64,000 nucleotides of DNA from Chloroflexota bacterium (GTDB taxonomy: Bacteria > Chloroflexota > Anaerolineae > Anaerolineales > Villigracilaceae): NCBI GenBank assembly GCA_016234485.1, contig JACRBL010000055.1:1-64000 (forward strand), written 5' to 3'. Below, piece after piece: positions 1-64,000 of this stretch (the stretch's first letter is position 1; each line of letters starts with the position of its first letter). Made by a program: the position numbers and the translations under genes. Below the pieces are notes generated by a model. That model did no database searches. It was not told the origin of the DNA and saw only the letters and a list, made by a program, of their open reading frames with translations.

Positions 1-56
1 AACCGTTGCTCGGGCGTTTTGGCTTCCTGCCGACTGATTTCTTGTTCGTTGCTCAT
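1..56 (-). CDS. 5' end of an unidentified gene (partial)
   Basis: Only the first 18 codons are inside the window, reading MSNEQEISRQEAKTPEQR on the minus strand. The start is supported by an AGAGGTG ribosome binding site at 61-67 and a TATAAT-like -10 box at 72-77. The visible residues are polar and charged with no signal peptide, so the product probably begins in the cytoplasm. Nothing else about its function can be read. Confidence 0.6.
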   Translation of the reverse strand, partial: MSNEQEISRQEAKTPEQR

Positions 57-316
57 TTGTCACCTCTTTAGATTATAGCGGCCGCACCGCTCCTCAAAGG
101 GGACAGGTGTCACCATATATGTAATCTGTGGCTGAAGTTGGTTGCCTTCCCGTTAATTACGGGAGACCCCGAAAAATCATATCGTAGCGAGCATGATACC
201 AGACAAGCCAATGCGCGGGCGAAAGAATGGAGGAAGAGTTGCGCCCAATGGTACAATAACCCGACTTCAAAACGTCAAGCAAATTGCAAATCCAAAATCG
301 TACATCGGAAATTCTC

Positions 317-1669
317 ATGCCTCAAACCCAAGTCTCCTGTCCTCGCTGTCGCCAGCCCGTTCCCGCCAACGTGGAACAACTCTTCGATGTGACCTCCGAC
401 CCAGGCGCGAAACAACGCCTGCTGGGCGGCGTCTCCAACATGATCCGCTGTCCCTTTTGCGGACACGAAGGCCGCCTCGCCACGCCCATTGTCTATCACG
501 ACAATGAAAAAGAACTCCTGCTCACCTTCTTCCCGCCCGAATTGGGACTGCCCCTCAATGAGCAGGAAAAATTGATCGGCCCTTTGATCAAGCAGGTGAT
601 GGATCGCCTGCCCGCAGAGAAGCGCAAGGCCTATTTGCTCTCGCCCAAGCCCAACCTGACCTTCGAGTCGATGATCGAACTCATCCTCGGCAAGGACGGC
701 ATCACGCCTGAGATGATCAAATCCCAGCAGGAGCGCGTCACGTTGATTGACCGCCTGCTCCAGGCCTCCAGCGCGGACGTCCGCTCGGAGATCATCAAGC
801 AGAACGAGAAGGTGATTGACGACCAGTTCTTCGCGTTGTTTGGCCGCCTCGCTCAATCGGCCGCGAGTCAACAGCCCAAACTTGGCGAAGCGCTCGTAGC
901 CCTGCAGGATCAACTCCTGAAGGAGACCGAATTCGGGCGCGGGCTGGCGGAATCCGTCGGGGAAATGGAAGCCGCCGCCAAGTCCCTGCAAGAAGCGGGA
1001 CAGGGCCTCACGCGCGAGAAACTGCTGGACTTCGTCATCGCCGCGCCGAGCGACGCCCGTATCCGCGCGTACGTCAACCTGGCGCGCGGCGGCATGGACT
1101 ATTCCTTCTTCCAAACACTGACGGAAAAAATCGAGAAGGCCTCGCCCGAGGAAAAAACAAAACTCGAAGCCGTGCGCGAGAAACTGTTGGAATATACCAA
1201 CGAAGTGGATCGCCAGATCGAAGCGCGTTACAAACAGGCGCAGAAATTTATCGAATCCCTGCTCGCGCAGGATGACATCACCGCCGCCACGCAAGCCAAC
1301 CTGCAAAACTTCTCGCAAGACGCGGTGGACATCGTCCAGCAGATGTTGCGTCAGGCATCCGAGAAAAACGACTACGCCATGATGGGCAAACTGCAAAAGA
1401 TGGTTGAGGCGCTACAACAAGCCAGCGCGCCGCCCGAGATGGGATTTATCGAACAACTGCTCGAAGCCCCCGATGCAGCCGCCATCGAGAAAATGCTTAA
1501 CGACAACGCTGACATGGTCAATGACCAGTTCCTCGAAGCGCTGAATGGCCTCGTCGCCCAGATCGAACAACAGGGACAAGGCAACCCCGAAGCCCAGGCC
1601 ATTAGCGAGAAATTGAGCGCAGTTTACAAGGTCGCGCTGAAGTTCTCGATGAAGAAGAATATGGGATAA
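317..1669 (+). CDS. CpXC domain protein with long helical C-terminus
   Basis: The 450-residue product begins with a CpXC-type zinc-ribbon domain: two Cys pairs, C8-P-R-C11 and C45-P-F-C48, followed by a beta-rich stretch to about residue 130. CpXC proteins are widespread in bacteria but their role is not established. The remaining 320 residues are rich in Glu, Lys, Gln and Ala and look largely helical, including several Gln-rich segments, suggesting a coiled-coil or armadillo-like scaffold. I chose the ATG at 317, directly before the first Cys pair, over one 33 bases upstream. No signal peptide or membrane segment is visible. The gene is followed by a strong intrinsic terminator and seems to be transcribed alone. 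Confidence 0.85.
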   Translation: MPQTQVSCPRCRQPVPANVEQLFDVTSDPGAKQRLLGGVSNMIRCPFCGHEGRLATPIVYHDNEKELLLTFFPPELGLPLNEQEKLIGPLIKQVMDRLPAEKRKAYLLSPKPNLTFESMIELILGKDGITPEMIKSQQERVTLIDRLLQASSADVRSEIIKQNEKVIDDQFFALFGRLAQSAASQQPKLGEALVALQDQLLKETEFGRGLAESVGEMEAAAKSLQEAGQGLTREKLLDFVIAAPSDARIRAYVNLARGGMDYSFFQTLTEKIEKASPEEKTKLEAVREKLLEYTNEVDRQIEARYKQAQKFIESLLAQDDITAATQANLQNFSQDAVDIVQQMLRQASEKNDYAMMGKLQKMVEALQQASAPPEMGFIEQLLEAPDAAAIEKMLNDNADMVNDQFLEALNGLVAQIEQQGQGNPEAQAISEKLSAVYKVALKFSMKKNMG

Positions 1670-1683
1670 GTCATCCCTTTCAC

Positions 1684-1716
1684 AACACAACCCGCCAAAA
1701 GGCGGGTTGTGTTTTT
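1684..1716 (+). terminator. Intrinsic terminator after the CpXC gene
   Basis: A 13-bp perfect stem (ACACAACCCGCC arm) with an AAAA loop is followed by a T run. It lies 15 bases after the CpXC stop and is nearly symmetrical, so it may also serve the convergent histidine kinase gene. Confidence 0.9.
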
Positions 1717-1785
1717 AGAATTTGCCGTTCGTCAATGGCGGAGTGGAAAATGGGACGCGGAGAACGCGGATAAACGCGGATAATC

Positions 1786-3318
1786 TTACCGCGGCAACGA
1801 AAAGCAAATCTTCGCGCCCGTCCCCGTGGACGAATCCGCCCAAATCCTCCCGCCGTGGGCTTCGACGATGGCGCGGGCGAGGTAAAGTCCCAAGCCCGCG
1901 CCTTTGGTCTGCTTGACGGCGTTGGTGGAGCGGTAGAAGCGGTCGAAGATGTGCGGCAGGTCTTTGGCCTCGATGCCCGCTCCCTGGTCGCTGACGCACA
2001 CGATCACCTGCTCGGGGCGCACCTGTCCGCTGATGCGGATCTCGCCCTGCGGCGCGTACTTGAGTGAGTTGGAGACGAGGTTTGCGAGGACTTGCTCGAT
2101 GCGCGTCTCATCCGCCAGGATGACGGGGAATTTTTCGGGGAAGTCTGCGACGAGTTGATGCTTGGACGATTGCACCGCAAAGCGCTCGATCACGCGGGAC
2201 GCCAGAGCGGGGAGGGCGACATCGGCGCGGTTCAAGCTCATGCCGCCCGCCTGCAAACGGGACGCGTCCAACAGGTCATCGATCATCTTCGCCAAACGAT
2301 CAGCTTCCTCTTCGATGACTTCGAGCGAGTCGCTGATGGTACGCTTGTCCCACTTGGCGTCGTCGCGGCGCAGGGTGGACGCGTAGCCTTTGATCAGCGC
2401 GACGGGCGTCCGCAGTTCGTGGCTGACCACGGAGATGAACGTGCTCTTGACCTCGTCCGCGTTGCGGAAGTGGGTGATGTCGCGCACGGTCACGGTGACG
2501 TTGCGCAGTTTCCCCTCGGCATTGAGCAGGGGCGCGTACGTGATGCCCACAGGGATGGTCGGCGGCTCGGGGCGTTTGAGGTCGCCTTCGATATAGAGGG
2601 TCGCGTTCGGGGTCAGCGGCCAGCCGTCGGCGAGCGCTTCCTCGAGCGGGACGCCGATCGGGTCACGCGCCCAGCGGATGACGTCCGCGTGAGGAGCGCC
2701 AGCCAGCTGGTCGTGAGTCCGACCGAAGATGCGCTCGAAGGCGTCGTTGACGCGCTCGATGGTCAAGTCCGCGTTGAGGATCATGATTCCGTCCGCGGCG
2801 GAGTCCAGAAGCGCGTCGAGTCTCTGCTTCTCGTAGTTGACCTGTCGGTAGAGCCGCGCGTTATGGACGGCGATGGCGGCCTGTCCCGCGAACGAACCGA
2901 GCAGGGCTTTGTCGTTGGCGGAGAAGAGGTCGGGGTAACTGCGGAAGATGAAGATCACGCCGATGACCTGTCCGTGCGCGACGAGCGCGATGCCCGTGCC
3001 GTTGAGCAGACCCATGCTGGCGGTGTAGGTCAACTCTTTCAACATGCGGTTCAATTCGGTGACATCCAAATCCGCCACTTTTTCTTCGGTGAGCAGAGGC
3101 GTGAGGTAACTGAGGAACGCGGGCGGGATGCCCTGCGCCGTGGCGACGCGCCAGCCTTCGGTCTCTTTTAGGGCGATCAGGCCAGCCTGTCCCGCGAGCA
3201 TTTCTATGGCGATCTTGAGGATGCGCGCGAGCAGTTTGTCGAGGTCGAGTTCCTCGGTGAGCAGGCGGGCGATTTCGAGCAGGTAATCTCTTTGGCGAAC
3301 GCGGAAGTCTGGGAGCAT
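1786..3318 (-). CDS. GAF-PAS sensor histidine kinase, soluble
   Basis: The 510-residue protein has a GAF domain (about residues 10-160), a short coiled linker, a PAS domain (about 165-285), a HisKA dimerisation domain with phospho-acceptor motif SHELRTP near residue 300, and an HATPase domain to the end. The ATP-lid motifs are complete: N box LANLVSNSLKYAP, G1 DQGAGI, F box FDRFYR and G2 GAGLGLYLAR. There is no transmembrane segment, so it should sense a cytoplasmic signal or bind a membrane partner. No response regulator is adjacent, so it is an orphan kinase in this window. The start codon lacks a clear ribosome binding site and could lie a few codons away. Confidence 0.93.
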   Translation of the reverse strand: MLPDFRVRQRDYLLEIARLLTEELDLDKLLARILKIAIEMLAGQAGLIALKETEGWRVATAQGIPPAFLSYLTPLLTEEKVADLDVTELNRMLKELTYTASMGLLNGTGIALVAHGQVIGVIFIFRSYPDLFSANDKALLGSFAGQAAIAVHNARLYRQVNYEKQRLDALLDSAADGIMILNADLTIERVNDAFERIFGRTHDQLAGAPHADVIRWARDPIGVPLEEALADGWPLTPNATLYIEGDLKRPEPPTIPVGITYAPLLNAEGKLRNVTVTVRDITHFRNADEVKSTFISVVSHELRTPVALIKGYASTLRRDDAKWDKRTISDSLEVIEEEADRLAKMIDDLLDASRLQAGGMSLNRADVALPALASRVIERFAVQSSKHQLVADFPEKFPVILADETRIEQVLANLVSNSLKYAPQGEIRISGQVRPEQVIVCVSDQGAGIEAKDLPHIFDRFYRSTNAVKQTKGAGLGLYLARAIVEAHGGRIWADSSTGTGAKICFSLPR

Positions 3319-3574
3319 TTTGGTTGGTGGTGAGCGGTTGGTGGTTAGTAGATTTGGCAGATTGGTAAATTGGTAGATTGGTAGTCGAGTAGGCGGTGCG
3401 CTCCTGCCATGTTGAGACCTATTTTATCATCGGGACACAGGCGAGGGGCGGGGAAGTTTGTTGGATGTGTGTTAACGGAATTGCTCGTGTAGACCTATTC
3501 GCCTAATGCAATCACAGGAAGCAAATAGTGATAAAATTCCCTTACGCAGTTCTCAATTCGTTTTAAGGTGGATT

Positions 3575-4339
3575 ATGGATCAATCGCCATCAGAATATCC
3601 CAGAGTCCCACCGTTCAAATACGGTGACGAGTCGTTCGATAAGACAGGTTCGGAGAAGATGCTTGCCCGAGAGGGAGGCGGATGCCTATCGCCGCGAAGC
3701 ATAATGAACCTGATCATGTTGTTTATCAGCTTAGCCACATTGACACTCGCGCTGATATGCGGAGCGTGGCTGGGATATGAGATTATCGAGAAGGGGTTGT
3801 CTAGTTGGCCGCTGGTCATTGTCGGTGGGTTGGTTACTGCCTTGACCTATGCGGTTGGCTGGACACTCACTCTGGTTGGAATTCGCGGGCTAAAAATTTT
3901 TATCCTGCCGTTCTTAGTTCAACTCTACACATGGATCACGCTCGGCGGCATTTTGTTTCTTCAAGCGATCATCATTTCCAAACTGTACCGCCAAAGTTAC
4001 AGTTTTGGAAAATTTACGTTATATGTTTTTATGTTTGGCGCGGCAATGATCGCCTTGGTTGGGTTGCACCTATTGGTTGAAAAACACAAATTAACCCCCC
4101 TTGCTTTTCCAATTCTGATTGTTGGTTTGGTTCACTTGTACTTCATTGCACTCCATTATGTCTTCACATCCAATGGACATGTAAAGTACGAATACATTTT
4201 TGGGGATTTGGGTTTCTTGGCCATCGCTACCTCGGTTGGATTGCTCATGTTAGCCCATCTTGGAATCTTTTCTAGGGCGCGCAATTTCATCGATCGGATA
4301 TTTATTCAAACCACAAATCAATTTGACAAGCCAGAATGA
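3575..4339 (+). CDS. Six-helix membrane protein of unknown function
   Basis: I do not recognise this 254-residue protein. It has a polar N-terminal region of about 45 residues followed by about six hydrophobic helices (roughly residues 47-75, 82-107, 110-138, 147-168, 174-197 and 207-227) and a short polar tail. I prefer the ATG at 3575 because AAGGTGG precedes it by three bases; an upstream in-frame ATG at 3506 has no such site. The gene is visibly more AT-rich than its neighbours, which may mean recent acquisition. It stands alone between a divergent kinase gene and a lipoprotein gene. Confidence 0.75.
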   Translation: MDQSPSEYPRVPPFKYGDESFDKTGSEKMLAREGGGCLSPRSIMNLIMLFISLATLTLALICGAWLGYEIIEKGLSSWPLVIVGGLVTALTYAVGWTLTLVGIRGLKIFILPFLVQLYTWITLGGILFLQAIIISKLYRQSYSFGKFTLYVFMFGAAMIALVGLHLLVEKHKLTPLAFPILIVGLVHLYFIALHYVFTSNGHVKYEYIFGDLGFLAIATSVGLLMLAHLGIFSRARNFIDRIFIQTTNQFDKPE

Positions 4340-4452
4340 ATTTTCCAGTTGTTGCGATTCTAGGAGTGATAAGTGATTGCCCCGCTTCCGTGATGGAACC
4401 AATTCTCTCTTCTCCTCGTTTGCAAATATAAAATCACCGAGGAGATGCCCGC

Positions 4453-5070
4453 ATGTTCAACAAGCCGTTGTTCATCCTAACCCTGATCCTGTTGCTTTCC
4501 GCTTGTGCGACTCAGCCTGTTCCCGCGAATACATCGCCAGCGACCGAGCTTCCCTCAGAAACGCCGCCTCATCTTTCGCCCACCGCGCTTCCAACCGAAA
4601 CCATCATGCCGCGCGCGGACGGATGTCCCTCCGAGACGGCGGATTTGAAATTGCTGGTCAATGTTGAAGAAGGCTACTGTCTGCTCTATCCTGCGGACGA
4701 TGTTTTTGTTCCGTTGCGATTTGTCGTTATCAATACGGACAGAAAGACTGCTGACACACCTGGCGCCGCGTGGGTGGACATCATGGTGGAGCCCGCGAAC
4801 GGTCTCACCGCGGCGCAGGTCGCAGATGCCAAGATCGCGGAGTGGGGCGAGGGTTTCAACATCACGCGCGAAGAGACACTGGTGGACGGAGTCCCTGCTG
4901 TTGTGGTGGATGGGTTGCCAGGTGTTGACTCAGTGCGCGTTGTTTTTATCGTGAGCAACGATCGCCTTTATGCCCTACACTTCATGCCCTGGTTCCCGAA
5001 TCCCAACGAAGTCACTCGGCTGGACGAGTTGTATAAAACGGTCATGGACACAATGCACTTCCTTCCATAA
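4453..5070 (+). CDS. Small secreted lipoprotein, unknown function
   Basis: The 205-residue product starts with a short hydrophobic signal ending in a lipobox (LLLSAC, Cys about residue 18), followed by a Thr/Pro/Glu-rich linker typical of surface lipoproteins in this genome. The mature part (about residues 55-205) is an alpha/beta-looking domain with no motif I recognise. A GAGGAG ribosome binding site precedes the ATG. A hairpin terminator follows about 30 bases after the stop. It is probably exported and anchored to the outer face of the membrane. Confidence 0.8.
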   Translation: MFNKPLFILTLILLLSACATQPVPANTSPATELPSETPPHLSPTALPTETIMPRADGCPSETADLKLLVNVEEGYCLLYPADDVFVPLRFVVINTDRKTADTPGAAWVDIMVEPANGLTAAQVADAKIAEWGEGFNITREETLVDGVPAVVVDGLPGVDSVRVVFIVSNDRLYALHFMPWFPNPNEVTRLDELYKTVMDTMHFLP

Positions 5071-5097
5071 AAACGCCTCTTCCCGAAGCGAATCAAA

Positions 5098-5129
5098 AAG
5101 GCCTCCGAGATTTCAATCTCAGAGGCCTT
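5098..5129. terminator. Hairpin terminator after the lipoprotein gene
   Basis: The arms AAGGCCTC-GAGAT and ATCTC-GAGGCCTT pair over about 13 bp with one mismatch and a TTCA loop. T-rich sequence follows on the plus strand. Confidence 0.7.
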
Positions 5130-5152
5130 ACATTTTACTCAATACGCAGTAA

Positions 5153-5195
5153 GTGGTCTCGATACGTCCCGACTTGCACGAGGCTACGCGACCAC
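5153..5195. repeat. Short inverted repeat, GGTCTCGATACG family
   Basis: The stretch opens with GTGGTCTCGATACG and closes with GCTACGCGACCAC, so its ends are inverted. Related copies lie at 10514-10576, inside a coding sequence, and at 18291-18333. It sits just beyond the stop codon of the aminotransferase gene. Confidence 0.6.
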
Positions 5196-5199
5196 CGAA

Positions 5200-6531
5200 T
5201 CACTTGCGAAGTTTAAATTCCTTCTCTGCCAATGTGACCGCTTCCTCGAAGATGACCAATCCTTCGTCCACTTCCTTCTTGGAGATGGACAGCGGCGGGG
5301 CGATGCGGATGACGCTCTTGGAACAGCCCAGCAGGAGCAGGCCGCGCTCGAAGGCCAAATCCACCACGCGGTCTTGTAATTTCTCGGCAGCTTCCTTTGA
5401 TTCGCGGTCGGTGACAAATTCCACGCCGATCATCAGGCCGATGCCGCGCACGTCGCCGATGGAGGGATGGCGCACTTGGAGTTCGGCCAGCGCGTCGAGC
5501 GTGTACTGTCCGACATCGGCCGCGTTCTTCATGTATTCCTTTTCGATCAGGTCAATGGTCGCGAGGGCCGCGGCGCACGAGATGGGGTTGCCGCCGAAGG
5601 TGTTTCCGTGCGAGCCCTTTTCCCAGTCCATGATCTCGCGGCGGGCGATGCACGCGCCGAGCGGCATGCCCGAAGCGATTCCCTTCGCGGTGGTGATGAT
5701 GTCTGGCTCGGTGTCGAAATGCTCGATTGCCCACCATTTGCCCGTGCGTCCCATGCCAGATTGGACTTCATCCACGATCAGCAGGATGCCATGCTCATCG
5801 CACAGTTCGCGCAAGGCAGGGAAGAATCCCGCGGGCGGGACAACGTATCCGCCTTCGCCCTGGATGGTTTCGACCAGAATCCCTGCCACTTCTTCGGGCG
5901 GAAGGATGTGATCGAGGATCTGTTCTTGGATGTAGCGGACAACCGTCTCGCCGTAGTCTTCGCCTTTTTTGCGATCCAGCACGGGGCGATACGGATCGGG
6001 GAACGGAGCGTGCAACACGCCGTTCATCAACGGATAAAAACCCTTGTGATATTTCGGCTTGCTGGCGGTGAACGTCACCGCGCCCATCGTCCGCCCGTGG
6101 AACGCGCCCGTGAAGCCGATGAAGTTACTGCGTCCCGTGTGGTAACGCGCGAGCTTGATGGCGGTCTCCACGGCCTCCGTCCCCGAATTGGTCATGAATG
6201 AAACGCCGTAGTCGTCGAATGGGGCGATTTCGGCCAGTTTTTCACCGAGTTTAATCCAGCCCTCGTGATAAAAATCGGACGAGATGTGGATGAATTTTTC
6301 GGCTTGTTGCTGAATGGCCTTCACCACTTTTGGATGCGAATGTCCTGTGGATGCCACGGCGATGCCCGCCATGAAATCCAAAAAGCGGTTGCCGTCCACG
6401 TCCCACACTTCGGTGCCTTTGCCGTGCGACATTGCGAACGGATATCCGCGCGGATAAGAAGGCGAAATAACCGCCGAGTCGCGCTTGATCATCGCGCGCG
6501 CTTTTGGTCCTGGTAACTTCATTGGTTGCAT
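5200..6531 (-). CDS. Class III PLP aminotransferase (4-aminobutyrate / acetylornithine type)
   Basis: The 443-residue enzyme is a fold-type I class III aminotransferase. Visible landmarks are the phosphate-binding GTEAVE motif (near residue 117), DEVQSGMGRTG with the cofactor-binding Asp near residue 254, and the Schiff-base lysine in TTAKGIASG (Lys283), followed by the GNTFGGNP motif. Length and motif spacing fit the 4-aminobutyrate or ornithine aminotransferase branch; the substrate cannot be settled by eye. The start at 6531 was chosen because AGGAGT lies directly upstream, although the frame stays open for 34 more codons. A TATAAT-like -10 at 6584-6589 would give a 45-base leader. Confidence 0.92.
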   Translation of the reverse strand: MQPMKLPGPKARAMIKRDSAVISPSYPRGYPFAMSHGKGTEVWDVDGNRFLDFMAGIAVASTGHSHPKVVKAIQQQAEKFIHISSDFYHEGWIKLGEKLAEIAPFDDYGVSFMTNSGTEAVETAIKLARYHTGRSNFIGFTGAFHGRTMGAVTFTASKPKYHKGFYPLMNGVLHAPFPDPYRPVLDRKKGEDYGETVVRYIQEQILDHILPPEEVAGILVETIQGEGGYVVPPAGFFPALRELCDEHGILLIVDEVQSGMGRTGKWWAIEHFDTEPDIITTAKGIASGMPLGACIARREIMDWEKGSHGNTFGGNPISCAAALATIDLIEKEYMKNAADVGQYTLDALAELQVRHPSIGDVRGIGLMIGVEFVTDRESKEAAEKLQDRVVDLAFERGLLLLGCSKSVIRIAPPLSISKKEVDEGLVIFEEAVTLAEKEFKLRK

Positions 6532-6583
6532 GGAAAAACTCCTTGAGGTTCGTTTAATTTCAGTAATGTGTCCCATGCCTGCC

Positions 6584-6589
6584 ATTATA
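6584..6589 (-). promoter_or_regulatory. -10 box for the aminotransferase gene
   Basis: TATAAT reads on the minus strand about 45 bases before the chosen start codon. No convincing -35 is visible. Confidence 0.45.
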
Positions 6590-6690
6590 ATGCAGGGCGC
6601 ATTTCCCGCGTTAAATTCGTCATTTGGCTTCATTTCTCGGCGAATTGTCGCGCATCATTTTCGCCTCTTGCTCGAATGGATTCGCTGTGC

Positions 6691-6696
6691 TAAAAT
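6691..6696 (+). promoter_or_regulatory. -10 box for the tRNA-Gln region
   Basis: TAAAAT is followed by ACCGCCC, resembling the CCGCC discriminator seen after several other -10 boxes in this window. It lies 18 bases before the decayed tRNA copy, so one transcript probably spans both tRNA-like sequences. Confidence 0.45.
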
Positions 6697-6713
6697 ACCG
6701 CCCGCTGTACTTT

Positions 6714-6765
6714 TGGGGGCTCGTCTAACGACAGGACGACTGACGCTGGGTCAGTTCGTTGGGCG
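6714..6765 (+). pseudogene. Decayed tRNA-Gln copy (5' part only)
   Basis: This stretch aligns without gaps to the first 50 bases of the intact tRNA-Gln that starts at 6777, keeping the D-arm pattern (TCGTC-AACG-CAGGAC) and the CTG anticodon. The universal U33 is replaced by G, and the sequence loses any T arm or 3' acceptor strand after about 6760, being followed instead by AAAACTTAT. It is best read as a truncated tandem duplicate of the neighbouring gene. Confidence 0.55.
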
Positions 6766-6776
6766 GGAAAACTTAT

Positions 6777-6847
6777 TGAGGAGTCGTCCAACGGCAGGAC
6801 ACTACACTCTGGATGTAGGTATCTTGGTTCGAATCCAGGCTCCTCAG
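6777..6847 (+). tRNA. tRNA-Gln (anticodon CUG)
   Basis: A complete cloverleaf is visible. The acceptor strands are TGAGGAG and CTCCTCA, the D arm is GTCCAACGGCAGGAC, the anticodon stem CTACA/TGTAG encloses the loop CTCTGGA (anticodon CTG), and the T arm carries GGTTCGAATCC. The discriminator base is G and the 3' CCA is not encoded (GCCT follows). A hairpin terminator begins seven bases later. Confidence 0.95.
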
Positions 6848-6853
6848 CCTATG

Positions 6854-6887
6854 AAATGCCTTGAGAATAAAAAACTCAGGGCATTTT
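6854..6887 (+). terminator. Terminator after tRNA-Gln
   Basis: AAATGCC-TGAG pairs with CTCA-GGCATTT around an A-rich loop, and the 3' arm runs into TTTT. It immediately follows the tRNA. Confidence 0.75.
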
Positions 6888-6934
6888 GATTTAATAGGCG
6901 AAAATCCAATTGCCTCTCCGAATCCCAGGGGGCC

Positions 6935-6970
6935 ATTAAAAGACAAGACCCGCTCGGCAACGAGCGGGTC
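6935..6970 (-). terminator. Terminator of the ferredoxin gene
   Basis: A perfect 10-bp stem, GACCCGCTCG/CGAGCGGGTC with a 4-base loop, is followed on the minus strand by a T-rich tract. It lies 20 bases after the ferredoxin stop. Confidence 0.8.
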
Positions 6971-6990
6971 ACGAATTGAATGATTGGATA

Positions 6991-7416
6991 TTAACCGCGA
7001 GCCGATTTGGCTTCGTCGGTGTCGTTGGCTTTGTAGCCAGGGCCAGACTGGAAATAATCGTAGTTGGCCTTGATGTCGGCCGTGAGGTCCACCACCTCGC
7101 CCGCGGCGAGTTGTTTGGTGCTATCGAGGACAACTTTCACGCCGTGGTCGTTCGCGCCTTCGTAGTGACCCGTTAGGCCAATGCGCGAGATGAATTCCCC
7201 GCCCTTGGCGGTGTAAGCCGCAGGGACGTCATGTTCGGGGAAGATGGCGTTATAGGGACAGGCGGGGACGCACGCGCCACAGTCAATGCAGGTGTCGGGG
7301 TCAATGTAGTACCAGGGATGATCGCCTTGCGGAACGCCAGGGACGATGCAGTCTACGGGACAGACTTCCACGCACCCGCTGTCGCGCAGGCAAAGGCTGG
7401 TAATGATATGAGTCAT
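6991..7416 (-). CDS. Two-cluster ferredoxin (FdxA-like) with C-terminal extension
   Basis: The 141-residue protein carries eight cysteines for two iron-sulfur clusters in its first 55 residues: C9, C15, C19, C23 and C43, C46, C49, C53, the second set in the classical CxxCxxCxxxCP pattern. The first set lacks the usual second Cys of a CxxC pair, as in seven-iron ferredoxins, so cluster I may be a [3Fe-4S] type. About 80 acidic, Gly/Asp-rich residues follow, longer than a minimal ferredoxin. AAAGGAG precedes the start. It should act as a soluble low-potential electron carrier. The next gene upstream encodes superoxide dismutase, transcribed in the same direction but behind its own terminator. 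Confidence 0.93.
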   Translation of the reverse strand: MTHIITSLCLRDSGCVEVCPVDCIVPGVPQGDHPWYYIDPDTCIDCGACVPACPYNAIFPEHDVPAAYTAKGGEFISRIGLTGHYEGANDHGVKVVLDSTKQLAAGEVVDLTADIKANYDYFQSGPGYKANDTDEAKSARG

Positions 7417-7438
7417 AGGAGTCTCCTTTGTTGAAATT

Positions 7439-7470
7439 AAAAAGCCAGATAATCAATTATATCTGGCTTC
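7439..7470 (-). terminator. Terminator of the superoxide dismutase gene
   Basis: The arms AAGCCAGATA and TATCTGGCTT form a 10-bp stem, followed on the minus strand by TTTTTAATTT. It separates the dismutase gene from the ferredoxin gene. Confidence 0.75.
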
Positions 7471-7492
7471 TTGCGCGTGACAAGTTAAATAT

Positions 7493-8095
7493 TTAACCGT
7501 TGAAGCGGCGGGCGACTTCGTCCCAGTTGACCACGTTCCACCAATTGGTCAGGTATTCGGCGCGGCGATTCTGGTACTTGAGATAATAGGCATGCTCCCA
7601 CACGTCCACGCCCATCACGGGACTCATTCCGTCGGACATGGGATTATCCTGATTCGCGGTGGAGACGACGGCCAGTCCGCTGCCCTTCTTGACCAGCCAG
7701 GCCCAGCCCGATCCGAAGCGACCGTTGGCGGCTTTCTCGAACTCGCCTTTGAACGCGTCGAACGAGCCGAACGCGGCGTCAATCGCCTTGGCCAGATCGC
7801 CCTTTGGCGCTCCGCCCGCTTTGGGAGCCATAATCTCCCAGAACATGGAATGGTTCCACGTCCCGCCGCCGTGGTTGCGGACCACGACGCGCACATCCTC
7901 GGGGACGGCGTTCAAATCTGCGAGCAAAGACTCGAGCGATTTCCCCGCCAGTTCGGGATGTTTTTCGATGGCGCCGTTCAAGTTGGTGACGTACGCCTGA
8001 TGGTGCTTATCGTGATGGATGGTCATCGTCTGCGCGTCAATGTACGGTTCGAGCGCATCGACAGCATAAGAAAGTTTGGGAAGTTCAAAAGCCAT
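7493..8095 (-). CDS. sodA: Superoxide dismutase, Fe/Mn family (Mn-type signature)
   Basis: The 200-residue enzyme disproportionates superoxide. Metal ligands are visible as His27 in TIHHDKHH, His in [11 protein letters not shown], and Asp/His in the family signature [15 protein letters not shown]. The outer-sphere Gln lies in STANQDNP, the position used by Mn enzymes, whereas Fe enzymes carry it nearer the second His; this favours a manganese or cambialistic form. The start at 8095 follows an AAGGAGAG site; 18 more open codons upstream lack support. No signal peptide is present, so it is cytoplasmic. Confidence 0.96.
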
Positions 8096-8287
8096 GGTTC
8101 TCTCCTTGAGTTGGTGGTCGCATTTTACCTTTTTCTCCCCTAATGTCAAGAATTTGGATGATTTTTATACAAAAATAATATAAATTCGGCAAAGCGACTG
8201 TCACTTTGAGAGCCGACAAAATAATCCGCGTCGTTTTCCATCATCCCTCGTAAATAATAACGAAAACAAACTCATCTGGAGGTAGTA

Positions 8288-8482
8288 ATGACAGTACAAA
8301 AACAATCCCTGCGCCGCTCCAAAAGCAACCGCGTTTTCGCGGGCGTCTGCGGTGGACTCGCCACATTCTTCGGCATCAGTTCCTTCTGGTTTCGCCTCGC
8401 CTTCCTGCTTGCGCTCGTTCCAGGCGGCGTGCCAGGCATCCTCGTGTACATCATCATGTGGATGGTCGTGCCGAGCGAGTAA
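8288..8482 (+). CDS. PspC domain membrane protein
   Basis: This 64-residue protein is a minimal PspC domain: a basic N-terminus (RRSKSNRVFAGVCGGLA), a conserved GVCGGLA-FFG segment and one or two hydrophobic stretches ending in MVVPSE. PspC proteins sit in the membrane and in several bacteria take part in envelope stress sensing. A strong GGAGGT site precedes the ATG, and a terminator follows, so it is transcribed on its own. No other psp gene is nearby. Confidence 0.92.
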   Translation: MTVQKQSLRRSKSNRVFAGVCGGLATFFGISSFWFRLAFLLALVPGGVPGILVYIIMWMVVPSE

Positions 8483-8507
8483 GTCAATGAACAGTGATCA
8501 GTTTGGA

Positions 8508-8537
8508 AGCCTCCGAGTTCAATGCTCGGAGGTTTTC
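8508..8537 (+). terminator. Terminator after the PspC gene
   Basis: An 8-bp stem, CCTCCGAG/CTCGGAGG, is followed by TTTT. Confidence 0.8.
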
Positions 8538-8615
8538 GCGCTTGCCGTCCATTGCGATTGCATCTACAATTCAACCTGACCGTTCTTTCCGACTATCCTG
8601 TTACGGAGGATTCCC

Positions 8616-9356
8616 ATGCCCCCCAAACCCGAAAATAAAAACTCCAAATACGTAATCATATCCATCCTCATCTTCCTGGTCGGACTGGTCGCCCTGAGCG
8701 TCGTGGGCGTTGTATTTTCCACCATCAACAGCAGTCTCCTTCCGCCAGCCACAGAAAGCCCCATCACGCCCACGCAAACCGGCGGCGAAGACCTGAGCGC
8801 CGTGGACGACATCCTGACCAAAGGTATGGTCGCGTCTATTGCCTTCAACGCGCCGCAAGAGATGAATCTAAAAGAGACGGCCACCATCGAATTGGCGATT
8901 GACCCCTTCATTTCGGAAGAAAAGATCGCGCAACAAATCGAAGCGGAAGGCCAGATCCAAACGGGGACGGTGCTCGTCACGCCCCTCACCAAAGTGACCT
9001 TGATCGCGCAGGACGGACAGGCCTTTGACATACAAAAACTTCACGACAGCGACATCCAGGCGGTAGACGAGCACGAAGGAACCACAACCTGGCAATGGCA
9101 GGTCACCGCTAAAAAGGGCGGCCAGCAAACGATGACCATCGTCGTCTATCGCCTCATTCAATTTCAAGGCCAAAACTACTGGCGGCAGGTGGAAACCTAC
9201 CGAGCGGACATCAACGTGGAAGTGGGCCTCCAGCAACGCATCTTCGCCTTCGACTGGAAATGGCTGATCGGCTTACTGCTCACGTCGATCATCATTCCCC
9301 TCTACATGCGCTCGCTCGACCAACGCAAACTCAAAGCAGGAAAAAAGCGCAAATGA
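8616..9356 (+). CDS. Bitopic membrane protein with extracytoplasmic beta domain
   Basis: I do not recognise this 246-residue protein. It has an N-terminal membrane helix (about residues 13-35), a large extracytoplasmic region (about 40-205) whose alternating polar/hydrophobic pattern suggests a beta sandwich, and a second helix near residues 214-230 followed by a basic tail (RKLKAGKKRK). TACGGAGGA precedes the start. The following gene, a DMT transporter, begins 40 bases downstream in the same direction and may be cotranscribed. The architecture suggests a surface sensor or an assembly factor, but that is a guess. Confidence 0.75.
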   Translation: MPPKPENKNSKYVIISILIFLVGLVALSVVGVVFSTINSSLLPPATESPITPTQTGGEDLSAVDDILTKGMVASIAFNAPQEMNLKETATIELAIDPFISEEKIAQQIEAEGQIQTGTVLVTPLTKVTLIAQDGQAFDIQKLHDSDIQAVDEHEGTTTWQWQVTAKKGGQQTMTIVVYRLIQFQGQNYWRQVETYRADINVEVGLQQRIFAFDWKWLIGLLLTSIIIPLYMRSLDQRKLKAGKKRK

Positions 9357-9396
9357 CCGACCGCCAAACTATCAGACTATGTGACCATCCGACCAC

Positions 9397-10332
9397 ATGA
9401 CCAAACTTGCGCTCCTCATCGCCATTCTGGCCGTCTCCACCGCGTCCATCTTCATCCGTTTCGCGCAGGCGGACGCGCCATCCCTCGTCATCGCCGCGGT
9501 CCGTCTCACGTTCGCCAGCGTTGCGCTCGCGCCGTTCGCCCTCATCCAGCACAGAGATGAGATCCGCTCCCTCACCCGCCGCGAGTGGATTCTCGCCATC
9601 CTCTCGGGCCTCTTCCTCTCCGTCCACTTCGCCGCCTGGATCACCTCGCTCGAATTCACCACCGTGGTTTCCTCCGTCGCCCTGGTCAGCACGGGGCCGC
9701 TCTGGGTCGCCATCCTTTCGCCCATCTTCCTCAAAGAGACTCCCTCGCGCTGGGTCTGGATCGGCATGACCTTCGCCCTCCTCGGCGGGACGATCGTCGG
9801 CTTGGGCGACTCCTGCGCCATCGCCGCCCTGAGCGGAGTGAGCGTAGTGAACGAAGTCGAAGGGCGATTCCTGACCTGCCCGCCTCTCGCGGACCTTTTA
9901 GCGGGTTCAGCGTTCTGGGGCAATTTCCTCGCCCTCCTCGGCGCGTGGACAGTGGCCGGCTACCTAATGATCGGACGCACCCTGCGTGCCCGCATCAGCC
10001 TCGTCCCCTACATCTTCATCGTCTATGGCGTCGCGGCCCTCGCGCTCATCGTCTACATGCTCGCCGCAAAACAGACTCCCTTCGGCTACCCGCCCGTCAC
10101 CTACCTCTGGCTTCTCTGCCTCGCCCTCATCCCCCAACTGATCGGACATTCCACCTACAACTGGGCGTTGCGCTTCATGCCCGCTTCATTGGTTTCCGTC
10201 ACCACCCTCGGCGAACCGATTGGGTCAGCCATCCTCGCGTTTTTCATCCTCGGCGAATCCCCGTCCGCAATCACGCTGGCGGGCGGCGCGTTGATTTTGG
10301 TGGGGATTTATCTTTCAACAAAGCAACCATAA
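9397..10332 (+). CDS. DMT/EamA family transporter
   Basis: The 311-residue protein has the ten-helix pattern of EamA metabolite exporters with two internal repeats, each ending in the usual Gly/Pro-rich helices (LGEPIGSAILAFFILGESPS near the C-terminus is typical). A 35-base dispersed repeat at 9829-9863 is read in frame and adds LSGVSVVNEVEGRF in a loop between two helices, where the family usually has a short connection. Substrate is unknown. No strong ribosome binding site precedes the ATG. Confidence 0.88.
   Translation: MTKLALLIAILAVSTASIFIRFAQADAPSLVIAAVRLTFASVALAPFALIQHRDEIRSLTRREWILAILSGLFLSVHFAAWITSLEFTTVVSSVALVSTGPLWVAILSPIFLKETPSRWVWIGMTFALLGGTIVGLGDSCAIAALSGVSVVNEVEGRFLTCPPLADLLAGSAFWGNFLALLGAWTVAGYLMIGRTLRARISLVPYIFIVYGVAALALIVYMLAAKQTPFGYPPVTYLWLLCLALIPQLIGHSTYNWALRFMPASLVSVTTLGEPIGSAILAFFILGESPSAITLAGGALILVGIYLSTKQP
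9829..9863. repeat. Short CTGAGC...GTCGAAGG repeat inside the transporter gene
   Basis: The stretch begins CTGAGCGGAGTGAGCG and ends GTCGAAGG. Related units occur in frame at 24112-24138 and, inverted, at 27509-27528. Its length keeps the reading frame open. Confidence 0.6.
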
Positions 10333-10335
10333 GCA

Positions 10336-10385
10336 GACTCCAACGTCTCCGACTTTGGAATTCCAACGTCAGAGACGTTGGAGTC
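10336..10385. repeat. Inverted repeat, GACTCCAACGTCTC family (terminator-like)
   Basis: A 14-bp perfect stem, GACTCCAACGTCTC paired with GAGACGTTGGAGTC, encloses a 22-base loop containing a second CGACTTTGGAATTCCAACGTC. Similar units lie at 28979-29019 and 41851-41907, all just after a gene, so it probably serves as a terminator. Confidence 0.65.
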
Positions 10386-10435
10386 CGTTCTTAATTCCCA
10401 TTGACAAATTAGACCATCCGTTCTAACATTGCGTC

Positions 10436-11683
10436 ATGGACGCAATAGATCGGCTCAAACTGCTTTCCTCCCAAATGTCCTTTGAATCGGACGTGGAAAA
10501 TCGCGGGCCGGGCGGTCTCGATACGCTCGCAAAAAATGCTTCGATAAACTCAGCACATCGCGCTCGCTACTCGACCAGCGCATCCTCAGAGAATAATTCC
10601 AATCCAAAACCAGTTTGCTTTTCGCCCAAAGAAAAAGACCAGACCTTCGTCCATCCCGCACAACTCCCCAACGGAAAAAACATCCTCCTGCTGAAAACCC
10701 TGCTCTCGTCCGCCTGCGAACGGGATTGCTTCTACTGTCCCTTCCGCGCGGGAAGAGACTTTCGCCGCGCCACCTTCAAGCCCGAAGAGTTCGCCAATCT
10801 TTTCGCCAAATTGACACAGGCAGGCGCGGCCGAGGGTATCTTCCTCAGTTCGGGCTTGGCAGGCGGAGGCTCGCGCACGCAAGACAAATTGCTCGACGCC
10901 GCCGACATCCTGCGAAACAAACTCGGCTTCCGCGGCTACATCCATTTGAAGATCATGCCAGGCGCGGAGAAAGATCAAGTCTATCGCGCCATGCAACTCG
11001 CGGACCGCGTCTCGATCAACCTCGAAGCGCCGAACACAAACCGATTATCCAAACTTGCGCCCCACAAAATCTTCCTCGAAGAACTCCTCCAACCTCTGCG
11101 CTGGGTGGACGAGATTCGCAAAACCGTCCCCGCCTACAAAGGCTGGAACGGACGCTGGCCTTCGTCGGTGACTCAATTCGTGGCGGGCGGCGCCGACGAA
11201 TCTGATCTGGAATTGCTGACCACCACCGAGTGGTTGCATAAGAACGTCCGCTTGAGCCGCGCCTATTTTTCGGCCTTCTCTCCCATCCCCGATACGCCGC
11301 TCGAAAACAAACCGCGCGTCGAACCCATGCGCGAGCATCGTCTCTATCAGGCTTCGTTCCTCCTGCGGGACTATGGCTTTGACTTGGAAGACCTGCCCTT
11401 CGCGGGCGACTCCAACCTCCCCCTCGATTCCGACCCCAAACTGGCCTGGGCGCGTCAACACCTAGCCGATCGGCCCGTGGACGTTAATCGGGCAGAGAAA
11501 CGCGAGTTGATGCGCGTCCCCGGTATCGGTCCGAAGGGAGCCGAAGCGATTTTAAAAGCGCGTCGTACCGGGCGATTGAGCGAATTATCCAATCTACGCA
11601 AACTCGGTATCGCCATCCAACGCGCCGCGCCGTTTGTATTGGTGAATGGGAAACGAAGTCCGTTACAAATTTCCATGTTTTAA
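10436..11683 (+). CDS. Radical SAM protein with C-terminal helix-hairpin-helix (putative DNA modification/repair)
   Basis: The 415-residue protein contains the radical SAM cluster motif C94-x3-C98-x2-C101 (CERDCFYC), a Gly-rich SAM-binding segment (SSGLAGGGS), and a C-terminal helix-hairpin-helix region (about residues 347-400, VPGIGPKGAEAILKAR) of the kind that binds DNA. This combination matches the radical SAM family often encoded beside a uracil-DNA glycosylase domain protein, presumed to act in DNA repair or modification; no glycosylase gene is adjacent here. Residues about 26-47 are encoded by a dispersed repeat (10514-10576) inserted in frame before the catalytic domain. Confidence 0.88.
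   Translation: MDAIDRLKLLSSQMSFESDVENRGPGGLDTLAKNASINSAHRARYSTSASSENNSNPKPVCFSPKEKDQTFVHPAQLPNGKNILLLKTLLSSACERDCFYCPFRAGRDFRRATFKPEEFANLFAKLTQAGAAEGIFLSSGLAGGGSRTQDKLLDAADILRNKLGFRGYIHLKIMPGAEKDQVYRAMQLADRVSINLEAPNTNRLSKLAPHKIFLEELLQPLRWVDEIRKTVPAYKGWNGRWPSSVTQFVAGGADESDLELLTTTEWLHKNVRLSRAYFSAFSPIPDTPLENKPRVEPMREHRLYQASFLLRDYGFDLEDLPFAGDSNLPLDSDPKLAWARQHLADRPVDVNRAEKRELMRVPGIGPKGAEAILKARRTGRLSELSNLRKLGIAIQRAAPFVLVNGKRSPLQISMF
10514..10576. repeat. Inverted repeat inserted in frame in the radical SAM gene
   Basis: The element opens with GGTCTCGATACGCTCGC and closes with CGCTCGCTACTCGACC. The copy at 18291-18333 has both ends in the opposite orientation. It is read through in frame, adding a Ser/Ala-rich peptide in the N-terminal part of the protein. 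Confidence 0.7.
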
Positions 11684-11761
11684 GAGTACTGCAAGATAAA
11701 TATTGCGGCACTTATGTCTACGGGTGGTGATAAGATAGAGAAAAAAAAGGAGTAGCCATCC

Positions 11762-12415
11762 ATGAAGAGATTATTCAAAAACATTGCCCTTTTCTTTATC
11801 TTCATCGTCTCTGGCAAGGCGCTGTTAACCTTGCTATTCAGGCGGGTGAGCGCGGCCAAACCCTACGTCTTTGACCCGTATGAATTGCAGGAGATCGCCA
11901 ATCTTGGCGCTGGGCTTCCGATCGAAAAACGCTGGGAAATCATCCACCAGGAATTGACGCGCAGATACCCAGGCAAGATCGCGCCCGAAATTCGCTGGAC
12001 GTTTAACAGCGCGGGGAATGTCATCTGTCAGATCGCGATTGTCTACGGTTCGCCCACCGAGTATGTGGCCTTCTTTGGCACGCCCATCGGCGCGACGGGA
12101 TTCTCGGGGCGCTATGGCTACGCCGATGTATGGGATTTGATGGTGGAAGGCAAGATGCTGACCTATGTGGATGGACAATTCGAGCCGACCGTCTACGAAG
12201 CGGGCGACCCTGCTTATTTGAAGCGCGGCGTGGCGAAAGGCGTGGCGTACGTTGGCAGTACGTGGATGATTGATTACGGACGCGGCCTTCCCGCCACCAT
12301 GCTTCCATTTGGAATCATTGCGCCAGCGCTCTTCAATACCCACGATTACGAAAGCGCCTGGAATCAACTGGCCGATTATGGCAGGTTGGTGATGCGCGGC
12401 ATTTTGGGACGTTAA
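11762..12415 (+). CDS. ERG2 / sigma-1 receptor-like protein
   Basis: The 217-residue protein resembles the eukaryotic C-8 sterol isomerase ERG2 and sigma-1 receptor over nearly its whole length. It has an N-terminal membrane helix (about residues 8-26), the start motif FDPYELQEIA, WTFNSAGN, FGTPIGATGFSGRYG (about 105-119), a VYEAGDP motif, and TWMIDYGRGLPATMLPFG (about 167-184). The two acids essential in the human receptor (Asp126 and Glu172) correspond to Asp125 and Asp171 here, judged by an alignment from memory. In eukaryotes the fold binds sterols or amphipathic amines; its role in bacteria is unknown. AAAAGGAG precedes the ATG. Confidence 0.85.
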   Translation: MKRLFKNIALFFIFIVSGKALLTLLFRRVSAAKPYVFDPYELQEIANLGAGLPIEKRWEIIHQELTRRYPGKIAPEIRWTFNSAGNVICQIAIVYGSPTEYVAFFGTPIGATGFSGRYGYADVWDLMVEGKMLTYVDGQFEPTVYEAGDPAYLKRGVAKGVAYVGSTWMIDYGRGLPATMLPFGIIAPALFNTHDYESAWNQLADYGRLVMRGILGR

Positions 12416-12502
12416 TGCTGGATAACGAATTTGTGCCTGCCGCAGACTCGCGTAGTAAAATAATTTCATAACCGCATCCATTTCTTTCAAAAGGAGACTA
12501 TC

Positions 12503-13276
12503 ATGGCTGACGTTTTGGATTACAAAATCTTGGGCGACGACCTCCAATTGGTCGAGATCGAACTCGACCCTGGCGAGGGTGTGCGCGCAGAAGCGGGGAC
12601 CATGACCTACATGGAAGACAATATTGAGATGCAAACTGGCATGGGCGGCGGAGACCTGTTTTCGGGTTTCAAACGCATCTTCACCGGAGAAAGTTTCTTC
12701 ATCACCACCTTTTTGAACAACGACCCGCAACGCAAGCGACACGTGGCCTTTGCCGCGCCCTACCCAGGTAAGATCGTGGCCTTCGACCTGGATCAGTTCA
12801 ACGGGCAGGTGTTGTGCCAGCGGGATTCCTTCCTCTGCGCGGCGCGCGGGACGGAGATCGAGGTCGCGTTCACCAAACGTCTCGGCGCGGGCTTCTTTGG
12901 CGGCGAGGGCTTCATCCTGCAACGCTTGAGCGGGAACGGTATGGTCTTCGTCCACGCGGGCGGGACGGTGGTCGAAAAGGAACTGGCCGCGGGCGAAACC
13001 CTGCGCGTGGATACGGGCTGTCTGGTCGCGTTCGCCACCACAGTGGATTATGACATCCAGTTCGTGGGCGGCTTCAAGAACGCGCTGTTCGGCGGCGAGG
13101 GCCTCTTCTTTGCCAAAATGACGGGGCCTGGCAAGGTGTACCTGCAAAGCCTGCCCTTCTCGCGTCTCGTGGATCGTATCAAGCGCGGCATGACCTTGAC
13201 CCAACCAGGCGGCGAGCAAAAAGGCGTGGCTGGCATCGGCGGCGATATTCTCAAGAATATCATCAGCGGTGGTTGA
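12503..13276 (+). CDS. AIM24 / TIGR00266 family protein
   Basis: The 257-residue protein is a member of the AIM24-like family of beta-rich, Gly-rich proteins: repeated GGEGF/FFGGEG segments (about residues 130-140 and 195-205), an [17 protein letters not shown] opening and a compact all-beta pattern. Bacterial members have no established function; the mitochondrial relative affects inner membrane organisation. There is no signal peptide. AAAAGGAG lies just upstream of the ATG, and a strong terminator follows. It is separated by 87 bases from the ERG2-like gene and could share its transcript. Confidence 0.9.
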
Positions 13277-13319
13277 GCTAACAGAGTCGCCTCGTCATTG
13301 AAACAAAATCTTAAATTTG

Positions 13320-13360
13320 ACCGCGGACTTCGGGCAATGTAACCCGAAGTCCGCGGTTTA
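13320..13360 (+). terminator. Terminator after the AIM24-like gene
   Basis: A 14-bp perfect stem, CCGCGGACTTCGGG with CCCGAAGTCCGCGG, is followed by TTTATCTTTT. Confidence 0.85.
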
Positions 13361-13401
13361 TCTTTTGCGCTTGTAAATGCGCGCTGTTTTTCCGTATTTG
13401 G

Positions 13402-13974
13402 TTACAACGTCACCCAGCCGCCGCGCAGACCTTCGCGTACGGCTTCGGTGCGATTGCTCACGTTCAACTTGGCGTAGATGGACGAGACGTGGAATTTCAC
13501 CGTATGCTCGCTGATGCCCAACGCGGCGGCGATCTGTTTGTTGGCGAGTCCCTTCGCGAGCATGTCTAACACTTCGGCTTCGCGTTCGGTGAGCGGACTC
13601 TGCGCGGCTTCGCCCTCCGACGCGAATAGCAGATGACGCGCGCCCACGACGAGTCCCTGCGAGAGGGCGCGGATGGCCGCCAGCATTTCGTCTGCACTGG
13701 AATCGAGCGGCAGGATTCCCCAGCCCTGAGTCAGCCGCTTCATCGCCTGGACGCTGGGCGGGGAGTCCCTCAAGAAGAGGACAGCGCCCGCGATGGCCTC
13801 ACCCCGCGCGCGGTCGAGAAATGAATCGAGGGAAGCCGACGTGATGACCACGTCGGCTTCTTCGTCTTCTGTCGTCAGATCGTCCGCGAATCGAATTTCG
13901 TCCACGCTTGCAAGCAGGCTACGCAGACCCGCGCGCAGAAGGGGCGATTCGATTTCCAGTCGCACTTGGATCAA
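13402..13974 (-). CDS. LuxR-type regulator with degenerate receiver domain
   Basis: The 190-residue protein has a receiver-like N-terminal domain (about 1-115) and a LuxR helix-turn-helix (about 127-185: LTEREAEVLDMLAKGLANKQIA then SEHTVKFHVSSIYAKL). The usual phospho-acceptor position after the third strand reads DVVITS, so the aspartate appears to be missing and the receiver is probably not phosphorylated. Translation starts at a TTG that follows the stop codon of the upstream protease gene without any gap, with GGAGAGAGG inside the end of that gene, which suggests translational coupling. It may control or be controlled with the protease. Confidence 0.88.
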   Translation of the reverse strand: MIQVRLEIESPLLRAGLRSLLASVDEIRFADDLTTEDEEADVVITSASLDSFLDRARGEAIAGAVLFLRDSPPSVQAMKRLTQGWGILPLDSSADEMLAAIRALSQGLVVGARHLLFASEGEAAQSPLTEREAEVLDMLAKGLANKQIAAALGISEHTVKFHVSSIYAKLNVSNRTEAVREGLRGGWVTL

Positions 13975-14871
13975 TTATTTCCTCTCTCCAACGGTCACGT
14001 TAAGCGTTTCCAATTTTCCGCCGCGCAGCGCCTGCACAGGGATGGACTTGCCGACGACGTCACTGTCGAGGGCGATGAAGATGTCGTCGGGTTCGCTCAC
14101 GGGATTGCCATTGAGCGTAACAAGGATATCGCCCACGAGCGCGCCGCCTTTTTCTGCGGGGCCGTTTTGCTCGAGCCAGATTACGAGCAGACCGGACTCT
14201 TGTTTGCGTTTCAGCGAGTCTTGATTCGCGGCGGAAATTTCCACGGGCTGGGTGCGGACTCCCAGATAACCGCGCTTCACCGATCCATGTTTCGCCAGCG
14301 ACTCGGCGATTCGCCACGCCACTTTGGCGGGGATGGTCAACGAACTGCCGGGAGTCAACCCAGATGTGTTGAGCCCGAGAACTTCGCCTTCGGTGTTGAT
14401 GAGCGAGCCGCCCGAAAAGCCGGGGTAGGGGGTGGTTTCGGTTTGGAGATATTGATCGAGCAGGCCGCCGCGTCCCGTGCGGACGGGGCCGCCGATCGCG
14501 TTGACGATACCCCACGAGGCCTGCGCTCCGTTTTCGCTGGGACGCCCGAGCGCGATCACGAGTTGCCCAACTTTCACGTTTTCGTTCACCCGCGCGGGGG
14601 TGAGCGATTTTTCCGAGAGCCGAAGCAGGGCCAGGTCGGAGCCTGGGTCGTTGCCCGCCAGCGTGGCAGAGAAGGTCGCGCCGTCCGCGCGCATCACTCG
14701 GATATTTTCCTCGCGCGTCACCACATGGCTGGCGGTGAGGACGAGGTCTTTGGCGAAGGCGATGCCGCTGGCGGGATAGCGTTTGCGAGCGTCCACGAGG
14801 ACGAGGCTTGCGCTTCCTGCTTCCACGGCGGCGGCCAGGCTGTTTGAAAAGTCAGTAAGGGGGTTGGTCAT
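13975..14871 (-). CDS. Trypsin-like serine protease with PDZ domain (HtrA-like), no signal peptide
   Basis: The 298-residue protein is an S1C-type protease: catalytic His in TASHVV (near residue 55), Asp in GSDLALLRL, Ser in PGFSGGSLIN (near residue 150), followed by a C-terminal PDZ domain (about 205-295). HtrA/DegP relatives normally carry a signal peptide or membrane anchor; from the ATG at 14871, supported by AGGAG, neither is present, so it may act inside the cell. The frame is open upstream, but that stretch lacks start signals. It is directly followed by the LuxR-type gene, and diverges from a lipoprotein gene. Confidence 0.9.
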   Translation of the reverse strand: MTNPLTDFSNSLAAAVEAGSASLVLVDARKRYPASGIAFAKDLVLTASHVVTREENIRVMRADGATFSATLAGNDPGSDLALLRLSEKSLTPARVNENVKVGQLVIALGRPSENGAQASWGIVNAIGGPVRTGRGGLLDQYLQTETTPYPGFSGGSLINTEGEVLGLNTSGLTPGSSLTIPAKVAWRIAESLAKHGSVKRGYLGVRTQPVEISAANQDSLKRKQESGLLVIWLEQNGPAEKGGALVGDILVTLNGNPVSEPDDIFIALDSDVVGKSIPVQALRGGKLETLNVTVGERK

Positions 14872-15030
14872 GTTGTCTCCTTGTACCAATGAAACTGCAC
14901 GGAGTTTACTTTCATATTGTTTTTTTTGCATCAGAAGAATGGCGGGTTTTGTCCCTGCTCGTTTGGGCGGGGAATACCCGTCAATCACCGAGATGACAGG
15001 AGGAGTAAAATCAATCGAAAGGAAAATGCC

Positions 15031-15453
15031 ATGAAAAACAAACCTCTCCTCCTTTTTGTCGCGTTGACTATTGTTCTCCTGTTCGCAGGTTGCGCCTCGC
15101 AAGGGACGCCGCTCACAGGGGTGGATCTCGACGCCGTTCTCGCCTTCACCGAATCCAAAACTGACAACCTGCTGGCAGGATTGAAGGCAGGCGACTATGC
15201 CATTTTCTCCGCCGATTTCGACGCCGACATGCTCAAGGCCATGACCAAATCACAGTTTGAGGCGTTGAAAACAGATCGGGATGCCAAACTCGGCTCCTAC
15301 GTCTCTCGCACGGTGAACACGGTCATTCAGCAGGGCGATTTCTACATCGTCGTCTATGATGCCGTGTTTGAAAAGGATAGCGCGGTTGTGATGCGCGTGG
15401 TGTTCCGCATGGCCGAGCCGCACCAGGTCAGCGGGTTGTGGTTTAATAAGTGA
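15031..15453 (+). CDS. Small lipoprotein, DUF3887-like
   Basis: The 140-residue product has a signal peptide ending in LLFAGC (lipobox Cys about residue 22). The mature part matches the pattern of DUF3887-type proteins: a helix around FTESKTDNLLAGLKAGDY, MTKSQFEAL and a beta sheet ending in a VVFRM strand, similar to NTF2-like folds. AAAGGAAAA precedes the ATG. It is transcribed away from the protease gene. Function is unknown; surface location is inferred. Confidence 0.85.
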   Translation: MKNKPLLLFVALTIVLLFAGCASQGTPLTGVDLDAVLAFTESKTDNLLAGLKAGDYAIFSADFDADMLKAMTKSQFEALKTDRDAKLGSYVSRTVNTVIQQGDFYIVVYDAVFEKDSAVVMRVVFRMAEPHQVSGLWFNK

Positions 15454-15464
15454 AGCATCGGTGA

Positions 15465-15470
15465 TATAAT
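15465..15470 (+). promoter_or_regulatory. -10 box before a hairpin and the CarD-like gene
   Basis: TATAAT followed by CCAGCC lies 11 bases after the lipoprotein stop. A transcript starting near 15477 would meet a terminator-like hairpin at 15501-15533 before the CarD-like gene. Confidence 0.45.
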
Positions 15471-15500
15471 CCAGCCGCTAACCAGATTGACCGGTTGATA

Positions 15501-15533
15501 GCGCCAGTCCTTTTGCAGGGCTGGCGCTTTTTC
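15501..15533 (+). terminator. Intrinsic terminator upstream of the CarD-like gene
   Basis: GCGCCAG pairs with CTGGCGC around a 13-base loop and is followed by TTTTT. It ends transcription from the lipoprotein gene, or attenuates a transcript started at the TATAAT box 30 bases before it. Confidence 0.75.
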
Positions 15534-15562
15534 TTTGGTTTCGCAAGGATACGGAGGTATCA

Positions 15563-16048
15563 ATGAAATTCCAAGAAGGCGATGCTGTGATGCATTGGGT
15601 ATATGGGCTGGGGAAAATTATCCGCAAAGAGGAACGGGAACTGTTTGGAAAAATCGTTTTATATTTCGCGGTGCAGATCAACGACCTGACCGTTTGGGTT
15701 CCCGTGGACGACCAACTGGATGAACGTCTCCGCGTCCCGACCTCGGAAGCGGGCTTCAAAAAACTGGCCGCGATTCTCTCCGCGCCTGGCGAGCCTCTTC
15801 CCGATGACCGCAACGAAAGAAGGGTGATCCTGTCCGACATGCTGCGAGACGGGCGCGCCGAATCGTTGTGCCGCGTGGTTCGCAGTCTAGCCACATATAA
15901 GCAGAAACCAAAATCCCTGAATGATAACGATGTTGCCGTTATGAAACGGGCGCACACCGCCTTGCTGGCCGAGTGGGGACTGGCCTTGTCCATCACCCCA
16001 GGCCAGGCCGAAGACCAACTACAACGCCTGCTCAACTCTGAGTCGTAG
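15563..16048 (+). CDS. CarD/CdnL-like transcription factor
   Basis: The 161-residue protein has an N-terminal CarD_CdnL_TRCF domain (about residues 1-60: GDAVMHWVYGLGKI, then WVPVDD), which in CarD and Mfd binds the RNA polymerase beta subunit, followed by a helical C-terminal domain (about 70-155) as in CdnL, which contacts promoter DNA. In other bacteria it stabilises open complexes at stable RNA promoters. GGAGGT precedes the ATG. It is preceded by a promoter and a terminator-like hairpin. Confidence 0.88.
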   Translation: MKFQEGDAVMHWVYGLGKIIRKEERELFGKIVLYFAVQINDLTVWVPVDDQLDERLRVPTSEAGFKKLAAILSAPGEPLPDDRNERRVILSDMLRDGRAESLCRVVRSLATYKQKPKSLNDNDVAVMKRAHTALLAEWGLALSITPGQAEDQLQRLLNSES

Positions 16049-16068
16049 ACAGATTGAGGCATTCCATC

Positions 16069-16173
16069 AAAGTTCGCGAGCGGTTGAACTGCAAGCCGTC
16101 AGCACGATTTGCCAAGCAAATCGAACTGCTGACGAAACAATGAACTTGTTTTTACACAAGTTCTAAGTTCGCT
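16069..16173. repeat. Stem-loop repeat, AAGTTCGC...AACTGCTGACGAAACA family
   Basis: The stretch starts AAGTTCGCGAGCGGTTG, includes GCCGTCAGC and AACTGCTGACGAAACA, then GAACTTGTTTTTACAC and AAGTTC. The copy at 55136-55245 keeps the same order of segments. Shorter relatives lie at 20619-20675, 22622-22652 and 53118-53195. Confidence 0.65.
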
Positions 16174-16202
16174 CACGCCCGTTAAATTTTTTCGCCCTGT
16201 GA

Positions 16203-16208
16203 TAAAAT
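16203..16208 (+). promoter_or_regulatory. -10 box of the leader ORF / ABC exporter
   Basis: TAAAAT followed by CCCGCC, the discriminator motif seen at several promoters here, lies 33 bases before the leader ORF start. Confidence 0.5.
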
Positions 16209-16240
16209 CCCGCCATCTCACTCGAAAGGAGGTACTTCCA

Positions 16241-16297
16241 ATGACAGAAAAAATTCACGCCCAAGTTCCCGAAGCGCCTCCCGCAGGGTTAGCCTGA
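16241..16297 (+). CDS. 18-residue leader ORF upstream of the ABC exporter
   Basis: ATG at 16241 is preceded by an excellent AAAGGAGGT site and opens an 18-codon frame, MTEKIHAQVPEAPPAGLA, ending in TGA. A terminator starts 17 bases later, and the next coding sequence is the exporter ATPase at 16463. The order promoter, strong ribosome binding site, short Pro/Ala-rich ORF, terminator and transporter operon suggests a leader peptide or a small exported peptide. The peptide matches nothing I recognise, and it could instead be the remnant of a longer gene. Confidence 0.5.
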   Translation: MTEKIHAQVPEAPPAGLA

Positions 16298-16313
16298 TTT
16301 TCGCTGGCTGACG

Positions 16314-16340
16314 CCGCAGGCGATTTCGTCTGCGGTTTTT
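16314..16340 (+). terminator. Terminator or attenuator after the leader ORF
   Basis: An 8-bp stem (CCGCAGGC with GTCTGCGG) is followed by TTTTT, between the leader ORF and the exporter genes. Confidence 0.7.
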
Positions 16341-16357
16341 GATTCCTAAATTATTTC

Positions 16358-16443
16358 CGTCATTGCGAGAGCGGCGGTCTTCCGCTCGAAGCAATCTCCT
16401 CGTCCGAGTCGGGATTGCTTCGCGAAGGGCGCTCGCAATGACG
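16358..16443. repeat. Palindromic CGTCATTGCGAG element, copy 1
   Basis: The element begins CGTCATTGCGAG and ends CTCGCAATGACG, with the inner pair GAAGCAATC and GATTGCTTCG. It is 86 bp and lies just before the TTG start of the exporter ATPase. Further copies are annotated at 18336, 19263, 20547, 29675, 39788, 50703 and 54431. Confidence 0.85.
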
Positions 16444-16462
16444 ATACAGAAATGAGGATCCC

Positions 16463-17446
16463 TTGTCCCTTGCAGTCAATGTATCCAGCCTGACCAAGCA
16501 TTACCAGGTTCCCGAGCGCGAAGCGGGACTGAAAGCCGCCGCGCAGGGATTGTTCAAACGCCGCTATCGCACGGTGAAAGCGGTGGACGACATCTCGTTT
16601 CAAATCCCGACGGGCGAGGTGGTCGGGTTTCTCGGGCCGAACGGCGCGGGGAAGACGACCACCCTCAAAATGTTGAGCGGACTCCTGCATCCCACGGGCG
16701 GCTCCGCGTCTGTCCTGGACTTTGAGCCGTTTCGCCGCTCACATGACTTTTTGCGCCAGATCACGCTTGTGATGGGCAACCGCAATCAACTCTCGTGGGA
16801 TCTGCCCGCGCTCGACTCGTTCGACCTGCAACGCGCCATCTACGGCCTGCACGCCGACGAATTCAAGAAGACGCGCGACGAGTTCATCGAGATTCTCGAA
16901 GTGGGGAGTCTCGTCAAGCAACCCGTCCGCAACCTTTCGCTGGGCGAGCGCATGAAGATGGAGATCATCGGCGCGTTGCTCCACAAGCCGAAGGTACTCT
17001 TCCTCGATGAGCCGACCATCGGCCTGGACGTGACCATGCAGAAGCGCATCCGCACTTTTGTGGCCGAGTACAACCAGCGCTACGGCGCGACGGTTCTACT
17101 CACCAGTCACTACATGGCCGACGTGGAAGCGCTATGCAAACGCGTCGTCGTCATCCATCACGGCAAGATTCTCTTCGACGGGAATCTGTCCGCGCTGGTG
17201 GAGAGGTTCTCCGCGTTCAAGACCGTGGCCTTCACGCTGACCGACAGCGCGTCCGACTTGACTCCGTTCGGCGAGGTCGCGGCCCGCGACGGGTCACGCG
17301 TGACGCTGCGCGTCCCGAAGGAAAAAGCATCGGAGGTGACGTCCCGCTTGTTGACGAGTCTGCAAGTCGAAGATTTGACCGTCGAAGCCTTGCCCATCGA
17401 AGATGTGATCGCGTCCGTGTTCGCCATCCCGAAGGAGGCGGCATGA
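16463..17446 (+). CDS. ABC transporter ATP-binding protein (ABC-2 exporter)
   Basis: The 327-residue ATPase has Walker A GPNGAGKTT (near residue 58), Q-loop, signature LSLGERMKME (near 155), Walker B VLFLDEPTIGLD (near 175) and the switch His in LLTSHYMADVEALC. A basic N-terminal segment and a C-terminal regulatory domain match the ATPase family that pairs with the two-permease ABC-2 systems of unknown substrate (COG4586-like). The start is TTG at 16463 with TGAGGA upstream; no in-frame ATG fits. Its TGA overlaps the ATG of the next permease by four bases. Confidence 0.93.
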   Translation: MSLAVNVSSLTKHYQVPEREAGLKAAAQGLFKRRYRTVKAVDDISFQIPTGEVVGFLGPNGAGKTTTLKMLSGLLHPTGGSASVLDFEPFRRSHDFLRQITLVMGNRNQLSWDLPALDSFDLQRAIYGLHADEFKKTRDEFIEILEVGSLVKQPVRNLSLGERMKMEIIGALLHKPKVLFLDEPTIGLDVTMQKRIRTFVAEYNQRYGATVLLTSHYMADVEALCKRVVVIHHGKILFDGNLSALVERFSAFKTVAFTLTDSASDLTPFGEVAARDGSRVTLRVPKEKASEVTSRLLTSLQVEDLTVEALPIEDVIASVFAIPKEAA

Positions 17447-18246
17447 AGCGTTACTTCGATTACTATCGCGCGCAGATGAAGATCGCGGTCTTGCAGGAGT
17501 TTCAATATCCCATCGCCCAGTATTTTTACATGATCGGGATGATCGCCGAGCCTGTCATCTACATGGTGGTTTGGTCGGCGGTGGCGGTGCAACAGGGCGG
17601 CGCCGTGGGCGGATACACGCCTGGCGGGTTCGCCGCGTATTACATCGTGTGGACGCTCGTGCGCAACATGAACATCGTCTTCACGCCGTATGGTTGGGAG
17701 TGGCGCATCCGCGAGGGACGGCTCTCGATGGAGTTACTGCGTCCCATCCATCCGTTGCATGGCGACGTGGCGTATTTCGCGGGCTGGAAGTTCGTGGTCA
17801 TCGCGTTGTGGATTCCGCTGGCGATTTTTCTCTCGCTGATCTTCAAGCCCGACCTGCACCCAACTTTGCTGGAGGGCGTGGCGTTCTTTTTCGCGATCTG
17901 GCTGGCCTACCTCATCCGCACGATGACGCTTTCCCTGCTCGGGATGATCACCTTTTGGACGACCCGCGTCAGCGCGATCTTCGAGCTGTATTTTGCGGCC
18001 GAGCTTGTCCTTTCGGGACGGCTGGTGCCGCTCACGCTGATGCCGCAATGGGTGCAGGATCTGGCGTGGTTCTTCCCGTTCCGCTGGGCGTTCGGTTTCC
18101 CGATCGAGACGCTGGCAGGCAACCTCACCACGTCCCAGTTGCTGGGCGGCCTCGGGATGCAGGCCGCGTGGATCGTGATCGGCATCGTTGCAACCAACCT
18201 GCTCTGGCGCGTGGGAATCAAAAAGTTCTCCGCGGTGGGAGGGTGA
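17443..18246 (+). CDS. ABC-2 type permease, first subunit
   Basis: The 267-residue integral membrane protein has about six helices and the family's cytosolic N-terminal segment YFDYYRAQMKIAVLQEFQYP, followed by a WxxRIREGRLSMELLRPI loop, typical of the COG4587/COG3694 permeases. GAAGGAGG lies at the end of the ATPase gene, and ATGA overlap indicates coupled translation. Together with the ATPase and the second permease at 18420 it should form one heterodimeric exporter. Substrate is unknown. Confidence 0.9.
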   Translation: MKRYFDYYRAQMKIAVLQEFQYPIAQYFYMIGMIAEPVIYMVVWSAVAVQQGGAVGGYTPGGFAAYYIVWTLVRNMNIVFTPYGWEWRIREGRLSMELLRPIHPLHGDVAYFAGWKFVVIALWIPLAIFLSLIFKPDLHPTLLEGVAFFFAIWLAYLIRTMTLSLLGMITFWTTRVSAIFELYFAAELVLSGRLVPLTLMPQWVQDLAWFFPFRWAFGFPIETLAGNLTTSQLLGGLGMQAAWIVIGIVATNLLWRVGIKKFSAVGG

Positions 18247-18267
18247 GATGCTGGTAATCACAACAAA

Positions 18268-18410
18268 TACCTCCGTCTTTGCGAGCGGAGTTGGTCGAGT
18301 AGCGAGCGTTCGTTGCGAGCGTATCGAGACCAACGGAGCGAAGCAATCTCCTCCACGGCGCGGGGATTGCTTCGTCGGGAAGATCACCCTCCTCGCAATG
18401 GCGAGAAGAG
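18268..18410. repeat. Composite of two repeat families between the permease genes
   Basis: Positions 18291-18333 hold the GGTCGAGTAGCGAGC...GCGAGCGTATCGAGACC inverted repeat. It abuts a CGTCATTGCGAG-family element at about 18336-18402, which lacks its left end. The right end runs into AGAAGAGGAGACTAAC, the ribosome binding site of the next gene. Confidence 0.7.
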
Positions 18411-18419
18411 GAGACTAAC

Positions 18420-19205
18420 ATGAATGGTCTTCGCCTTGCCTGGAGTTACCTGCGAATCGGAATTCTGAACGAGTTCCAATATCGCGCCAATCTCTACATC
18501 CAGATTCTGCAAACCTTCATCGCGCTCGCGGTGGGGCTGATCGGCCTGCAACTGGTCTTCGATCAGACCACGCAACTCGGCGGCTGGTCGCGGACGGAAT
18601 TGCTGGCGGTGATGGGGGTCTACATCCTGATGGGCGGCGTGATTCGCGCGGCCATCCAGCCGAACATGGAACGCCTGATGGACGACATCCGCAACGGCAC
18701 GCTCGACTTCGCCCTCACCAAACCCGCCGACGCGCAACTGCTCGTCAGTGTGCGCGAGTTCCGTCTCTGGCAAACCGTGGACGTGCTCACGGGCGCAATC
18801 GTCATCGGTGTTGCGCTCGCGCAACTGGGTTGGTCGTTGAGCGCTTTGTCCGCGCTGGGATTCCTGTCCGCGCTCGTGATGGGGGCGGCGCTGACGTATT
18901 GCTTCTGGCTGATGATCACCACCACCGCCTTCTGGTTCATCCGCGTCAATGACATTGCCAATCTCTTCGAGGGACTCTACGCGGCGGGACGCTGGCCTGT
19001 GGATATTTACCCGCTCTGGCTTCGCACGGGACTGACCTTCCTCGTCCCCGTCGCGTTCGCGGTCACCATCCCCGCCTCCGCGTTGACGGGACGCCTGACC
19101 TTCCTCACCTGGCTCGGCGCGCTCGGGTTGACGGTGTTGTTCCTCGTCGTCTCGCGTTTGTTTTGGCGACGTGGTTTGAAGAATTATTCAGGGGCGTCGG
19201 CGTAA
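18420..19205 (+). CDS. ABC-2 type permease, second subunit
   Basis: The 261-residue membrane protein has about six helices and resembles the preceding permease in layout, with the loop DDIRNGTLDFALTKPADAQLLVSVRE after the second helix pair, a hallmark of this family. It is the third gene of the exporter operon, but 173 bases of repeat sequence separate it from the first permease. The GAGGAG ribosome binding site lies at the edge of that repeat. Confidence 0.9.
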   Translation: MNGLRLAWSYLRIGILNEFQYRANLYIQILQTFIALAVGLIGLQLVFDQTTQLGGWSRTELLAVMGVYILMGGVIRAAIQPNMERLMDDIRNGTLDFALTKPADAQLLVSVREFRLWQTVDVLTGAIVIGVALAQLGWSLSALSALGFLSALVMGAALTYCFWLMITTTAFWFIRVNDIANLFEGLYAAGRWPVDIYPLWLRTGLTFLVPVAFAVTIPASALTGRLTFLTWLGALGLTVLFLVVSRLFWRRGLKNYSGASA

Positions 19206-19262
19206 AAGACCCTAAGAGTCTCCCCAACCCCTCTCTCAATTTCAGTAAATCACAGATTCCTC

Positions 19263-19376
19263 CGTCACTGCGAGGAGGGCGATCTTCCCGACGAAGCAGT
19301 CTCCTGGTCGCACGAGGGGATTGCTTCGCACACCTGCCCTGGCGGGTGGTGCCAGGGAAGAACGCTCGCAATGACG
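19263..19376. repeat. Palindromic CGTCATTGCGAG element, copy 3 (with inner insert)
   Basis: Ends CGTCACTGCGAG and CTCGCAATGACG are present with both inner AAGCA-TC blocks. Between GATTGCTTCG and the right end sits an extra CACACCTGCCCTGGCGGGTGGTGCCAGGG hairpin segment that other copies lack. Confidence 0.8.
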
Positions 19377-19503
19377 GTTGCCAGTTGTGTTTTTGCAAAA
19401 CCGTGATTTACTCAATTTTGTAAATTGGAGAGGGGTTTTGCTTCCGCACGGGACGAGGGTATACTCGGTTCGTCGGCATCAACCAGAAAATGCGAAGGGC
19501 AAA

Positions 19504-20535
19504 ATGAAATTCACTCACACCAATCGTGTCCCCTTGCGCTTACGCGCCATCGTCATCGTGTTGGTCGCGTTACTCCTCAGCGTCGTACATCCCCAACCGG
19601 CGAGCGGACGCGCCTACACCGTCCAGTATGACGCGGCGGTGGCGGGCATGATCGGCGCGGTGAAACAATCCACGCTGTCCGCGTACGTCGGTCGCCTGTC
19701 GGGAGTCAACGCCATCACGGTGGGCGGCGCGCCGTATCGAATTCGGACGCGGCGCACCACGTCGGGCGTCCCCATCCAAAAGGCCACGCAATATTTGTAC
19801 GAGTCCTTGACTGGCATCGGACGACTAGACTCGGTCAAGTATGTCTCGTGGAGCCTGGACGGGTATACGGGCCGCAATGTGGTCGGCGAATTGAAAGGCA
19901 CGACGCGCCCGAACGAAATCATCCTGCTGACCGCGCACGTGGATGACCTGCCCGGCGGAAGCGTTGCCCCCGGCGCAGACGATAACGCCACTGGCACAGC
20001 CGCGGTCTTGCTGGCGGCGCGCATCCTCAGCCAATACAACTTCGAGCGGACGATCCGTTTCGTTTTCTTCACCGGCGAGGAGCAGGGACTTCTCGGCAGT
20101 TGGGTCTACGCGCGCTCGGCCAGTAACGCGGACGTGAACATCGTGGCGGTCTTAAATATGGACATGCTCGGCTGGGACAGCAAGAACGGCCCGACCATGC
20201 GCGTCCACACCCGTTCCGGGACAGCGGGCGCGGGCGACCGCGACATCGCCAACGCTTTTGTGGACGTGGTGAGCGTTTACGCCATTTCGCTCGACCCGAT
20301 CATCACATCCGAAGACATGGACGCCAGCGATCACGGTTCCTTCTGGGCGCGCGATTACGACGCGGTCTGCATCATCGAAGACGATGGCGATTTGCATAGT
20401 TGGGGAGATTTCAATCCCTACTATCACACCACGAACGATACGTTGTCCAAACTCAACCTGCCCTACTTCACGAACATGGTGAAGGCCGTCATCGGCACAG
20501 CCGCGCATCTCGCCATCCGAACGAAGGCGCCATGA
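19504..20535 (+). CDS. Secreted M28-family zinc aminopeptidase
   Basis: The 343-residue protein has a signal peptide (about residues 1-35, cut after ASG or nearby) and an M28 peptidase domain. Zinc ligands and catalytic residues are visible in order: His in LLTAHVDD, Asp in GADDNATG, the Glu pair in TGEEQG, Asp in NMDMLGWD and His near the C-terminus in YYHTTNDT. M28 enzymes remove N-terminal residues from peptides, so this probably feeds on extracellular peptides. An AAGGG site lies eight bases before the chosen ATG. It stands between two repeat elements and appears monocistronic. Confidence 0.9.
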   Translation: MKFTHTNRVPLRLRAIVIVLVALLLSVVHPQPASGRAYTVQYDAAVAGMIGAVKQSTLSAYVGRLSGVNAITVGGAPYRIRTRRTTSGVPIQKATQYLYESLTGIGRLDSVKYVSWSLDGYTGRNVVGELKGTTRPNEIILLTAHVDDLPGGSVAPGADDNATGTAAVLLAARILSQYNFERTIRFVFFTGEEQGLLGSWVYARSASNADVNIVAVLNMDMLGWDSKNGPTMRVHTRSGTAGAGDRDIANAFVDVVSVYAISLDPIITSEDMDASDHGSFWARDYDAVCIIEDDGDLHSWGDFNPYYHTTNDTLSKLNLPYFTNMVKAVIGTAAHLAIRTKAP

Positions 20536-20546
20536 TTTTTAGCAAC

Positions 20547-20675
20547 CGTCATTGCGAGCGCTCTTCGCGAAGCAATCCCCTCCTATGACGAGGGGACTGC
20601 CCCCTGGCACTGACCGCCAGGGCAAGTGTGCGAGCCGTCAGCAGTTCAACTGCTGACGAAACACGGAATAGGTTA
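20547..20675. repeat. Half CGTCATTGCGAG element fused to a stem-loop repeat
   Basis: The left half of the palindromic element (CGTCATTGCGAGCG, GAAGCAATCCC) runs into CCCCTGGCA...CGCCAGGG and then GTGTGCGAGCCGTCAGCAG and CTGCTGACGAAACACGG, which belong to the second repeat family. The right half of the first element is absent. Confidence 0.7.
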
Positions 20676-20703
20676 TTGCACGGGTACTAATTCTGGAGTC
20701 GTT

Positions 20704-20880
20704 ATGCTCAAGAAGTTCATCAAGAACCCCTACGTCATCGCAGGGATCGTCATCTTCATCCTGCTTTTTACCCTCGGCGTCTTCGCACTGGAATTTTCAA
20801 TCGGCGAATCAATGCTCTATTCCGCCGCGCTGGCGATCATCGGAGTTGGCTCGTATTGGTGGAAGGAGAATGTCTGGTAA
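20704..20880 (+). CDS. Small two-helix membrane protein
   Basis: The 58-residue product has two hydrophobic segments (about residues 10-30 and 36-50) and a basic N-terminus (MLKKFIKNP). CTGGAG precedes the ATG. Its TAA stop shares a base with the ATG of the SdpI-like gene (TAATG), so the two are probably translated together. I do not recognise the family. Confidence 0.65.
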   Translation: MLKKFIKNPYVIAGIVIFILLFTLGVFALEFSIGESMLYSAALAIIGVGSYWWKENVW

Positions 20881-21212
20881 TGCAAACTCTATTGCTCATG
20901 TATGTCATCGGCGGAACCATCCTCGCCTTGATCTCTCTTCCTCTCGTCGCGGAAAAGATCAAACCCAATCCCTTCTACGGATTCCGTGTCCCTGCAACAA
21001 TGGACAATCCCGACCTGTGGTACACGGTCAATAAATTCTTCGGCAAGCGATTGTTGGCCGTCGCGCTCGAACACATTCTCGCGACTGTCGGCCTTTTCTT
21101 CTGGCCGAACATCTCCGTGGACGCGTACGCGCTGTCTGTGTTGGGCGTATTCGTCATTGTGTTTGGCATTGCCATGATTCGAAGTTGGAAATACCTCAAA
21201 TCCCTCTCGTGA
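20880..21212 (+). CDS. SdpI family membrane protein
   Basis: The 110-residue protein shows the SdpI-family block GFRVPATMDNPDLWYTVNK (about residues 33-52) and three hydrophobic helices. In Bacillus, SdpI gives immunity to the SdpC toxin and signals to a repressor, but small SdpI-like proteins are widespread and their role elsewhere is unknown. No sdpC-like gene is present. AAGGAG lies 12 bases upstream, inside the preceding gene, with a TAATG overlap. Confidence 0.85.
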   Translation: MQTLLLMYVIGGTILALISLPLVAEKIKPNPFYGFRVPATMDNPDLWYTVNKFFGKRLLAVALEHILATVGLFFWPNISVDAYALSVLGVFVIVFGIAMIRSWKYLKSLS

Positions 21213-21220
21213 AACTCCAC

Positions 21221-22525
21221 ATGACATCCAAGACCAAATCCATCCTCTTCTTCGTCGTTTCCACCGTTCTGCTCTTCCTCGGCTTTGACCGCAACTTCCT
21301 GCATCTTGTCCCTGCCGAGGCCTTCGCCAATTTTGACAAGGGTAGCGAGAGTCTCGTCATTGGCCGCATCGTGTGGACGCAACAGCGTGGCCTCTTTTCA
21401 GACGGCGCGCTGCTTGGCACAGGCGACGCGCCCACTCCCATCATCGGCGACGCGGAATTTGACCATCAATATAAAACCTACCTCGCGGACGGCGAATTTT
21501 CTACCTACATGATCTACAAATCGCAAAGCGGCGGGCAGGGATGGGTCTTCAGCCTGCTCGATTCCATCAGCCCCTTTTCCGCGTCCACCAACCTGCGGCT
21601 CTTTCGCGTCTTCACCGCCCTCCTCAGCGCGTTGACGATTGCCGCGTTGCTCGCCTGGTTTCATTCGCAATTTGGCCTCGTCGTCGCGTCCACAGTCCTG
21701 CTCACCAGCCTCGTCTCGCAATGGCTCACGCTCTATGGCCGCAACCTGTTCTACTCCGTCTGGGACTACTTCCTCCCCATGGTCGCCGCGCTTTACTTTC
21801 TTGACCGAGAATCGCGCGGCCGCGCCTCGAACGAACGCGTCTTTTATGCGACCGTCGGCGCGCTCCTCTTCCTCAAAGGTTTCCTCAGCGGATACGACTT
21901 CCTCCTTCCACCCATGGGCATGGTCGCCACCGCTCTCATCTACTACGCCCTCAAAGACAAATGGGGACTCTGGCAATTCACCCGCCGCCTCTTGTGGACG
22001 GGACTCGCCTGCGCCGTCGGCGTCCTCGCCTCCTTCGCCGTCCTCGCCGCGCAGATCGGCTCCGTGACGGGTAACTTCTCCGACGGCTTCCTCCACATCG
22101 TCAACACCATGGGGCGGCGCACGTTTGGCACGCCGCTCGACCCCGCCCTCTCCGATTTTTTCCGCGCGGGTCAGGAGGCTAACGTATTGGAAGTGATCCG
22201 ATCCATCGCGGGCAAGACCGCCATCGTTGCGGGGATTCGCTTCACGGAAGTCTTCGTCTTCTTCGCGGTCGCCACCGTGCTGGTCGCCCTTGTCCTCTTC
22301 CTCCGCGGCGGCAAACTCGGCGACACATTCAACGCCTGGGCCTTGCTCATCGCTACCTGGGTTTCCTTCCTCTCGCCGCTTACATGGTTGGCCATCTTCA
22401 AAGCGCACGCCTACTACCATCCCTTCACCTCCGCCATCGTCTGGCACATGCCCACCATGTTCTTCGGCTACGCCCTCTGCGGCCTGCTCATCACCCTCCT
22501 TTTCCGTCAGAAAAGCCAACCTTGA
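21221..22525 (+). CDS. Multi-pass membrane protein, GT-C-like
   Basis: This 435-residue protein has a first helix at about residues 5-23, a soluble loop of about 80 residues (with GSESLVIGRIVWTQQRGLFSDGALLG) and then eight to ten more helices. An extracytoplasmic loop after the first helix resembles polytopic glycosyltransferases of the GT-C fold, but I see no definite motif. It follows the SdpI-like gene by eight bases. A related style of protein is encoded at 39946-41814, also with an FGTEEGYSIGR loop. Confidence 0.75.
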   Translation: MTSKTKSILFFVVSTVLLFLGFDRNFLHLVPAEAFANFDKGSESLVIGRIVWTQQRGLFSDGALLGTGDAPTPIIGDAEFDHQYKTYLADGEFSTYMIYKSQSGGQGWVFSLLDSISPFSASTNLRLFRVFTALLSALTIAALLAWFHSQFGLVVASTVLLTSLVSQWLTLYGRNLFYSVWDYFLPMVAALYFLDRESRGRASNERVFYATVGALLFLKGFLSGYDFLLPPMGMVATALIYYALKDKWGLWQFTRRLLWTGLACAVGVLASFAVLAAQIGSVTGNFSDGFLHIVNTMGRRTFGTPLDPALSDFFRAGQEANVLEVIRSIAGKTAIVAGIRFTEVFVFFAVATVLVALVLFLRGGKLGDTFNAWALLIATWVSFLSPLTWLAIFKAHAYYHPFTSAIVWHMPTMFFGYALCGLLITLLFRQKSQP

Positions 22526-22662
22526 AAAAATTTAACCACAGAGGCACGGGTCACGGAGATTTCAAAAACTCCGTGTCTCTGTGATTTGCTCTCCCTGTCA
22601 TTCAGCGAAGCCCTTTGAGATTCAAAGTTCGCGAGCAGTAGCGCTGTGACCCTCTGAAAACA
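22526..22662. other. Intergenic stretch with hairpin and partial repeat
   Basis: CACGGAG and CTCCGTG (22553-22582) form a hairpin behind the membrane protein gene. Positions 22622-22652 read AAAGTTCGCGAGCAGTAGCG, a fragment of the second repeat family. No coding sequence is visible. Confidence 0.5.
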
Positions 22663-22698
22663 AAACGTCCACGAAGTCGCAAGACTTCGTGGACGTTT
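22663..22698. terminator. Bidirectional terminator between convergent genes
   Basis: A 16-bp perfect stem, AAACGTCCACGAAGTC with GACTTCGTGGACGTTT around a GCAA loop, lies between the membrane protein and the M23 peptidase genes and is flanked by T-rich sequence on both strands. Confidence 0.85.
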
Positions 22699-22714
22699 AC
22701 CTGAAACCTGAAAC

Positions 22715-23383
22715 CTACTTCACCTTCATATTCTGAATCCCGCTAAACGTCACCGCGCACCAACGGCCCGTGGAAATCTCGATCCACGCGCCCTCGGAAT
22801 ACAGCCGCTTGGACGTCACCACTTTCCCCTTTTGCAACTTATCCACAATGCTGTAATTGATGCCAGGGCCGCTTCGCACGTTCAACTCAGGGATAATCAC
22901 CTCGAACGATATGCTTGGCAAATCCACCGCGCCAGGCATCGCGGGGCCAGATCCACCCTGTCCCGTAATAAAAGGCAACGGGTCCTTGTACCCCTTATAA
23001 GCGTCGGTCTGAACCGAGTCGCGCAATCCAAAATGCAGGTGCGGCCCCGTGCTGGCTCCCGTGTTATTGCTGTAACCGATCACGAAACCAACGTCCACGC
23101 TTTGGCCGGCCGCCACGCTGGCGTTCATCAAGTGAGCGTAATAAGTGTAATAAACCACCGTCCCATCCAGGTGCTTCAACTTCACATAATTGCCATACCC
23201 CCCGTCCTCGAACGAGACCTTGTCCACCGTGCCTTTGGCCGCGGCCTTCACGGGCGTGCCATTCGAGATGCCAAAATCCACGCCGTTATGGCCTGGGAAG
23301 CCCCACTGCGCGTAAAAACTCGGGTTCTCCCCAAACTTCTGCGTGACGGGACCACTTACCGGATAAATCAACGAGATCGCCAT
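22715..23383 (-). CDS. M23 peptidase with SH3-like domain, no signal peptide
   Basis: The 222-residue protein has an M23 (LytM-type) endopeptidase domain (about residues 1-135) with zinc ligands in GHNGVDFG and the second motif GPHLHFG, followed by a linker and an SH3b-type domain (about 150-222, ELNVRSGPGINYSIV). Such enzymes cut peptidoglycan cross-links. There is no signal peptide from the start at 23383, which AAAGGAG supports, so export would need a non-classical route or lysis, as in phage endolysins. It is divergently transcribed from a lipoprotein gene. Confidence 0.9.
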   Translation of the reverse strand: MAISLIYPVSGPVTQKFGENPSFYAQWGFPGHNGVDFGISNGTPVKAAAKGTVDKVSFEDGGYGNYVKLKHLDGTVVYYTYYAHLMNASVAAGQSVDVGFVIGYSNNTGASTGPHLHFGLRDSVQTDAYKGYKDPLPFITGQGGSGPAMPGAVDLPSISFEVIIPELNVRSGPGINYSIVDKLQKGKVVTSKRLYSEGAWIEISTGRWCAVTFSGIQNMKVK

Positions 23384-23427
23384 ATCATGCTCCTTTGTGA
23401 GTTGGATGACGCAAATATAGCACACTG

Positions 23428-23433
23428 TATAAT
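23428..23433 (+). promoter_or_regulatory. -10 box directly before the hydrolase start codon
   Basis: TATAAT ends eight bases before the ATG at 23442 and no ribosome binding site is present, so the mRNA would begin at or next to the start codon. Confidence 0.5.
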
Positions 23434-23441
23434 TGCGGACA

Positions 23442-24611
23442 ATGCTTAAGCGACTGACCTATATCCTACTCCTGACCTTAACAGCCTGCGCCTCACCCTC
23501 CGACCTCGCGCCGGCCGCGCCCACCCAAGCCGAATCCAGACTGACGGCCCTCCCGCCCACGCGGACGCTTTCTCCCTCGCCCGCGCCCACCTCCACGCAG
23601 ACGACCCTGCAGGCCATTCAGCCCTACACCATCGAAGGCCTGCGCCAGCACGAATACCAAAGCGGGGACGTGACCGTCCTCGGCCTGATCGAAGAGACCA
23701 AAGACTTTGCCAGTTACCTGATCGAATATCCCTCCGATGGACTCAACATTCGCGGCGTGATGCAAATCCCCACGCGCGGCGAGCCGCCCTATCCCGTCAT
23801 TGTGATGAATCACGGTTGGGTCGCGCGCACCGAATATCGCTCCGGCGACGGCACATCCCGCGCGGCCGAATATCTCAACACGCGCGGCTACCTCACCATC
23901 TCGTCCGATTATCGCAGTTGGGGAACGTCCGACGTCGGCCCCAGCCTCTTCTACTCCGGCCTCGCCATAGATGTGGTCAACCTGCTGGCGGCCCTCCCCT
24001 CCATCCCCGAAGCGGACGCGACCCGCGTGGGCATGTGGGGCCACAGCATGGGCGGCGGCGTCACGATGAAAGTGTTGACTATCGTTGGAGATAACGAACT
24101 CATCCGCCATTCTGAGCGGAGCGAAGCGCAGTCGAAGAACGGCAGGGTGGAAGTCCGTGCCGCCGTCCTTTACAATACCGTCAGCGCGGATCATGCGGAC
24201 TTGATCGAACGTTGGGGACCAGGCTGTTTCGGCGACATCGCCTCTGGGGAATCCCGTCTCGATTGCAATTCCTCCGACGTGATTCCCCTTGACCTTCCGC
24301 TCGAATTATTAAACGGCTACATGTTCGCCGTGGACGACCCCGCGCTGATGAAACTGATCTCGCCCATTCACCATCTCAACCTCGTGACCGCGCCCGTCCA
24401 AATCCACTACGGCGAATGGGACGGCGAAGAACTCGCCGGCGCGCCGCCCGCATGGAGCATCAAACTCTTCGATGCCTTCCTCGTCGCGAAAAAGCCTGCC
24501 AAGTTGATCGAATACAAAGAACAACGCCACTCCTTCGTCAACGAAGCCTGGTATCAATTCATGGATACCATCTCGAAATTTTTCGACGAAAACGTCAAAT
24601 TCGCGGAGTAA
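23442..24611 (+). CDS. Alpha/beta hydrolase lipoprotein
   Basis: The 389-residue product has a lipoprotein signal with lipobox LTAC (Cys about residue 17), a Thr/Pro-rich linker and an alpha/beta-hydrolase domain of the dienelactone hydrolase or prolyl-oligopeptidase type. The nucleophile elbow is GMWGHSMGGG, a lid follows, and the catalytic Asp and His are probably in YGEWDG and RHSF. A 27-base dispersed repeat (24112-24138) adds SERSEAQSKN in frame after the elbow helix. The start at 23442 is the ATG next to the TATAAT box; a TTG lies three codons upstream. Confidence 0.87.
   Translation: MLKRLTYILLLTLTACASPSDLAPAAPTQAESRLTALPPTRTLSPSPAPTSTQTTLQAIQPYTIEGLRQHEYQSGDVTVLGLIEETKDFASYLIEYPSDGLNIRGVMQIPTRGEPPYPVIVMNHGWVARTEYRSGDGTSRAAEYLNTRGYLTISSDYRSWGTSDVGPSLFYSGLAIDVVNLLAALPSIPEADATRVGMWGHSMGGGVTMKVLTIVGDNELIRHSERSEAQSKNGRVEVRAAVLYNTVSADHADLIERWGPGCFGDIASGESRLDCNSSDVIPLDLPLELLNGYMFAVDDPALMKLISPIHHLNLVTAPVQIHYGEWDGEELAGAPPAWSIKLFDAFLVAKKPAKLIEYKEQRHSFVNEAWYQFMDTISKFFDENVKFAE
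24112..24138. repeat. Short CTGAGCGGAGCGAAG repeat inside the hydrolase gene
   Basis: CTGAGCGGAGCGAAGCGCAGTCGAAG is read in frame. It matches the unit at 9829-9863 at both ends. Confidence 0.65.
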
Positions 24612-24624
24612 TAATGTAGGCGAG

Positions 24625-24685
24625 CCAACGGAGCGCGGACTTCCAGTCCGCCCGACCATAGCGGCCTCAAGTCCGCGCTCCGTAT
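24625..24685. terminator. Inverted repeat between convergent genes
   Basis: ACGGAGCGCGGACTT and AAGTCCGCGCTCCGT form a 15-bp stem with a loop of about 27 bases between the hydrolase and the aldo/keto reductase genes. It lacks a clear T run but is well placed as a bidirectional terminator. Confidence 0.55.
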
Positions 24686-24697
24686 GTGTAGAAGTTT

Positions 24698-25657
24698 TTA
24701 AATCCCCTCAATCCTCTTCATCACATCCTCCGTCAACTTCGGCAACACTTCCAGCGCCTTCAAATTCTCGCGCAATTGCTCCACGCGACTCGCGCCCATG
24801 ATGACCGTACTGACATTCGGATTCTTCGCGCACCAGGCCAGCGCCAGTTGCGGCAATGAACATTCCAATTCTTTGGCGATCTTGCCCAGTTTTGACACGC
24901 GCGCCAGGTTATCCTTGTTCGTCAGATCATCCTTGAGCCAGCCATAGCCTTTCAACGCGGCACGGCTTCCCTGCGGAATGCCTTTCTGATATTTTCCCGT
25001 CAGCAAGCCCGAAGCCAGCGGAGACCAGATCGTCGTGCCGAGGCCGATGTCTTCGTAGAGACGAGCGTACTCTTTCTCCACGCGCTCGCGGTGGAAGAGG
25101 TTGTACTCTGGCTGTTCCATCGTCGGCTTGTGCCAGCCGTACTTGTGGCAGACATCCCACGCCGCGCGGATCTCGTCCGCGCTCCACTCCGAGACGCCCC
25201 AGTACATGGCCTTCCCCGATTCGACGATGTTGTGCATCGCGTGCGCCGTCTCTTCGATGGGGGTGTCCGCGTCCGGGCGGTGACAAAAGACGAGGTCCAC
25301 GTAGTCCAGCCCAAGTCGAAGGAGCGAACCGTCCATCGCTTCGAGCAGGCGCTTTCGGTTCAGCGTGTTCCGCTCGTTGGGCTTGTCGTTCAGTCCCCAG
25401 TAGAATTTCGTCGAGACGAGAAAACTGGAACGTCGCCAGCCGAGCTTCTTCAGCGCCTCGCCCATCACCTGTTCCGATTTGCCGCCCGCGTACACTTCCG
25501 CATTGTCAAAGAAATTGACGCCCGCCTCGTACGCGGCCTGCATCATTTCCGCCGCCGAATCCACGTTAACCTGGTTGTGAAATGTGACCCACGAACCGAG
25601 CGATAGAACGCTTACTTTGATTCCCGCCTTGCCCAAACGACGATATTGCATGTCCAT
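24698..25657 (-). CDS. Aldo/keto reductase, Kv-beta (AKR6)-like
   Basis: The 319-residue enzyme is an NADPH-dependent aldo/keto reductase. The tetrad is visible: Asp and Tyr in [14 protein letters not shown] (near residues 50-56), Lys in VSTKFYWG and His in [11 protein letters not shown]. The KFYWG segment and overall length resemble the potassium-channel beta-subunit branch. The C-terminal cofactor motif is [19 protein letters not shown] lies 11 bases before the ATG at 25657. It is probably monocistronic and cytoplasmic; the physiological carbonyl substrate is unknown. Confidence 0.93.
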
Positions 25658-25713
25658 CTTGCGTTATCTCCTTGTTGAAATTTTCGCCGCGATTATATCC
25701 CACGCGGCTCTGG

Positions 25714-25719
25714 TATAAT
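25714..25719 (+). promoter_or_regulatory. -10 box of the acyltransferase gene
   Basis: TATAAT is followed by GCCGCC, matching the discriminator motif seen elsewhere in this window. Confidence 0.55.
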
Positions 25720-25765
25720 GCCGCCATTCTGCCAGGCAGAAGAAACCATGAGAGGATGCCAACGG

Positions 25766-26824
25766 ATGAAACGCTTGCCTGCGCTGGATGTGTTGCGGGG
25801 GATTGCCATTCTGATGGTCTTGATTCACCATTACGTTCCCGAACAAATGACGATTCCGCTTCTTTGGAGCGGCGTAGATATGTTCTTTGTTCTTTCAGGA
25901 TTCCTCATCTCAGGCATCCTGCTCGATAACGTGGGGGCGGTCAACTATTTTTCCGCGTTCTACCTTCGCCGCGCGGCGCGCATTCTTCCACTGTATTGGA
26001 TCGTCCTGTTGATCTTCGGCGCGCTCCTGGTCATTAACCCTGAATTGCTGGGAGCGTCGTTTCAGCGCCATTTGCCGTTCTGGTCGTACATCACTTTCAC
26101 CCAAAACTTCGCCTACTCCTTCCGCGGCTTCTGGCGCGATCCCTGGTTGGACGTGACCTGGTCTCTTGCGCTCGAAGAACAATTCTACGTTTTCCTCTCC
26201 CTTGCCGTGCGCTTCTTGAAGGCTAAGTGGCTGGCCGCGCTTTCCATCGGGTTGATCCTGCTGGCGCCCATCCTGCGCTTCTACTCGGAACCGTTGGCAG
26301 GCTACATCCTTCCGCTCCACCGCGCAGACTCGCTCATGCTTGGCGTGTTGATCGCCGTCCTGTGGCGCTGGCAAGCCGCGAAAGATTTTCTGATTCGCAA
26401 TCACAAAGTTTTCCTCTACGCCCTGATGCCGTTCTTCGCGGGCGTCGCGTATTTCGCCGTCATCGGGACAGGCTTCGGCGAACCGCTCGTTCATTTTGTG
26501 CTGGCCTTCTTCTACGCCGACTTACTCCTCTTAGCCATCCTTCGCCCCGCGGACAAAAAGAATTTTCTCTTCGACAACAAAATTCTCGAATGGCTCGGCT
26601 TGCGTTCCTACGGAATCTACCTCCTACACAAACCCTTCCGCTTGATGTTCATTCCCCTCCTGCGCCAATACTCCATCTCGCTCGAACCGTGGGTGAACAT
26701 GGCGCTTGTGACGATTGTGCTTTTTATCGTGGCAGAAATCTCCTACCGTCTCATTGAAAAACCCATCATGGGCCTGGGGCATCACATCAAATACAAAAAG
26801 CCTGCCGAGGAGCCTTTGGTATAA
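25766..26824 (+). CDS. Membrane acyltransferase, family 3 (OafA-like)
   Basis: The 352-residue protein has about ten helices and the family opening LPALDVLRGIAILMVLIHHY, with the conserved His pair near residue 24, followed by FFVLSGFLISGILL. Acyltransferase-3 proteins O-acylate cell-surface polysaccharides or lipids. I chose the ATG at 25766 with AGAGG upstream; ATGs at 25748 and 25718 are in frame, but the last overlaps the -10 box. A new TATAAT box at 26820 overlaps its stop codon. Confidence 0.87.
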   Translation: MKRLPALDVLRGIAILMVLIHHYVPEQMTIPLLWSGVDMFFVLSGFLISGILLDNVGAVNYFSAFYLRRAARILPLYWIVLLIFGALLVINPELLGASFQRHLPFWSYITFTQNFAYSFRGFWRDPWLDVTWSLALEEQFYVFLSLAVRFLKAKWLAALSIGLILLAPILRFYSEPLAGYILPLHRADSLMLGVLIAVLWRWQAAKDFLIRNHKVFLYALMPFFAGVAYFAVIGTGFGEPLVHFVLAFFYADLLLLAILRPADKKNFLFDNKILEWLGLRSYGIYLLHKPFRLMFIPLLRQYSISLEPWVNMALVTIVLFIVAEISYRLIEKPIMGLGHHIKYKKPAEEPLV

Positions 26825-26825
26825 T
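26820..26825 (+). promoter_or_regulatory. -10 box of the membrane protein/sulfatase pair
   Basis: TATAAT followed by CCCGCCGCC overlaps the stop codon of the acyltransferase gene and lies 42 bases before the next start. Confidence 0.5.
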
Positions 26826-26867
26826 CCCGCCGCCCTGTTGGAATTTTCTCCAACAGACAAGGTTTAT

Positions 26868-27413
26868 ATGTCAACCATTCTCGAATTTTTCAAAAAGAGC
26901 CTACCCGAAAAAAAAGAAGTGACCCTCGCCCTCGCGGGGCTGGCCTTCCTCGTCTTTGGCTGGGAACTGCGCTCCCTCTTTTACAACTTTCCCGCCTTTG
27001 CGCTTTCCTATAGTGTCGGCGAAATTTTCGCAATCGCCGCCTACATGATGTCTGCCGCCTTGCTCGAAACGGCCATCGTGATGTCCTTTGCGTTGTTCAT
27101 GGCGGTCATCCTGCCGCGCAAACTTTTTGCCGAGGGCTTTTCCTACAAAGCCTTTTTCCTTTTCGTCGGCCTGGCCGCCATTTCCATTCACCTGCAATTT
27201 GTGATGAATAACCAGCCCAAAATTGCTTTTCTCACCCGCGAGCTGGTCATCGGCCTCGCCATTTGGATTCTGCTCTCCCTGCTCACGCATTTCGTTCCCC
27301 TCGTCAAAAAGATCATCCTCGATATCCTCGACCGCCTGACCATTTTCTCCTACATCTACATCCCGCTGGGGGCGCTCTCCCTGCTCGTTGTCACGTTCCG
27401 ACTTTTATGGTGA
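26868..27413 (+). CDS. Multi-pass membrane protein, unknown function
   Basis: The 181-residue product starts with a charged segment (FFKKSLPEKKE) and has about five hydrophobic helices. I do not recognise it. Its stop lies three bases before the start of the sulfatase gene, so the two are probably cotranscribed and may work together at the membrane. Confidence 0.7.
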   Translation: MSTILEFFKKSLPEKKEVTLALAGLAFLVFGWELRSLFYNFPAFALSYSVGEIFAIAAYMMSAALLETAIVMSFALFMAVILPRKLFAEGFSYKAFFLFVGLAAISIHLQFVMNNQPKIAFLTRELVIGLAIWILLSLLTHFVPLVKKIILDILDRLTIFSYIYIPLGALSLLVVTFRLLW

Positions 27414-27416
27414 AAG

Positions 27417-28973
27417 ATGACCTCCCGACTCTCTCGTCGTGACTTTCTTAAATGGATGACGCTCGGCGCGGCCGCGCTCGCGGCGCGTCCACTCGCCTCT
27501 CACCTGGACCCTTCGACAGGCTCAGGACACCGCCTCGGGCGGGACTCCTCCGCCCCGAACGTTTTCGTCTTCGTTTTCGACGCTTGGTGTGCTGATCACC
27601 TGTCAATCCATGGCTATCCCCGCGACACCATGCCCAACCTGGCGCGTTTCGCCGAGCGCGCCTTCGTCTATCACAACCATATTGCCTCGGGCAGTTTCAC
27701 CGTCCCTGGCACGGCCTCGCTGTTGACCGGCCTCCACCCGTGGGCACATCGCGCCGTCCAACTCACGGCGGGTGGCGTAACCCGCGCCCACAAAGACCAC
27801 AATGCCTTCGCCGCGTTTTCGCAAAACTACAACACGATGGGGTATACCCAAAATCCCTACGCGGATATTTTTCTCTATCAGTTTGAAAAATATCTCCATA
27901 CCTATATCCCCGAAAGCGCGTTCAACCTCGAGAGCCGCATGTTGTCCAGTCTGCCCATCTTCAATAACGACGCGCAGATGGCCTTCGCCAGCATCGAGAA
28001 CAACATCCTCCGCAACGGCAAGGGGACGAGCGGCTCGCTGTATTTGGGAATGGGCGCGCGCCTGGACGGATTATCCAAATACGCTAAAACCCGCCGAGCC
28101 TACATCGGTGAGTATCCCGCGGGCGTTCCCATTGCCAGCGGCGTTTTCCTGCTCGATGAACTCGTCAACGGTCTCGGAGCCGCCATCCGTGAGATAAAAG
28201 CGCCGACCTTCTCGTATTTCCACGTTTATCCGCCGCACGAACCCTACGCTCCCCGCAGCGAATTTGCCCGCCTCTTTGAAGACGGTTGGACCTTCCCCGA
28301 AAAACCCGTCCACCCCCTCTCGTTAACCCTCTATCCCCGCGAGGAAGCCCTCGCCAATCGTCAGCGCTACGACCAATATCTCGCGGCGTGGGACGCGGAG
28401 TTTGGCCGCCTGCTCGAAGAGATGAAATCCAGCGGACAGTTGGAAACGAGCATCATTGTACTGACATCCGATCATGGCGAACTGTTCGAGCGCGGCGAGA
28501 TCGGCCACAATTCCTTCCTCCTTTCCAGCCCGATCGTGCATGTGCCGCTGTTCATCTCGCTCCCGGGGCAGATGGAGCGGAAGGATTTTTACGAATTCAC
28601 CAGCGCCGTTGACGTGATGCCGACCCTCACGAATCTCGTCGGCCTCGAAGCGCCCGCGTGGGCAGATGGCCGTCTCTTGCCGGGCCTGGGCGGGGAGGAG
28701 GATCCCAACCGCAGTGTCTTCTCGCTGGACGCGAAGACCGCCTCCTCCTTCGCGGCCTTCAAGCAATATTCCATTTCGATCACGCGCCAGCGCCATCGTT
28801 TGATCCGTTATCAATATTCCAATTACGAAGGCTTTGAATTTTACAATCTCGATGACGACCCCGAAGAATTAAAAAACCTGTTCCCGTCGAATCCGTCGCT
28901 TGCCGCAGACATGAAGGGCGAACTCGATCAAACCGTGGCGGATTTCAACCGTCCCTACGAAAAGAAAAATTGA
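27417..28973 (+). CDS. Tat-exported sulfatase / alkaline phosphatase superfamily enzyme
   Basis: The 518-residue protein begins with a twin-arginine-type signal (SRLSRRDFLKWMTLGAAALAA) and has the sulfatase-fold metal motifs: VFVFDAWCADHLS near the N-terminus, SDHGELFERGEIGHNSF in the C-terminal half. At the nucleophile position sulfatases have C/S-x-P-x-R; here it reads FTVPGTASLLTG, so the residue is threonine, as in phosphoglycerol transferases and related phosphotransferases. It is therefore more likely a phosphoesterase or phosphotransferase than a sulfatase. A dispersed repeat (27509-27528) encodes DPSTGSG just after the signal. Confidence 0.87.
   Translation: MTSRLSRRDFLKWMTLGAAALAARPLASHLDPSTGSGHRLGRDSSAPNVFVFVFDAWCADHLSIHGYPRDTMPNLARFAERAFVYHNHIASGSFTVPGTASLLTGLHPWAHRAVQLTAGGVTRAHKDHNAFAAFSQNYNTMGYTQNPYADIFLYQFEKYLHTYIPESAFNLESRMLSSLPIFNNDAQMAFASIENNILRNGKGTSGSLYLGMGARLDGLSKYAKTRRAYIGEYPAGVPIASGVFLLDELVNGLGAAIREIKAPTFSYFHVYPPHEPYAPRSEFARLFEDGWTFPEKPVHPLSLTLYPREEALANRQRYDQYLAAWDAEFGRLLEEMKSSGQLETSIIVLTSDHGELFERGEIGHNSFLLSSPIVHVPLFISLPGQMERKDFYEFTSAVDVMPTLTNLVGLEAPAWADGRLLPGLGGEEDPNRSVFSLDAKTASSFAAFKQYSISITRQRHRLIRYQYSNYEGFEFYNLDDDPEELKNLFPSNPSLAADMKGELDQTVADFNRPYEKKN
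27509..27528. repeat. Short CCTTCGACAGGCTCAGGA repeat inside the sulfatase gene
   Basis: This is the inverted form of the CTGAGC...GTCGAAGG unit at 9829 and 24112, read in frame in the linker between signal peptide and catalytic domain. Confidence 0.65.
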
Positions 28974-28978
28974 AAACA

Positions 28979-29019
28979 AAACGGAGTCCAAAGTCTCAGA
29001 CTTTAGGCTCCGTTTTGTT
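28979..29019. terminator. Terminator between the sulfatase and thioredoxin-like genes
   Basis: AAAACGGAG-CC and GG-CTCCGTTTT pair around a smaller AAAGTCT-AGACTTT hairpin, followed by GTTTTT. The sequence GGAGTCCAAAGTCTCAGACTTTAGG relates it to the repeats at 10336 and 41851. It serves both convergent genes. Confidence 0.75.
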
Positions 29020-29024
29020 TTTCA

Positions 29025-29594
29025 CTAATGAAAAAACACATCCAGCGGCGGCGCCATATTTTCGGGGATGTTTTCGCCCCAAGCGTTGCCATCAATCACT
29101 TCGCCGGTGGGGTTGCCTTCTGAATCGATTTTGAAGAATACGGGGATGCCATCGAAACTGAATCCGTATTGCTCCAAGTCCCAGCCCCAATCGTCCACGT
29201 CAATTTTAATGAGATACACGCCGCGGAAGGCGTTAAGCATGAGTTCGTTTTGATCCGCCAAACTGGCAGATATTTCGCGGCAGGCCGGTCACCACGACGC
29301 GTCAAATTCGACGACGGGCATTAATCCCAGCGCCGCGGCGAAGCGCGCCTGTTCCTCCAATTGGACGTTCAACGCGCCATCTTTTGACAGGATGCGGATC
29401 TGCTCGAACCCACTGACCGGCGCGGACGTTGGCGCGGGCGTGGGTGACGCTTCCGCCTCCGTCGGGACAGCGGTTGGCGTCGTGGACGGCGGCGCGGCTG
29501 TTGGCTCCGCCATGGGAAGGCTGGTCGGCGTCCCCATCAGCGTTTGACAGGCCAGCGTAACGAACAGGGTTGCGATGACAAGAATTTTTTTCAC
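29025..29594 (-). CDS. Candidate selenoprotein: thioredoxin-like lipoprotein with in-frame UGA (W-U-P-A-C)
   Basis: Read through one in-frame TGA (29291-29289), this gene gives a 189-residue lipoprotein. It has a signal with lipobox LFVTLAC, a Thr/Pro/Ala-rich linker to about residue 65, and a thioredoxin-like domain with PVVEFDASW before codon 102 (TGA) and PACREISASLADQ after it. The usual motif is WCxxC, so TGA replaces the first, nucleophilic Cys, and the second Cys (residue 105) is intact. The cis-Pro segment DGIPVFFKI follows and the gene ends in TAG. A 7-bp stem (29271-29265 with 29259-29253) with loop AGUUU starts 17 bases after the TGA. Translation starts at GTG with AAAGGAG. Selenocysteine is an inference; a fresh nonsense mutation or sequencing error is the alternative. 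Confidence 0.7.
29253..29271 (-). promoter_or_regulatory. Candidate bacterial SECIS stem-loop
   Basis: On the minus-strand RNA, AUCUGCC pairs with GGCGGAU (7 bp including one G-U) around the loop AGUUU. The loop G is 26 bases after the UGA, within the 16-37 base window reported for bacterial SECIS elements, and it is one of the first two loop bases, as expected. The stem is short and could be chance. Confidence 0.45.
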
Positions 29595-29674
29595 TGTGTC
29601 TCCTTTCTGAAATCTCCCGAGTATGCTTCCGGAATTTCGGTAAATCACAATTTTACAGTAACACCATATGCAAC

Positions 29675-29800
29675 CGTCATTGCGAGCGCTTTTTCCTGGC
29701 GCCGTGCGGCTTAAGCCGTACCAGGGCAGGTGTGCGAAGCAATCCCCTCCCGCGGCGCGAAGATTGCTTCGTCGGAAAAAGCGCCGTCCTCGCAATGACG
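29675..29800. repeat. Palindromic CGTCATTGCGAG element, copy 5 (with inner insert)
   Basis: Both ends (CGTCATTGCGAGCG and CTCGCAATGACG) and both inner blocks are present. An insert containing CCTGGCGCCGTGCGGCTTAAGCC and CCAGGGCAGGTGTGC lies in the left half. It separates the two redox lipoprotein genes. Confidence 0.85.
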
Positions 29801-29822
29801 AGGAACTTGTGATTCGCCCAAT

Positions 29823-30392
29823 TTATTTCGCAATCAAATCTGCGCCAGGGATGCGGATGGCGACGACCTTACCCATCACGGGCGGTTTACAGCCGTTGTC
29901 CCCGCAGGCCATGAAGGTGACGATGACCGTTTCGTCCACCCAATCCGCGCTGGGCGGGAGGAGGATGGGCAGAGACAGCGTGACCGCTCCCGCGGGATAG
30001 ACGGGCAGTTGCAGGGCTTCAAATGGTTCGTTGATGGGCGCAACGCTTTCCAATAGTTGGCCGATGATTTGAATCTTTGACCCGCTGGAAAGTTCGATCA
30101 AGGTGGGGCGACCGAGTCCTTCTACGCCATTGCGGGGGATGTCTTTGCCGTAGAGGTGATGATCGGGCGGAGGGGTGAAGGTGGCCGTGAGCAGGATTTG
30201 CCCGAAGGCGTCGCGTGTGAGCGCGATGGACACATCCACGCTGTTTTCGGAGAAGGCCGCGAGATTCATTGCGCTATCGGGCGGGAGGATGGCTTTGGGC
30301 GCGCAGGCCGCGAGCAGAATCGTCAGCGTGAGGAACGCCAGCGAAACGGCGACACGGCGCGAGGTCGGAGTGAGGCGGGGATTTTGTCCCAT
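29823..30392 (-). CDS. DsbD-alpha-like redox lipoprotein
   Basis: The 189-residue product has a lipoprotein signal ending in LLAAC (Cys about residue 30) and a beta-rich domain ending in TVIVTFMACGDNGCKPPV. The C-x4-C pair with Pro-Pro resembles the N-terminal immunoglobulin-like domain of DsbD (CADAGFCYPP in E. coli), which hands electrons to periplasmic thiol proteins. There is no DsbD transmembrane part. The thioredoxin-like candidate selenoprotein lies next downstream on the same strand, which suggests a shared thiol-redox role at the outer membrane face. The ATG at 30392 sits six bases after a -10 box, implying a leaderless mRNA. Confidence 0.8.
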   Translation of the reverse strand: MGQNPRLTPTSRRVAVSLAFLTLTILLAACAPKAILPPDSAMNLAAFSENSVDVSIALTRDAFGQILLTATFTPPPDHHLYGKDIPRNGVEGLGRPTLIELSSGSKIQIIGQLLESVAPINEPFEALQLPVYPAGAVTLSLPILLPPSADWVDETVIVTFMACGDNGCKPPVMGKVVAIRIPGADLIAK

Positions 30393-30398
30393 GCGGTA

Positions 30399-30427
30399 TT
30401 TATACGGGTTTTCGGGCGCGTCCACAA
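30399..30427 (-). promoter_or_regulatory. Promoter for the redox lipoprotein pair
   Basis: TTGTGG (30427-30422), a 17-base spacer and TATAAA (30404-30399) read on the minus strand. The ATG begins seven bases after the -10 box, so no room remains for a leader. Confidence 0.55.
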
Positions 30428-30462
30428 TGGAATAATGTCATCAATTTCCATGACTGACGAAT

Positions 30463-30495
30463 AGCCCTCCAGTCTTTCGACGGAGGGCTGTTTGT
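30463..30495 (-). terminator. Terminator of the giant secreted protein gene
   Basis: AGCCCTCC and GGAGGGCT pair around a loop of about 12 bases just beyond the stop at 30511. The T tract is weak. Confidence 0.65.
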
Positions 30496-30510
30496 GAGAA
30501 CGCTGGCGAG

Positions 30511-33500
30511 TTATGGGGTGGTGTAGTCTTTCCAGTCGCCTTCTGCAGAGTTGAAATCGGTGACGGTGTCGAAGCCGTAGCCGCCGCTAAAGAAGTCGCG
30601 ACCGAGGCCGCCGGCGAGGGTGTCGTTGCCGGTCCCGCCGCAGAGGAGGTCGGTTTCACTGCCTCCGCTCAGCGAGTCGTTGCCGCCCATGCCGAAGAGC
30701 ATGTCGAGAGTGTCTGTGCCTGTCAACGTGTCGCGCAGGCGGGTTCCCACCATGAAGTTGATTGTGAACCGCGATGAGACCGCTCCGTTGCTCAGTTTGA
30801 ACGTAATCAGAGAGGAACCAGACTTCCCAGGCGCGCCCTGGATCACCACCGAGAAGGTGTTATTTAACCCGCTCGCGAGGATCACGTTCTTTGTCGGGAC
30901 GAGGGCTGTGTCGGAACTGGAGACGACGGTCAATGTCAAATCGTCCACTTGCGTGTTGATGGGACGCATACTGAATTTGCCCTTTGCTTCGGTTCCCAGA
31001 TAGCAGAAGCCGGTGATGACTTTGGCCGACGGCGGCTCGACGATGTTCCACGTGAAGGTGATCGGCGAGATGGTCACATTGCCGGCCTGATCGCGCACGC
31101 GAACTTTGAAGGTGTGATTACCCAGCGTAAGATTGGTGTAGCGCATGGGGCTGGTGCAAAGGCGGAACGGGCCGTTATCCAGTTTGCACTCGAAGCGCAG
31201 GTTGGCGGGCGGTGTGACGTTGTCTGTGCCGGTGAATCTAAATGTGGCGCTCCTGCTCATGGTGGCGGTGGGTGGATGGCTGGTGAGGGTGAGGGTTGGA
31301 GGAGCAGTGTCAATCGTCACCGTATTGTCCAGGCTGGTGGAGGCGAGGCTGACGTTCATGGCTGCGTCGGTGACCGCGCCGGCGGGGATGGAGGCGGTGA
31401 CTGTTCCATCCGAGGTCGTTCCGCTGACTTCAAGATTGAATTCAGTGGGGCCTCCCGTAATAACGACGGCGCTGGGCGAGGCTGTGCCGCCCAGGATCAC
31501 ATCGGCTTCGCTGAATCCGATCACGGGTTCGCTGAACGTGGCGGTGAAGTTGATGGGCGAAGCAGTGGTTGGGTCGGCCTGGCCCGCGGCTTGCTCGACG
31601 GTTACGGTGGGCGCGTCGCCATCGGGGTTCCGCATGACGACGGCGTCGTCGCTGTTGATGTTGAACGCAGGCGTAGAGCCGACGTGGTTGGGGCCGCCGT
31701 CGGTTCCCGCGTAACTGAGCAGGGTGGCGGTGTTCACGATGGCCGCGCCAGCCGCGACGCCATCCGTGATTTGCAGGTCGTAGGTGATGACGATCAGGTT
31801 TTGACCGTTGGCCGCGTCGTAGACGTGCAATACGCCTTGCGTGGAACTTTCGTCGGCAAAGACGATGCCGTCATCGAACAAGCCAGAGGCTTCGGTGGCG
31901 GTACTGCCGACGGGCGAATAGGCGAGGGACGCGCCGTCGCCGCGACGGATCTGCAGGTTGATTCCGCCGGCCGGGATTTGCATTTCTGCGGGAAGCGTAT
32001 CTTTGAATGAGATGTCGAACGCGCCCAGGGAGCTGTGTCCCAGGTTTTCAAGGGTGATAGCGAAGGTCACCATGTTGCCACTGAGGGCCATCTCCACGTT
32101 GGAGTTGATCGAGGCGGTGTAGGGATCGTTATCGCCCGAGGCGATGACGCCCGTCCACGAGGGGTTGCTTCCGGGCTGGTTGAAGGCCACCGGGCCGGGA
32201 GGATTCGGCACGAAGACCGCGGCGGGGTTATCGCTCGCGACCACGCCTTTCCGCACAGAAACGCCCGGTTCCTTGAGCAAAAATTGGACGTTGCCGATGG
32301 AGATGTGATCGTGGCTATTGGTGGTCTTTTCCACTTCCACGGCCAGGTTGGTCAGCGCGCTGCCGTCGGCGTAGGGCGCGTTCGTGACCGTGACGGTGAA
32401 CAGAATGTCGAGGACAGTCGCGGTATCGGTTGGGTCGTCGAACGAGCCAAAGTCGAAGGTTAGGCTGTTGGCGGTCGCGTCGGAGGAAAGGGTCGGGAGG
32501 ACAGGCGTGGACAGCGCGCCGTTCAGCGAGCTATCAGGCCCGAATTTGGCGCGTCCCGCGTCGGGGACGGTGGAATCGGTCACGTCATCGAACGCGGCCA
32601 CTTCGGCCGCGTCGAAGATCGGCAGGGGCAGGTAATCCGTGAGGGTCAAATAGTCCGAATCGCTGGAGGGCAGTATCTTCTTGAGGCGGAAGGTGATCGT
32701 GTCGCCGGGCTGGACTTCGGGCGTGAAGGTGGTGGAGCCGTTGACCGCGTAAATTTCCGCGCTCATGTGGTCGTGGACGATTTCGAATTTCTGCACGCTG
32801 TCGTTCGTTTGCGTGTTAAGCACGTTGGCGTTGTTGGTCTCTTCGCGGATCGTGCCGCTGAAACTGGCAGAGTTGTAGAGGACGTCGCCGTGGTCAACGC
32901 TGGCGTCGCCGGAAGGATAGGTGTCGGAGAAATCTTCCTGAACGACGGCGTAGTAGGTGATGGAACCGCCGGCGGGGGAAGCGCCTGTGGTGTCCGCTTC
33001 TCCGCCTTGCAAAATTCCATCGGCCTCGTTGGCGTTGAGCATGGCCTGGGAAATGTTGAAAGTCAGGGTGGTACTGCCATTGGTGCCGTCATCGGGAACG
33101 CCGGGGCCGCTGTTCCCAATTTGCGATTCGTCAACGATCAAATCGTCGTTGGCGTTGGGCGCGCCTGGAGGCGCGACGTAGGTGAGGAGTTGATCGGTCA
33201 GCGTTGTGTTGCGATCGCTGACGGAGAAGGTCGGCGGGAGAGTATTGTCAACGTCGCTAAACCGCTGTCCGTCAGACATCATGTCGGTGATGACGAGGTC
33301 GCCGAAGGTGAAGTAATCTGAAATCTGGAAGGCGAGGGTGTATTTCAAAACGTCGCCCGCGCTGTAACCGGGCGCGCCGTTATCCGTTTGAATGGCGATG
33401 GATTTTTGCACGGACATCGAGCGGATGTTCAACTCGTGGAGCGGGGCGCAGGTGGGGCAGGGGCCGTTCGCGACGGCGTTGTCGGGAGCGGCGGCGTCGC

Positions 33501-34692
33501 GGGTGTCAACGGGCGTCCAGTCGCCGATCGCGCTGGCGATATTTTCAGCGAGCGCGGAAAGGCCCGTGGATGGGTCGAGGATCACATTGCTGTCGGCATC
33601 GAGCTCGGGAATGAAAAATTCCACGTCAATGGTCGCGCTGCCCATCACCGAAGCGAAGTTGACGGTCAGGATGTTGTCGGGGCTGTTGGCCGCCGCGCCC
33701 ACGTTCGGCTCGTCCACCAGCGTCCCGCCGCCCAGCGAAACCACGCTCAAGTAGGCGAGGTTGTTGGGAAAATAATCGGTCACATCGAGCGCGGTGACGG
33801 TTTGACCATCGGCCACGTAAACGGTGATCGAGTAGTGTCTTGGATAGTTTGGCCCACTGACGCTTTCATAGACCGGGTTGACGCTTCCAAACGGACACAG
33901 CGTCGTGTCGAGAACCGGTTCATCGGGCAGGGTGTACGGACATTCCGCGGGACCATCGAAGGTCTTTTCGATGTGGATCACGCGCGGGGTGACGCTTAAC
34001 GACGGCCAGCCCGCGCCATCATTGGTTACGGGATTCACAATGGCGGGGTCGGTGGCCGGGTTGTCGAGGCTGTCCGCGCCGTAACGATATCCGCCGCGCC
34101 CCAAAACGGTGAGGGGAACGTCCACATCAGCCAGCGCAGAAGTGTTCGCCGTGACTTTGATCCACAACTCAGGCATGTCCTGCGTGATGGAGCTGAATGG
34201 CAGTTGGAGAACGATCAGTTGATCGCCTGTCGTTCCGCAAACGGTGAGGCCGTACGCCAGCGGATGCCCCACGCATCCAGTTGTGCCTGGGTTGAGCGGG
34301 CCGTCGTCATCGGGGAAGGTCTGCGCGGTGGATGTCAGCGCAAAGCCCGCATATTCCGCGCTGACGAAGGTGAGGCCGTCGGCGGCATCTGTCCCGGCCG
34401 CGCCGTCCGCTCCGTTCACCGGGAAGATCAAGTCAATGAATGGGCCGAAGCCAGTGTCCGCGGGATTATCGAACGTGACGTAGAAATTGAAATCCTCGCC
34501 AATCATCACGCGCTCGAGCGGATGCATCGTAAGCGTGACGCTCGTATCGGGCGCGGTTTGGGGCGCTTCGATGGGTTGTGCTTGCGAGATGGTGGCATGT
34601 ACGGGTTTGGTTGAAACAAGACCCCCAAACAAGGCGATTAACAGAATAGCGATCGAGAACTTGCGTAGCGTACGCGAAAAAAGCGGGTGCAT
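30511..34692 (-). CDS. Large secreted protein with DUF11-like repeats, Ig-like domain and RTX tail
   Basis: The 1393-residue protein has a signal peptide (about 1-33, ending KPVHA) and a series of beta-sandwich repeats of the DUF11/isopeptide type, seen as recurring ...[11 protein letters not shown]..., [22 protein letters not shown] and [10 protein letters not shown] segments. An Ig-like module with [15 protein letters not shown] lies near residue 1220. The last 77 residues are RTX-type repeats ([37 protein letters not shown]) that bind calcium. In other bacteria RTX tails mark type I secretion; here a Sec signal is also present, so the tail may serve folding outside the cell. GGAGGAAGA precedes the ATG at 34692. 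Confidence 0.88.
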
Positions 34693-34861
34693 TCTTCCTC
34701 CAGGTTTGATGAAATGTCTTTTGCTTATGCAATTATGGGTGTTTGGCAGGGCGCCTCCGTCCAAGAATTCTACAACTATTTTATTGTACAAGGTCAACGA
34801 AATAAGCGTACAAATAAATATGAAAGGTGCAAACATCCCGCCTGGGTAATCAGACTGCGCT

Positions 34862-34901
34862 TAAAAACAGACCCCCGAGCCACTGCCCGGAGGTCTGTTT
34901 C
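34862..34901 (-). terminator. Terminator of glnA
   Basis: AAACAGACC-CCG and CGG-GGTCTGTTT pair with one mismatch around the loop AGCCACTGCC, located between glnA and the giant gene. Confidence 0.75.
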
Positions 34902-34945
34902 CTCATACAGATCACTGAAAACCGATCGCTGAAACTGGTTACTTT

Positions 34946-36283
34946 CTACGCGATCTCCAAATACCTCTCGATCTCGTAGTCCGTCACGCGCAGGCGGAAC
35001 TCGTCCCACTCATTCCACTTGGCGCGCAGGAAGGATTCGTAAACCGAATCGCCGAGAGCGGCTTTCAATACCTCGCTCTTCTCCAACTCAGTCAGCGCTT
35101 CGGCCAGCGAGCCGGGCAATTCGCCCACGCCCATCTCGCGGCGTTCTTCGCGATTGAGTTCGTACAGGTTGACGTTGTTCAGCGGCGCGGGCGGCGTCTT
35201 CTGGTTGTCAATGCCATCCAGCGCGGCGGCCAGCATGACCGTGAACGCCAGGTACGGATTGGAGGACGGATCGGGGAAGCGCAACTCGGCGCGCATGGAC
35301 TTGTCGCGGCCCTCGGTGTAGCGCGGAATGCGGATCAGCGCCGAGCGGTTGCTCTGCGCCCAACCCACGTAGGCGGGGGCTTCGTAGCCAGGCACGAGGC
35401 GCTTGTACGAGTTCACCGTCGGCGAGACCACGGCGGCCAGCGCTCGCGCATGTTCCAACTGACCCGCGATGAACGAGTACGCCGTCTTCGACAATTTGAA
35501 ATCATCCTTCGCGTCGAAGAACAGGTTGTTGCCTTTGTTATCGAACAGCGACTGATGGCAGTGCATCCCCGAACCGTTGATGCCGAAGACCGGCTTGGGC
35601 ATGAACGAGGCGGTCAGTCCGTGCTGGGCGGCGATGGCCTTCACGGTGTATTTCAATGTCAGCACATTGTCGGCGGAGCGCAACGCGTTGGCGTAGCGGA
35701 AGTCAATCTCGTGCTGGCCGAGCGCAACTTCATGATGTCCCACTTCCACTTCAATGCCCATGCTCATCAGTGCTTGCATCAACTCGGTACGCACGCGTAC
35801 GGCGTCATCGTCCGCGCTGAAATCGAAGTAGCCGCCCACATCATGCGGGACGGGGTGCACGCCATGTCCGTTCGAGGCCTTGAAGAGGAAGAACTCCGGC
35901 TCGGGGCCGATGTTATACGTCCAGCCGCGTTCGGCCAGTTTCCCAAGCGCCCGCTTCAAAGCGCCGCGCGGATCGCCCTCGAAGGGCCGACCGTCTGGCA
36001 TGAAGATGTCGCAGAACACGCGCGCGCGGCGGCTGTTCTCAGGCGACCACGGCAACACCGCGTACGTGTCGGGGTCCAGCACGAGGCGCATGTCGCTTTC
36101 CTGAATGCGTGCGAAACCCTCCACCGAAGAGCCGTCGAACCACACGCCGTCTTCCAACGCTCCCTCCAGGTTGTGCAGGGGCATGTCCACGCTCTTGACC
36201 GCGCCAAGCACGTCCGTGAATTGCAATGAAATGAAATTGACTTTATCTTCCTTCACACGTTTGATCAAATCTTTCGCGTCCAT
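34946..36283 (-). CDS. glnA: Glutamine synthetase, type I (alpha-like length)
   Basis: The 445-residue enzyme makes glutamine from glutamate, ammonia and ATP. Visible blocks are the beta-Grasp opening VNFISLQFTDVLGAVKSVDMP, the active-site motif GPEPEFFLFK, FMPKPVFGINGSGMHCHQSL with metal-binding His, NSYKRLVPGYEAPAYVGW with the glutamate-binding Arg nearby, and RAELRFPDPSSNPYLAF. The length and the NLYELNREER segment fit the GSI-alpha form, usually controlled by feedback and GlnR rather than adenylylation; no regulator gene is adjacent. AAAGGAG lies upstream of the start. It has its own terminator. Confidence 0.97.
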   Translation of the reverse strand: MDAKDLIKRVKEDKVNFISLQFTDVLGAVKSVDMPLHNLEGALEDGVWFDGSSVEGFARIQESDMRLVLDPDTYAVLPWSPENSRRARVFCDIFMPDGRPFEGDPRGALKRALGKLAERGWTYNIGPEPEFFLFKASNGHGVHPVPHDVGGYFDFSADDDAVRVRTELMQALMSMGIEVEVGHHEVALGQHEIDFRYANALRSADNVLTLKYTVKAIAAQHGLTASFMPKPVFGINGSGMHCHQSLFDNKGNNLFFDAKDDFKLSKTAYSFIAGQLEHARALAAVVSPTVNSYKRLVPGYEAPAYVGWAQSNRSALIRIPRYTEGRDKSMRAELRFPDPSSNPYLAFTVMLAAALDGIDNQKTPPAPLNNVNLYELNREERREMGVGELPGSLAEALTELEKSEVLKAALGDSVYESFLRAKWNEWDEFRLRVTDYEIERYLEIA

Positions 36284-36349
36284 TTTTTCTCCTTTACTGA
36301 ATACTGAAAATTAATGACTGAATACTGACCATTGATGACCGATGACTGC

Positions 36350-37285
36350 TCACTCTCCAACCGCCACCACCTCCTCCTCATTTTTCTTCGCATCTTTCTG
36401 GACCTCTGGCCGGCTCCTGTTTATGAACATCACCGACCCGACGATGATCGCGGCCGCCAACCAGACGCGCGGCTCGAGCGCTTCGTTCGCAAACCAGTTG
36501 CCGAGCAATACGGCCACGATCGGGTTGACATACGCGTACGTCGCCACCAGCGAGATGGGCGCGTTCTGCAACAACCAGCCATACGAAACGAAACCTATCA
36601 ACGATCCCGCGAAAATTAGATACACCAGACCCAACGCGGATTTTGTCGTAACATCCGCGAGATGCCAACCAGATAATTCACCCGTCGCCAGCGAGACCGC
36701 GAACAAGCCGATGCTCCCCATCAACATCTGTCCGCCCGTGGACATGAGCGAAGACTTGGGCAGGTCGCCGTGCTTGCTATACACTGATCCGAGCGACCAG
36801 AAGAAGCAGGCCATCAACAAGGCCGCGACGCCAAACGGGTCGAGGCGCGAGCCGCCTGTCACCTCCTCGGGGCCGACCAGGATGAAGATGCCGATGAAGC
36901 CGATCAGCAATCCGAGGAATGTCCAGCGATTGGGCTTCACGCCGCCCGGACGAAACGCTTCGGTGATGACCAGGAAGAGGGGGATGGCTCCGATGATGAG
37001 CGCCGCGATCCCCGACGGGATGGTCTGCTCGGCCCATGAGACGAGGCCGTTGCCGCCGAGCAAAAGCAGGTTGCCGATGATGGCGAGCGAGACCCACTGT
37101 TTGCGTGTGGGCATCGGCTCTCCCACAGCCCTCTGCCAGACGACGAGGATGATGCCCGAAACGAGGAAGCGAATCCCCGCGTGGAAAAACGGTGGGATGG
37201 TTTCAACCGCAAATCGAATCGCCAGGTAGGTCGAACCCCAGACGATGTATAAAGCCAGTAATGGAATCCAGATTTTCGTTTTCAT
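36350..37285 (-). CDS. DMT/EamA family transporter (YedA-like)
   Basis: The 311-residue protein has ten helices in two EamA repeats. The first helix IWIPLLALYIVWGSTYLAIRFAVETIPPF and the loop GEPMPTRKQW are typical of the drug/metabolite exporter branch near YedA/RhtA-type proteins. The start at 37285 follows AAGGAAAGA. It lies between glnA and the Ada-like gene on the same strand but with spacing of 66 and 76 bases, so an operon is possible but not obvious. Substrate unknown. Confidence 0.9.
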   Translation of the reverse strand: MKTKIWIPLLALYIVWGSTYLAIRFAVETIPPFFHAGIRFLVSGIILVVWQRAVGEPMPTRKQWVSLAIIGNLLLLGGNGLVSWAEQTIPSGIAALIIGAIPLFLVITEAFRPGGVKPNRWTFLGLLIGFIGIFILVGPEEVTGGSRLDPFGVAALLMACFFWSLGSVYSKHGDLPKSSLMSTGGQMLMGSIGLFAVSLATGELSGWHLADVTTKSALGLVYLIFAGSLIGFVSYGWLLQNAPISLVATYAYVNPIVAVLLGNWFANEALEPRVWLAAAIIVGSVMFINRSRPEVQKDAKKNEEEVVAVGE

Positions 37286-37361
37286 TCTTTCCTTGATAAG
37301 ACCTGACATGTCTCACACGCGCCTTGTTTGGGTAAAGCGTTCGCGTGGACGTGGGTCATGA

Positions 37362-38225
37362 TTAACCGTGTACCTGAGGAGACATGTCAGGTCTCCACTC
37401 GTTGAGCAACAGCGCTTTCTTCCTCGCGCTTCCGTACCGATAATTTCCGAAGTCGCCGTCTTTTCGCAGAACCCGATGACAGGGAATTAGCACCGCGATG
37501 GGGTTGTGTCCGACCGCCGTCCCGACCGCGCGCAGGGCGGATGGTTTGCCGATGCGTGTCGCGATGCCTTCGTAGGTGGTCACTGCGCCGAGTGGGATTT
37601 GCAACAGCGCCTCCCAGACCTTTATCTGGAAATTCGTGCCGCGCAGGTGCAGGCGAAGCGATTCGTGGCCGCGCCCGTTCAGGTCAAAGATGGGAGCGAC
37701 GAGTGGGGCGGTGGTCTTCACGTCTTCGATCATCTTCGCTTCGTTCCAGTCAGCGACTAAATTATCTACGGCATCGCCTTCGCTGGTCTGCACGAAACTA
37801 AGATGACAGATGCCGCGCTCGGTTGTGCCGATGAGACACTTGCCAAACGGCGTCGGGTGGATTCCGTAGCGGATGGTCACGCCCGCGCCGCGCGTCTTGT
37901 ATTCGCCAGGCGTCACCGCCTCGGCGCTGACGAAGAGATCATGCAGGCGTCCCAGGCTCGAAAGTCCGACCTGATGCGTGGTTTCAAGCAGGTTCTCCGA
38001 ATCGGCGAGCAGTCTCTTGGCGTTTTCCTTCGTCAGGAATTGCAGAAAACGCTTCGGGCTGATTCCCGCCCAACGGGTGAACGTCCGCTGGAAGTGGAAC
38101 TCGCTCATCCCAACCGCCGCGGCCACCTCGTCCAGTTCGGGCTGACGCGCCGCGTTCGTCTCGATGAAGCGGATGGCCTGTTCGATCAGGCGATAATCTT
38201 GTGAACGTGCAAGAGTCGATTCCAT
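37362..38225 (-). CDS. Ada-like protein: AraC HTH plus O6-alkylguanine-DNA methyltransferase
   Basis: The 287-residue protein has an AraC-type helix-turn-helix (about residues 10-100, LDEVAAAVGMSEFHFQRTFTRW) followed by a methyltransferase domain with the acceptor Cys in IPCHRVL (near residue 255) and the upstream block VWEALLQIPLGAVTTYEGIA. It repairs O6-methylguanine and may regulate its own gene, but it lacks the N-terminal zinc-cysteine domain of full Ada that senses methylphosphotriesters. Two starts are possible: 38225 with GGAGG six bases away, chosen here, or 38297 with AAGGAG. Confidence 0.9.
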   Translation of the reverse strand: MESTLARSQDYRLIEQAIRFIETNAARQPELDEVAAAVGMSEFHFQRTFTRWAGISPKRFLQFLTKENAKRLLADSENLLETTHQVGLSSLGRLHDLFVSAEAVTPGEYKTRGAGVTIRYGIHPTPFGKCLIGTTERGICHLSFVQTSEGDAVDNLVADWNEAKMIEDVKTTAPLVAPIFDLNGRGHESLRLHLRGTNFQIKVWEALLQIPLGAVTTYEGIATRIGKPSALRAVGTAVGHNPIAVLIPCHRVLRKDGDFGNYRYGSARKKALLLNEWRPDMSPQVHG

Positions 38226-38419
38226 GGCAACCTCCATTTGTTGATGGCGGAGATTGTAATTTTCACTCGTCGTGGAAGCGACCCGATTCTTGCTCATTTT
38301 CTCCTTGGTAGTTGAATAGTTTCGTAGTGTGGTAGTTACGTAGTTTGTAATTCGCAATCCAGGGGCAAGCCTGTGTTATCTGTTTCCGTGTCAACCTGTA
38401 GTATCTGTCTACGTTAAAC

Positions 38420-38848
38420 AAAAAAAACAGACATGCGCGGGCATGCCTGTTTCACCACGAACTGGTATTAAAAAAGACAGCCCTTCCAACTGCAAACAGA
38501 CCCAATGAGTCTGTATCACCGCGTCGCCCTGTCCCACACGTTGCCGCGTGGTTTTCGGCGGGAGCAACAGCGTTTTTTTAAACCTGTTACTCCTTGCGCT
38601 TGCTTTGGAAGGGAGAAGGGAGTCAATGACGTGACTCCAGAGGCATCCGCTGATCTATCCGATGTTCCGCTACCCCCACCGTCCCTGTCGGGATACCTCC
38701 CCCAGTTTCGTAGAAAATGGGGGAGGCTGGGAGGGGGTGGCGTTAGCGCCCCGTTCGCACGGGGGAACCTCCACCTCGTGATCTTGCTGTACCGCAAGAC
38801 CCAGCCGCTAGTTCTCCGAATATTCAATTGTTAATCCTGCTCAAGACA
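38420..38848 (-). ncRNA. Candidate structured RNA of about 430 nt, unidentified
   Basis: Nearly 970 bases between the Ada-like gene and the gene at 39193 hold no credible protein gene. On the minus strand, a strong promoter (38855-38883) is followed by about 430 bases ending in an intrinsic terminator (38425-38452). Between them are several stable hairpins: TCTTGC/GCAAGA (38799-38782), CCCCGT-GCGA-ACGGGG (GNRA loop), a GC-rich extension CACCCCC/GTGGGGG that encloses CCTCCCCC/GGGGGAGG, GGAGTCA/TGACTCC, GGAGTAACAG/CTGTTGCTCC (10 bp), and CCACGCG-GCAA-CGTGTGG (GNRA loop). I could not find the conserved cores of RNase P RNA, tmRNA or SRP RNA. Confidence 0.55.
38425..38456 (-). terminator. Terminator of the 430-nt RNA
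   Basis: AAACAG-CATGC pairs with GCATG-CTGTTT (11 of 12 bp) around a 4-base loop and is followed on the minus strand by seven or more T. Confidence 0.8.
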
Positions 38849-38854
38849 GGCGGC

Positions 38855-38883
38855 ATTGTACTCGCGTGAGCGCTCCGAGTCAA
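38855..38883 (-). promoter_or_regulatory. Strong sigma-70-type promoter for the 430-nt RNA
   Basis: TTGACT (38883-38878), a 17-base spacer, TACAAT (38860-38855) and GCCGCC read on the minus strand. It is the best-formed promoter in the window, and the -35 box lies next to the U run of the RNA upstream. Confidence 0.75.
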
Positions 38884-38887
38884 GAAG

Positions 38888-39066
38888 AAAAAAGGAACCC
38901 CGCAAATGCCGTGTGCGACCGGGTTTTGGACCTGCTTTCGCAGGTGGGCTCCAATCGGGAAACGCCGCCTTGGCTCAGGCCTATCGCGTTATTTCCTCGA
39001 AGATAGAAGCCCGTTGAGTGGATGTTGGCCCAAAACGTGATAGTCGCATCACGAACACAGCAGGGT
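38888..39066 (-). ncRNA. Candidate 6S-like RNA (about 180 nt)
   Basis: A TATAAG -10 box at 39078-39073 would start an RNA near 39066 that ends in a T run near 38888, about 180 nt. The ends pair: ACCCTGC with GCGGGGT, then CGTG-A-TGCGAC with GTCGCA-CACG. Further in, GTTTTGG pairs with CCAAAAC, and the 3' side carries the small hairpin ACCTGC-GAAA-GCAGGT after GGAGCCC. Long closing stem, internal bubble with a small 3'-side hairpin, and length are the layout of 6S RNA, which inhibits RNA polymerase in stationary phase. Identity rests on shape and remembered sequence style only. Confidence 0.45.
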
Positions 39067-39153
39067 GCGATTCTTATACCATAAACCAAATGTGGATGGG
39101 AGAGAAAAATTAGCGACAAACTCATCTTAAGTTTACAAAGTTGCGCGGCAAGT

Positions 39154-39159
39154 TATAGT
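39154..39159 (+). promoter_or_regulatory. -10 box of the gene at 39193
   Basis: TATAGT lies 33 bases before the chosen start codon and faces away from the RNA genes. Confidence 0.4.
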
Positions 39160-39192
39160 AAAATGAAGCGATGGTCTGGCCTGGAGAATCAA

Positions 39193-39765
39193 ATGACCGT
39201 CTCCCCAACTTCCCTCATCCTTGTTGCATTTCTGCCGACGCCGCGCGATCTGGAAATTGCGCGCCTGCTCGGCTGGTACCGCATCCCGCTTCGCTCCGCC
39301 CCCAAAGTGGTCGCGGTGGACTACCTGGCTTTTTACCAGCCCGCGAGTTTTGGCGAGCGCGGCGGACGCATTGAATTTGTCAGTGCGGTGCGCGGCCACG
39401 AGTTGACGACCCGCGCGGAACTTCTGCGCGATGAAGCGGATCATCCACACGCAAAAGAAGAATACTACAAGATCCAGATCGGCGCGCTGGAAAAGTTGAG
39501 CGCTCCCATCCTCACGGACAAGTGGAAGCGCATCACGTTTTTCTACACTACGGGGGAATATTTCCAAAACGCGAAATCGGTGAATGAGTTGATTGTCCAA
39601 AGCGACGAGCGTCAACTGCTCTGGCGCTCTCTGCGCGAACGCGCCGAGAATGAGCAACTCTACAAGACCGAGTTGCCTGAGGCGGACATTCCGCCTGAAG
39701 TGTTGATGGCGCTGTTGGGCATCAAGGAAATGCAGGGCGAGTATCGTGCTGACGAAGAAACTTAA
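39193..39765 (+). CDS. Conserved-looking soluble protein, unknown function
   Basis: I do not recognise this 190-residue protein. It has a hydrophobic first strand (SLILVAFLP) and a block PRDLEIARLLGWYRIPLRSAPKVVAVDYLAFYQPASFG, then a charged region with RRSLRERAENEQLY-like helices and an acidic C-terminus. There is no signal peptide; it is probably cytoplasmic. The ATG at 39193 follows CTGGAG; another ATG ten codons upstream lacks one. The block with Arg, Trp, Tyr and Lys could be an active site, but no family can be named. Confidence 0.75.
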   Translation: MTVSPTSLILVAFLPTPRDLEIARLLGWYRIPLRSAPKVVAVDYLAFYQPASFGERGGRIEFVSAVRGHELTTRAELLRDEADHPHAKEEYYKIQIGALEKLSAPILTDKWKRITFFYTTGEYFQNAKSVNELIVQSDERQLLWRSLRERAENEQLYKTELPEADIPPEVLMALLGIKEMQGEYRADEET

Positions 39766-39787
39766 ATTCAGTAACTTACAAGTTCGT

Positions 39788-39909
39788 CGTCATTGCGAGC
39801 GCTCTTCGCGACACTTGCACCGCACTGCGTTTGGTGCAGTGCAGGTGAGCAATCCCTTCCCCCGCGCGGAGATTGCTTCGTCGGGAAGAGCGCCCTCCTC
39901 GCAATGACG
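39788..39909. repeat. Palindromic CGTCATTGCGAG element, copy 6 (with inner insert)
   Basis: Ends CGTCATTGCGAGCG and CTCGCAATGACG are intact. A small hairpin, CTTGCACCGCACTGC with GGTGCAGTGCAGG, is inserted in the left half. It lies between two convergent genes. Confidence 0.85.
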
Positions 39910-39945
39910 GGCGTGTGGGACTCTTATTTTTCAAACATCAGTCAA

Positions 39946-41814
39946 TCACGGCACGAGATACGGTTGCAGGATCCTCGTCAGCGTGAGGAGGAAAACGCCG
40001 TTCGCCAGGACGAGGCTGAAGAGCAGCGCGGCCAGCGTCCAGTTCAGCCAGACGCGGTCTTTAAAGTCCAGGAGGGAGAGGCCGACGAAGAGGATGAGCG
40101 CGTACGTCCAGTCGGGGGTATAGAGGAAGGTGTCGAATCCGTAGTTGATGTGCAAAAGAAAATTGAAGGCAAGGATGATCAGGAAAGTCGCCTGGAAGTT
40201 GAAATGCGGCGATGCTTTGCGTTTGCGGAAAAATTGGACGAACGCAAAAAGGAGCGCGGCCACCCAGATCACGAACGGCGCGATCTGATAGCGGTTGGAA
40301 CGAAATTCGTTCAGGCCGTAGGGTTTGCTGAAAAAGTTGAGCTTGGGGAAGGGCGGACGTCCAGCCTTGTCTACGACGGTGACTTCGGGCGGGACGGCGA
40401 CCACATTGGTGAGGAAGAGATTCTTTCCCAGCGTGACGAGACGCTTCGGGATGGAGTCGGCGCGACCCACGAAGCCAGTGTGGCGCGTCTCGTAGAACAG
40501 GTCGGAGGGGACGAAGAAGAAGGTAATGGCGCGCGGGTAGATGCTGGCGGTGAGAATGGTCAGCGCGACCGCGAGAGATGCCAGACGCATGGCGAAGGTG
40601 AACCACTGTTTGCCATCACGCTTGACCATCCAAAACCCGATCAGGCTTTGCGCGACATTGGAAACGGTGATGCCCAGATTCAGCAACCCCGCGAACAGGA
40701 ACGAATTGTTTTCGCGTTCAGGTTTTTGAAGCAGGACGAAAAACAGGAGCAATCCAAACGCCGAGAAGATGTACGTTTCCGTAACAGAGCCAAAGATGAG
40801 ATGCGCGGTGGAGAAAGCCAGGATGCCGCTGAATCCCAGCGCGTACGACGCGCTCCCGCTGGCGTTGTAGATGAATCGCCAGAGCAGGAAGGCGCATCCC
40901 GCGCCCGTCATCGCGACCAGCATGAGGGCGGCCAGGCGCCAATCGCCGCCAAGGAAAAGTCTCAGCGTGGACGACGCGCCGCGCATAAAAAGAAGCGCGA
41001 GCGGGTGAACAGCGCGTCCGATGGAGTAGCCCTCCTCCGTGCCGAATCGCACCTGCCAAAAGTAAGTGTCCGAAGCGAAGAAGGTGTTGTTCAGGCTGAT
41101 GGAGTCAACGGGCGGATTGAATCCATGCGCGAGCAGAAAATATCCGAAACAGACGGTGAACGCGGCGAAAATGCCTGGCAGATTTTCTTCGATGCGTTCG
41201 CCCCAGTTGCGGTTTTGGATCCAATTGAGCCAGCCCCATTTTTCAAGCGCGCCCAGAATGATTCCATTGATGGCGAAACCTGCGAGTAGGCCGAGCAAAA
41301 TCCACGGCAGGTTTTGGATGGACGGGATAAATTGTTCGGGATGGTAAACGCCAGGGTTGGCGCTTACCAGCGCCAGAATGCCCGCGTCAAAAACGAGAAA
41401 GACACCCGCCAGCGCGAAATGGGCAAGCGACGTGAAAAACGATTTCGCCGCGCGCATCAGCCGCTCGGCCATTTGATGGAAGAAGATGCTGTAAAACGAA
41501 AAGAGAACCAAGGTCACGAAGGCTTGTTGCCAGCCCGCAGGAAAGGCGCGTTGGATGAGGCAAAGGTCGATCAGCGCGAGCGGAAGGGCAACGAACCCGC
41601 TCAGCAAAAGAGGATGGGATATATGTTCGAAAATGGTGGGGAGCGCCAACCAGATCAGAATGCCAAAGGCAACGATCGGGGCGGCGATCAGGAACGCGGT
41701 GTCAACCGTCTTATAAGTGGATGAGAGAAATTGCGGCAACGAAATCGCGGCCAATGCGAGAGCGAACAAAATACTGAAAAGGATTCTGGCGATGGGGGAA
41801 AGTGTCTTGGGCAT
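39946..41814 (-). CDS. Large polytopic membrane protein, GT-C-like
   Basis: The 622-residue protein has about 14-16 hydrophobic helices and a soluble loop of about 60 residues with DSISLNNTFFASDTYFWQVRFGTEEGYSIGRAVHP after the sixth or seventh helix. The charged loop with FxxDT after a helix, and its position, are reminiscent of glycosyltransferases of the GT-C class that act on polyprenyl-linked sugars, but the diagnostic motif is not certain. It resembles the protein at 21221 in style. AAGGTAG precedes the ATG. No sugar-pathway gene is adjacent. Confidence 0.75.
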   Translation of the reverse strand: MPKTLSPIARILFSILFALALAAISLPQFLSSTYKTVDTAFLIAAPIVAFGILIWLALPTIFEHISHPLLLSGFVALPLALIDLCLIQRAFPAGWQQAFVTLVLFSFYSIFFHQMAERLMRAAKSFFTSLAHFALAGVFLVFDAGILALVSANPGVYHPEQFIPSIQNLPWILLGLLAGFAINGIILGALEKWGWLNWIQNRNWGERIEENLPGIFAAFTVCFGYFLLAHGFNPPVDSISLNNTFFASDTYFWQVRFGTEEGYSIGRAVHPLALLFMRGASSTLRLFLGGDWRLAALMLVAMTGAGCAFLLWRFIYNASGSASYALGFSGILAFSTAHLIFGSVTETYIFSAFGLLLFFVLLQKPERENNSFLFAGLLNLGITVSNVAQSLIGFWMVKRDGKQWFTFAMRLASLAVALTILTASIYPRAITFFFVPSDLFYETRHTGFVGRADSIPKRLVTLGKNLFLTNVVAVPPEVTVVDKAGRPPFPKLNFFSKPYGLNEFRSNRYQIAPFVIWVAALLFAFVQFFRKRKASPHFNFQATFLIILAFNFLLHINYGFDTFLYTPDWTYALILFVGLSLLDFKDRVWLNWTLAALLFSLVLANGVFLLTLTRILQPYLVP

Positions 41815-41850
41815 GTCTACCTTTGCGCCAATTTTACACGGTCTTTGGGA

Positions 41851-41907
41851 ATGGAGTCCAAAGTCTCTGACTTTGGAAAACGAACGTCGGAGACGTTCGA
41901 GTCCGTA
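41851..41907. repeat. Inverted repeat, GGAGTCCAAAGTCTC family
   Basis: GGAGTCCAAAGTCTCTGACTTTGGA is followed by AACGTCGGAGACGTTCGAGTCCG. It contains the same parts as 10336-10385 and 28979-29019 in altered order. Confidence 0.6.
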
Positions 41908-41911
41908 GGCA

Positions 41912-42022
41912 GGATAATCGTCAGCGGATTGCTTCGCGAAGCGGAGAAGCGGATGAGGCGGTTCACGATTGGCGGACTCTCCATCCGTTTATCCGCTCGC
42001 CGAAGGTGTCCGCTGACCATCC
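41912..42022. repeat. Imperfect palindrome with GTCAGCGGA ends
   Basis: GTCAGCGGA near 41920 and TCCGCTGAC near 42012 are inverted ends, and GAAGCGGATGAG and CATCCGTTTATCCGCT form a second inverted pair inside. It may be another small dispersed element; only one clear copy is in the window. Confidence 0.4.
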
Positions 42023-42121
42023 TTTCGGTATCGAATACCACATGTGGATATGGCATTCTCGCGTTATTACATTCAGCCACCTTTTTCGCTATAATCGAAC
42101 CAATCCCCAAAAGGAGTTCCA

Positions 42122-43534
42122 ATGAACACCCTCATCAAAAATGGAACACTCATCACCGCCTCTGAAACATTCGAAGCCGATATCCTGATCGAAGGCGAGA
42201 CCATCTCGCAGATCGGAAAGAATTTGCGACACCCGAGCGCGCAGGTCGTGGACGCTTCGGGTAAGTTCATCACGCCAGGCGGCGTGGATCCGCACACGCA
42301 TTTTGATCTTCCCATGTTCGGCACGGCCTCTTCGGACGATCATTACACGGGTCACAAGGCCGCGGCCTTTGGCGGGACGACCACCGTAATGGATTTTGTT
42401 GTGCAAGAGCCGCAGGGTTTCAAACATTCGGTTGACTTGTGGATGCAGAAAGCGCAGAAGGCCGCCATTGATTACTCCTTCCACATGAACCTGACCAAAC
42501 TCGATGACGGACTCGCCAGGGACATCCCCTCCCTCGCCGACATGGGAATCACCACTCTGAAAGTTTTCACCGCCTACAACGGTCGCCTCCGACTCGACGA
42601 TGGCGGGATCTTCCGCGCCATGCGGATCGCCAGGGACAACGGCATGTTGGTCATGGCGCATTGCGAAAATGGCGATGTGATCGAGCCGCTGATCGCCGAG
42701 GCGCTGGCCGCTGGGCACACTTCCCCCGAATGGCACGCGCGGACGCGTCCCGCGTGGGGAGCGGTGGAGTCCACGCTTCGCCTCGCGGCGATGGCCGAGC
42801 AGGCGGACGCGCCTGTCTACATCGTCCACATGAACGCGGGCGGCGAAGCGGATATGCTCAAGTACGCGCGCGAGCGCGGCGTGAAGGCGATGGGGGAGAC
42901 GTGTCCGCAATATCTCTTTTTCACCGTTGACCATCTGCGCCGTCCCGATGGCGCGAAATGGATTTGCTCGCCCCCGATGCGAACCGAGAAGGATAACGCG
43001 CGTCTGTGGGAAGGTCTGCACGATGGGACATTGCAAACCATCGGCACGGATCACTGTCCGTTTTTCCTCGATGGCACGAAGCCGATCGTTTATGAAGGCA
43101 AGGAAATTGCCATCGCGGGCAAGGAACTCGGCAAAGACGATTTCACCAAAATCCCGAACGGACTCCCCGCCGTCGGCGACCGCCTCCCGATCCTGTGGAC
43201 GTATGGCGTGCGCGCGGGACGCATCACCGCCAACCAGTTCGTGGCGCTGACCGCGACCAATCCCGCCAAAATTTTCGGTCTCTACCCGCGCAAAGGAGCG
43301 CTCGTCCCTGGCGCGGATGCGGACGTGGTCATCTGGGACGCGGAGAAGAAGGTCAAGTACGGCACTGCGTATAGTCATCATCGGACGGACTACAATTTGT
43401 TCGAAGGCTGGGAAGTGGTAGGGATGCCCGATAAGGTTTTCCTGCGCGGAAAACTCATCGTGGACGGGAACGATTGGCGTGGCGCGGCTGGCCAGGGTCA
43501 ATTTTTGAAGCGAGGGGCGGGGGAGATTCTATGA
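42122..43534 (+). CDS. hydA: Dihydropyrimidinase / D-hydantoinase
   Basis: The 470-residue enzyme is an amidohydrolase of the dihydropyrimidinase branch. Metal ligands are visible: DPHTHFD (near residue 58), the carbamylated lysine in TTLKVFTAYNG (near 150), His in VMAHCEN, His in YIVHMNAGG and Asp in GTDHCPFF. It opens the ring of dihydrouracil or hydantoins to give N-carbamoyl amino acids. AAAAGGAG lies close to the ATG, and a TATAAT box stands at about 42089. The TGA overlaps the next gene by four bases. A beta-ureidopropionase is not in the window. Confidence 0.95.
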   Translation: MNTLIKNGTLITASETFEADILIEGETISQIGKNLRHPSAQVVDASGKFITPGGVDPHTHFDLPMFGTASSDDHYTGHKAAAFGGTTTVMDFVVQEPQGFKHSVDLWMQKAQKAAIDYSFHMNLTKLDDGLARDIPSLADMGITTLKVFTAYNGRLRLDDGGIFRAMRIARDNGMLVMAHCENGDVIEPLIAEALAAGHTSPEWHARTRPAWGAVESTLRLAAMAEQADAPVYIVHMNAGGEADMLKYARERGVKAMGETCPQYLFFTVDHLRRPDGAKWICSPPMRTEKDNARLWEGLHDGTLQTIGTDHCPFFLDGTKPIVYEGKEIAIAGKELGKDDFTKIPNGLPAVGDRLPILWTYGVRAGRITANQFVALTATNPAKIFGLYPRKGALVPGADADVVIWDAEKKVKYGTAYSHHRTDYNLFEGWEVVGMPDKVFLRGKLIVDGNDWRGAAGQGQFLKRGAGEIL

Positions 43535-43911
43535 AAGCGCGCAAGCCTGTCCTGCATTGCGACGCGCTCGTCGTCCACTGCATGGATTATCGCCTGCAAA
43601 AATTTCTGCACCCGTGGATCATGTCCCGCTTCGGCGCGGATAATTTCGACATCATATCGCTGGCGGGCGGCGTGCACGATTACGAGATGGTGTTGAAGTA
43701 TGTGCAGTTGGCCGAGCAGATTCATTCCATTCGCGTTGTGACGTTGGTGAACCACGAAGATTGCCGCGCGTACGGCCGCGAGGGGACGTATGCGCGGCAT
43801 AGGCACGACCTGCTGGACGCGCGGCAAAAGATCAACGCTCTCTTCCCCGCCTTGGCCGTTGAATCGTTTTACCTTCATTTGGACGGCAGGTTCGAAGCGA
43901 TGGTCGGGTAA
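43531..43911 (+). CDS. Small beta-carbonic-anhydrase-like protein
   Basis: The 126-residue protein has the beta-carbonic anhydrase zinc and catalytic pattern: C-x-D-x-R in VVHCMDYRLQ (near residues 17-21), and H-x2-C in LVNHEDCRAYG (near 72-75), separated by a GGVHDYE segment. True beta-class enzymes are about 200 residues, so this is a minimal relative. ATGA overlap and GGGGGAG inside the dihydropyrimidinase gene point to coupled translation. A link through bicarbonate or CO2 released in pyrimidine breakdown is a guess. The 3' end overlaps a convergent gene by 37 bases. Confidence 0.8.
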   Translation: MKARKPVLHCDALVVHCMDYRLQKFLHPWIMSRFGADNFDIISLAGGVHDYEMVLKYVQLAEQIHSIRVVTLVNHEDCRAYGREGTYARHRHDLLDARQKINALFPALAVESFYLHLDGRFEAMVG

Positions 43912-44312
43912 TTGCCCTCCCAAATTTTCATATTCGCCAATGCCTTGCGTTCAATCAAGGCGGCCAACAACCCGCCCGCGGCGTAGGCCAGGAAATCAAA
44001 CCCGTCGAAGCCGCGTCCCAATATATCCAGCCCAAAGCCTTGGAGTATCTCCATCCCTGCAGGAATGAGAAAGACGATCAGCGCTTTGCCCCACCAGGAT
44101 TTTAAGGACGGGATGAGTCCCTCGAACATACACAGGATGAAATACAACCCGAACGGTTGGATTAGATCGGTGAAGTAACTTGCGTACAGCCTACATGCCA
44201 ACCCGCCCGGTTCGAAATATGCGCCGTAGTGAAAGTTTTCCAGGAACAGGGCGATGCCCAATGGGATGGCAATCAGGATGAATAGTTTTGAAAGATTGAC
44301 GAAAATTTTCAT
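43875..44312 (-). CDS. VanZ-like membrane protein
   Basis: The 145-residue protein has four hydrophobic helices and the VanZ-like ending GFDGFDFLAYAAGGLLAALIERK. VanZ in enterococci gives teicoplanin resistance, but most relatives have no known role. Its 3' end overlaps the convergent carbonic-anhydrase-like gene by 37 bases, and its start lies 17 bases from the divergent gene at 44329, so promoters must be compact. No clear ribosome binding site is visible. Confidence 0.75.
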   Translation of the reverse strand: MKIFVNLSKLFILIAIPLGIALFLENFHYGAYFEPGGLACRLYASYFTDLIQPFGLYFILCMFEGLIPSLKSWWGKALIVFLIPAGMEILQGFGLDILGRGFDGFDFLAYAAGGLLAALIERKALANMKIWEGNYPTIASNLPSK

Positions 44313-44328
44313 AAAGGAAAAATGGAAA

Positions 44329-44655
44329 ATGGATGCAACCTCTTCAGCGTCGCCCGCCCGCGCCTGGTCTCGCTCATGGCTGTTATTTTCCCAGTTGTTA
44401 GCTCTTGTGCCAACCGTTGTTATTTTAGGTTGGATTGGCGTGATGGGTTATTCCATAAGTTTATGGTTGGCATTAATCGGAGTAGCCGTTTGTTCTGTTC
44501 CATTCCTTATACCGATCGGGCTTGCAATTGGGTCGTGGAGTCTCTTTTTGCATGAAAGGTATTCGTTGGCATCTATTTTAAGTGGCTTGTGCTTGTTGAT
44601 AATCATAACATTTTCCTTCGTGTTGGATTCGTTTCTCTCCACAATTACGTTTTAG
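44329..44655 (+). CDS. Small multi-helix membrane protein
   Basis: The 108-residue product has three hydrophobic helices (about residues 18-42, 44-66 and 78-100) and is AT-rich compared with its neighbours. The start at 44329 has AAAGGA about 11 bases upstream. I do not recognise it. Its end overlaps the convergent acyltransferase gene by 11 bases. Confidence 0.55.
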   Translation: MDATSSASPARAWSRSWLLFSQLLALVPTVVILGWIGVMGYSISLWLALIGVAVCSVPFLIPIGLAIGSWSLFLHERYSLASILSGLCLLIIITFSFVLDSFLSTITF

Positions 44656-45307
44656 TTAACAACTCGCGCGTACGCGGATGATCTTTGTAGACCCCTCGAT
44701 ATTTTTCAGGCAACAACGCCGCGATGCGACACATGATCTCGTCGGTGGATTGTTTCAGCGCTTCGTCGCGGTTTTCGCGTGAGAGCGGCGGGAGAGTGAA
44801 GTTTGGTCCTGCCGTGATGGTGAAGTGATTTTTCTTTAATCGCTTGAGATTTCCGAATACCACTCTGTCTTCGGTGCCCGTGATAGCGATGGGGACGATC
44901 GGACGATTTAATTTTGTAGCGAGATAGGTGACGCCAGGCTTCGCCTCGATCAACGACCCGACGCGGGAGCGCGTCCCTTCGGGCGAGATGGCGATCAGGT
45001 TGCCCTCTTCCATCAGGTGGATCAGCGTCCTCATGGCTTTGATGTCGGGGTTGTAGCGGTCAATGAAGATGAAGTTGAAATATTTCCCCAACCACTTCAG
45101 AAAACGATTCTGTTCCCATTTCTCCGCCACAGGGATGTACATGTCCCAGCGGTCGAGCGCGTAAAATGCCAGGATGGCATCGAATATGCCAATGTGGTTT
45201 GTGGCGAGCACGTAACTGCCTTCAGGCAGATGCTCATAGCCGCGCACGTCCACGCGGGCGATCAGGCGGATGATGGCACGGATAAGCCAGCGCAGGAAAT
45301 TACGCAT
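44645..45307 (-). CDS. Lysophospholipid acyltransferase (PlsC-like), second of a pair
   Basis: The 220-residue protein has the PlsC motifs NHIGIFD (block I, near residue 38), FIFIDRY (block II), ISPEGTRSR (block III, near 110) and VPIAITGTE (block IV). It should transfer an acyl chain to lysophosphatidate or a related lipid at the inner membrane. It overlaps the preceding paralogue by eight bases (start 45307, stop 45300), so both come from one mRNA. The two proteins share the C-terminal sequence KYRGVYKDHPR/SYRGFYKDHPR, evidence of tandem duplication. Confidence 0.9.
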   Translation of the reverse strand: MRNFLRWLIRAIIRLIARVDVRGYEHLPEGSYVLATNHIGIFDAILAFYALDRWDMYIPVAEKWEQNRFLKWLGKYFNFIFIDRYNPDIKAMRTLIHLMEEGNLIAISPEGTRSRVGSLIEAKPGVTYLATKLNRPIVPIAITGTEDRVVFGNLKRLKKNHFTITAGPNFTLPPLSRENRDEALKQSTDEIMCRIAALLPEKYRGVYKDHPRTRELLTKT

Positions 45308-45974
45308 GTTGGGAAATGATTTCTTTCAAGCGGGGATGGTCTTTATAAAAGCCGCGATACGACTCGGGCAGTTTGGCCGCGATCTGGCACATGATCTCGT
45401 CGGTGGCGGCGCGCAGGGACGCTTCGCGGTCGCGTCCCTTGCCGCGTGGGATTTCAATGTGGATCAACTCTCCCGCCTGCACTTTGATCTTCGTTCGGCG
45501 AAACCGCTTCAAGTTTTGGACGATGAGGCGGTCTTCGGTTCCCGTCATCGCGACAGGCAGGACGGGGTATCCGCTTTTCGCGGCGAGGAAAGCCACGCCC
45601 ATTTTGGCTTCCTGCAACGCTTCTGTCTTCGAGCGCGTGCCCTCGGGCGCGATGACCATCAGGCCGCCTTTTTCCATACGCGCCAAAATCTCGCGGAAGG
45701 CGGCGTAATCGGCGTCAAAACGGTTGAGCCAGATGGCGTCCACCGCGCGGCCTATGGCGCCGAACAGCGGATGATTCTTGTATTTCTCCGCCACGGGCAT
45801 GATGATGTCGTCGCGGTCTACGGCGTAGAGCAGAATGGCGGTGTCCAGCCGTCCCAGGTGGTTGGACGCGAGAATGAAATTCCCCGCGGGAAGTTTTTCC
45901 AATCCAACGATTTCCACGTCGGCGATGAGGTTCATGATGAAGCGGACAATTGATCGGAGGGTGGAATATTTCAT
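45300..45974 (-). CDS. Lysophospholipid acyltransferase (PlsC-like), first of a pair
   Basis: The 224-residue protein has the motifs NHLGRLD, AIWLNRF, IAPEGTRSK and LPVAMTGTE in the usual order and spacing. GGGGGC precedes the ATG. It lies directly before its paralogue and was probably the ancestor copy. The pair may differ in acyl-chain or acceptor preference; the sequence does not say which. Confidence 0.9.
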   Translation of the reverse strand: MKYSTLRSIVRFIMNLIADVEIVGLEKLPAGNFILASNHLGRLDTAILLYAVDRDDIIMPVAEKYKNHPLFGAIGRAVDAIWLNRFDADYAAFREILARMEKGGLMVIAPEGTRSKTEALQEAKMGVAFLAAKSGYPVLPVAMTGTEDRLIVQNLKRFRRTKIKVQAGELIHIEIPRGKGRDREASLRAATDEIMCQIAAKLPESYRGFYKDHPRLKEIISQHA

Positions 45975-45985
45975 GCCCCCGATTT

Positions 45986-46026
45986 TAACGCAGAAACCAG
46001 GTTCTTTATCAAACCTGGTTTCTGGC
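45986..46026 (-). terminator. Terminator of the PilZ gene
   Basis: AGAAACCAGGTT pairs perfectly with AACCTGGTTTCT around an 8-base loop. It lies just after the PilZ stop and upstream of the acyltransferase pair. Confidence 0.7.
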
Positions 46027-46031
46027 GAAGC

Positions 46032-46421
46032 TCATCTCCACAGATAGTCGTTGCTCGACTTTTTGTGCTGGCCGCTTTGCGAGCCATATTTCTCGAACAT
46101 GCGCGAGAAGATCTCAAAGTCGCTCGGCGCCATGTTGGTGATCTGGAAGCCGACGTTGAACGAAGTGGGGTCTATCGGATCGGGGTGGCACCATCGGCTT
46201 CGCGCTAAAAATATCATGAAGCTTTTATTTGCCACTTCGTTGGTCAACTCCACGCGCAGGCGAAAATCCATGTTGATCGGAATGGCCCTTGAACTATCCA
46301 GCTTAAATCCGCCCGTGCTGATATCCGACAGGTGGCCGATCACTTGTCCGCTCGTTTCATCCAGAACGCGCATGTAGTACGAAAAATTTCGTCGCGAGAG
46401 TTTCCGTTTTTCCGTTGGCAT
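46032..46421 (-). CDS. PilZ domain protein
   Basis: The 129-residue protein is a single PilZ domain. The c-di-GMP-binding arginines lie in KRKLSRRNF near the N-terminus, and the second motif is DISTGGFKL (D/N-x-S-x-x-G). The remaining beta barrel ends in NVGFQITNM, followed by a helix. The start at 46421 follows AAAGGAT; 16 further codons upstream are open. No diguanylate cyclase gene is adjacent. It should act in the cytoplasm by binding c-di-GMP and a partner. Confidence 0.9.
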   Translation of the reverse strand: MPTEKRKLSRRNFSYYMRVLDETSGQVIGHLSDISTGGFKLDSSRAIPINMDFRLRVELTNEVANKSFMIFLARSRWCHPDPIDPTSFNVGFQITNMAPSDFEIFSRMFEKYGSQSGQHKKSSNDYLWR

Positions 46422-46499
46422 GAGATATCCTTTCAGCGAAAGTATATAACAGGAACCGACACCTTGCAAGATTGTAAGGTGATCAGTTTTGGGAATGGG

Positions 46500-47648
46500 C
46501 TACTCCGCGACACGCAAAATATGGGTCAGAATCGACGCTCCCGAACCACCGATGTTTTGCGCCATGCCGATTCTTGCGTCAGCCACCTGGGTCTGGCCGC
46601 ACTCGCCGCGCAATTGCTGGACAACCTCCACGATCTGATACATCCCCGTCGCGCCGACTGGATGCCCGCGCGCTTTGAGTCCGCCCCTCGTGCAGACGGG
46701 CAGACGACCATTGAGGTGGATTGCTCCATCCAGGCCGAGTCTTGGCCCTTGGCCGCGCTCGGCGAATCCGCAGGCCTCTAGCGAAAGCGCGGCCATAATT
46801 GAGAATGCGTCGTGCAGTTCGAATAGATCAATATCCGCGGCGCTGACTCCCGCCATCTCGTACGCCCGCTTCGACGACTCGTACGCCGCGGAGAGGAACA
46901 TCGGGTCGCGTCGCGAGTGGACGGCAATGGTGTCCGTCGCGGACGCGGAACCCGCCACGCGGATTCTCCGCCCCGTCAACTTTTCGGCAGGGACGAGGAT
47001 CGCCGCCGCCGCGCCGTCGCCGATCGGAGACGCGTCCAGCAGGTTGATGGGTGTGGCGACCATGCTCGATTTTTCGAATTGCTCCAGCGTGATTTTCTGA
47101 TGCAAGCGCGCGTTCGGGTTGTGCATGGCGTTGGCGTGCGCGTTGATCGAGAACGGCGCAAAGTCGGCGTGTTTCCATCCAAACTCGTGCATGTAACGTC
47201 GCATCACCAGCGCGTTGAGTCCCACGAACGAGACGCCTTGTTCCCCTTCGTAATCCGCGTCGGCGGCGGTGGCTAGAGCCGAGGTCACGTCATGTCCCGC
47301 CATGTCGGTCATCTTCTCGACGCCCAGCACGAGGGCCGAATCCGCCTCGCCCGCCGCGACCGCCATCAGTCCCGCGCGAAACGCCGCCGCGCCCGATCCG
47401 CAGGCCGCCTCGATCTTCGTCGCCTCCGCGCCCCACATCCCGATCCAATCCGCGATGTGAGTCCCCAATTGATTTTGGCGGCTGATGATGGGCGAGAGCA
47501 TGTTGCCCACGAAGAGCGAATCGGCGCGCTCGATGCCCGCGTCGTTTAAGGCTGCGAAGGCCGCCTCGCCCGCCAGTTCTTTCAGCGATTTGTCCCAGTG
47601 TTCGTCAATTTTGGTTTGGCCGATGCCAAGGATTGCAACAGGTCTCAT
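46500..47648 (-). CDS. Thiolase family protein (SCP2/acetyl-CoA acetyltransferase-like)
   Basis: The 382-residue protein is a thiolase of the SCP-x type. The nucleophilic Cys is in EAACGSGA (near residue 83), the central His in ELHDAFS and the C-terminal motif GHPVGATG with His near 340. The Cys and His set is complete for condensation or cleavage of acyl-CoA. The HDAF motif in place of the NEAF of classical biosynthetic thiolases supports the SCP2-like branch, which often works with a small OB-fold DUF35 protein; none is adjacent. GAGGAAAA precedes the ATG. Confidence 0.88.
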   Translation of the reverse strand: MRPVAILGIGQTKIDEHWDKSLKELAGEAAFAALNDAGIERADSLFVGNMLSPIISRQNQLGTHIADWIGMWGAEATKIEAACGSGAAAFRAGLMAVAAGEADSALVLGVEKMTDMAGHDVTSALATAADADYEGEQGVSFVGLNALVMRRYMHEFGWKHADFAPFSINAHANAMHNPNARLHQKITLEQFEKSSMVATPINLLDASPIGDGAAAAILVPAEKLTGRRIRVAGSASATDTIAVHSRRDPMFLSAAYESSKRAYEMAGVSAADIDLFELHDAFSIMAALSLEACGFAERGQGPRLGLDGAIHLNGRLPVCTRGGLKARGHPVGATGMYQIVEVVQQLRGECGQTQVADARIGMAQNIGGSGASILTHILRVAE

Positions 47649-47774
47649 TTTTCCTCTGCGATATTTTAACCGATGTGGGCGAGGAGGATGCGTCGCACCT
47701 TACCCGAAGAATTTGCTTCAGCGTTGGGTGCGACGCATTCGCGATGTGCGTGGATTGCCGATTATACTTGCCGC

Positions 47775-48281
47775 ATGGATAACGCATCTTCCCTCGACCG
47801 ACTGCTTACTCGCCTCGATGAGACCGGCCCCGAAGGCCGCCTCGCGCGTGACTTTTTGCGGACGCGCCGCATCAAGGTGAGTCTCCGCTCTCAGTCCACG
47901 GGCGCGCGCTGGACGCTCTTCGGCCACATCCAATTGCATCCCAACCAAGTGGATAATGAAGCCTACGCGCTCAGCCTGCTCGTCCACGAGGTGCGGCACT
48001 TGAAGCAGGGCAAGATCCAAGCCTTGTCCGTGCAGGGAGAGTTGGACGCCTGGCAGGAGCAATTTGTTTTCCTGAAATCGCTGACGGGAAAATATTCCTC
48101 CTCGCCGCGCCATCAAGCCATCATCGAAGAGATGATGACCCTCTCCCGCGATTCCCGCGCCGACCTGGATCGCGCCCGTCAATTGATGCGCGAGTTCGCG
48201 GGGCCGAAGTATCATATCTATTGGTTGCCGTTGTTTCCGATCGGGAGGGAGATACGGTTTTGGCTAAGCGGAGATAAGTAA
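47775..48281 (+). CDS. Small HExxH putative zinc metallopeptidase
   Basis: The 168-residue protein contains LLVHEVRHLKQG (near residue 70), an HExxH zinc motif, followed about 20 residues later by GELDAWQEQ, whose Glu could be the third ligand. This spacing is like small cytoplasmic gluzincins. There is no signal peptide. A TATACT -10 box ends six bases before the ATG, so the mRNA may be leaderless. Its TAA overlaps the ATG of the next gene (TAATG). Substrate unknown; an inactive scaffold is possible. Confidence 0.75.
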   Translation: MDNASSLDRLLTRLDETGPEGRLARDFLRTRRIKVSLRSQSTGARWTLFGHIQLHPNQVDNEAYALSLLVHEVRHLKQGKIQALSVQGELDAWQEQFVFLKSLTGKYSSSPRHQAIIEEMMTLSRDSRADLDRARQLMREFAGPKYHIYWLPLFPIGREIRFWLSGDK

Positions 48282-48658
48282 TGGAAAAACAAAATGCCAT
48301 TCAAAAAGTTCTTTCTGACGAATTGCTGATAAAGGGAGTTTCTCTTGACGATGTTGGCTTTCATGGATATGCCTGGAAATGGCAAGATGCTTTGGAAGTG
48401 TTAAAAGTTTTACATGCGAAAAGAATTCCAATACTTGGAGGAGATGTTTACTCGGTTGTAGAAGGCAGAGTTACTTCTACGATGGATAACTGGTATATCA
48501 ACAAAGAAAATTTTGCATTGGTTGACTCGTTTTTAAACGACTCGTATAAACATTCGGCGGACTACATTACAGCGTACGTGAAAAGAAACGGTGGTAGTTA
48601 TTATTACTCGATTGTCGTTTACACTTTTCCAGTAGGTACGAATGGCGTGAGCCTATAA
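48281..48658 (+). CDS. Imm40-like immunity protein, AT-rich
   Basis: The 125-residue protein has the pattern of the Imm40 family of polymorphic-toxin immunity proteins: ALEVLKVLHAKRIPILGGDVY (near residues 36-57), MDNWYINKENF and a C-terminal SADYITAYV strand. Its base composition is clearly more AT-rich than its GC-rich neighbours, a sign of horizontal gain. No toxin gene with a known nuclease or deaminase domain is in the window. It overlaps the HExxH gene by one base, suggesting coupled translation. Confidence 0.75.
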   Translation: MEKQNAIQKVLSDELLIKGVSLDDVGFHGYAWKWQDALEVLKVLHAKRIPILGGDVYSVVEGRVTSTMDNWYINKENFALVDSFLNDSYKHSADYITAYVKRNGGSYYYSIVVYTFPVGTNGVSL

Positions 48659-48680
48659 ATAAAAGATTAGGGTGCAAAGG

Positions 48681-48709
48681 AAAAGCCAAGATAAAAATCT
48701 CGGCTTTTT
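48681..48709. terminator. Bidirectional terminator between the Imm40-like gene and the decarboxylase operon
   Basis: AAAGCC-AGAT pairs with ATCT-GGCTTT around AAAA and is followed by TTTTT; the reverse strand has a T run as well. Confidence 0.75.
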
Positions 48710-48731
48710 CTTACTTTATTCCCATTTCTTC

Positions 48732-49874
48732 CTACATCATCCCCATCACCACCGCCAGCAACACCCCTCCCGCGATGACGCTCCCTAACTGACCCGCGGT
48801 ATTTGCTCCCATCGCGTGCATCAGGATGAAGTTGTCGGGGTCTTCCTCCAGCGCCATCTTGGCGGAGAGACGTCCTGCCATGGGGAAGGCGCTGATTCCG
48901 CACGCGCCGATGAGCGGGTTGACCTTTCCGCCCGTGACGAAGCACATCAATTTTCCGAACAGTAAGCCCGCAATGGTGTCCACGACGAAGGCGAGCAGGC
49001 CGAGTCCCAGCACCATCAAAGTCTGCCACTGGATGCCCGTCGCGGGGTCGTAGAGAAATTTGTCGGCGGTCATGGTTGCACCGATGGCGAGACCCAGGAA
49101 TAGCGTGGCGATGTTGATGATCTCATTTTGTGCGGCTTTCGAGAGGCGATCCACGACGCCTGCTTCGCGCAGGAGATTTCCGAGCATCAGCGCGGCGATC
49201 AACGGCGCGGCGGACGGGGCGATCAGGCTGATGGCGACCGTCACCATGACGGGGAACGCGACCGCCGTCATCCGCGAGACGGGACGCGGCGCATAGGCCA
49301 TGCGGATGAGGCGTTCCTTGCGCGTCGTCATCATCCGCATGATGGGCGGTTGAATGATCGGGATGAGACTCATGTACGAGTAGGCCGCGACCGCGATCGG
49401 TCCAAGAAGATGCGGCGCGAGTTTGGTCGTTACGAAGATGGCGGTAGGGCCGTCGATCGCGCCGATCACGCCGATGGAGGCGGCTTCGTTCAGCGGAAAT
49501 CCCAGCGCGGCCGCGAGCAGGAGAGTTCCGAAGATGCCGAATTGTCCCGCCGCGCCGAGGAGGGCGAGCGAGGGCTGGGCGAGCAGGGGACGAAAGTCAA
49601 TCATCGCGCCGACGCCGATGAAGATGAGCAGGGGGAAGAGTTCGGTTTCGATGCCGGCCTTGTAGATGACGCGCATGAAACTTTCTTCGGCGTAGGCCGA
49701 CATTCCCAAGTTTGCAAGGATGCATCCAAAGCCGATGGGCAGAAGCAAAACGGGCTCGTACTCTTTTGCGACCGCGAGATAGATCAACACGCCACCGATG
49801 AGGAGCATCAGCGCGTTCGCCCACGTGAAAGTAAGGCCGCCGAAAATGTTCGCCAGCAAGTCGAGTACGTTCAT
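48732..49874 (-). CDS. Na+-translocating decarboxylase beta subunit (OadB/MmdB/GcdB)
   Basis: The 380-residue membrane protein has about eleven helices and the family blocks GVGAMIDFRPLLA, GAIDGPTAIFVTTKLAP (with the Asp that takes part in Na+ transport) and ISAFPMAGRLSAKMALEEDP. It pumps sodium out while removing CO2 from the carboxybiotin on the carrier protein. Its ATG overlaps the stop of the carrier gene by four bases. With the carrier, gamma-like and carboxyltransferase genes it forms a complete biotin-dependent sodium pump. The adjacent carboxyltransferase resembles methylmalonyl-CoA enzymes. Confidence 0.95.
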   Translation of the reverse strand: MNVLDLLANIFGGLTFTWANALMLLIGGVLIYLAVAKEYEPVLLLPIGFGCILANLGMSAYAEESFMRVIYKAGIETELFPLLIFIGVGAMIDFRPLLAQPSLALLGAAGQFGIFGTLLLAAALGFPLNEAASIGVIGAIDGPTAIFVTTKLAPHLLGPIAVAAYSYMSLIPIIQPPIMRMMTTRKERLIRMAYAPRPVSRMTAVAFPVMVTVAISLIAPSAAPLIAALMLGNLLREAGVVDRLSKAAQNEIINIATLFLGLAIGATMTADKFLYDPATGIQWQTLMVLGLGLLAFVVDTIAGLLFGKLMCFVTGGKVNPLIGACGISAFPMAGRLSAKMALEEDPDNFILMHAMGANTAGQLGSVIAGGVLLAVVMGMM

Positions 49875-50287
49875 TCGAACTCCAACAGCGCCTGCTTGTG
49901 CATCACGGTCTGCCCCGCGCTCACCAACATTGCCGAGACTTTGCCTTCGCGCGTGGAGCGGATGCTGTTCTTCATCTTCATCGCTTCGATGACCAGCACG
50001 ACCTGTCCACTTTCGATCTCATCGCCAGGTTTGACGAAGACTTCGATGACAGTCCCAGGCAACGGCGCGGGCAGGACTTTTGCATTCGCCGCGATGGAGA
50101 GGGCTTCCGCTTTCTTCGGCGCGGGGGTTACTGGCGCGCTCGCTTCTTTCTTGACTTCAAGCGGCTTGCCATTGTCTGGCGTCACCTCAAACCGTTCGCC
50201 GTCCACGATGGCGACGACGGGACGCACGTTGATGTCTTCGATCTCGACCGTGTAATTTGTTTCGTTGATTTTGACGTTGATCTTCAT
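49871..50287 (-). CDS. Biotin carboxyl carrier protein of the decarboxylase
   Basis: The 138-residue protein has an N-terminal beta segment, an Ala/Pro-rich flexible hinge (about residues 45-62, SAPVTPAPKK) and a C-terminal biotinyl domain with the modified Lys in VIEAMKMKNSI (near residue 103). It shuttles CO2 from the carboxyltransferase to the membrane beta subunit. ATGA overlap with the beta-subunit gene couples their translation. A 14-bp hairpin separates it from the gamma-like gene. Confidence 0.95.
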   Translation of the reverse strand: MKINVKINETNYTVEIEDINVRPVVAIVDGERFEVTPDNGKPLEVKKEASAPVTPAPKKAEALSIAANAKVLPAPLPGTVIEVFVKPGDEIESGQVVLVIEAMKMKNSIRSTREGKVSAMLVSAGQTVMHKQALLEFE

Positions 50288-50298
50288 GTTGTGCCTCC

Positions 50299-50333
50299 AG
50301 ACTTCCGAAGTCTATAAGACTTCGGAAGTCTGT
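50299..50333. other. Intercistronic hairpin in the decarboxylase operon
   Basis: AGACTTCCGAAGTC and GACTTCGGAAGTCT form a perfect 14-bp stem with a short TATAA loop, without a T run. It may shape mRNA stability between the gamma-like and carrier genes. Confidence 0.6.
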
Positions 50334-50339
50334 GATCCA

Positions 50340-50690
50340 TTATTTTCCTCTTCGACTCGACTCGCCTTTTTGCGTCATCTGACGAGTCCGCATGCCCAAC
50401 TGCCACGCGCCGACGATGCTCGGTTGCGGAGGCGTGATCGGATGCGCGGTGGATTGTTCCTGCTCGGCGAGCGCCACAGCCACCGCGATCGCGGCCGCGC
50501 ACATCTTGCCGTTTTGCTCACCTCCCACTGAGGGGGATGGCTCGGGAGCCAGGGTAGCGAGCGTCTCTTCGCGGTCGCGAAATACTCGCGTCATGGCAGA
50601 CATGAGTCCTGCCAGCAGGAGGAGCGCCGCGAAGACGATACTCATGCTGAGGAGGGTGATCCAAAGGGAATTTACAAGTGTTGGATTCAT
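50340..50690 (-). CDS. OadG-like gamma/delta subunit
   Basis: The 116-residue protein has a single N-terminal membrane helix (about residues 10-33, WITLLSMSIVFAALLLLAG) followed by a polar region with Ala-rich helix CAAAIAVAVALAEQEQ and a basic tail, as in OadG/MmdD subunits that hold the sodium-pumping complex together. The linker with EPSPSVGGEQNG looks inserted compared with the usual short form. A repeat element of 84 bp separates it from the carboxyltransferase gene. Confidence 0.8.
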   Translation of the reverse strand: MNPTLVNSLWITLLSMSIVFAALLLLAGLMSAMTRVFRDREETLATLAPEPSPSVGGEQNGKMCAAAIAVAVALAEQEQSTAHPITPPQPSIVGAWQLGMRTRQMTQKGESSRRGK

Positions 50691-50702
50691 AATTTAGTTC
50701 CA

Positions 50703-50786
50703 CGTCATTGCGAGACGGTGTTCTTCCGTCGAAGCAATCCCCGCACTGGTGAGTAGATTGCTTCGCGAAGAACGCTCGCAATGACG
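50703..50786. repeat. Palindromic CGTCATTGCGAG element, copy 7
   Basis: This 84-bp copy is complete (ends CGTCATTGCGAG and CTCGCAATGACG; inner GAAGCAATC and GATTGCTTCG) and lies between two genes of one operon. Confidence 0.85.
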
Positions 50787-50789
50787 GAA

Positions 50790-52340
50790 TTAGACTGGAA
50801 TATTTCCATGTTTTCTCGGCGGCGCGGGCGCGTATTTATCGCGCAGGGCCGATAGCGCCGCGATGATCTTCGGACGCGTTTCCTTCGGTTCGATCACGTC
50901 GTCCACATCGCCCGTGGACGCGGCGTAGTAGGGATTGTTGAACTTGGCGCGATACTCGTCCGCGATGCGTTTGCGCTCCGCGGCGGGATCGTCGGCCGCG
51001 TCGATCATTTTCTTGAACAGGATGTTGGCCGCGCCCTCCGCGCCCAGCACAGCGATCTCGGCGCTCGGCCAGGCGTAGGTGACGTCGGTGCCGAGGTACT
51101 TGCTTCCCATCACCACGTACGCGCCGCCATAGGCTTTGCGCGTGATGACGGTGATTTTCGGCACGGTCGCTTCGGAATAGGCGAATAGCAACTTCGCGCC
51201 GTGGCGGATGATGCCGCCATGTTCCTGCGCGATGCCAGGCAGAAAGCCAGGCGAATCCACAAAGGTCACGATCGGCACATTGAAGCAATCGCACATGCGG
51301 ACGAAGCGCGTCATCTTGTCGGCCGCGTCAATGTCAATCACGCCCGCCATCACCGAAGGCTCCTGCCCCACAATGCCCACGCTATACCCGCCGATGCGCG
51401 CCCAGCCGATGATGGCGTTGCGCGCCCAATGCGGTTGCAGTTCGAGGAACGAGCCGTGATCCACCACCGCTTCGATGGCTTGATGCATCACGTACGGTTC
51501 CTTCGGATCGAGCGGGACGAGGCTGTTGAGGGACTCGTCCATCCGCAGCGCGTCGTCTCCGTTCTGGACGAAGGGCGGATTTTCCACATTGTTGGATGGG
51601 AGGTGGCTGAGAGCGCGTCGGGCGAGCGCCAGCGCCTCTTGTTCGGAGGCCGCCGAGAGATGGGCTGTCCCGCTGACGGAGGTGTGAATCGCCGCGCCGC
51701 CTAAAGATTCAGGGTCGATCTTTTCGCCTGTCACGGCTTTGATGACTTCGGGTCCCGTCAAAAACATGAAGGATTGTTTTTCCACCATGATGATCAGGTC
51801 TTGCAACGCGGGCGAGTAGGCCGCGCCGCCCGCGCAAGGTCCGAGCATGACGCTGATTTGTGGAATCACGCCCGAGTACTGCGCGTTGCGTCGGAAGATT
51901 TCGGCGTATCCGCCCAATGCTTTGACTCCTTCCTGGATGCGCGCCCCGCCTGAGTCGATGAGACCGATGCATGGCGCGCCGTTGCGGAGGGCCAGATCCA
52001 TCACGCGGCAGATCTTGTGGCTTTGCATCTCGCTCAGCGTCCCGCCATAGATGGTGAAATCCTGGGCGTAGACGTAGACCGTGCGCCCGTCAATTTGGCC
52101 GTAGCCAGTCACCACGCCGTCGCCGAGGAAGGATTCGGTCTCCAGCCCAAGTTCGTCGTGGCCGCTGGTGATGAAGGGTTCGATCTCGTTGAAGGTGCCG
52201 CGATCCAGCAAAAAGTCGAGGCGTTCGCGGGCGGTTAGTTTGCCCTTGGCGTGTTGTTTGGCAACGCGGTCTGCGCCGCCGCCTTCGCGCGCTTTGGCGC
52301 GGTTTCGTCTTAATTCCAAAATTCGGGGATCTTCTTGCAT
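50790..52340 (-). CDS. mmdA: Acyl-CoA carboxyltransferase (methylmalonyl-CoA decarboxylase alpha / PccB family)
   Basis: The 516-residue protein has the two crotonase-like halves of biotin-dependent carboxyltransferases: an N-terminal half with LIDSGGARIQEGV and GPCAGGAAYSPAL, and a C-terminal half with FVDSPGFLPGIAQEHGGIIRHGAKLL and KAYGGAYVVMGSK. These shape the acyl-CoA and biotin pockets. The context with membrane pump, carrier and gamma-like genes suggests methylmalonyl-CoA decarboxylase, although propionyl-CoA carboxylase has the same fold. AAAGGAT lies upstream of the ATG at 52340; the frame is open for 73 more codons. Confidence 0.94.
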   Translation of the reverse strand: MQEDPRILELRRNRAKAREGGGADRVAKQHAKGKLTARERLDFLLDRGTFNEIEPFITSGHDELGLETESFLGDGVVTGYGQIDGRTVYVYAQDFTIYGGTLSEMQSHKICRVMDLALRNGAPCIGLIDSGGARIQEGVKALGGYAEIFRRNAQYSGVIPQISVMLGPCAGGAAYSPALQDLIIMVEKQSFMFLTGPEVIKAVTGEKIDPESLGGAAIHTSVSGTAHLSAASEQEALALARRALSHLPSNNVENPPFVQNGDDALRMDESLNSLVPLDPKEPYVMHQAIEAVVDHGSFLELQPHWARNAIIGWARIGGYSVGIVGQEPSVMAGVIDIDAADKMTRFVRMCDCFNVPIVTFVDSPGFLPGIAQEHGGIIRHGAKLLFAYSEATVPKITVITRKAYGGAYVVMGSKYLGTDVTYAWPSAEIAVLGAEGAANILFKKMIDAADDPAAERKRIADEYRAKFNNPYYAASTGDVDDVIEPKETRPKIIAALSALRDKYAPAPPRKHGNIPV

Positions 52341-52490
52341 AAAATTTATCCTTTTTCGGAGCATCCTTGCGGATTGAAGTCCGCGCTTCGAATTATATGC
52401 CCGCGCGTGGGATTGCTGTAAGTGATGCGTGTCAGGGGAAATCAATGCCTTTTGCCATGCGCGAAACCTTGCAACACCGAACGAATTTTG

Positions 52491-52599
52491 CGAAGCGGAT
52501 AAATTTGCTTTAAAATGCAGTCGAACCGGCCATATCGAATATTTCAACCCTAAAATCACTGTGGCGCGCTTGATGAAGATTGCCGAAACGGTGAACTAA
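52491..52599 (+). pseudogene. Possible relic of an XRE-type helix-turn-helix gene
   Basis: The frame ending in TAA at 52597 reads ...KCSRTGHIEYFNPKITVARLMKIAETVN, which resembles the end of an XRE helix-turn-helix domain (SRT-IGHIERG-NPT...LLKIAEAL) with small losses. No start codon or upstream half is present, so it would be a remnant. It is short and could be chance. Confidence 0.3.
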
Positions 52600-52609
52600 C
52601 CCAAATCCC

Positions 52610-53107
52610 ATGCCCTCCTCCGACCAAGGCATCACCCCCGATCGTTACGCCATCATCCCGCGCGCCCTCATCTTCATCACGCGCGGCGAAACTATTTTGC
52701 TCATCAAAGGCGCGCCCACCAAACGCTTGTGGGCAAACAAATACAACGGCATCGGCGGCCACGTGGAGCGCGGCGAAGATATTCTCACCGCGGCGCGGCG
52801 CGAACTCCTCGAAGAGACCGGCCTCACCGCCGACCTCAAACTCGTCGGCACAGTCGTCGTGGACGCGGGAGAAAATATCGGCGTAGGGCTGTACGTTTTC
52901 ACAGGAGAGGCGAGCGACGCAGCGCCGCGCGCGAGCCACGAAGGCGCGCTTGAATGGCTCCCCCTCGCGTCCCTCGCCCACTATCCCCTCGTCGAAGACG
53001 TATCCATCCTCCTGCAAAAAATCCAATCCATGCGCGCTGGCGACCCGCCCTTCTCGGCCCTCTCCACCTACAACGCCGATGGCAACCTCCACCTGCAATT
53101 CTCATAA
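52610..53107 (+). CDS. Nudix hydrolase
   Basis: The 165-residue protein has the complete Nudix box GHVERGEDILTAARRELLEETGL (about residues 49-71; G-x5-E-x7-REUxEExGU) in an alpha/beta fold. It likely hydrolyses a nucleoside diphosphate derivative. The segment DRYAIIPRALIFI before it is typical of the MutT-like group. No ribosome binding site is clear. It precedes a repeat element and the alanine racemase gene by about 120 bases. Confidence 0.92.
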   Translation: MPSSDQGITPDRYAIIPRALIFITRGETILLIKGAPTKRLWANKYNGIGGHVERGEDILTAARRELLEETGLTADLKLVGTVVVDAGENIGVGLYVFTGEASDAAPRASHEGALEWLPLASLAHYPLVEDVSILLQKIQSMRAGDPPFSALSTYNADGNLHLQFS

Positions 53108-53117
53108 ATGACTTGCC

Positions 53118-53195
53118 AGTGTTTGTTCAGCAGTTGTACTGCTGAACCGCTCGCACAACTGCCCTGGCGGGCGTTGCCAGGGGTACAACTGCTCA
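53118..53195. repeat. Stem-loop repeat, second family
   Basis: TTCAGCAGTTGTACTGCTGAA is followed by CGCTCGCACAACTGCCCTGGCGGGCGTTGCCAGGG. The same parts occur in reverse order at 55136-55245. Confidence 0.6.
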
Positions 53196-53229
53196 CAACC
53201 CTTAAAACTTGAAACGTGGAACCTGAAAC

Positions 53230-54333
53230 GTGACAACCCTCCGCCCCACCCACCTCGAAACCCACCTCCCCCAACTCCGCAAAAATCTCGAAGCCATCCG
53301 CGCCCGCGTCCAACCTGCGCGGGTGATGGTCGTCCTCAAAGCCAACGCCTACGGCCACGGCGTACACGGCGTCGCGCCCTTCATCGCCCCCTTTGCCGAC
53401 TTCATCGGTGTCGCGACCCTCGAAGAGGGCATCCACATGCGCGCCATGCTCGCGGACAAACCGATCCTCGTGATGGGCGGGACTCTGCCCGAGCAGATTC
53501 CATTTTTCGCGCGCCACAACCTGACCCTGACCGCCTCCTCCCTCGACCTTTTGCGGGCCGCGTCGCAATATGCCGAATCCACGGGACAGCGTATCCACGC
53601 CCACCTGAAAATTGACACGGGCATGGAGCGCGTCGGCGTGCGCGACACCGAAGCGGAACCGTTTATCCTCGAGGCCGCACAAAGCAACCATCTCGAGATC
53701 GAAGGCATCTACAGCCACTACGCCAACTCCGACGCCTCTGACCTTACTCACGCCAGATTGCAACTCGAACGCTTTAACGAAGTTTTGCGTCTCTACGAAA
53801 AGCACAGTTTGCCAACGCCAGCCCTGCGTCACATCTCCAACTCAGGCGGGATTCTGCAACTGCCCGAAGGCAACTTTGACATGGTACGCGCGGGCATCAT
53901 GTTTTATGGCGTCTATCCCTCGCTCGAAGCCGCGCGCACGGTGGACGTCCGCCCTGCGGCGGTGTGGCGTTCGCGCGTCGCCTATAGCAAGGTCACCCCG
54001 CCTGGGCGGCCGATCAGCTACGGGTCGCTGTGGACGGCCGAAGGTCCGACGCGAATCGTCACCATCCCGTGCGGCTACGCGGACGGCTACTTCCGTCGGA
54101 TGACGAATCAGGCGCGCGTACTCGTCAACGGCAAATCCTATCCGCAGGTGGGACGCGTGTGCATGGATCAATTCATGGTGAATATGGGCGACGACGCGGC
54201 TGAGTTGGGCGACCCCGTCACGTTGCTGGGCGAGGGCATTGACGCGTACGAGCTGGCCGAGTGGGCAGGCACGAACGCCTACGAAGTGTTGACCAACATC
54301 AGCGCCCGCGTACCGCGCGTGTTTGTGGAATGA
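53230..54333 (+). CDS. alr: Alanine racemase
   Basis: The 367-residue enzyme interconverts L- and D-alanine for peptidoglycan. The PLP lysine is in VVLKANAYGHG (near residue 38), and the C-terminal domain carries the conserved RVCMDQFMVNMG with the catalytic Tyr region before it in GYADGYFR. The start is GTG at 53230 with only a weak GGAACC upstream. The gene follows the Nudix gene and a repeat. Confidence 0.95.
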   Translation: MTTLRPTHLETHLPQLRKNLEAIRARVQPARVMVVLKANAYGHGVHGVAPFIAPFADFIGVATLEEGIHMRAMLADKPILVMGGTLPEQIPFFARHNLTLTASSLDLLRAASQYAESTGQRIHAHLKIDTGMERVGVRDTEAEPFILEAAQSNHLEIEGIYSHYANSDASDLTHARLQLERFNEVLRLYEKHSLPTPALRHISNSGGILQLPEGNFDMVRAGIMFYGVYPSLEAARTVDVRPAAVWRSRVAYSKVTPPGRPISYGSLWTAEGPTRIVTIPCGYADGYFRRMTNQARVLVNGKSYPQVGRVCMDQFMVNMGDDAAELGDPVTLLGEGIDAYELAEWAGTNAYEVLTNISARVPRVFVE

Positions 54334-54385
54334 CCCCACCCCAGCCCTCCCCAAACGAAATTTCACATTTGGAGAGGGGGAATGG

Positions 54386-54391
54386 TACAAT
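54386..54391 (+). promoter_or_regulatory. -10 box of the lspA region
   Basis: TACAAT followed by CCGCCCGC lies between the alanine racemase gene and a palindromic repeat, about 145 bases before lspA. Confidence 0.5.
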
Positions 54392-54430
54392 CCGCCCGCT
54401 AAACTCACTGATAGTAAAAATAAATTCGAC

Positions 54431-54520
54431 CGTCATTGCGAGGAGGGTGGTCTTCCCGACGAAGCAATCTCCTCTCGCAAACGGGGGGATTGCTTCGGGA
54501 AGATCGCCCTCGCAATGACG
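54431..54520. repeat. Palindromic CGTCATTGCGAG element, copy 8
   Basis: A complete 90-bp copy with ends CGTCATTGCGAG and CTCGCAATGACG lies in the leader of lspA. Confidence 0.85.
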
Positions 54521-54534
54521 AACGTTGAGGCCCT

Positions 54535-55101
54535 TTGAAACGAACCTTCCTTACCTACCTTCCCTTTTTACTATTCTCCAGTCTCATCATCGCGCTCGAC
54601 CAGTGGACGAAATGGCTGGTGCGCGAGAATATTCCCTTTGGCGGCACGTGGCTTCCCGAGGGCTTGGAATGGCTCAGCCCCTACGCGCGCATTGTCCATT
54701 GGCAGAATTCGGGCGCGGCCTTTGGCCTCTTTCAAAACGGCAACGCCATCTTTTCCGTATTGGCGACCATCGTCATCATCGTCATCATTTATTATTACCC
54801 GCAAGTTGACCCCGCGGATTGGAGTCTGCGCGTGGCGATGGGAATGCAGATGGCGGGCGCGGCTGGCAATCTGATTGACCGCCTTATGCATCAGGAAGTG
54901 ACCGACTTCATCTCCGTGGGAACCTTCCCCGTCTTCAACGTGGCGGATGCAAGTATCACCGTTGGGGTGGCGGTCTTGTTGCTAGGCGTCTGGCTGAAGG
55001 AGCGGGCGGAGAGGCGCTCAGTTGTCAGTGATCAGTCAACAGTGAACAGTGACCAGTTATCAGTGAACAGTAATCAGCCGTCAGATCAATCGCCGAAATA
55101 A
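54535..55101 (+). CDS. lspA: Lipoprotein signal peptidase (signal peptidase II)
   Basis: The 188-residue membrane protein has four helices and the two catalytic aspartates, in GAAGNLIDRL (near 115) and NVADASI (near 137), which cleave prolipoproteins; the window encodes several. The start is TTG at 54535 with TTGAGG upstream, just after the repeat element. The C-terminal 25 residues (SVVSDQSTVNSDQLSVNSNQ...) are encoded by tandem CAGTGAACAGTGA-type repeats (55020-55085), so the tail is a repeat read as protein. Confidence 0.93.
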   Translation: MKRTFLTYLPFLLFSSLIIALDQWTKWLVRENIPFGGTWLPEGLEWLSPYARIVHWQNSGAAFGLFQNGNAIFSVLATIVIIVIIYYYPQVDPADWSLRVAMGMQMAGAAGNLIDRLMHQEVTDFISVGTFPVFNVADASITVGVAVLLLGVWLKERAERRSVVSDQSTVNSDQLSVNSNQPSDQSPK

Positions 55102-55135
55102 CCCAAGTATCTGCGTAAGAATAACTTCCCGTTTT

Positions 55136-55245
55136 CAAAGTTCGCTAGCAGTTGCGCCCCTGGCAATGCCCGCCAGGGCAGTTGTGCGAGCCATTCAGCA
55201 GTACAACTGCTGAAGAAACACGGAACTTATTTTTACACGACTTTC
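55136..55245. repeat. Stem-loop repeat, second family (full copy)
   Basis: CAAAGTTCGCTAGCAGTTG, a CCCCTGGCA...CGCCAGGG hairpin, GTTGTGCGAGCCATTCAGCAG, CTGCTGAAGAAACACGG and GAACTTATTTTTACAC follow in the same order as at 16069-16173. Confidence 0.65.
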
Positions 55246-55303
55246 AATTGTCCCAACTTTTGCCTTCCGTATTCATCCTTCATCCTTCATCCTTTTCCTC
55301 CCC

Positions 55304-56233
55304 ATGACTGACCGAATCGAAACTTTCACACACACTGGCGAAACCGCCGAACGCTTGGATAAATTTCTCGTGCGCCACCTGCCCGAGTTCTCGCGGGCGC
55401 GCCTGCAAGGACTCGTCGCCGAGGGATTCGTTTTGGTGGACGGCGACCCCGCCAGAAAGTCGGGGCAGATGCTGGACTTGGGCGCGTCGGTGGAGGTGCG
55501 CATCCCGCCTCCCGTCCCGAGCGGACTCGTCGGCGAAGACATCCCGCTTGATATCATCTTCGAGAACGATGATTTGCTGATGGTCAACAAACCGGCGGGG
55601 ATGGTGGTGCATCCCGCCGCAGGCCACGCCACGGGGACGCTCGTCCACGCGGTGTTGGGCTACGACCCCGACCTGGAGGGAATCGGCGGCGAGGAGCGGC
55701 CAGGGCTTGTCCACCGTCTCGATAAAGAGACCTCGGGGCTGATCGTGCTGGCGAAGAACGAGCGCGCCCACCGCTGGTTACAGGATCAATTCCGCCTGCG
55801 GGAAGTGGAGAAGACTTATCTCGCGCTTGTGGACGGAAAACCGCCCACGCCCTCCGGCCGCGTGGAGGCCGCCATTGGCCGTGACCCAAGCCACCGCAAG
55901 AAGATGGCAACGCTCTCCGAAGGCAAGGGGCGCGAGGCCGTGAGCGAATACAAGACGCGCGAATCATTCGAGCGCCACACCCTGCTGGAATTTCATCCGC
56001 TCACGGGACGGACGCACCAGATCCGTTTGCATTGCGCCTTTCTCGGCTGTCCGATCGTAGGTGACGTGATTTATGGACGGAAGAGTCCCACGCTGAAGTT
56101 GGATCGTCACTTTTTGCACGCCGCGAAATTGAAGATCGTTTTACCCAACGAAAAAGAACCGCGCCTCTTTGAAGCGCGGTTGCCAGTGGAGTTGGAGAGA
56201 GTCTTGGAAGAGTTACGAACGGGGGAGAGGTAG
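55304..56233 (+). CDS. rluD: Pseudouridine synthase, RluD family
   Basis: The 309-residue enzyme has an N-terminal S4 RNA-binding domain (about residues 15-75, RLDKFLVRHLPEFSRARLQGLV) and the RluA/RluD catalytic domain with active-site Asp in VHRLDKETSGLIV (near residue 145), then LTGRTHQIRLHC and the closing FLHAAKL. It converts uridines to pseudouridine in rRNA, most likely 23S rRNA helix 69 for RluD. The start lies in a pyrimidine-rich TCATCCTTCATCC repeat with no ribosome binding site. Confidence 0.94.
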   Translation: MTDRIETFTHTGETAERLDKFLVRHLPEFSRARLQGLVAEGFVLVDGDPARKSGQMLDLGASVEVRIPPPVPSGLVGEDIPLDIIFENDDLLMVNKPAGMVVHPAAGHATGTLVHAVLGYDPDLEGIGGEERPGLVHRLDKETSGLIVLAKNERAHRWLQDQFRLREVEKTYLALVDGKPPTPSGRVEAAIGRDPSHRKKMATLSEGKGREAVSEYKTRESFERHTLLEFHPLTGRTHQIRLHCAFLGCPIVGDVIYGRKSPTLKLDRHFLHAAKLKIVLPNEKEPRLFEARLPVELERVLEELRTGER

Positions 56234-56281
56234 TTCGGTTTATCCTACTGCGGGCATCCCATCAACCCGCGCCGCTTGCAA

Positions 56282-57082
56282 TCATTCAATCCCTCGCTTT
56301 ACAATTTCCATCAACGATGCTCCTTCTTCGGGCAGACTCACGTCCACGAAGAAGTTTGCCGCCATGATCGTTCGCCAGGCAGGGAAGGAATCTTTTTCGG
56401 CGGGCCGCAATTGAAAATAGGCCTTGAGATAAGTCGCCAGGAATAACTTTCGCACCCATTCCAAAAGCCAGCGCATGGGCGTTCCTTTGGGCGCTTGCGC
56501 GGCTTCGAGGATGATCGCGGCGCGAGCTACGTCTCCGCAAGTCGCGCCTTTCGACGCGGTCATCCAGTCAATGATCACAGGGCCGCGAGGGGTGACGATA
56601 ATGTTGCCAGGATGAAAATCGCCATGACATAATTGATTTCCAGCAGGCATCGAATCGAGTAGGCGTAGCACCTTTTGTTGCAGGTCCTTCGGGAGTTTAT
56701 CCGTCTGCGGGATTCCGCCCCTGGCCCATTCGCGCTGTGTTTCCAGAGAAGGAGGCGCTGGTACATCGTGAACCCGCGCGTGTAGCTGGGCGAGCAGGCG
56801 CGCGTACCTCGTCACATTCCAGGGCTTGGTGGCTAATTCGTTCAGCAGGGAAGGGCCGTCAATCCTTTCATAGATCACGCCTTCGCGATCATTTACCTTC
56901 ATCCGTTCGTAAACTTTGGGGACGGGTAGCCCCGCATCCTGAATATAGCGCCCCGTATCCACTTCCTTGTCAATCCATGCCTGGGGAATGGTCGGAAAGA
57001 AAAGTTTGAGAACCCTCCCATCTTCCATTGCAAAAATTTCGGCGGTGCGCCCCATTGCAAGTGGTTTTTGAAAATTATTCAT
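56282..57082 (-). CDS. Aminoglycoside phosphotransferase (APH) family kinase
   Basis: The 266-residue protein has the APH/choline-kinase fold: a nucleotide-binding N-lobe with RVLKLF and VIYERIDGPSL, the catalytic loop LCHGDFHPGNII (near residue 157) and the metal-binding IDWMTASKG (near 175). Relatives phosphorylate antibiotics, choline or homoserine; substrate cannot be told. No export signal. The start lacks a good ribosome binding site. Confidence 0.9.
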   Translation of the reverse strand: MNNFQKPLAMGRTAEIFAMEDGRVLKLFFPTIPQAWIDKEVDTGRYIQDAGLPVPKVYERMKVNDREGVIYERIDGPSLLNELATKPWNVTRYARLLAQLHARVHDVPAPPSLETQREWARGGIPQTDKLPKDLQQKVLRLLDSMPAGNQLCHGDFHPGNIIVTPRGPVIIDWMTASKGATCGDVARAAIILEAAQAPKGTPMRWLLEWVRKLFLATYLKAYFQLRPAEKDSFPAWRTIMAANFFVDVSLPEEGASLMEIVKRGIE

Positions 57083-57243
57083 GGCGACTACTTCATTTCA
57101 AGGCGGCTAACGATTTGCTGTCAATACAAAAATAGTATATACCCAAAACCAGCCTTGCGATTCATTGCATTCCTTCCGCAGTTAAACCAAAACGGGACGC
57201 CGATCATGAGGCGTCCCGTTTACGATTTGTGCCAAAATCCCCG

Positions 57244-57683
57244 CTACACAGGCAATACAATCCATCCGCTATCCGGGTCGTTGCCCTTCGTGTCCAGCCC
57301 TGCCAAAATGCGGATTTCGTGCGTGGCGTTGCGTCCGTGATAGGTGGGCAAGACGTCCTTCGGAAACTCCACCTGTCCCTCCCATTCATACTCCCCTTTG
57401 GCGTTCAGCGTCTGCGCGATGGTGAATTCCTGGTCGAAGGTGTTGCTAAACGCGGTTTCGTCGCGGACAAACTTTTCATGACTCGCGTTGGGAACCACCA
57501 CCCTCTCCATCCCATTCAACTGGACGTACACGCGGCTACCTCCACTGCCTGATCGGCCACGACGGCTTTCACCTTCACCTTGAACGGCGCGTCGCGCGTC
57601 GGACTTTCGGCGGTCACTGTCACTTTGGCGCTTCCTCCCGTTAGCGAATTGACAGCGTTCTTCAGCTTGCTCATGAGTCCCAT
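57244..57683 (-). pseudogene. Spo0M-like gene with a frameshift
   Basis: Two overlapping frames together make one Spo0M/arrestin-like protein: the first gives MGLMSKLKNAVNSLTGGSAK, a VTVTAESPTRDAPFKVKVKA segment and ADQAVEV, and the second continues with SRVYVQLNGMERVVVP to the end, GWIVLPV. The shift falls near 57530-57545 (GGAGGTAGCC), where one base appears to be missing or the ribosome would have to step back by one. AAAGGAGA precedes the ATG at 57683, as in a functional gene. No heptameric slippery site is visible, so a mutation or sequencing error is more likely than programmed shifting. Function is unknown outside sporulation control in Bacillus. Confidence 0.75.
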
Positions 57684-57800
57684 ATCGAATTCTCCTTTGG
57701 CGTGGATTGGTACACGCCCATTGACGCGTGCGCCTACCATACAACCGAACGAGGCGGGTGGCAATCATTTGGCTTTACAAAAGCGCCAAATCTCCATCTT

Positions 57801-59075
57801 TTACTTCCAATAAAAAGCGATTCCGTCCAACAGACCAACGCTTGTATTAATGACGTTGATATACGCTTTGGTCACGCCTTTGAATTGAGATAGATCGGCC
57901 GGCAGGGCTTGTTCTTCGCCGTTAAAACTCACCACCAGGAATCCCCACGCTCGGGTAATCATCTTCTCAAAATTTGCGTCAAAATGTGGACAGGCTTCGG
58001 TGAAAGTGCAGTAGGCTTTCACGTAAAAGTTTCCATCCGGCGAGACGATGAGCGGGGTGTCAGCGGTCGCTGGCAATGTATCGTCCAGCGTGATTATGGC
58101 GGGCAGGTTTTGCAGATCAACCAATTTGACAAAATATCCCCACTGACTTGAGGTGTAAACGCTGCCGATCAGGGCGATCCGATTTTCGTCAATCGGTTGG
58201 ACAATATCAAGGCTGATCTTCCTATTTGATATTTCTGGAGTCAACTCGGCCAGGGTGAACATTTGCGAATAGAGCGTGTTATCAAGCCAGGCGTCGTCAT
58301 TGCTCCAACCTTCCGGGAATGGGATGGCCGATACTTTGGTGTTTTCCCTTTCAAGGATGATCCAATTTTTCAGGAAATATGTGGCCTTAAACTTCTCCAA
58401 TACAGCAGTGAATGTTGGCGCGGAAGTTTTCGTCTCCACGTTGTACGAATCGAATCCCTTGTAGATGGAGAACAAGGTTCTGCTATCGGGAAACCAGTGA
58501 TCCCCGCCGCTGTAAGAATTGAGCGTCCCATCTTTTGTGGCGTAGTAAGACGTTCGGACTTTGCTGTCCTCGTGGTACACGTTGAAGCGGACGTATTCCC
58601 CATCGTACGACCAACTGACGTATTTCAGCGCGTTGGTAAATTCCGGCGTACCTCCGCTGGGGGGAAAGTCTCCCAATTTTTTGGCCTGCCCCGTAGACAG
58701 GTTGAACATAAAGACATTCATCCTGGATGTAATCTCGGTGTAAAGAAAGTTGTTCCCGTCAGGCGACCAGAAAATCTTTCCCATTTGCGGGTTCGAGAGG
58801 GGGATGGTATGAAAAACCTCTCCCGTGAAAAAATTTCCCACGATGATACACGCCCCGCAACTGCCAGAGGCGTAAAACGCGACCAGCAACTGCCCCCCGC
58901 CGATGGGAACGGGCGTGGCGGTAGGCGAAGGGACAGGCGTATTCGTCGTCAATGGCGCGGCGGCAGGCGCTGGCGTTGGCTGGCTGTTCGGACGCGAACT
59001 TGGCGTAAGAGACTGGCTTGATGAGCAGGCCGTCAAAATCAGCGCGACGAGGAGCGGGAGGATTTTTGTTCTCAT
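57801..59075 (-). CDS. WD/TolB-like lipoprotein
   Basis: The 424-residue product has a lipoprotein signal with lipobox LILTAC (Cys about residue 17), a long Ser/Thr/Pro-rich linker (to about residue 58) and a beta-propeller-like domain with recurring SPDGNNFLYTE, SYDGEYVRF, PDSRTLFSI and SPDGNFYV blades, as in TolB-type proteins. It also has two Cys in SCGACII near residue 75. It is probably surface-anchored. AAAGGGAAA precedes the ATG at 59075. Confidence 0.85.
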   Translation of the reverse strand: MRTKILPLLVALILTACSSSQSLTPSSRPNSQPTPAPAAAPLTTNTPVPSPTATPVPIGGGQLLVAFYASGSCGACIIVGNFFTGEVFHTIPLSNPQMGKIFWSPDGNNFLYTEITSRMNVFMFNLSTGQAKKLGDFPPSGGTPEFTNALKYVSWSYDGEYVRFNVYHEDSKVRTSYYATKDGTLNSYSGGDHWFPDSRTLFSIYKGFDSYNVETKTSAPTFTAVLEKFKATYFLKNWIILERENTKVSAIPFPEGWSNDDAWLDNTLYSQMFTLAELTPEISNRKISLDIVQPIDENRIALIGSVYTSSQWGYFVKLVDLQNLPAIITLDDTLPATADTPLIVSPDGNFYVKAYCTFTEACPHFDANFEKMITRAWGFLVVSFNGEEQALPADLSQFKGVTKAYINVINTSVGLLDGIAFYWK

Positions 59076-59107
59076 GTTTTTCCCTTTGATGCAAATAAAT
59101 TTTTGTA

Positions 59108-59141
59108 ACAAGCCCTCCTGCTCAACGCAGGAGGGCTTGCA
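59108..59141 (-). terminator. Terminator of sucD
   Basis: AAGCCCTCCTGC pairs perfectly (12 bp) with GCAGGAGGGCTT around a 5-base loop, right after the sucD stop, with T-rich sequence beyond. Confidence 0.8.
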
Positions 59142-59143
59142 AT

Positions 59144-60007
59144 TTACTTCAACAACGTCGCGATCTCCTCAGGATGCTTCGCCACTTTCACGCCCGCGGC
59201 TTCGAGCGCTTTGATCTTATCCGCCGCGGTGCCTGCGCCGCCTTCGATGATGGCGCCGGCGTGTCCCATGCGCTTGCCGGGAGGGGCGGTTTGCCCGGCG
59301 ATGAACGAGACGACGGGCTTGGTCATCTTCTTCGAGATGAACTCCGCCGCTTTCTCCTCGTCCGTGCCGCCGATCTCGCCGATCATCACCACCTTTTCGG
59401 TCTGCGCGTCGTGCTCGAACATGTCCAGCACGTCAATGAAGTTCGTCCCGTTGACGGGGTCGCCGCCGATGCCCACGCAGGTGGACGCGCCCAGCCCGAG
59501 GTTCTTCATGGCGTACAGCACTTCGTAGGTCAACGTGCCAGAGCGCGAGACGACGCCCACATTGCCCGAGATGGCGATATTGCCAGGGATGATGCCCACC
59601 TTCGACTCGCCGGGCGTCAACATGCCGGGGCAGTTCGGGCCGACGAGGCGCACCCGCTTCTGGTCGAGGTAGTTGCGGACGCGCATCATATCCTGCACCG
59701 CGACGCCCTCCGTGATGCAGACGATCAGCGAGATGCCCGCGTCGGCGGCCTCGAACATCGCGTCGGGCGCGAATTTGGCGGGGACGAAGATCACCGAGCA
59801 GTTCGCGCCTGTGGCGTCCGCGGCTAATTTGACGGAATCGAACACGGGGATCTTGCCGTTCACCACCCACTCGCCGCCCTTGCCCGGCGTCACGCCGCCG
59901 ACGATATTCGTCCCGTAGGCGAACATCTGCTGGGTGTGGAACATGCCTTCGTTGCCGGTGATGCCTTGCACGATCAGGCGGGTGTTTTTATCAATGAGTA
60001 TGCTCAT
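59144..60007 (-). CDS. sucD: Succinyl-CoA synthetase alpha subunit
   Basis: The 287-residue subunit has the CoA-binding domain opening [19 protein letters not shown] and the phosphohistidine in [15 protein letters not shown] (near residue 243). The enzyme makes ATP or GTP from succinyl-CoA. GAGGAAA lies before the ATG. It is 51 bases downstream of sucC, separated by a hairpin. Confidence 0.97.
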
Positions 60008-60017
60008 GGAATTTCCT

Positions 60018-60058
60018 CATGGAGACCTCACAGGTTTTAAAAACCTGTGAGGTCTTCT
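60018..60058 (-). other. Hairpin between sucC and sucD
   Basis: AGACCTCACAGGTTT pairs with AAACCTGTGAGGTCT in a stem of about 15 bp with a loop of only two to four bases. It resembles a partial terminator that could set the ratio of subunits; T-rich sequence lies on the plus-strand side. Confidence 0.55.
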
Positions 60059-61192
60059 TTATTTCGTTGCCGCCTTCACGGCTTTTTGCGCGGCATCCGC
60101 CAACGTCTCGGCGGTGATCATGTGCGCGTTCTCGAGGAGTTTGCGTCCCTCCTCGGCGTTTGTGCCGACGAGACGCACCACCATCGGGACCTTGGGCTTC
60201 ACCTCGTCCATTGCGACGAGGATGCCCTTCGCGACTTCATCGCAACGCGTGATGCCGCCGAAGATGTTGAACAGCACGGCCTTCACGTTCGGGTCAGTCA
60301 GGATGATCTTCATGGCCGCGGCCACTTTGTCCGCGCCCGCGCCGCCGCCGATGTCGAGGAAGTTGGCGGGCTCGCCTCCGAAGAGTTTGATCACGTCCAT
60401 GCTGGTCATCGCCAAGCCTGCGCCGTTGACCATGCAACCGATTGTCCCATCCAGTTTGATGTAGGAGAGGCCGTATTTGCGCGCTTCGGTTTCGGCGGGG
60501 GCTTCCTCGTCAATGTCGCGCAGTTCGGCCAGGTCCGCGTGACGGAACATGGCATTATCGTCAATCAGCATTTTGCCGTCGAGCGCGACCAGTTTCTTTT
60601 CTTTGTTAATGATGAGCGGATTGATCTCCGCCAAGGTCGCGTCGTTCTCGCTGTAAGCTTTCCAAAGCGCGAGGGCAATGGCGTTGAAATCGCGCCAGAG
60701 TTCACGCGGCAGGTCAATGCCCGCGGCGATGTCGCGCGTCTGGTAATCGCGCAGGCCGAGCAGGGGATCAATGTGAACCTTGATGATCTTCTCGGGCGTC
60801 TCGCGCGCCACCTCTTCGATGTCCACGCCGCCCGCTGCGGAGGCCATCATCACCGGGCGACGCGCGGCGCGGTCGTTGGTGATGCCGAGGTAGATTTCGG
60901 TCTCGATGGAGGCGGCCTCGTCCACTAAAACTTTGCGGACGGGGAGGCCTTTGATCTCCATGCTCAAAATCTGCGTCGCGAGTTGTTCGGCATCGTTGGG
61001 GTCTTTAGCGACTTTAATGCCGCCCGCCTTGCCGCGTCCGCCAACCAGCACCTGGGCTTTAATGACAGCGCGGCCACCGAGTTCCTGGGCGATCTGTCTC
61101 GCCGCTTCTGCGGTAGCCGCAACCCGTCCCTTGGGGATGGGAATGCCATACTTGGAAAAAATCAATTTGGATTGGTATTCGTGGAGTTTCAT
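60059..61192 (-). CDS. sucC: Succinyl-CoA synthetase beta subunit
   Basis: The 377-residue subunit has an ATP-grasp opening ([20 protein letters not shown]), the nucleotide-binding [16 protein letters not shown] (near residue 45-60), the metal-binding AEINPLII and the CoA-side GGGAGADKV and [17 protein letters not shown] motifs. Start at 61192 with GGAGACATT upstream. A TATAAT box at 61232-61237 gives a leader of about 33 bases. Together with methylmalonyl-CoA decarboxylase genes it points to a propionate/succinate route. Confidence 0.97.
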
Positions 61193-61231
61193 AATGTCTC
61201 CCGGGAGATTTTGCTTTTTGAAAGCGGTGGG

Positions 61232-61237
61232 ATTATA
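61232..61237 (-). promoter_or_regulatory. -10 box of sucCD
   Basis: TATAAT followed by CCCACC on the minus strand, 40 bases before the sucC ATG; it abuts a GC-rich palindromic repeat. Confidence 0.55.
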
Positions 61238-61242
61238 CCATT

Positions 61243-61345
61243 CGCCCTCACCCATCCCTAACCCTTCCCTCTCCCAATTCTGGGGGAGGGAAGGGAAATG
61301 GAAAACCCCTCTCCCAATTTTGGGAGAGGGGTAGGGGTGAGGGCA
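61243..61345. repeat. Nested palindrome (GCCCTCACCC...GGGTGAGGGC)
   Basis: Outer ends GCCCTCACCC and GGGTGAGGGC enclose two smaller CCTCTCCCAA(T)-TTGGG(A)GAGG hairpins in series. It lies between the sucC promoter and the convergent-facing end of the Agl23/NHL gene. Confidence 0.75.
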
Positions 61346-61349
61346 AATG

Positions 61350-64000
61350 TTACGGCAACGTAAACCGCATAATTCTTTGATTGCCCGCGTCCGTTACCCA
61401 GATGTGACCTTGCGCGTCCACGGCCACGCCCGCCGCGAGTCCGATCTGGGTTGGCTCGAAGCCGAACTCGCCCCAGGCGCGCACGAAGATGCCAGCCGAG
61501 TCAAATTCGAGAATGCGAAACGCTTCGGGGTCGGTCACGAAAATGTGCCCCGCCGCGTTGATGGCGATGAGCGGTTTGTTTTCGAGCGATTGCCCCGACC
61601 AGCCGAAGACATCCCATTGCAGAGTGGGGATGAAGTCGAGGCCGTCCACGGTGGGGGTGAAGGCCTGCACGCGCTGGTTCCACGTGTCGGTCACGTAGAC
61701 CGTCCCATCCGCGGCGACGGCCACGCCCACGGGTTCATCGAACGCGCCGGGCTCAAGTCCCGCCGCGCCAAATTGTGTCAGGAACTTGCCGTTCGCGTCG
61801 AACACGGCGATGCGCTTGTTGCCCGTGTCGGCCACGTAGACGTGACCGCGCCCGTCCACTGCGAGGCCGCGCGGCCCCCAAAACGCTTCGGGCGTCTCGC
61901 CATTTCCGTACACGCCCCACGCGGCCAGATACTTCCCGTCCGCAGTGAATTTGACGACGCGTGCGTTCCATGTGTCGGTGACATAGACCGATCCATTCGG
62001 GCCGACGGCCACCCCCCACGGTTCGCAGAACGTATTGGTCGGGACGTTGGGCGGGGGATTGGCCGTGACGTACGGACAGCCAGGGGAAACGCTGCCCCAC
62101 TCGCCGACGAGTTTTCCCTCCCCGTCAATGTGGAGGATGCGATGGTTGCGCGAGTCGGCCACGTAAAACGTCCCATTGGGCGCGAAGGAGATGGCGCGCG
62201 GCGCGTTCAAAGTTGTGCCGAGCGTCTCCGCGCCGACGATTAAATCCGCCGCGAGCGTGACGGTTTTCTTGAGGTAGGGGTCTTCGTCCAACGCCGACTG
62301 CACGGGCGCCACGCCGTAATTCCAGATCTGCGCGGCCACGTCCTTGCGGATGTACATGCGCATCTGATCGGCGGGCGACCAGGCGCTCAACTCGGTGGCG
62401 CTGGAGCCAGTGGCCGCGCCGTAGCGCGAGTAATCGCGATTGAACCAGATATCCCAAATTCCCGCGCGGATGTTCGGGTCGAGAATGGCGTTGCAGACGC
62501 GCGAGTAATCTCTGTTTTTGAAGAGTTTCAGGAAGCCGAGCGCGCCCTTGCAGGGATAGCCTTCGTAAAAATCTGCGCCGGCGTCGCGTTCGTAGGTGAG
62601 GCCGAAGTAATCCTGGTTCGGCCACCACATGCGGATGTAATCGAAGCGGTAAAAGCCTGTGCCAAGCGCGGCGTCAATCGTGTCGAAATTTTTCTGATCC
62701 ACTACGACGACGACCGAATCGCGCAGGGAGCGCGTCGGCTCGTCGAAGGAGCGCTGGTTGGTGAAGTCGCGCAGATACCAGACGAAGGGCCACGAAACGC
62801 CCGTGTCAGGCGCGGACGCGTCGTAGGCCAACGCGACGCCCATGCCGCCCGTCGTCCGCTCGGAGATTTCTTTGGCTTGCGCGATCACTTCCTTCACGCC
62901 CGTCGCGCTGTGCGCGTAAACAAGATATTCGGTGGCTTGATCGTAAGTGATGTACGAAGCGCGGAACGAGGCGCGCATGGTGAGAACCGCCAGCAACGCG
63001 AAAACCGTCAGAGCGAAGGTGCGGAAGATTTGTTTGAAGTCCCAGCCGCCGAGCAAATAACTCAGCCCCGCGCCCGAGGCGATCAGCGCGATGAATGGCA
63101 GGAGGAAGTTGCCCGTGGCTTCGAGGCTGGCGAGGTCTTTTCCGCTAAACGGTGGAGTCGGGCTGAGGAGGGCGAGTCCGCTCATGGTCAGGCTGGAAGC
63201 GAAGACGACGACCAGGGCCAAAACAACCCAGACGCGGCGGCGTCGCAGTTCGTCCCAGTCCAGCGCGTCCACGATATGTCCCAATCCCCAGCCCGTGAGC
63301 AGGATCATCGGCCAGGCCATGTGATAGGTGAGCCAGGGCATGCGCTCGCCAGCGTAGGTGAACGCGGCGATGCTGGAGACGCTCCACCAAAGCAGGAGGG
63401 AGAACGTGTTGCCGAACTGACTCTCTTCGGGCGTGAGCGACTCGACTGCCGTCGCTTCCTCCTGGACTTCGAGCGGCTCGGTGACCATTATGCCTTCGGT
63501 GGCCGGGACGGGTTCTTCCGCTGGTCTGCGAATCTTCCTCCGCAACCCGAGGATGACCGCCACGACGATGCCAATGGCGGGCAAAAATTCGTAGATGGGA
63601 ATTTGAATGAGCAGGTAGTAATACCAGGGCTGACTGCCGCGCTCCACTTCTTGTTGCACCAGCCAATAGCCCAGCGAGCCGATGAGACCCGTGGCAATGC
63701 CCGCGCTGTTGGTGAAGAAGGTGGTGTAAAGGACGAAGAACGGCCCCCAGAAGATGGCCGCGATCTTCCACCACAAATCGCGGTTCCAGAAGAAACCGAG
63801 GACGATGGAGATGAGGAAGATGACGACGGAGATGGCCGCGATAATGATGATGTCGGTGCTGGTGAGGTTGGTCACCGAGGCCGCGTCGGTAGGGATGATG
63901 GTCGTCCATTCCCTGCCGAGCGCGAGCCATAATTTTTCCACGCCTTTGAGCGCAAAAGCCGTGAGTAAGGGAAGCACGATCGTGCCTGTGACCATCAGCA
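61350..64000 (-). CDS. Agl23-like membrane protein fused to NHL repeats (5' end beyond the window)
   Basis: About 883 codons are visible and the frame is open at the window edge. The N-terminal half has membrane helices, a [25 protein letters not shown] segment and the soluble blocks [22 protein letters not shown] and VWYLRDF, resembling the TIGR03663/Agl23 family (flippase-associated, known from archaea and Chloroflexota). The C-terminal 270 residues hold at least five NHL repeats (for example [44 protein letters not shown]) forming a beta propeller. Such proteins may act in cell-surface glycosylation or export. The propeller is unusual for the family as I recall it. Confidence 0.85.

Follow-up and report, generated by a model that had tools for sequence, protein, structure and literature searches.

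An in-frame UGA codon in a gene of an Anaerolineales bacterium is almost certainly read as selenocysteine (Sec), and the gene product is very probably an exported Sec-containing thiol-disulfide oxidoreductase. Both readings are drawn from sequence comparison. The gene lies in a stretch of 64,000 nucleotides (the window), next to a gene for a lipoprotein that resembles the alpha domain of DsbD. We give about an even chance to a role for the Sec protein as the gamma-like part of a split relay of DsbD type. A fuller picture, which we put forward more tentatively, is a selenium-dependent split DsbD of an Anaerolineales type: an alpha-like lipoprotein and a gamma-like lipoprotein with Sec, both extracytoplasmic and served by an unlinked CcdA, in which Sec and Cys versions may replace each other within a single bacterial family.

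The Gene and Its Reading Frame

An earlier note, made from the window alone, had described an otherwise intact frame of 189 codons interrupted by one TGA at the first Cys of a WCxxC motif. This frame was recovered as described, with the TGA in the context FDASW-U-PAC, which gives the motif W-U-P-A-C. The GTG start and the ribosome-binding stretch are also in place (Table 1). The count of 88 open codons after the UGA was one too high, since 87 sense codons follow. The protein carries a lipobox-like VTLAC motif (Cys 16), and similar motifs, all recognized by eye rather than by a predictor, occur in its relatives. From the signal and this motif, the protein is predicted to be exported and lipid-anchored.

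Table 1. Positions of the predicted selenoprotein gene, its elements, and the partner gene in the window
Feature	Position	Strand	Description
Predicted selenoprotein gene	29025..29594	(-)	GTG start at 29594, VTLAC, Pro/Thr-rich linker, thioredoxin domain, TAG stop
Predicted Sec codon UGA, codon 102	29289..29291	(-)	TGA in 7/32, TGT/TGC in 25/32 close homologues
Candidate bacterial SECIS hairpin	29253..29271	(-)	AUCUGCC/GGCGGAU 7-bp stem, loop AGUUU, G at loop position 2
Ribosome-binding stretch AGAAAGGAG, 5' of GTG start	29600..29608	(-)	By eye
DsbD alpha (N-terminal)-like lipoprotein gene	29823..30425	(-)	Upstream, same strand; C-x4-C (MACGDNGCKPP)

UGA and Cys in the Homologues

The homologue search covered 152 genomes of the window's family and gave 37 matches in 36 genomes. 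Two fragments without the active site (L063, the match in G101, and L067, the second match in G078) and three distant thioredoxin-like proteins with UGA (L064, L065, and L066) were dropped, and 32 rows were then counted. The column at codon 102 holds UGA or a Cys codon in all 32 and nothing else, so the unrelated residues that the earlier note had named as evidence against Sec do not occur. Judged by its sequences, the family is a classic Sec/Cys pair family. The TGA forms are the window gene and L026, L027, L046, L049, L053, and L054, which are distributed over the genera g1, g16, g6, and g18. Six relatives that carry names are metagenome-assembled genomes of Chloroflexi, Anaerolineae, and Anaerolineales. 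In the seven further genomes of the window's own genus, the family search found no homologue. A class-wide search matched 10 of 396 genomes at E <= 1e-8, eight of which belong to the window's family. The two matches from outside it (G497, 8.8e-44, and G292, 2.0e-9) are Cys forms and stand outside the counts.

The SECIS Hairpin

The earlier note had also placed a 7-bp stem-loop with a G in the apical loop at 17–36 bases after the UGA. The stem and the G stand as described, and the span is 18–36 nt, with the loop starting 24 nt after the UGA. An energy fold of the hairpin closes a further A-U pair, so that the loop shrinks to GUU, which fits too. Taken alone, the 61-nt fold is unremarkable (z = -0.65; matched by 48 of 200 shuffles). 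The significance of the hairpin comes from the comparison with relatives, and the folding energy of the single sequence gives no support.

The consensus for bacterial SECIS elements given in the legend of Figure 2 of PMC13188914 has an apical loop of 3–9 nt, a stem of 4–16 bp, a G within the first two loop positions, and 16–37 nt from the UGA to the loop. All seven UGA forms fall within these limits, with a 5-nt loop, a 7-bp stem, and 24 nt from UGA to loop. The 60 bases from the TGA onward align without gaps across the seven genes. The loop reads [AG]GU[CU]U, with G in column 29 (loop position 2) and T in column 30 in 7/7. Conservation of the stem-loop, which the earlier note had proposed as a check, is complete: columns 21–27 pair with columns 33–39 in all 49 cells. 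Of the seven stem pairs, four are invariant and three change on both sides, namely the pair at the stem base (A-U, G-C, C-G) and two others (A-U/G-U/U-A/U-G and C-G/A-U/U-G).

Doubly changed cells number eight against a shuffled mean of 2.6, and the covariation score is 0.558 against 0.153; in both cases 0 of 500 shuffles reach the observed value, although related sequences may exceed shuffles without any structure. Two further measures are weaker: 134 of 500 shuffles have at least as many doubly changed pairs, and 42 of 500 have at least as many pair types. When the partner strand is slid as a control, 22–39% is paired. The same columns in 24 Cys forms are paired in 22% of cells, without covariation; this control alignment (A3) takes in 24 of the 25 Cys rows and omits L062, in which the helix after CPPC looks shorter.

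With random synonymous recoding as a further control, L046, L049, and L053 showed the full stem at the fixed position in about 5% of draws, which makes these three weaker witnesses singly; the other four did so in 0.1–0.2%. Any 7-bp stem of bSECIS type arose in 5–31% of draws. A perfect stem of this kind anywhere in the range is present in 7/7 close Sec forms and in 1 of 25 Cys forms (L038). A free hairpin search gave median energies of -9.8 kcal/mol for 10 Sec rows, which include the three distant proteins, and -4.4 for 25 Cys rows. It separates the two groups only roughly, with two Cys rows at -22.5 and -15.5, and the fixed-position comparison was relied on instead. A covariance model run on the 152 genomes scored the seven UGA loci, from which it was built, at 67.5–78.7 bits. 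Beyond them, it found one match of 37 bits (L061), and the rest reached at most 27 bits.

Selenocysteine Machinery

The window genome consists of 68 contigs and is 94.4% complete. The earlier note had staked its proposal on the presence of Sec machinery, and selA, selB, selC, and selD were all found. The tRNA-Sec, searched with RF01852, scores 69.3 bits, over the cut-off, and ARAGORN reports it as tRNA-SeC with anticodon tca. The selA (558.3 bits), selB (343.5 bits), and selD (353.9 bits) genes all exceed their curated cut-offs, and selA shares the window's contig. The selD gene has one internal TGA in the context CAG-U-ASK (L022, G000:C8:233500-237000). UxxK is the motif given for Sec-containing SelD (PMC13188914); CAG-U-ASK fits it, and SelD of this genome is probably also a selenoprotein. 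The machinery together with the selD UGA indicates that the genome decodes Sec and that its UGA genes include at least one more from an established selenoprotein family.

The counting rules were set by control genomes. A match to the tRNA-Sec model at E <= 0.001 occurs in 14/14 controls, where presumably other long tRNAs are hit, so a tRNA-Sec was counted if it was over the cut-off or had E < 1e-9. The selB and selD searches match 14/14 controls too and were counted above the curated cut-off alone. Both selA and tRNA-Sec are present in 7/7 genomes with the UGA form. Since selA was matched in 144 of the 152 family genomes, the machinery in UGA carriers discriminates little, and this test could hardly fail. 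The tRNA-Sec is also kept in 21 of the 25 genomes with the Cys form, and loss of the machinery was therefore rejected as the cause of the Cys forms.

The Thioredoxin Domain

The window protein, translated with Cys at the TGA, reaches 25.4 bits against PF00085 (Thioredoxin), whose gathering cut-off is 23.5, and 18.9 bits against the thioredoxin equivalog TIGR01068, below the cut-off of 96.8. The best AlphaFold2 model, built on the 32-row alignment, has a thioredoxin fold with pLDDT 95.0 and pTM 0.89; it is the one of five at this level, the other four lying at 81–84. A structure search with this model lists generic thioredoxins first and DsbD gamma (2fwh, 1uc7, and 2fwe) from rank 27.

Four NCBIfam models match the window protein at E <= 1, and none reaches its own cut-off. 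The best, TsoB (NF045694), scores 22.1 bits against a cut-off of 805, the matching part being the DsbD-like C-terminal end of the profile. At E <= 0.01, it matches 24 of the 32 homologue rows, and PF13098 matches 1 of 32.

The Partner Gene and a Possible Split Relay

The partner gene has 200 codons and is separated from the predicted selenoprotein gene by 228 bases. A homologue lies just upstream of the thioredoxin gene on the same strand at 31 of 32 loci. Conversely, the partner occurs in 33 of the 152 genomes, and 31 of these 33 are among the 32 with the thioredoxin gene. In G117, which has a partner but no thioredoxin match, the sequence ends about 200 bases past the partner. The other such partner, L098 (G100), has no recognizable thioredoxin neighbour even though the contig continues.

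The partner alignment (A4) consists of 28 of the 31 adjacent partners, three partial ones being left out, and the two without a thioredoxin match. Its Cys pair C139 and C144 (CX4C) is invariant in 30/30 rows. Against PF11412 (DsbD_N), the window partner scores 13.6 bits, below the cut-off of 25; among the 30 rows, 21 match at E <= 1, the best at 3.3e-8. The model of the partner (pLDDT 91.4) matches the DsbD alpha structures 6dnv, 3pfu, and 1jpe and the alpha-gamma complex 1vrs, and gamma-adaptin ear domains match it equally well and rank first. Whereas DsbD has its alpha, membrane beta, and gamma domains in one chain, here the alpha-like part (200 codons) and the thioredoxin-like part (189 codons) each have a gene of their own. 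Two DsbD_TM (CcdA-type) genes score over the cut-off in the window genome, one beside a DsbA-like gene (by eye), and both lie at other loci.

The membrane domain of DsbD hands electrons to gamma, which passes them on to alpha. In the gene described here, SelB and tRNA-Sec, guided by the hairpin past the UGA, almost certainly place selenocysteine at the N-terminal, nucleophilic position of the UxxC site of the thioredoxin domain. In the proposed relay, the exported, lipid-anchored protein would work outside the membrane. It would take electrons from a CcdA-type membrane protein encoded at another locus and would reduce the neighbouring DsbD-alpha-like lipoprotein via the CxxxxC pair of the latter.

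The strongest competing explanation, to which we give a little under an even chance, accepts the selenoprotein and places it outside a DsbD-type relay. It might be a free-standing extracytoplasmic thioredoxin, or the reductant of a peroxidase or a methionine-sulfoxide reductase, and the upstream gene might have another function, for example as an Ig-like redox-sensing or metal-binding lipoprotein. The higher ranks of general thioredoxin structures over DsbD gamma, the unlinked ccdA, and a window partner that falls under the DsbD_N cut-off and is equally like adaptin ear domains all agree with it. The relay is favoured instead by the DsbD_N matches in 21 of 30 partner rows, by the DsbD alpha structures among the top matches, by the near-perfect pairing of the two genes, and by the DsbD-like end of TsoB as the best NCBIfam stretch.

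Other Readings of the UGA Codon

If the UGA stood for a different amino acid, through a code change or ordinary read-through, the hairpin would be incidental. UGA read-through is known in general, and nothing specific in the present data points to it. In the window, 13 of the 41 non-overlapping open reading frames of at least 200 codons, a mechanical rather than a curated gene set, end in TGA, which bears out the earlier statement that UGA serves there as an ordinary stop. Moreover, the alternative residue is Cys in 25 of 25 cases, and the hairpin covaries in the UGA forms and is absent from the 24 Cys forms as a group. This makes a different amino acid at the UGA highly improbable.

The chance of a nonsense mutation or sequencing error in an ordinary Cys thioredoxin is negligible: TGA is one base from TGC or TGT and the Cys forms are commoner (25/32), but TGA recurs at this codon in seven genomes of four genera, so that a base error is very unlikely, each copy has the same covarying hairpin, the Sec machinery is present, and L046 and L049 are under purifying selection 3' of the UGA (dN 0.15, dS 1.20). 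For L026 and L027, dN/dS is about 0.5, with few changes. The value for L053 and L054 3' of the SECIS was set aside, since these two differ in length by one codon and are out of register.

A Probable Sec-to-Cys Change and a Relic SECIS

The 37-bit match of the covariance model (L061:1621-1680, + strand) belongs to a Cys homologue of genus g18 that has TGC at the site. It keeps five of the seven stem pairs and has the loop GGCCU. In a tree of both proteins, L061 groups with the Sec form L053 inside a Sec clade (99/95). When the thioredoxin domain is used alone, the support for L061/L053 is 91/58, and that for the fork with L054 is 100/99. The L061 genome, which is 86% complete, contains selA, and a tRNA-Sec was not found in it. 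Remnants that resemble SECIS elements are on record downstream of Cys codons in other families (PMC1794560), and L061 appears to have switched from Sec to Cys recently, leaving its SECIS in decay.

The tree of both proteins comprises the 28 loci having both genes and needs two Sec/Cys changes. When L062 and the out-of-family Cys homologue L076 are added, three changes are needed; both rows sit on very long branches, in a tree whose deep forks do not resolve. An ancestral Sec with two losses was dropped as an account at this step. A direction can be assigned to the L061 change alone, because of its relic SECIS. The seven Sec forms have the SECIS at one position and with a common loop, which suggests that they descend from one Sec ancestor.

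Relation to Known Systems

DsbD gamma, which works next to the alpha domain, shares the thioredoxin fold and a WCxxC-type site with the window protein. Unlike DsbD gamma, the window protein is a separate, predicted lipoprotein without a fused membrane domain, in which Sec would take the place of Cys. TsoB is a selenoprotein resembling a rhodanese/DsbD fusion. Its motif is given as UxxxxU (PMC13188914), whereas the window protein has UxxC, and in its 189 residues there is no rhodanese part. The thiol:disulfide interchange selenoprotein (PF13098, UxxC; PMC13188914) is likewise a UxxC thiol-disulfide oxidoreductase, and PF13098 matches a single row here.

The closest known kind is the thioredoxin of PF00085 with UxxC, which PMC13188914 gives as an experimentally verified selenoprotein family. 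Both have the thioredoxin domain, a UxxC site with an N-terminal Sec, and Cys homologues. Unlike Sec thioredoxin, the window protein has an export and lipobox-like signal, a Pro/Thr linker, and a DsbD-alpha-like partner gene. By its domain, it would fall under the known UxxC thioredoxin selenoproteins, and the suggestion in the earlier note of a new selenoprotein holds in part: the family as such was already verified, and the exported, lipoprotein-type subfamily with its partner appears to be new. The absence of an NCBIfam home and the few class-wide matches point to an exported subfamily that is restricted to a lineage and has a partner of its own, within a known kind. In a full-text search of open-access papers, no title or abstract on this protein was found.

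The standard code reads such genes as two fragments, so the use of Sec in this large and mostly uncultured phylum is perhaps undercounted. The family also offers a natural series for asking why a single active site retains Sec or loses it, from Sec with a covarying SECIS, through Cys with a relic SECIS, to Cys without a SECIS, in genomes that mostly keep the machinery. It points to selenium chemistry in extracellular thiol reduction.

Distant UGA Genes and Dispersed Repeats

Among the distant proteins dropped from the counts, L064 (UGA at 1534, + strand) and L066 (UGA at 1677, - strand) are thioredoxin-like genes of lipoprotein type with W-U-P-[AT]-C. Their hairpins past the UGA covary (GCCCGU/ACGGGC and GCCCAU/AUGGGC, loop CGUGC), and the two are possibly a second selenoprotein family. 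The genes downstream of them resemble what we take to be SAM hydroxide adenosyltransferases. L065 (UGA at 1689, - strand) combines a repeat-like N-terminal region and a likely membrane segment with a W-U-P-A-C thioredoxin domain in its C-terminal part; a 6-bp hairpin (loop GGU) follows the UGA.

Two dispersed repeats were observed in the window. The first is a palindromic element, found at 29676-29799, 16359-16442, 19264-19375, 39789-39908, 50704-50785, and 54432-54519, whose ends resemble GTCATTGCGAGG and stand inverted about 80–125 bp apart. The end motif has 16 matches with at most two mismatches against 2.5 expected. The copy at 29676-29799 sits between the partner gene and the predicted selenoprotein gene. 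Its sequence suggests a small mobile element, or one of REP type, that is non-coding. The second repeat is 43 nt long and has three copies, at 16124-16166, 20648-20690, and 55205-55247, two of which are 77 and 81% like the reference copy.
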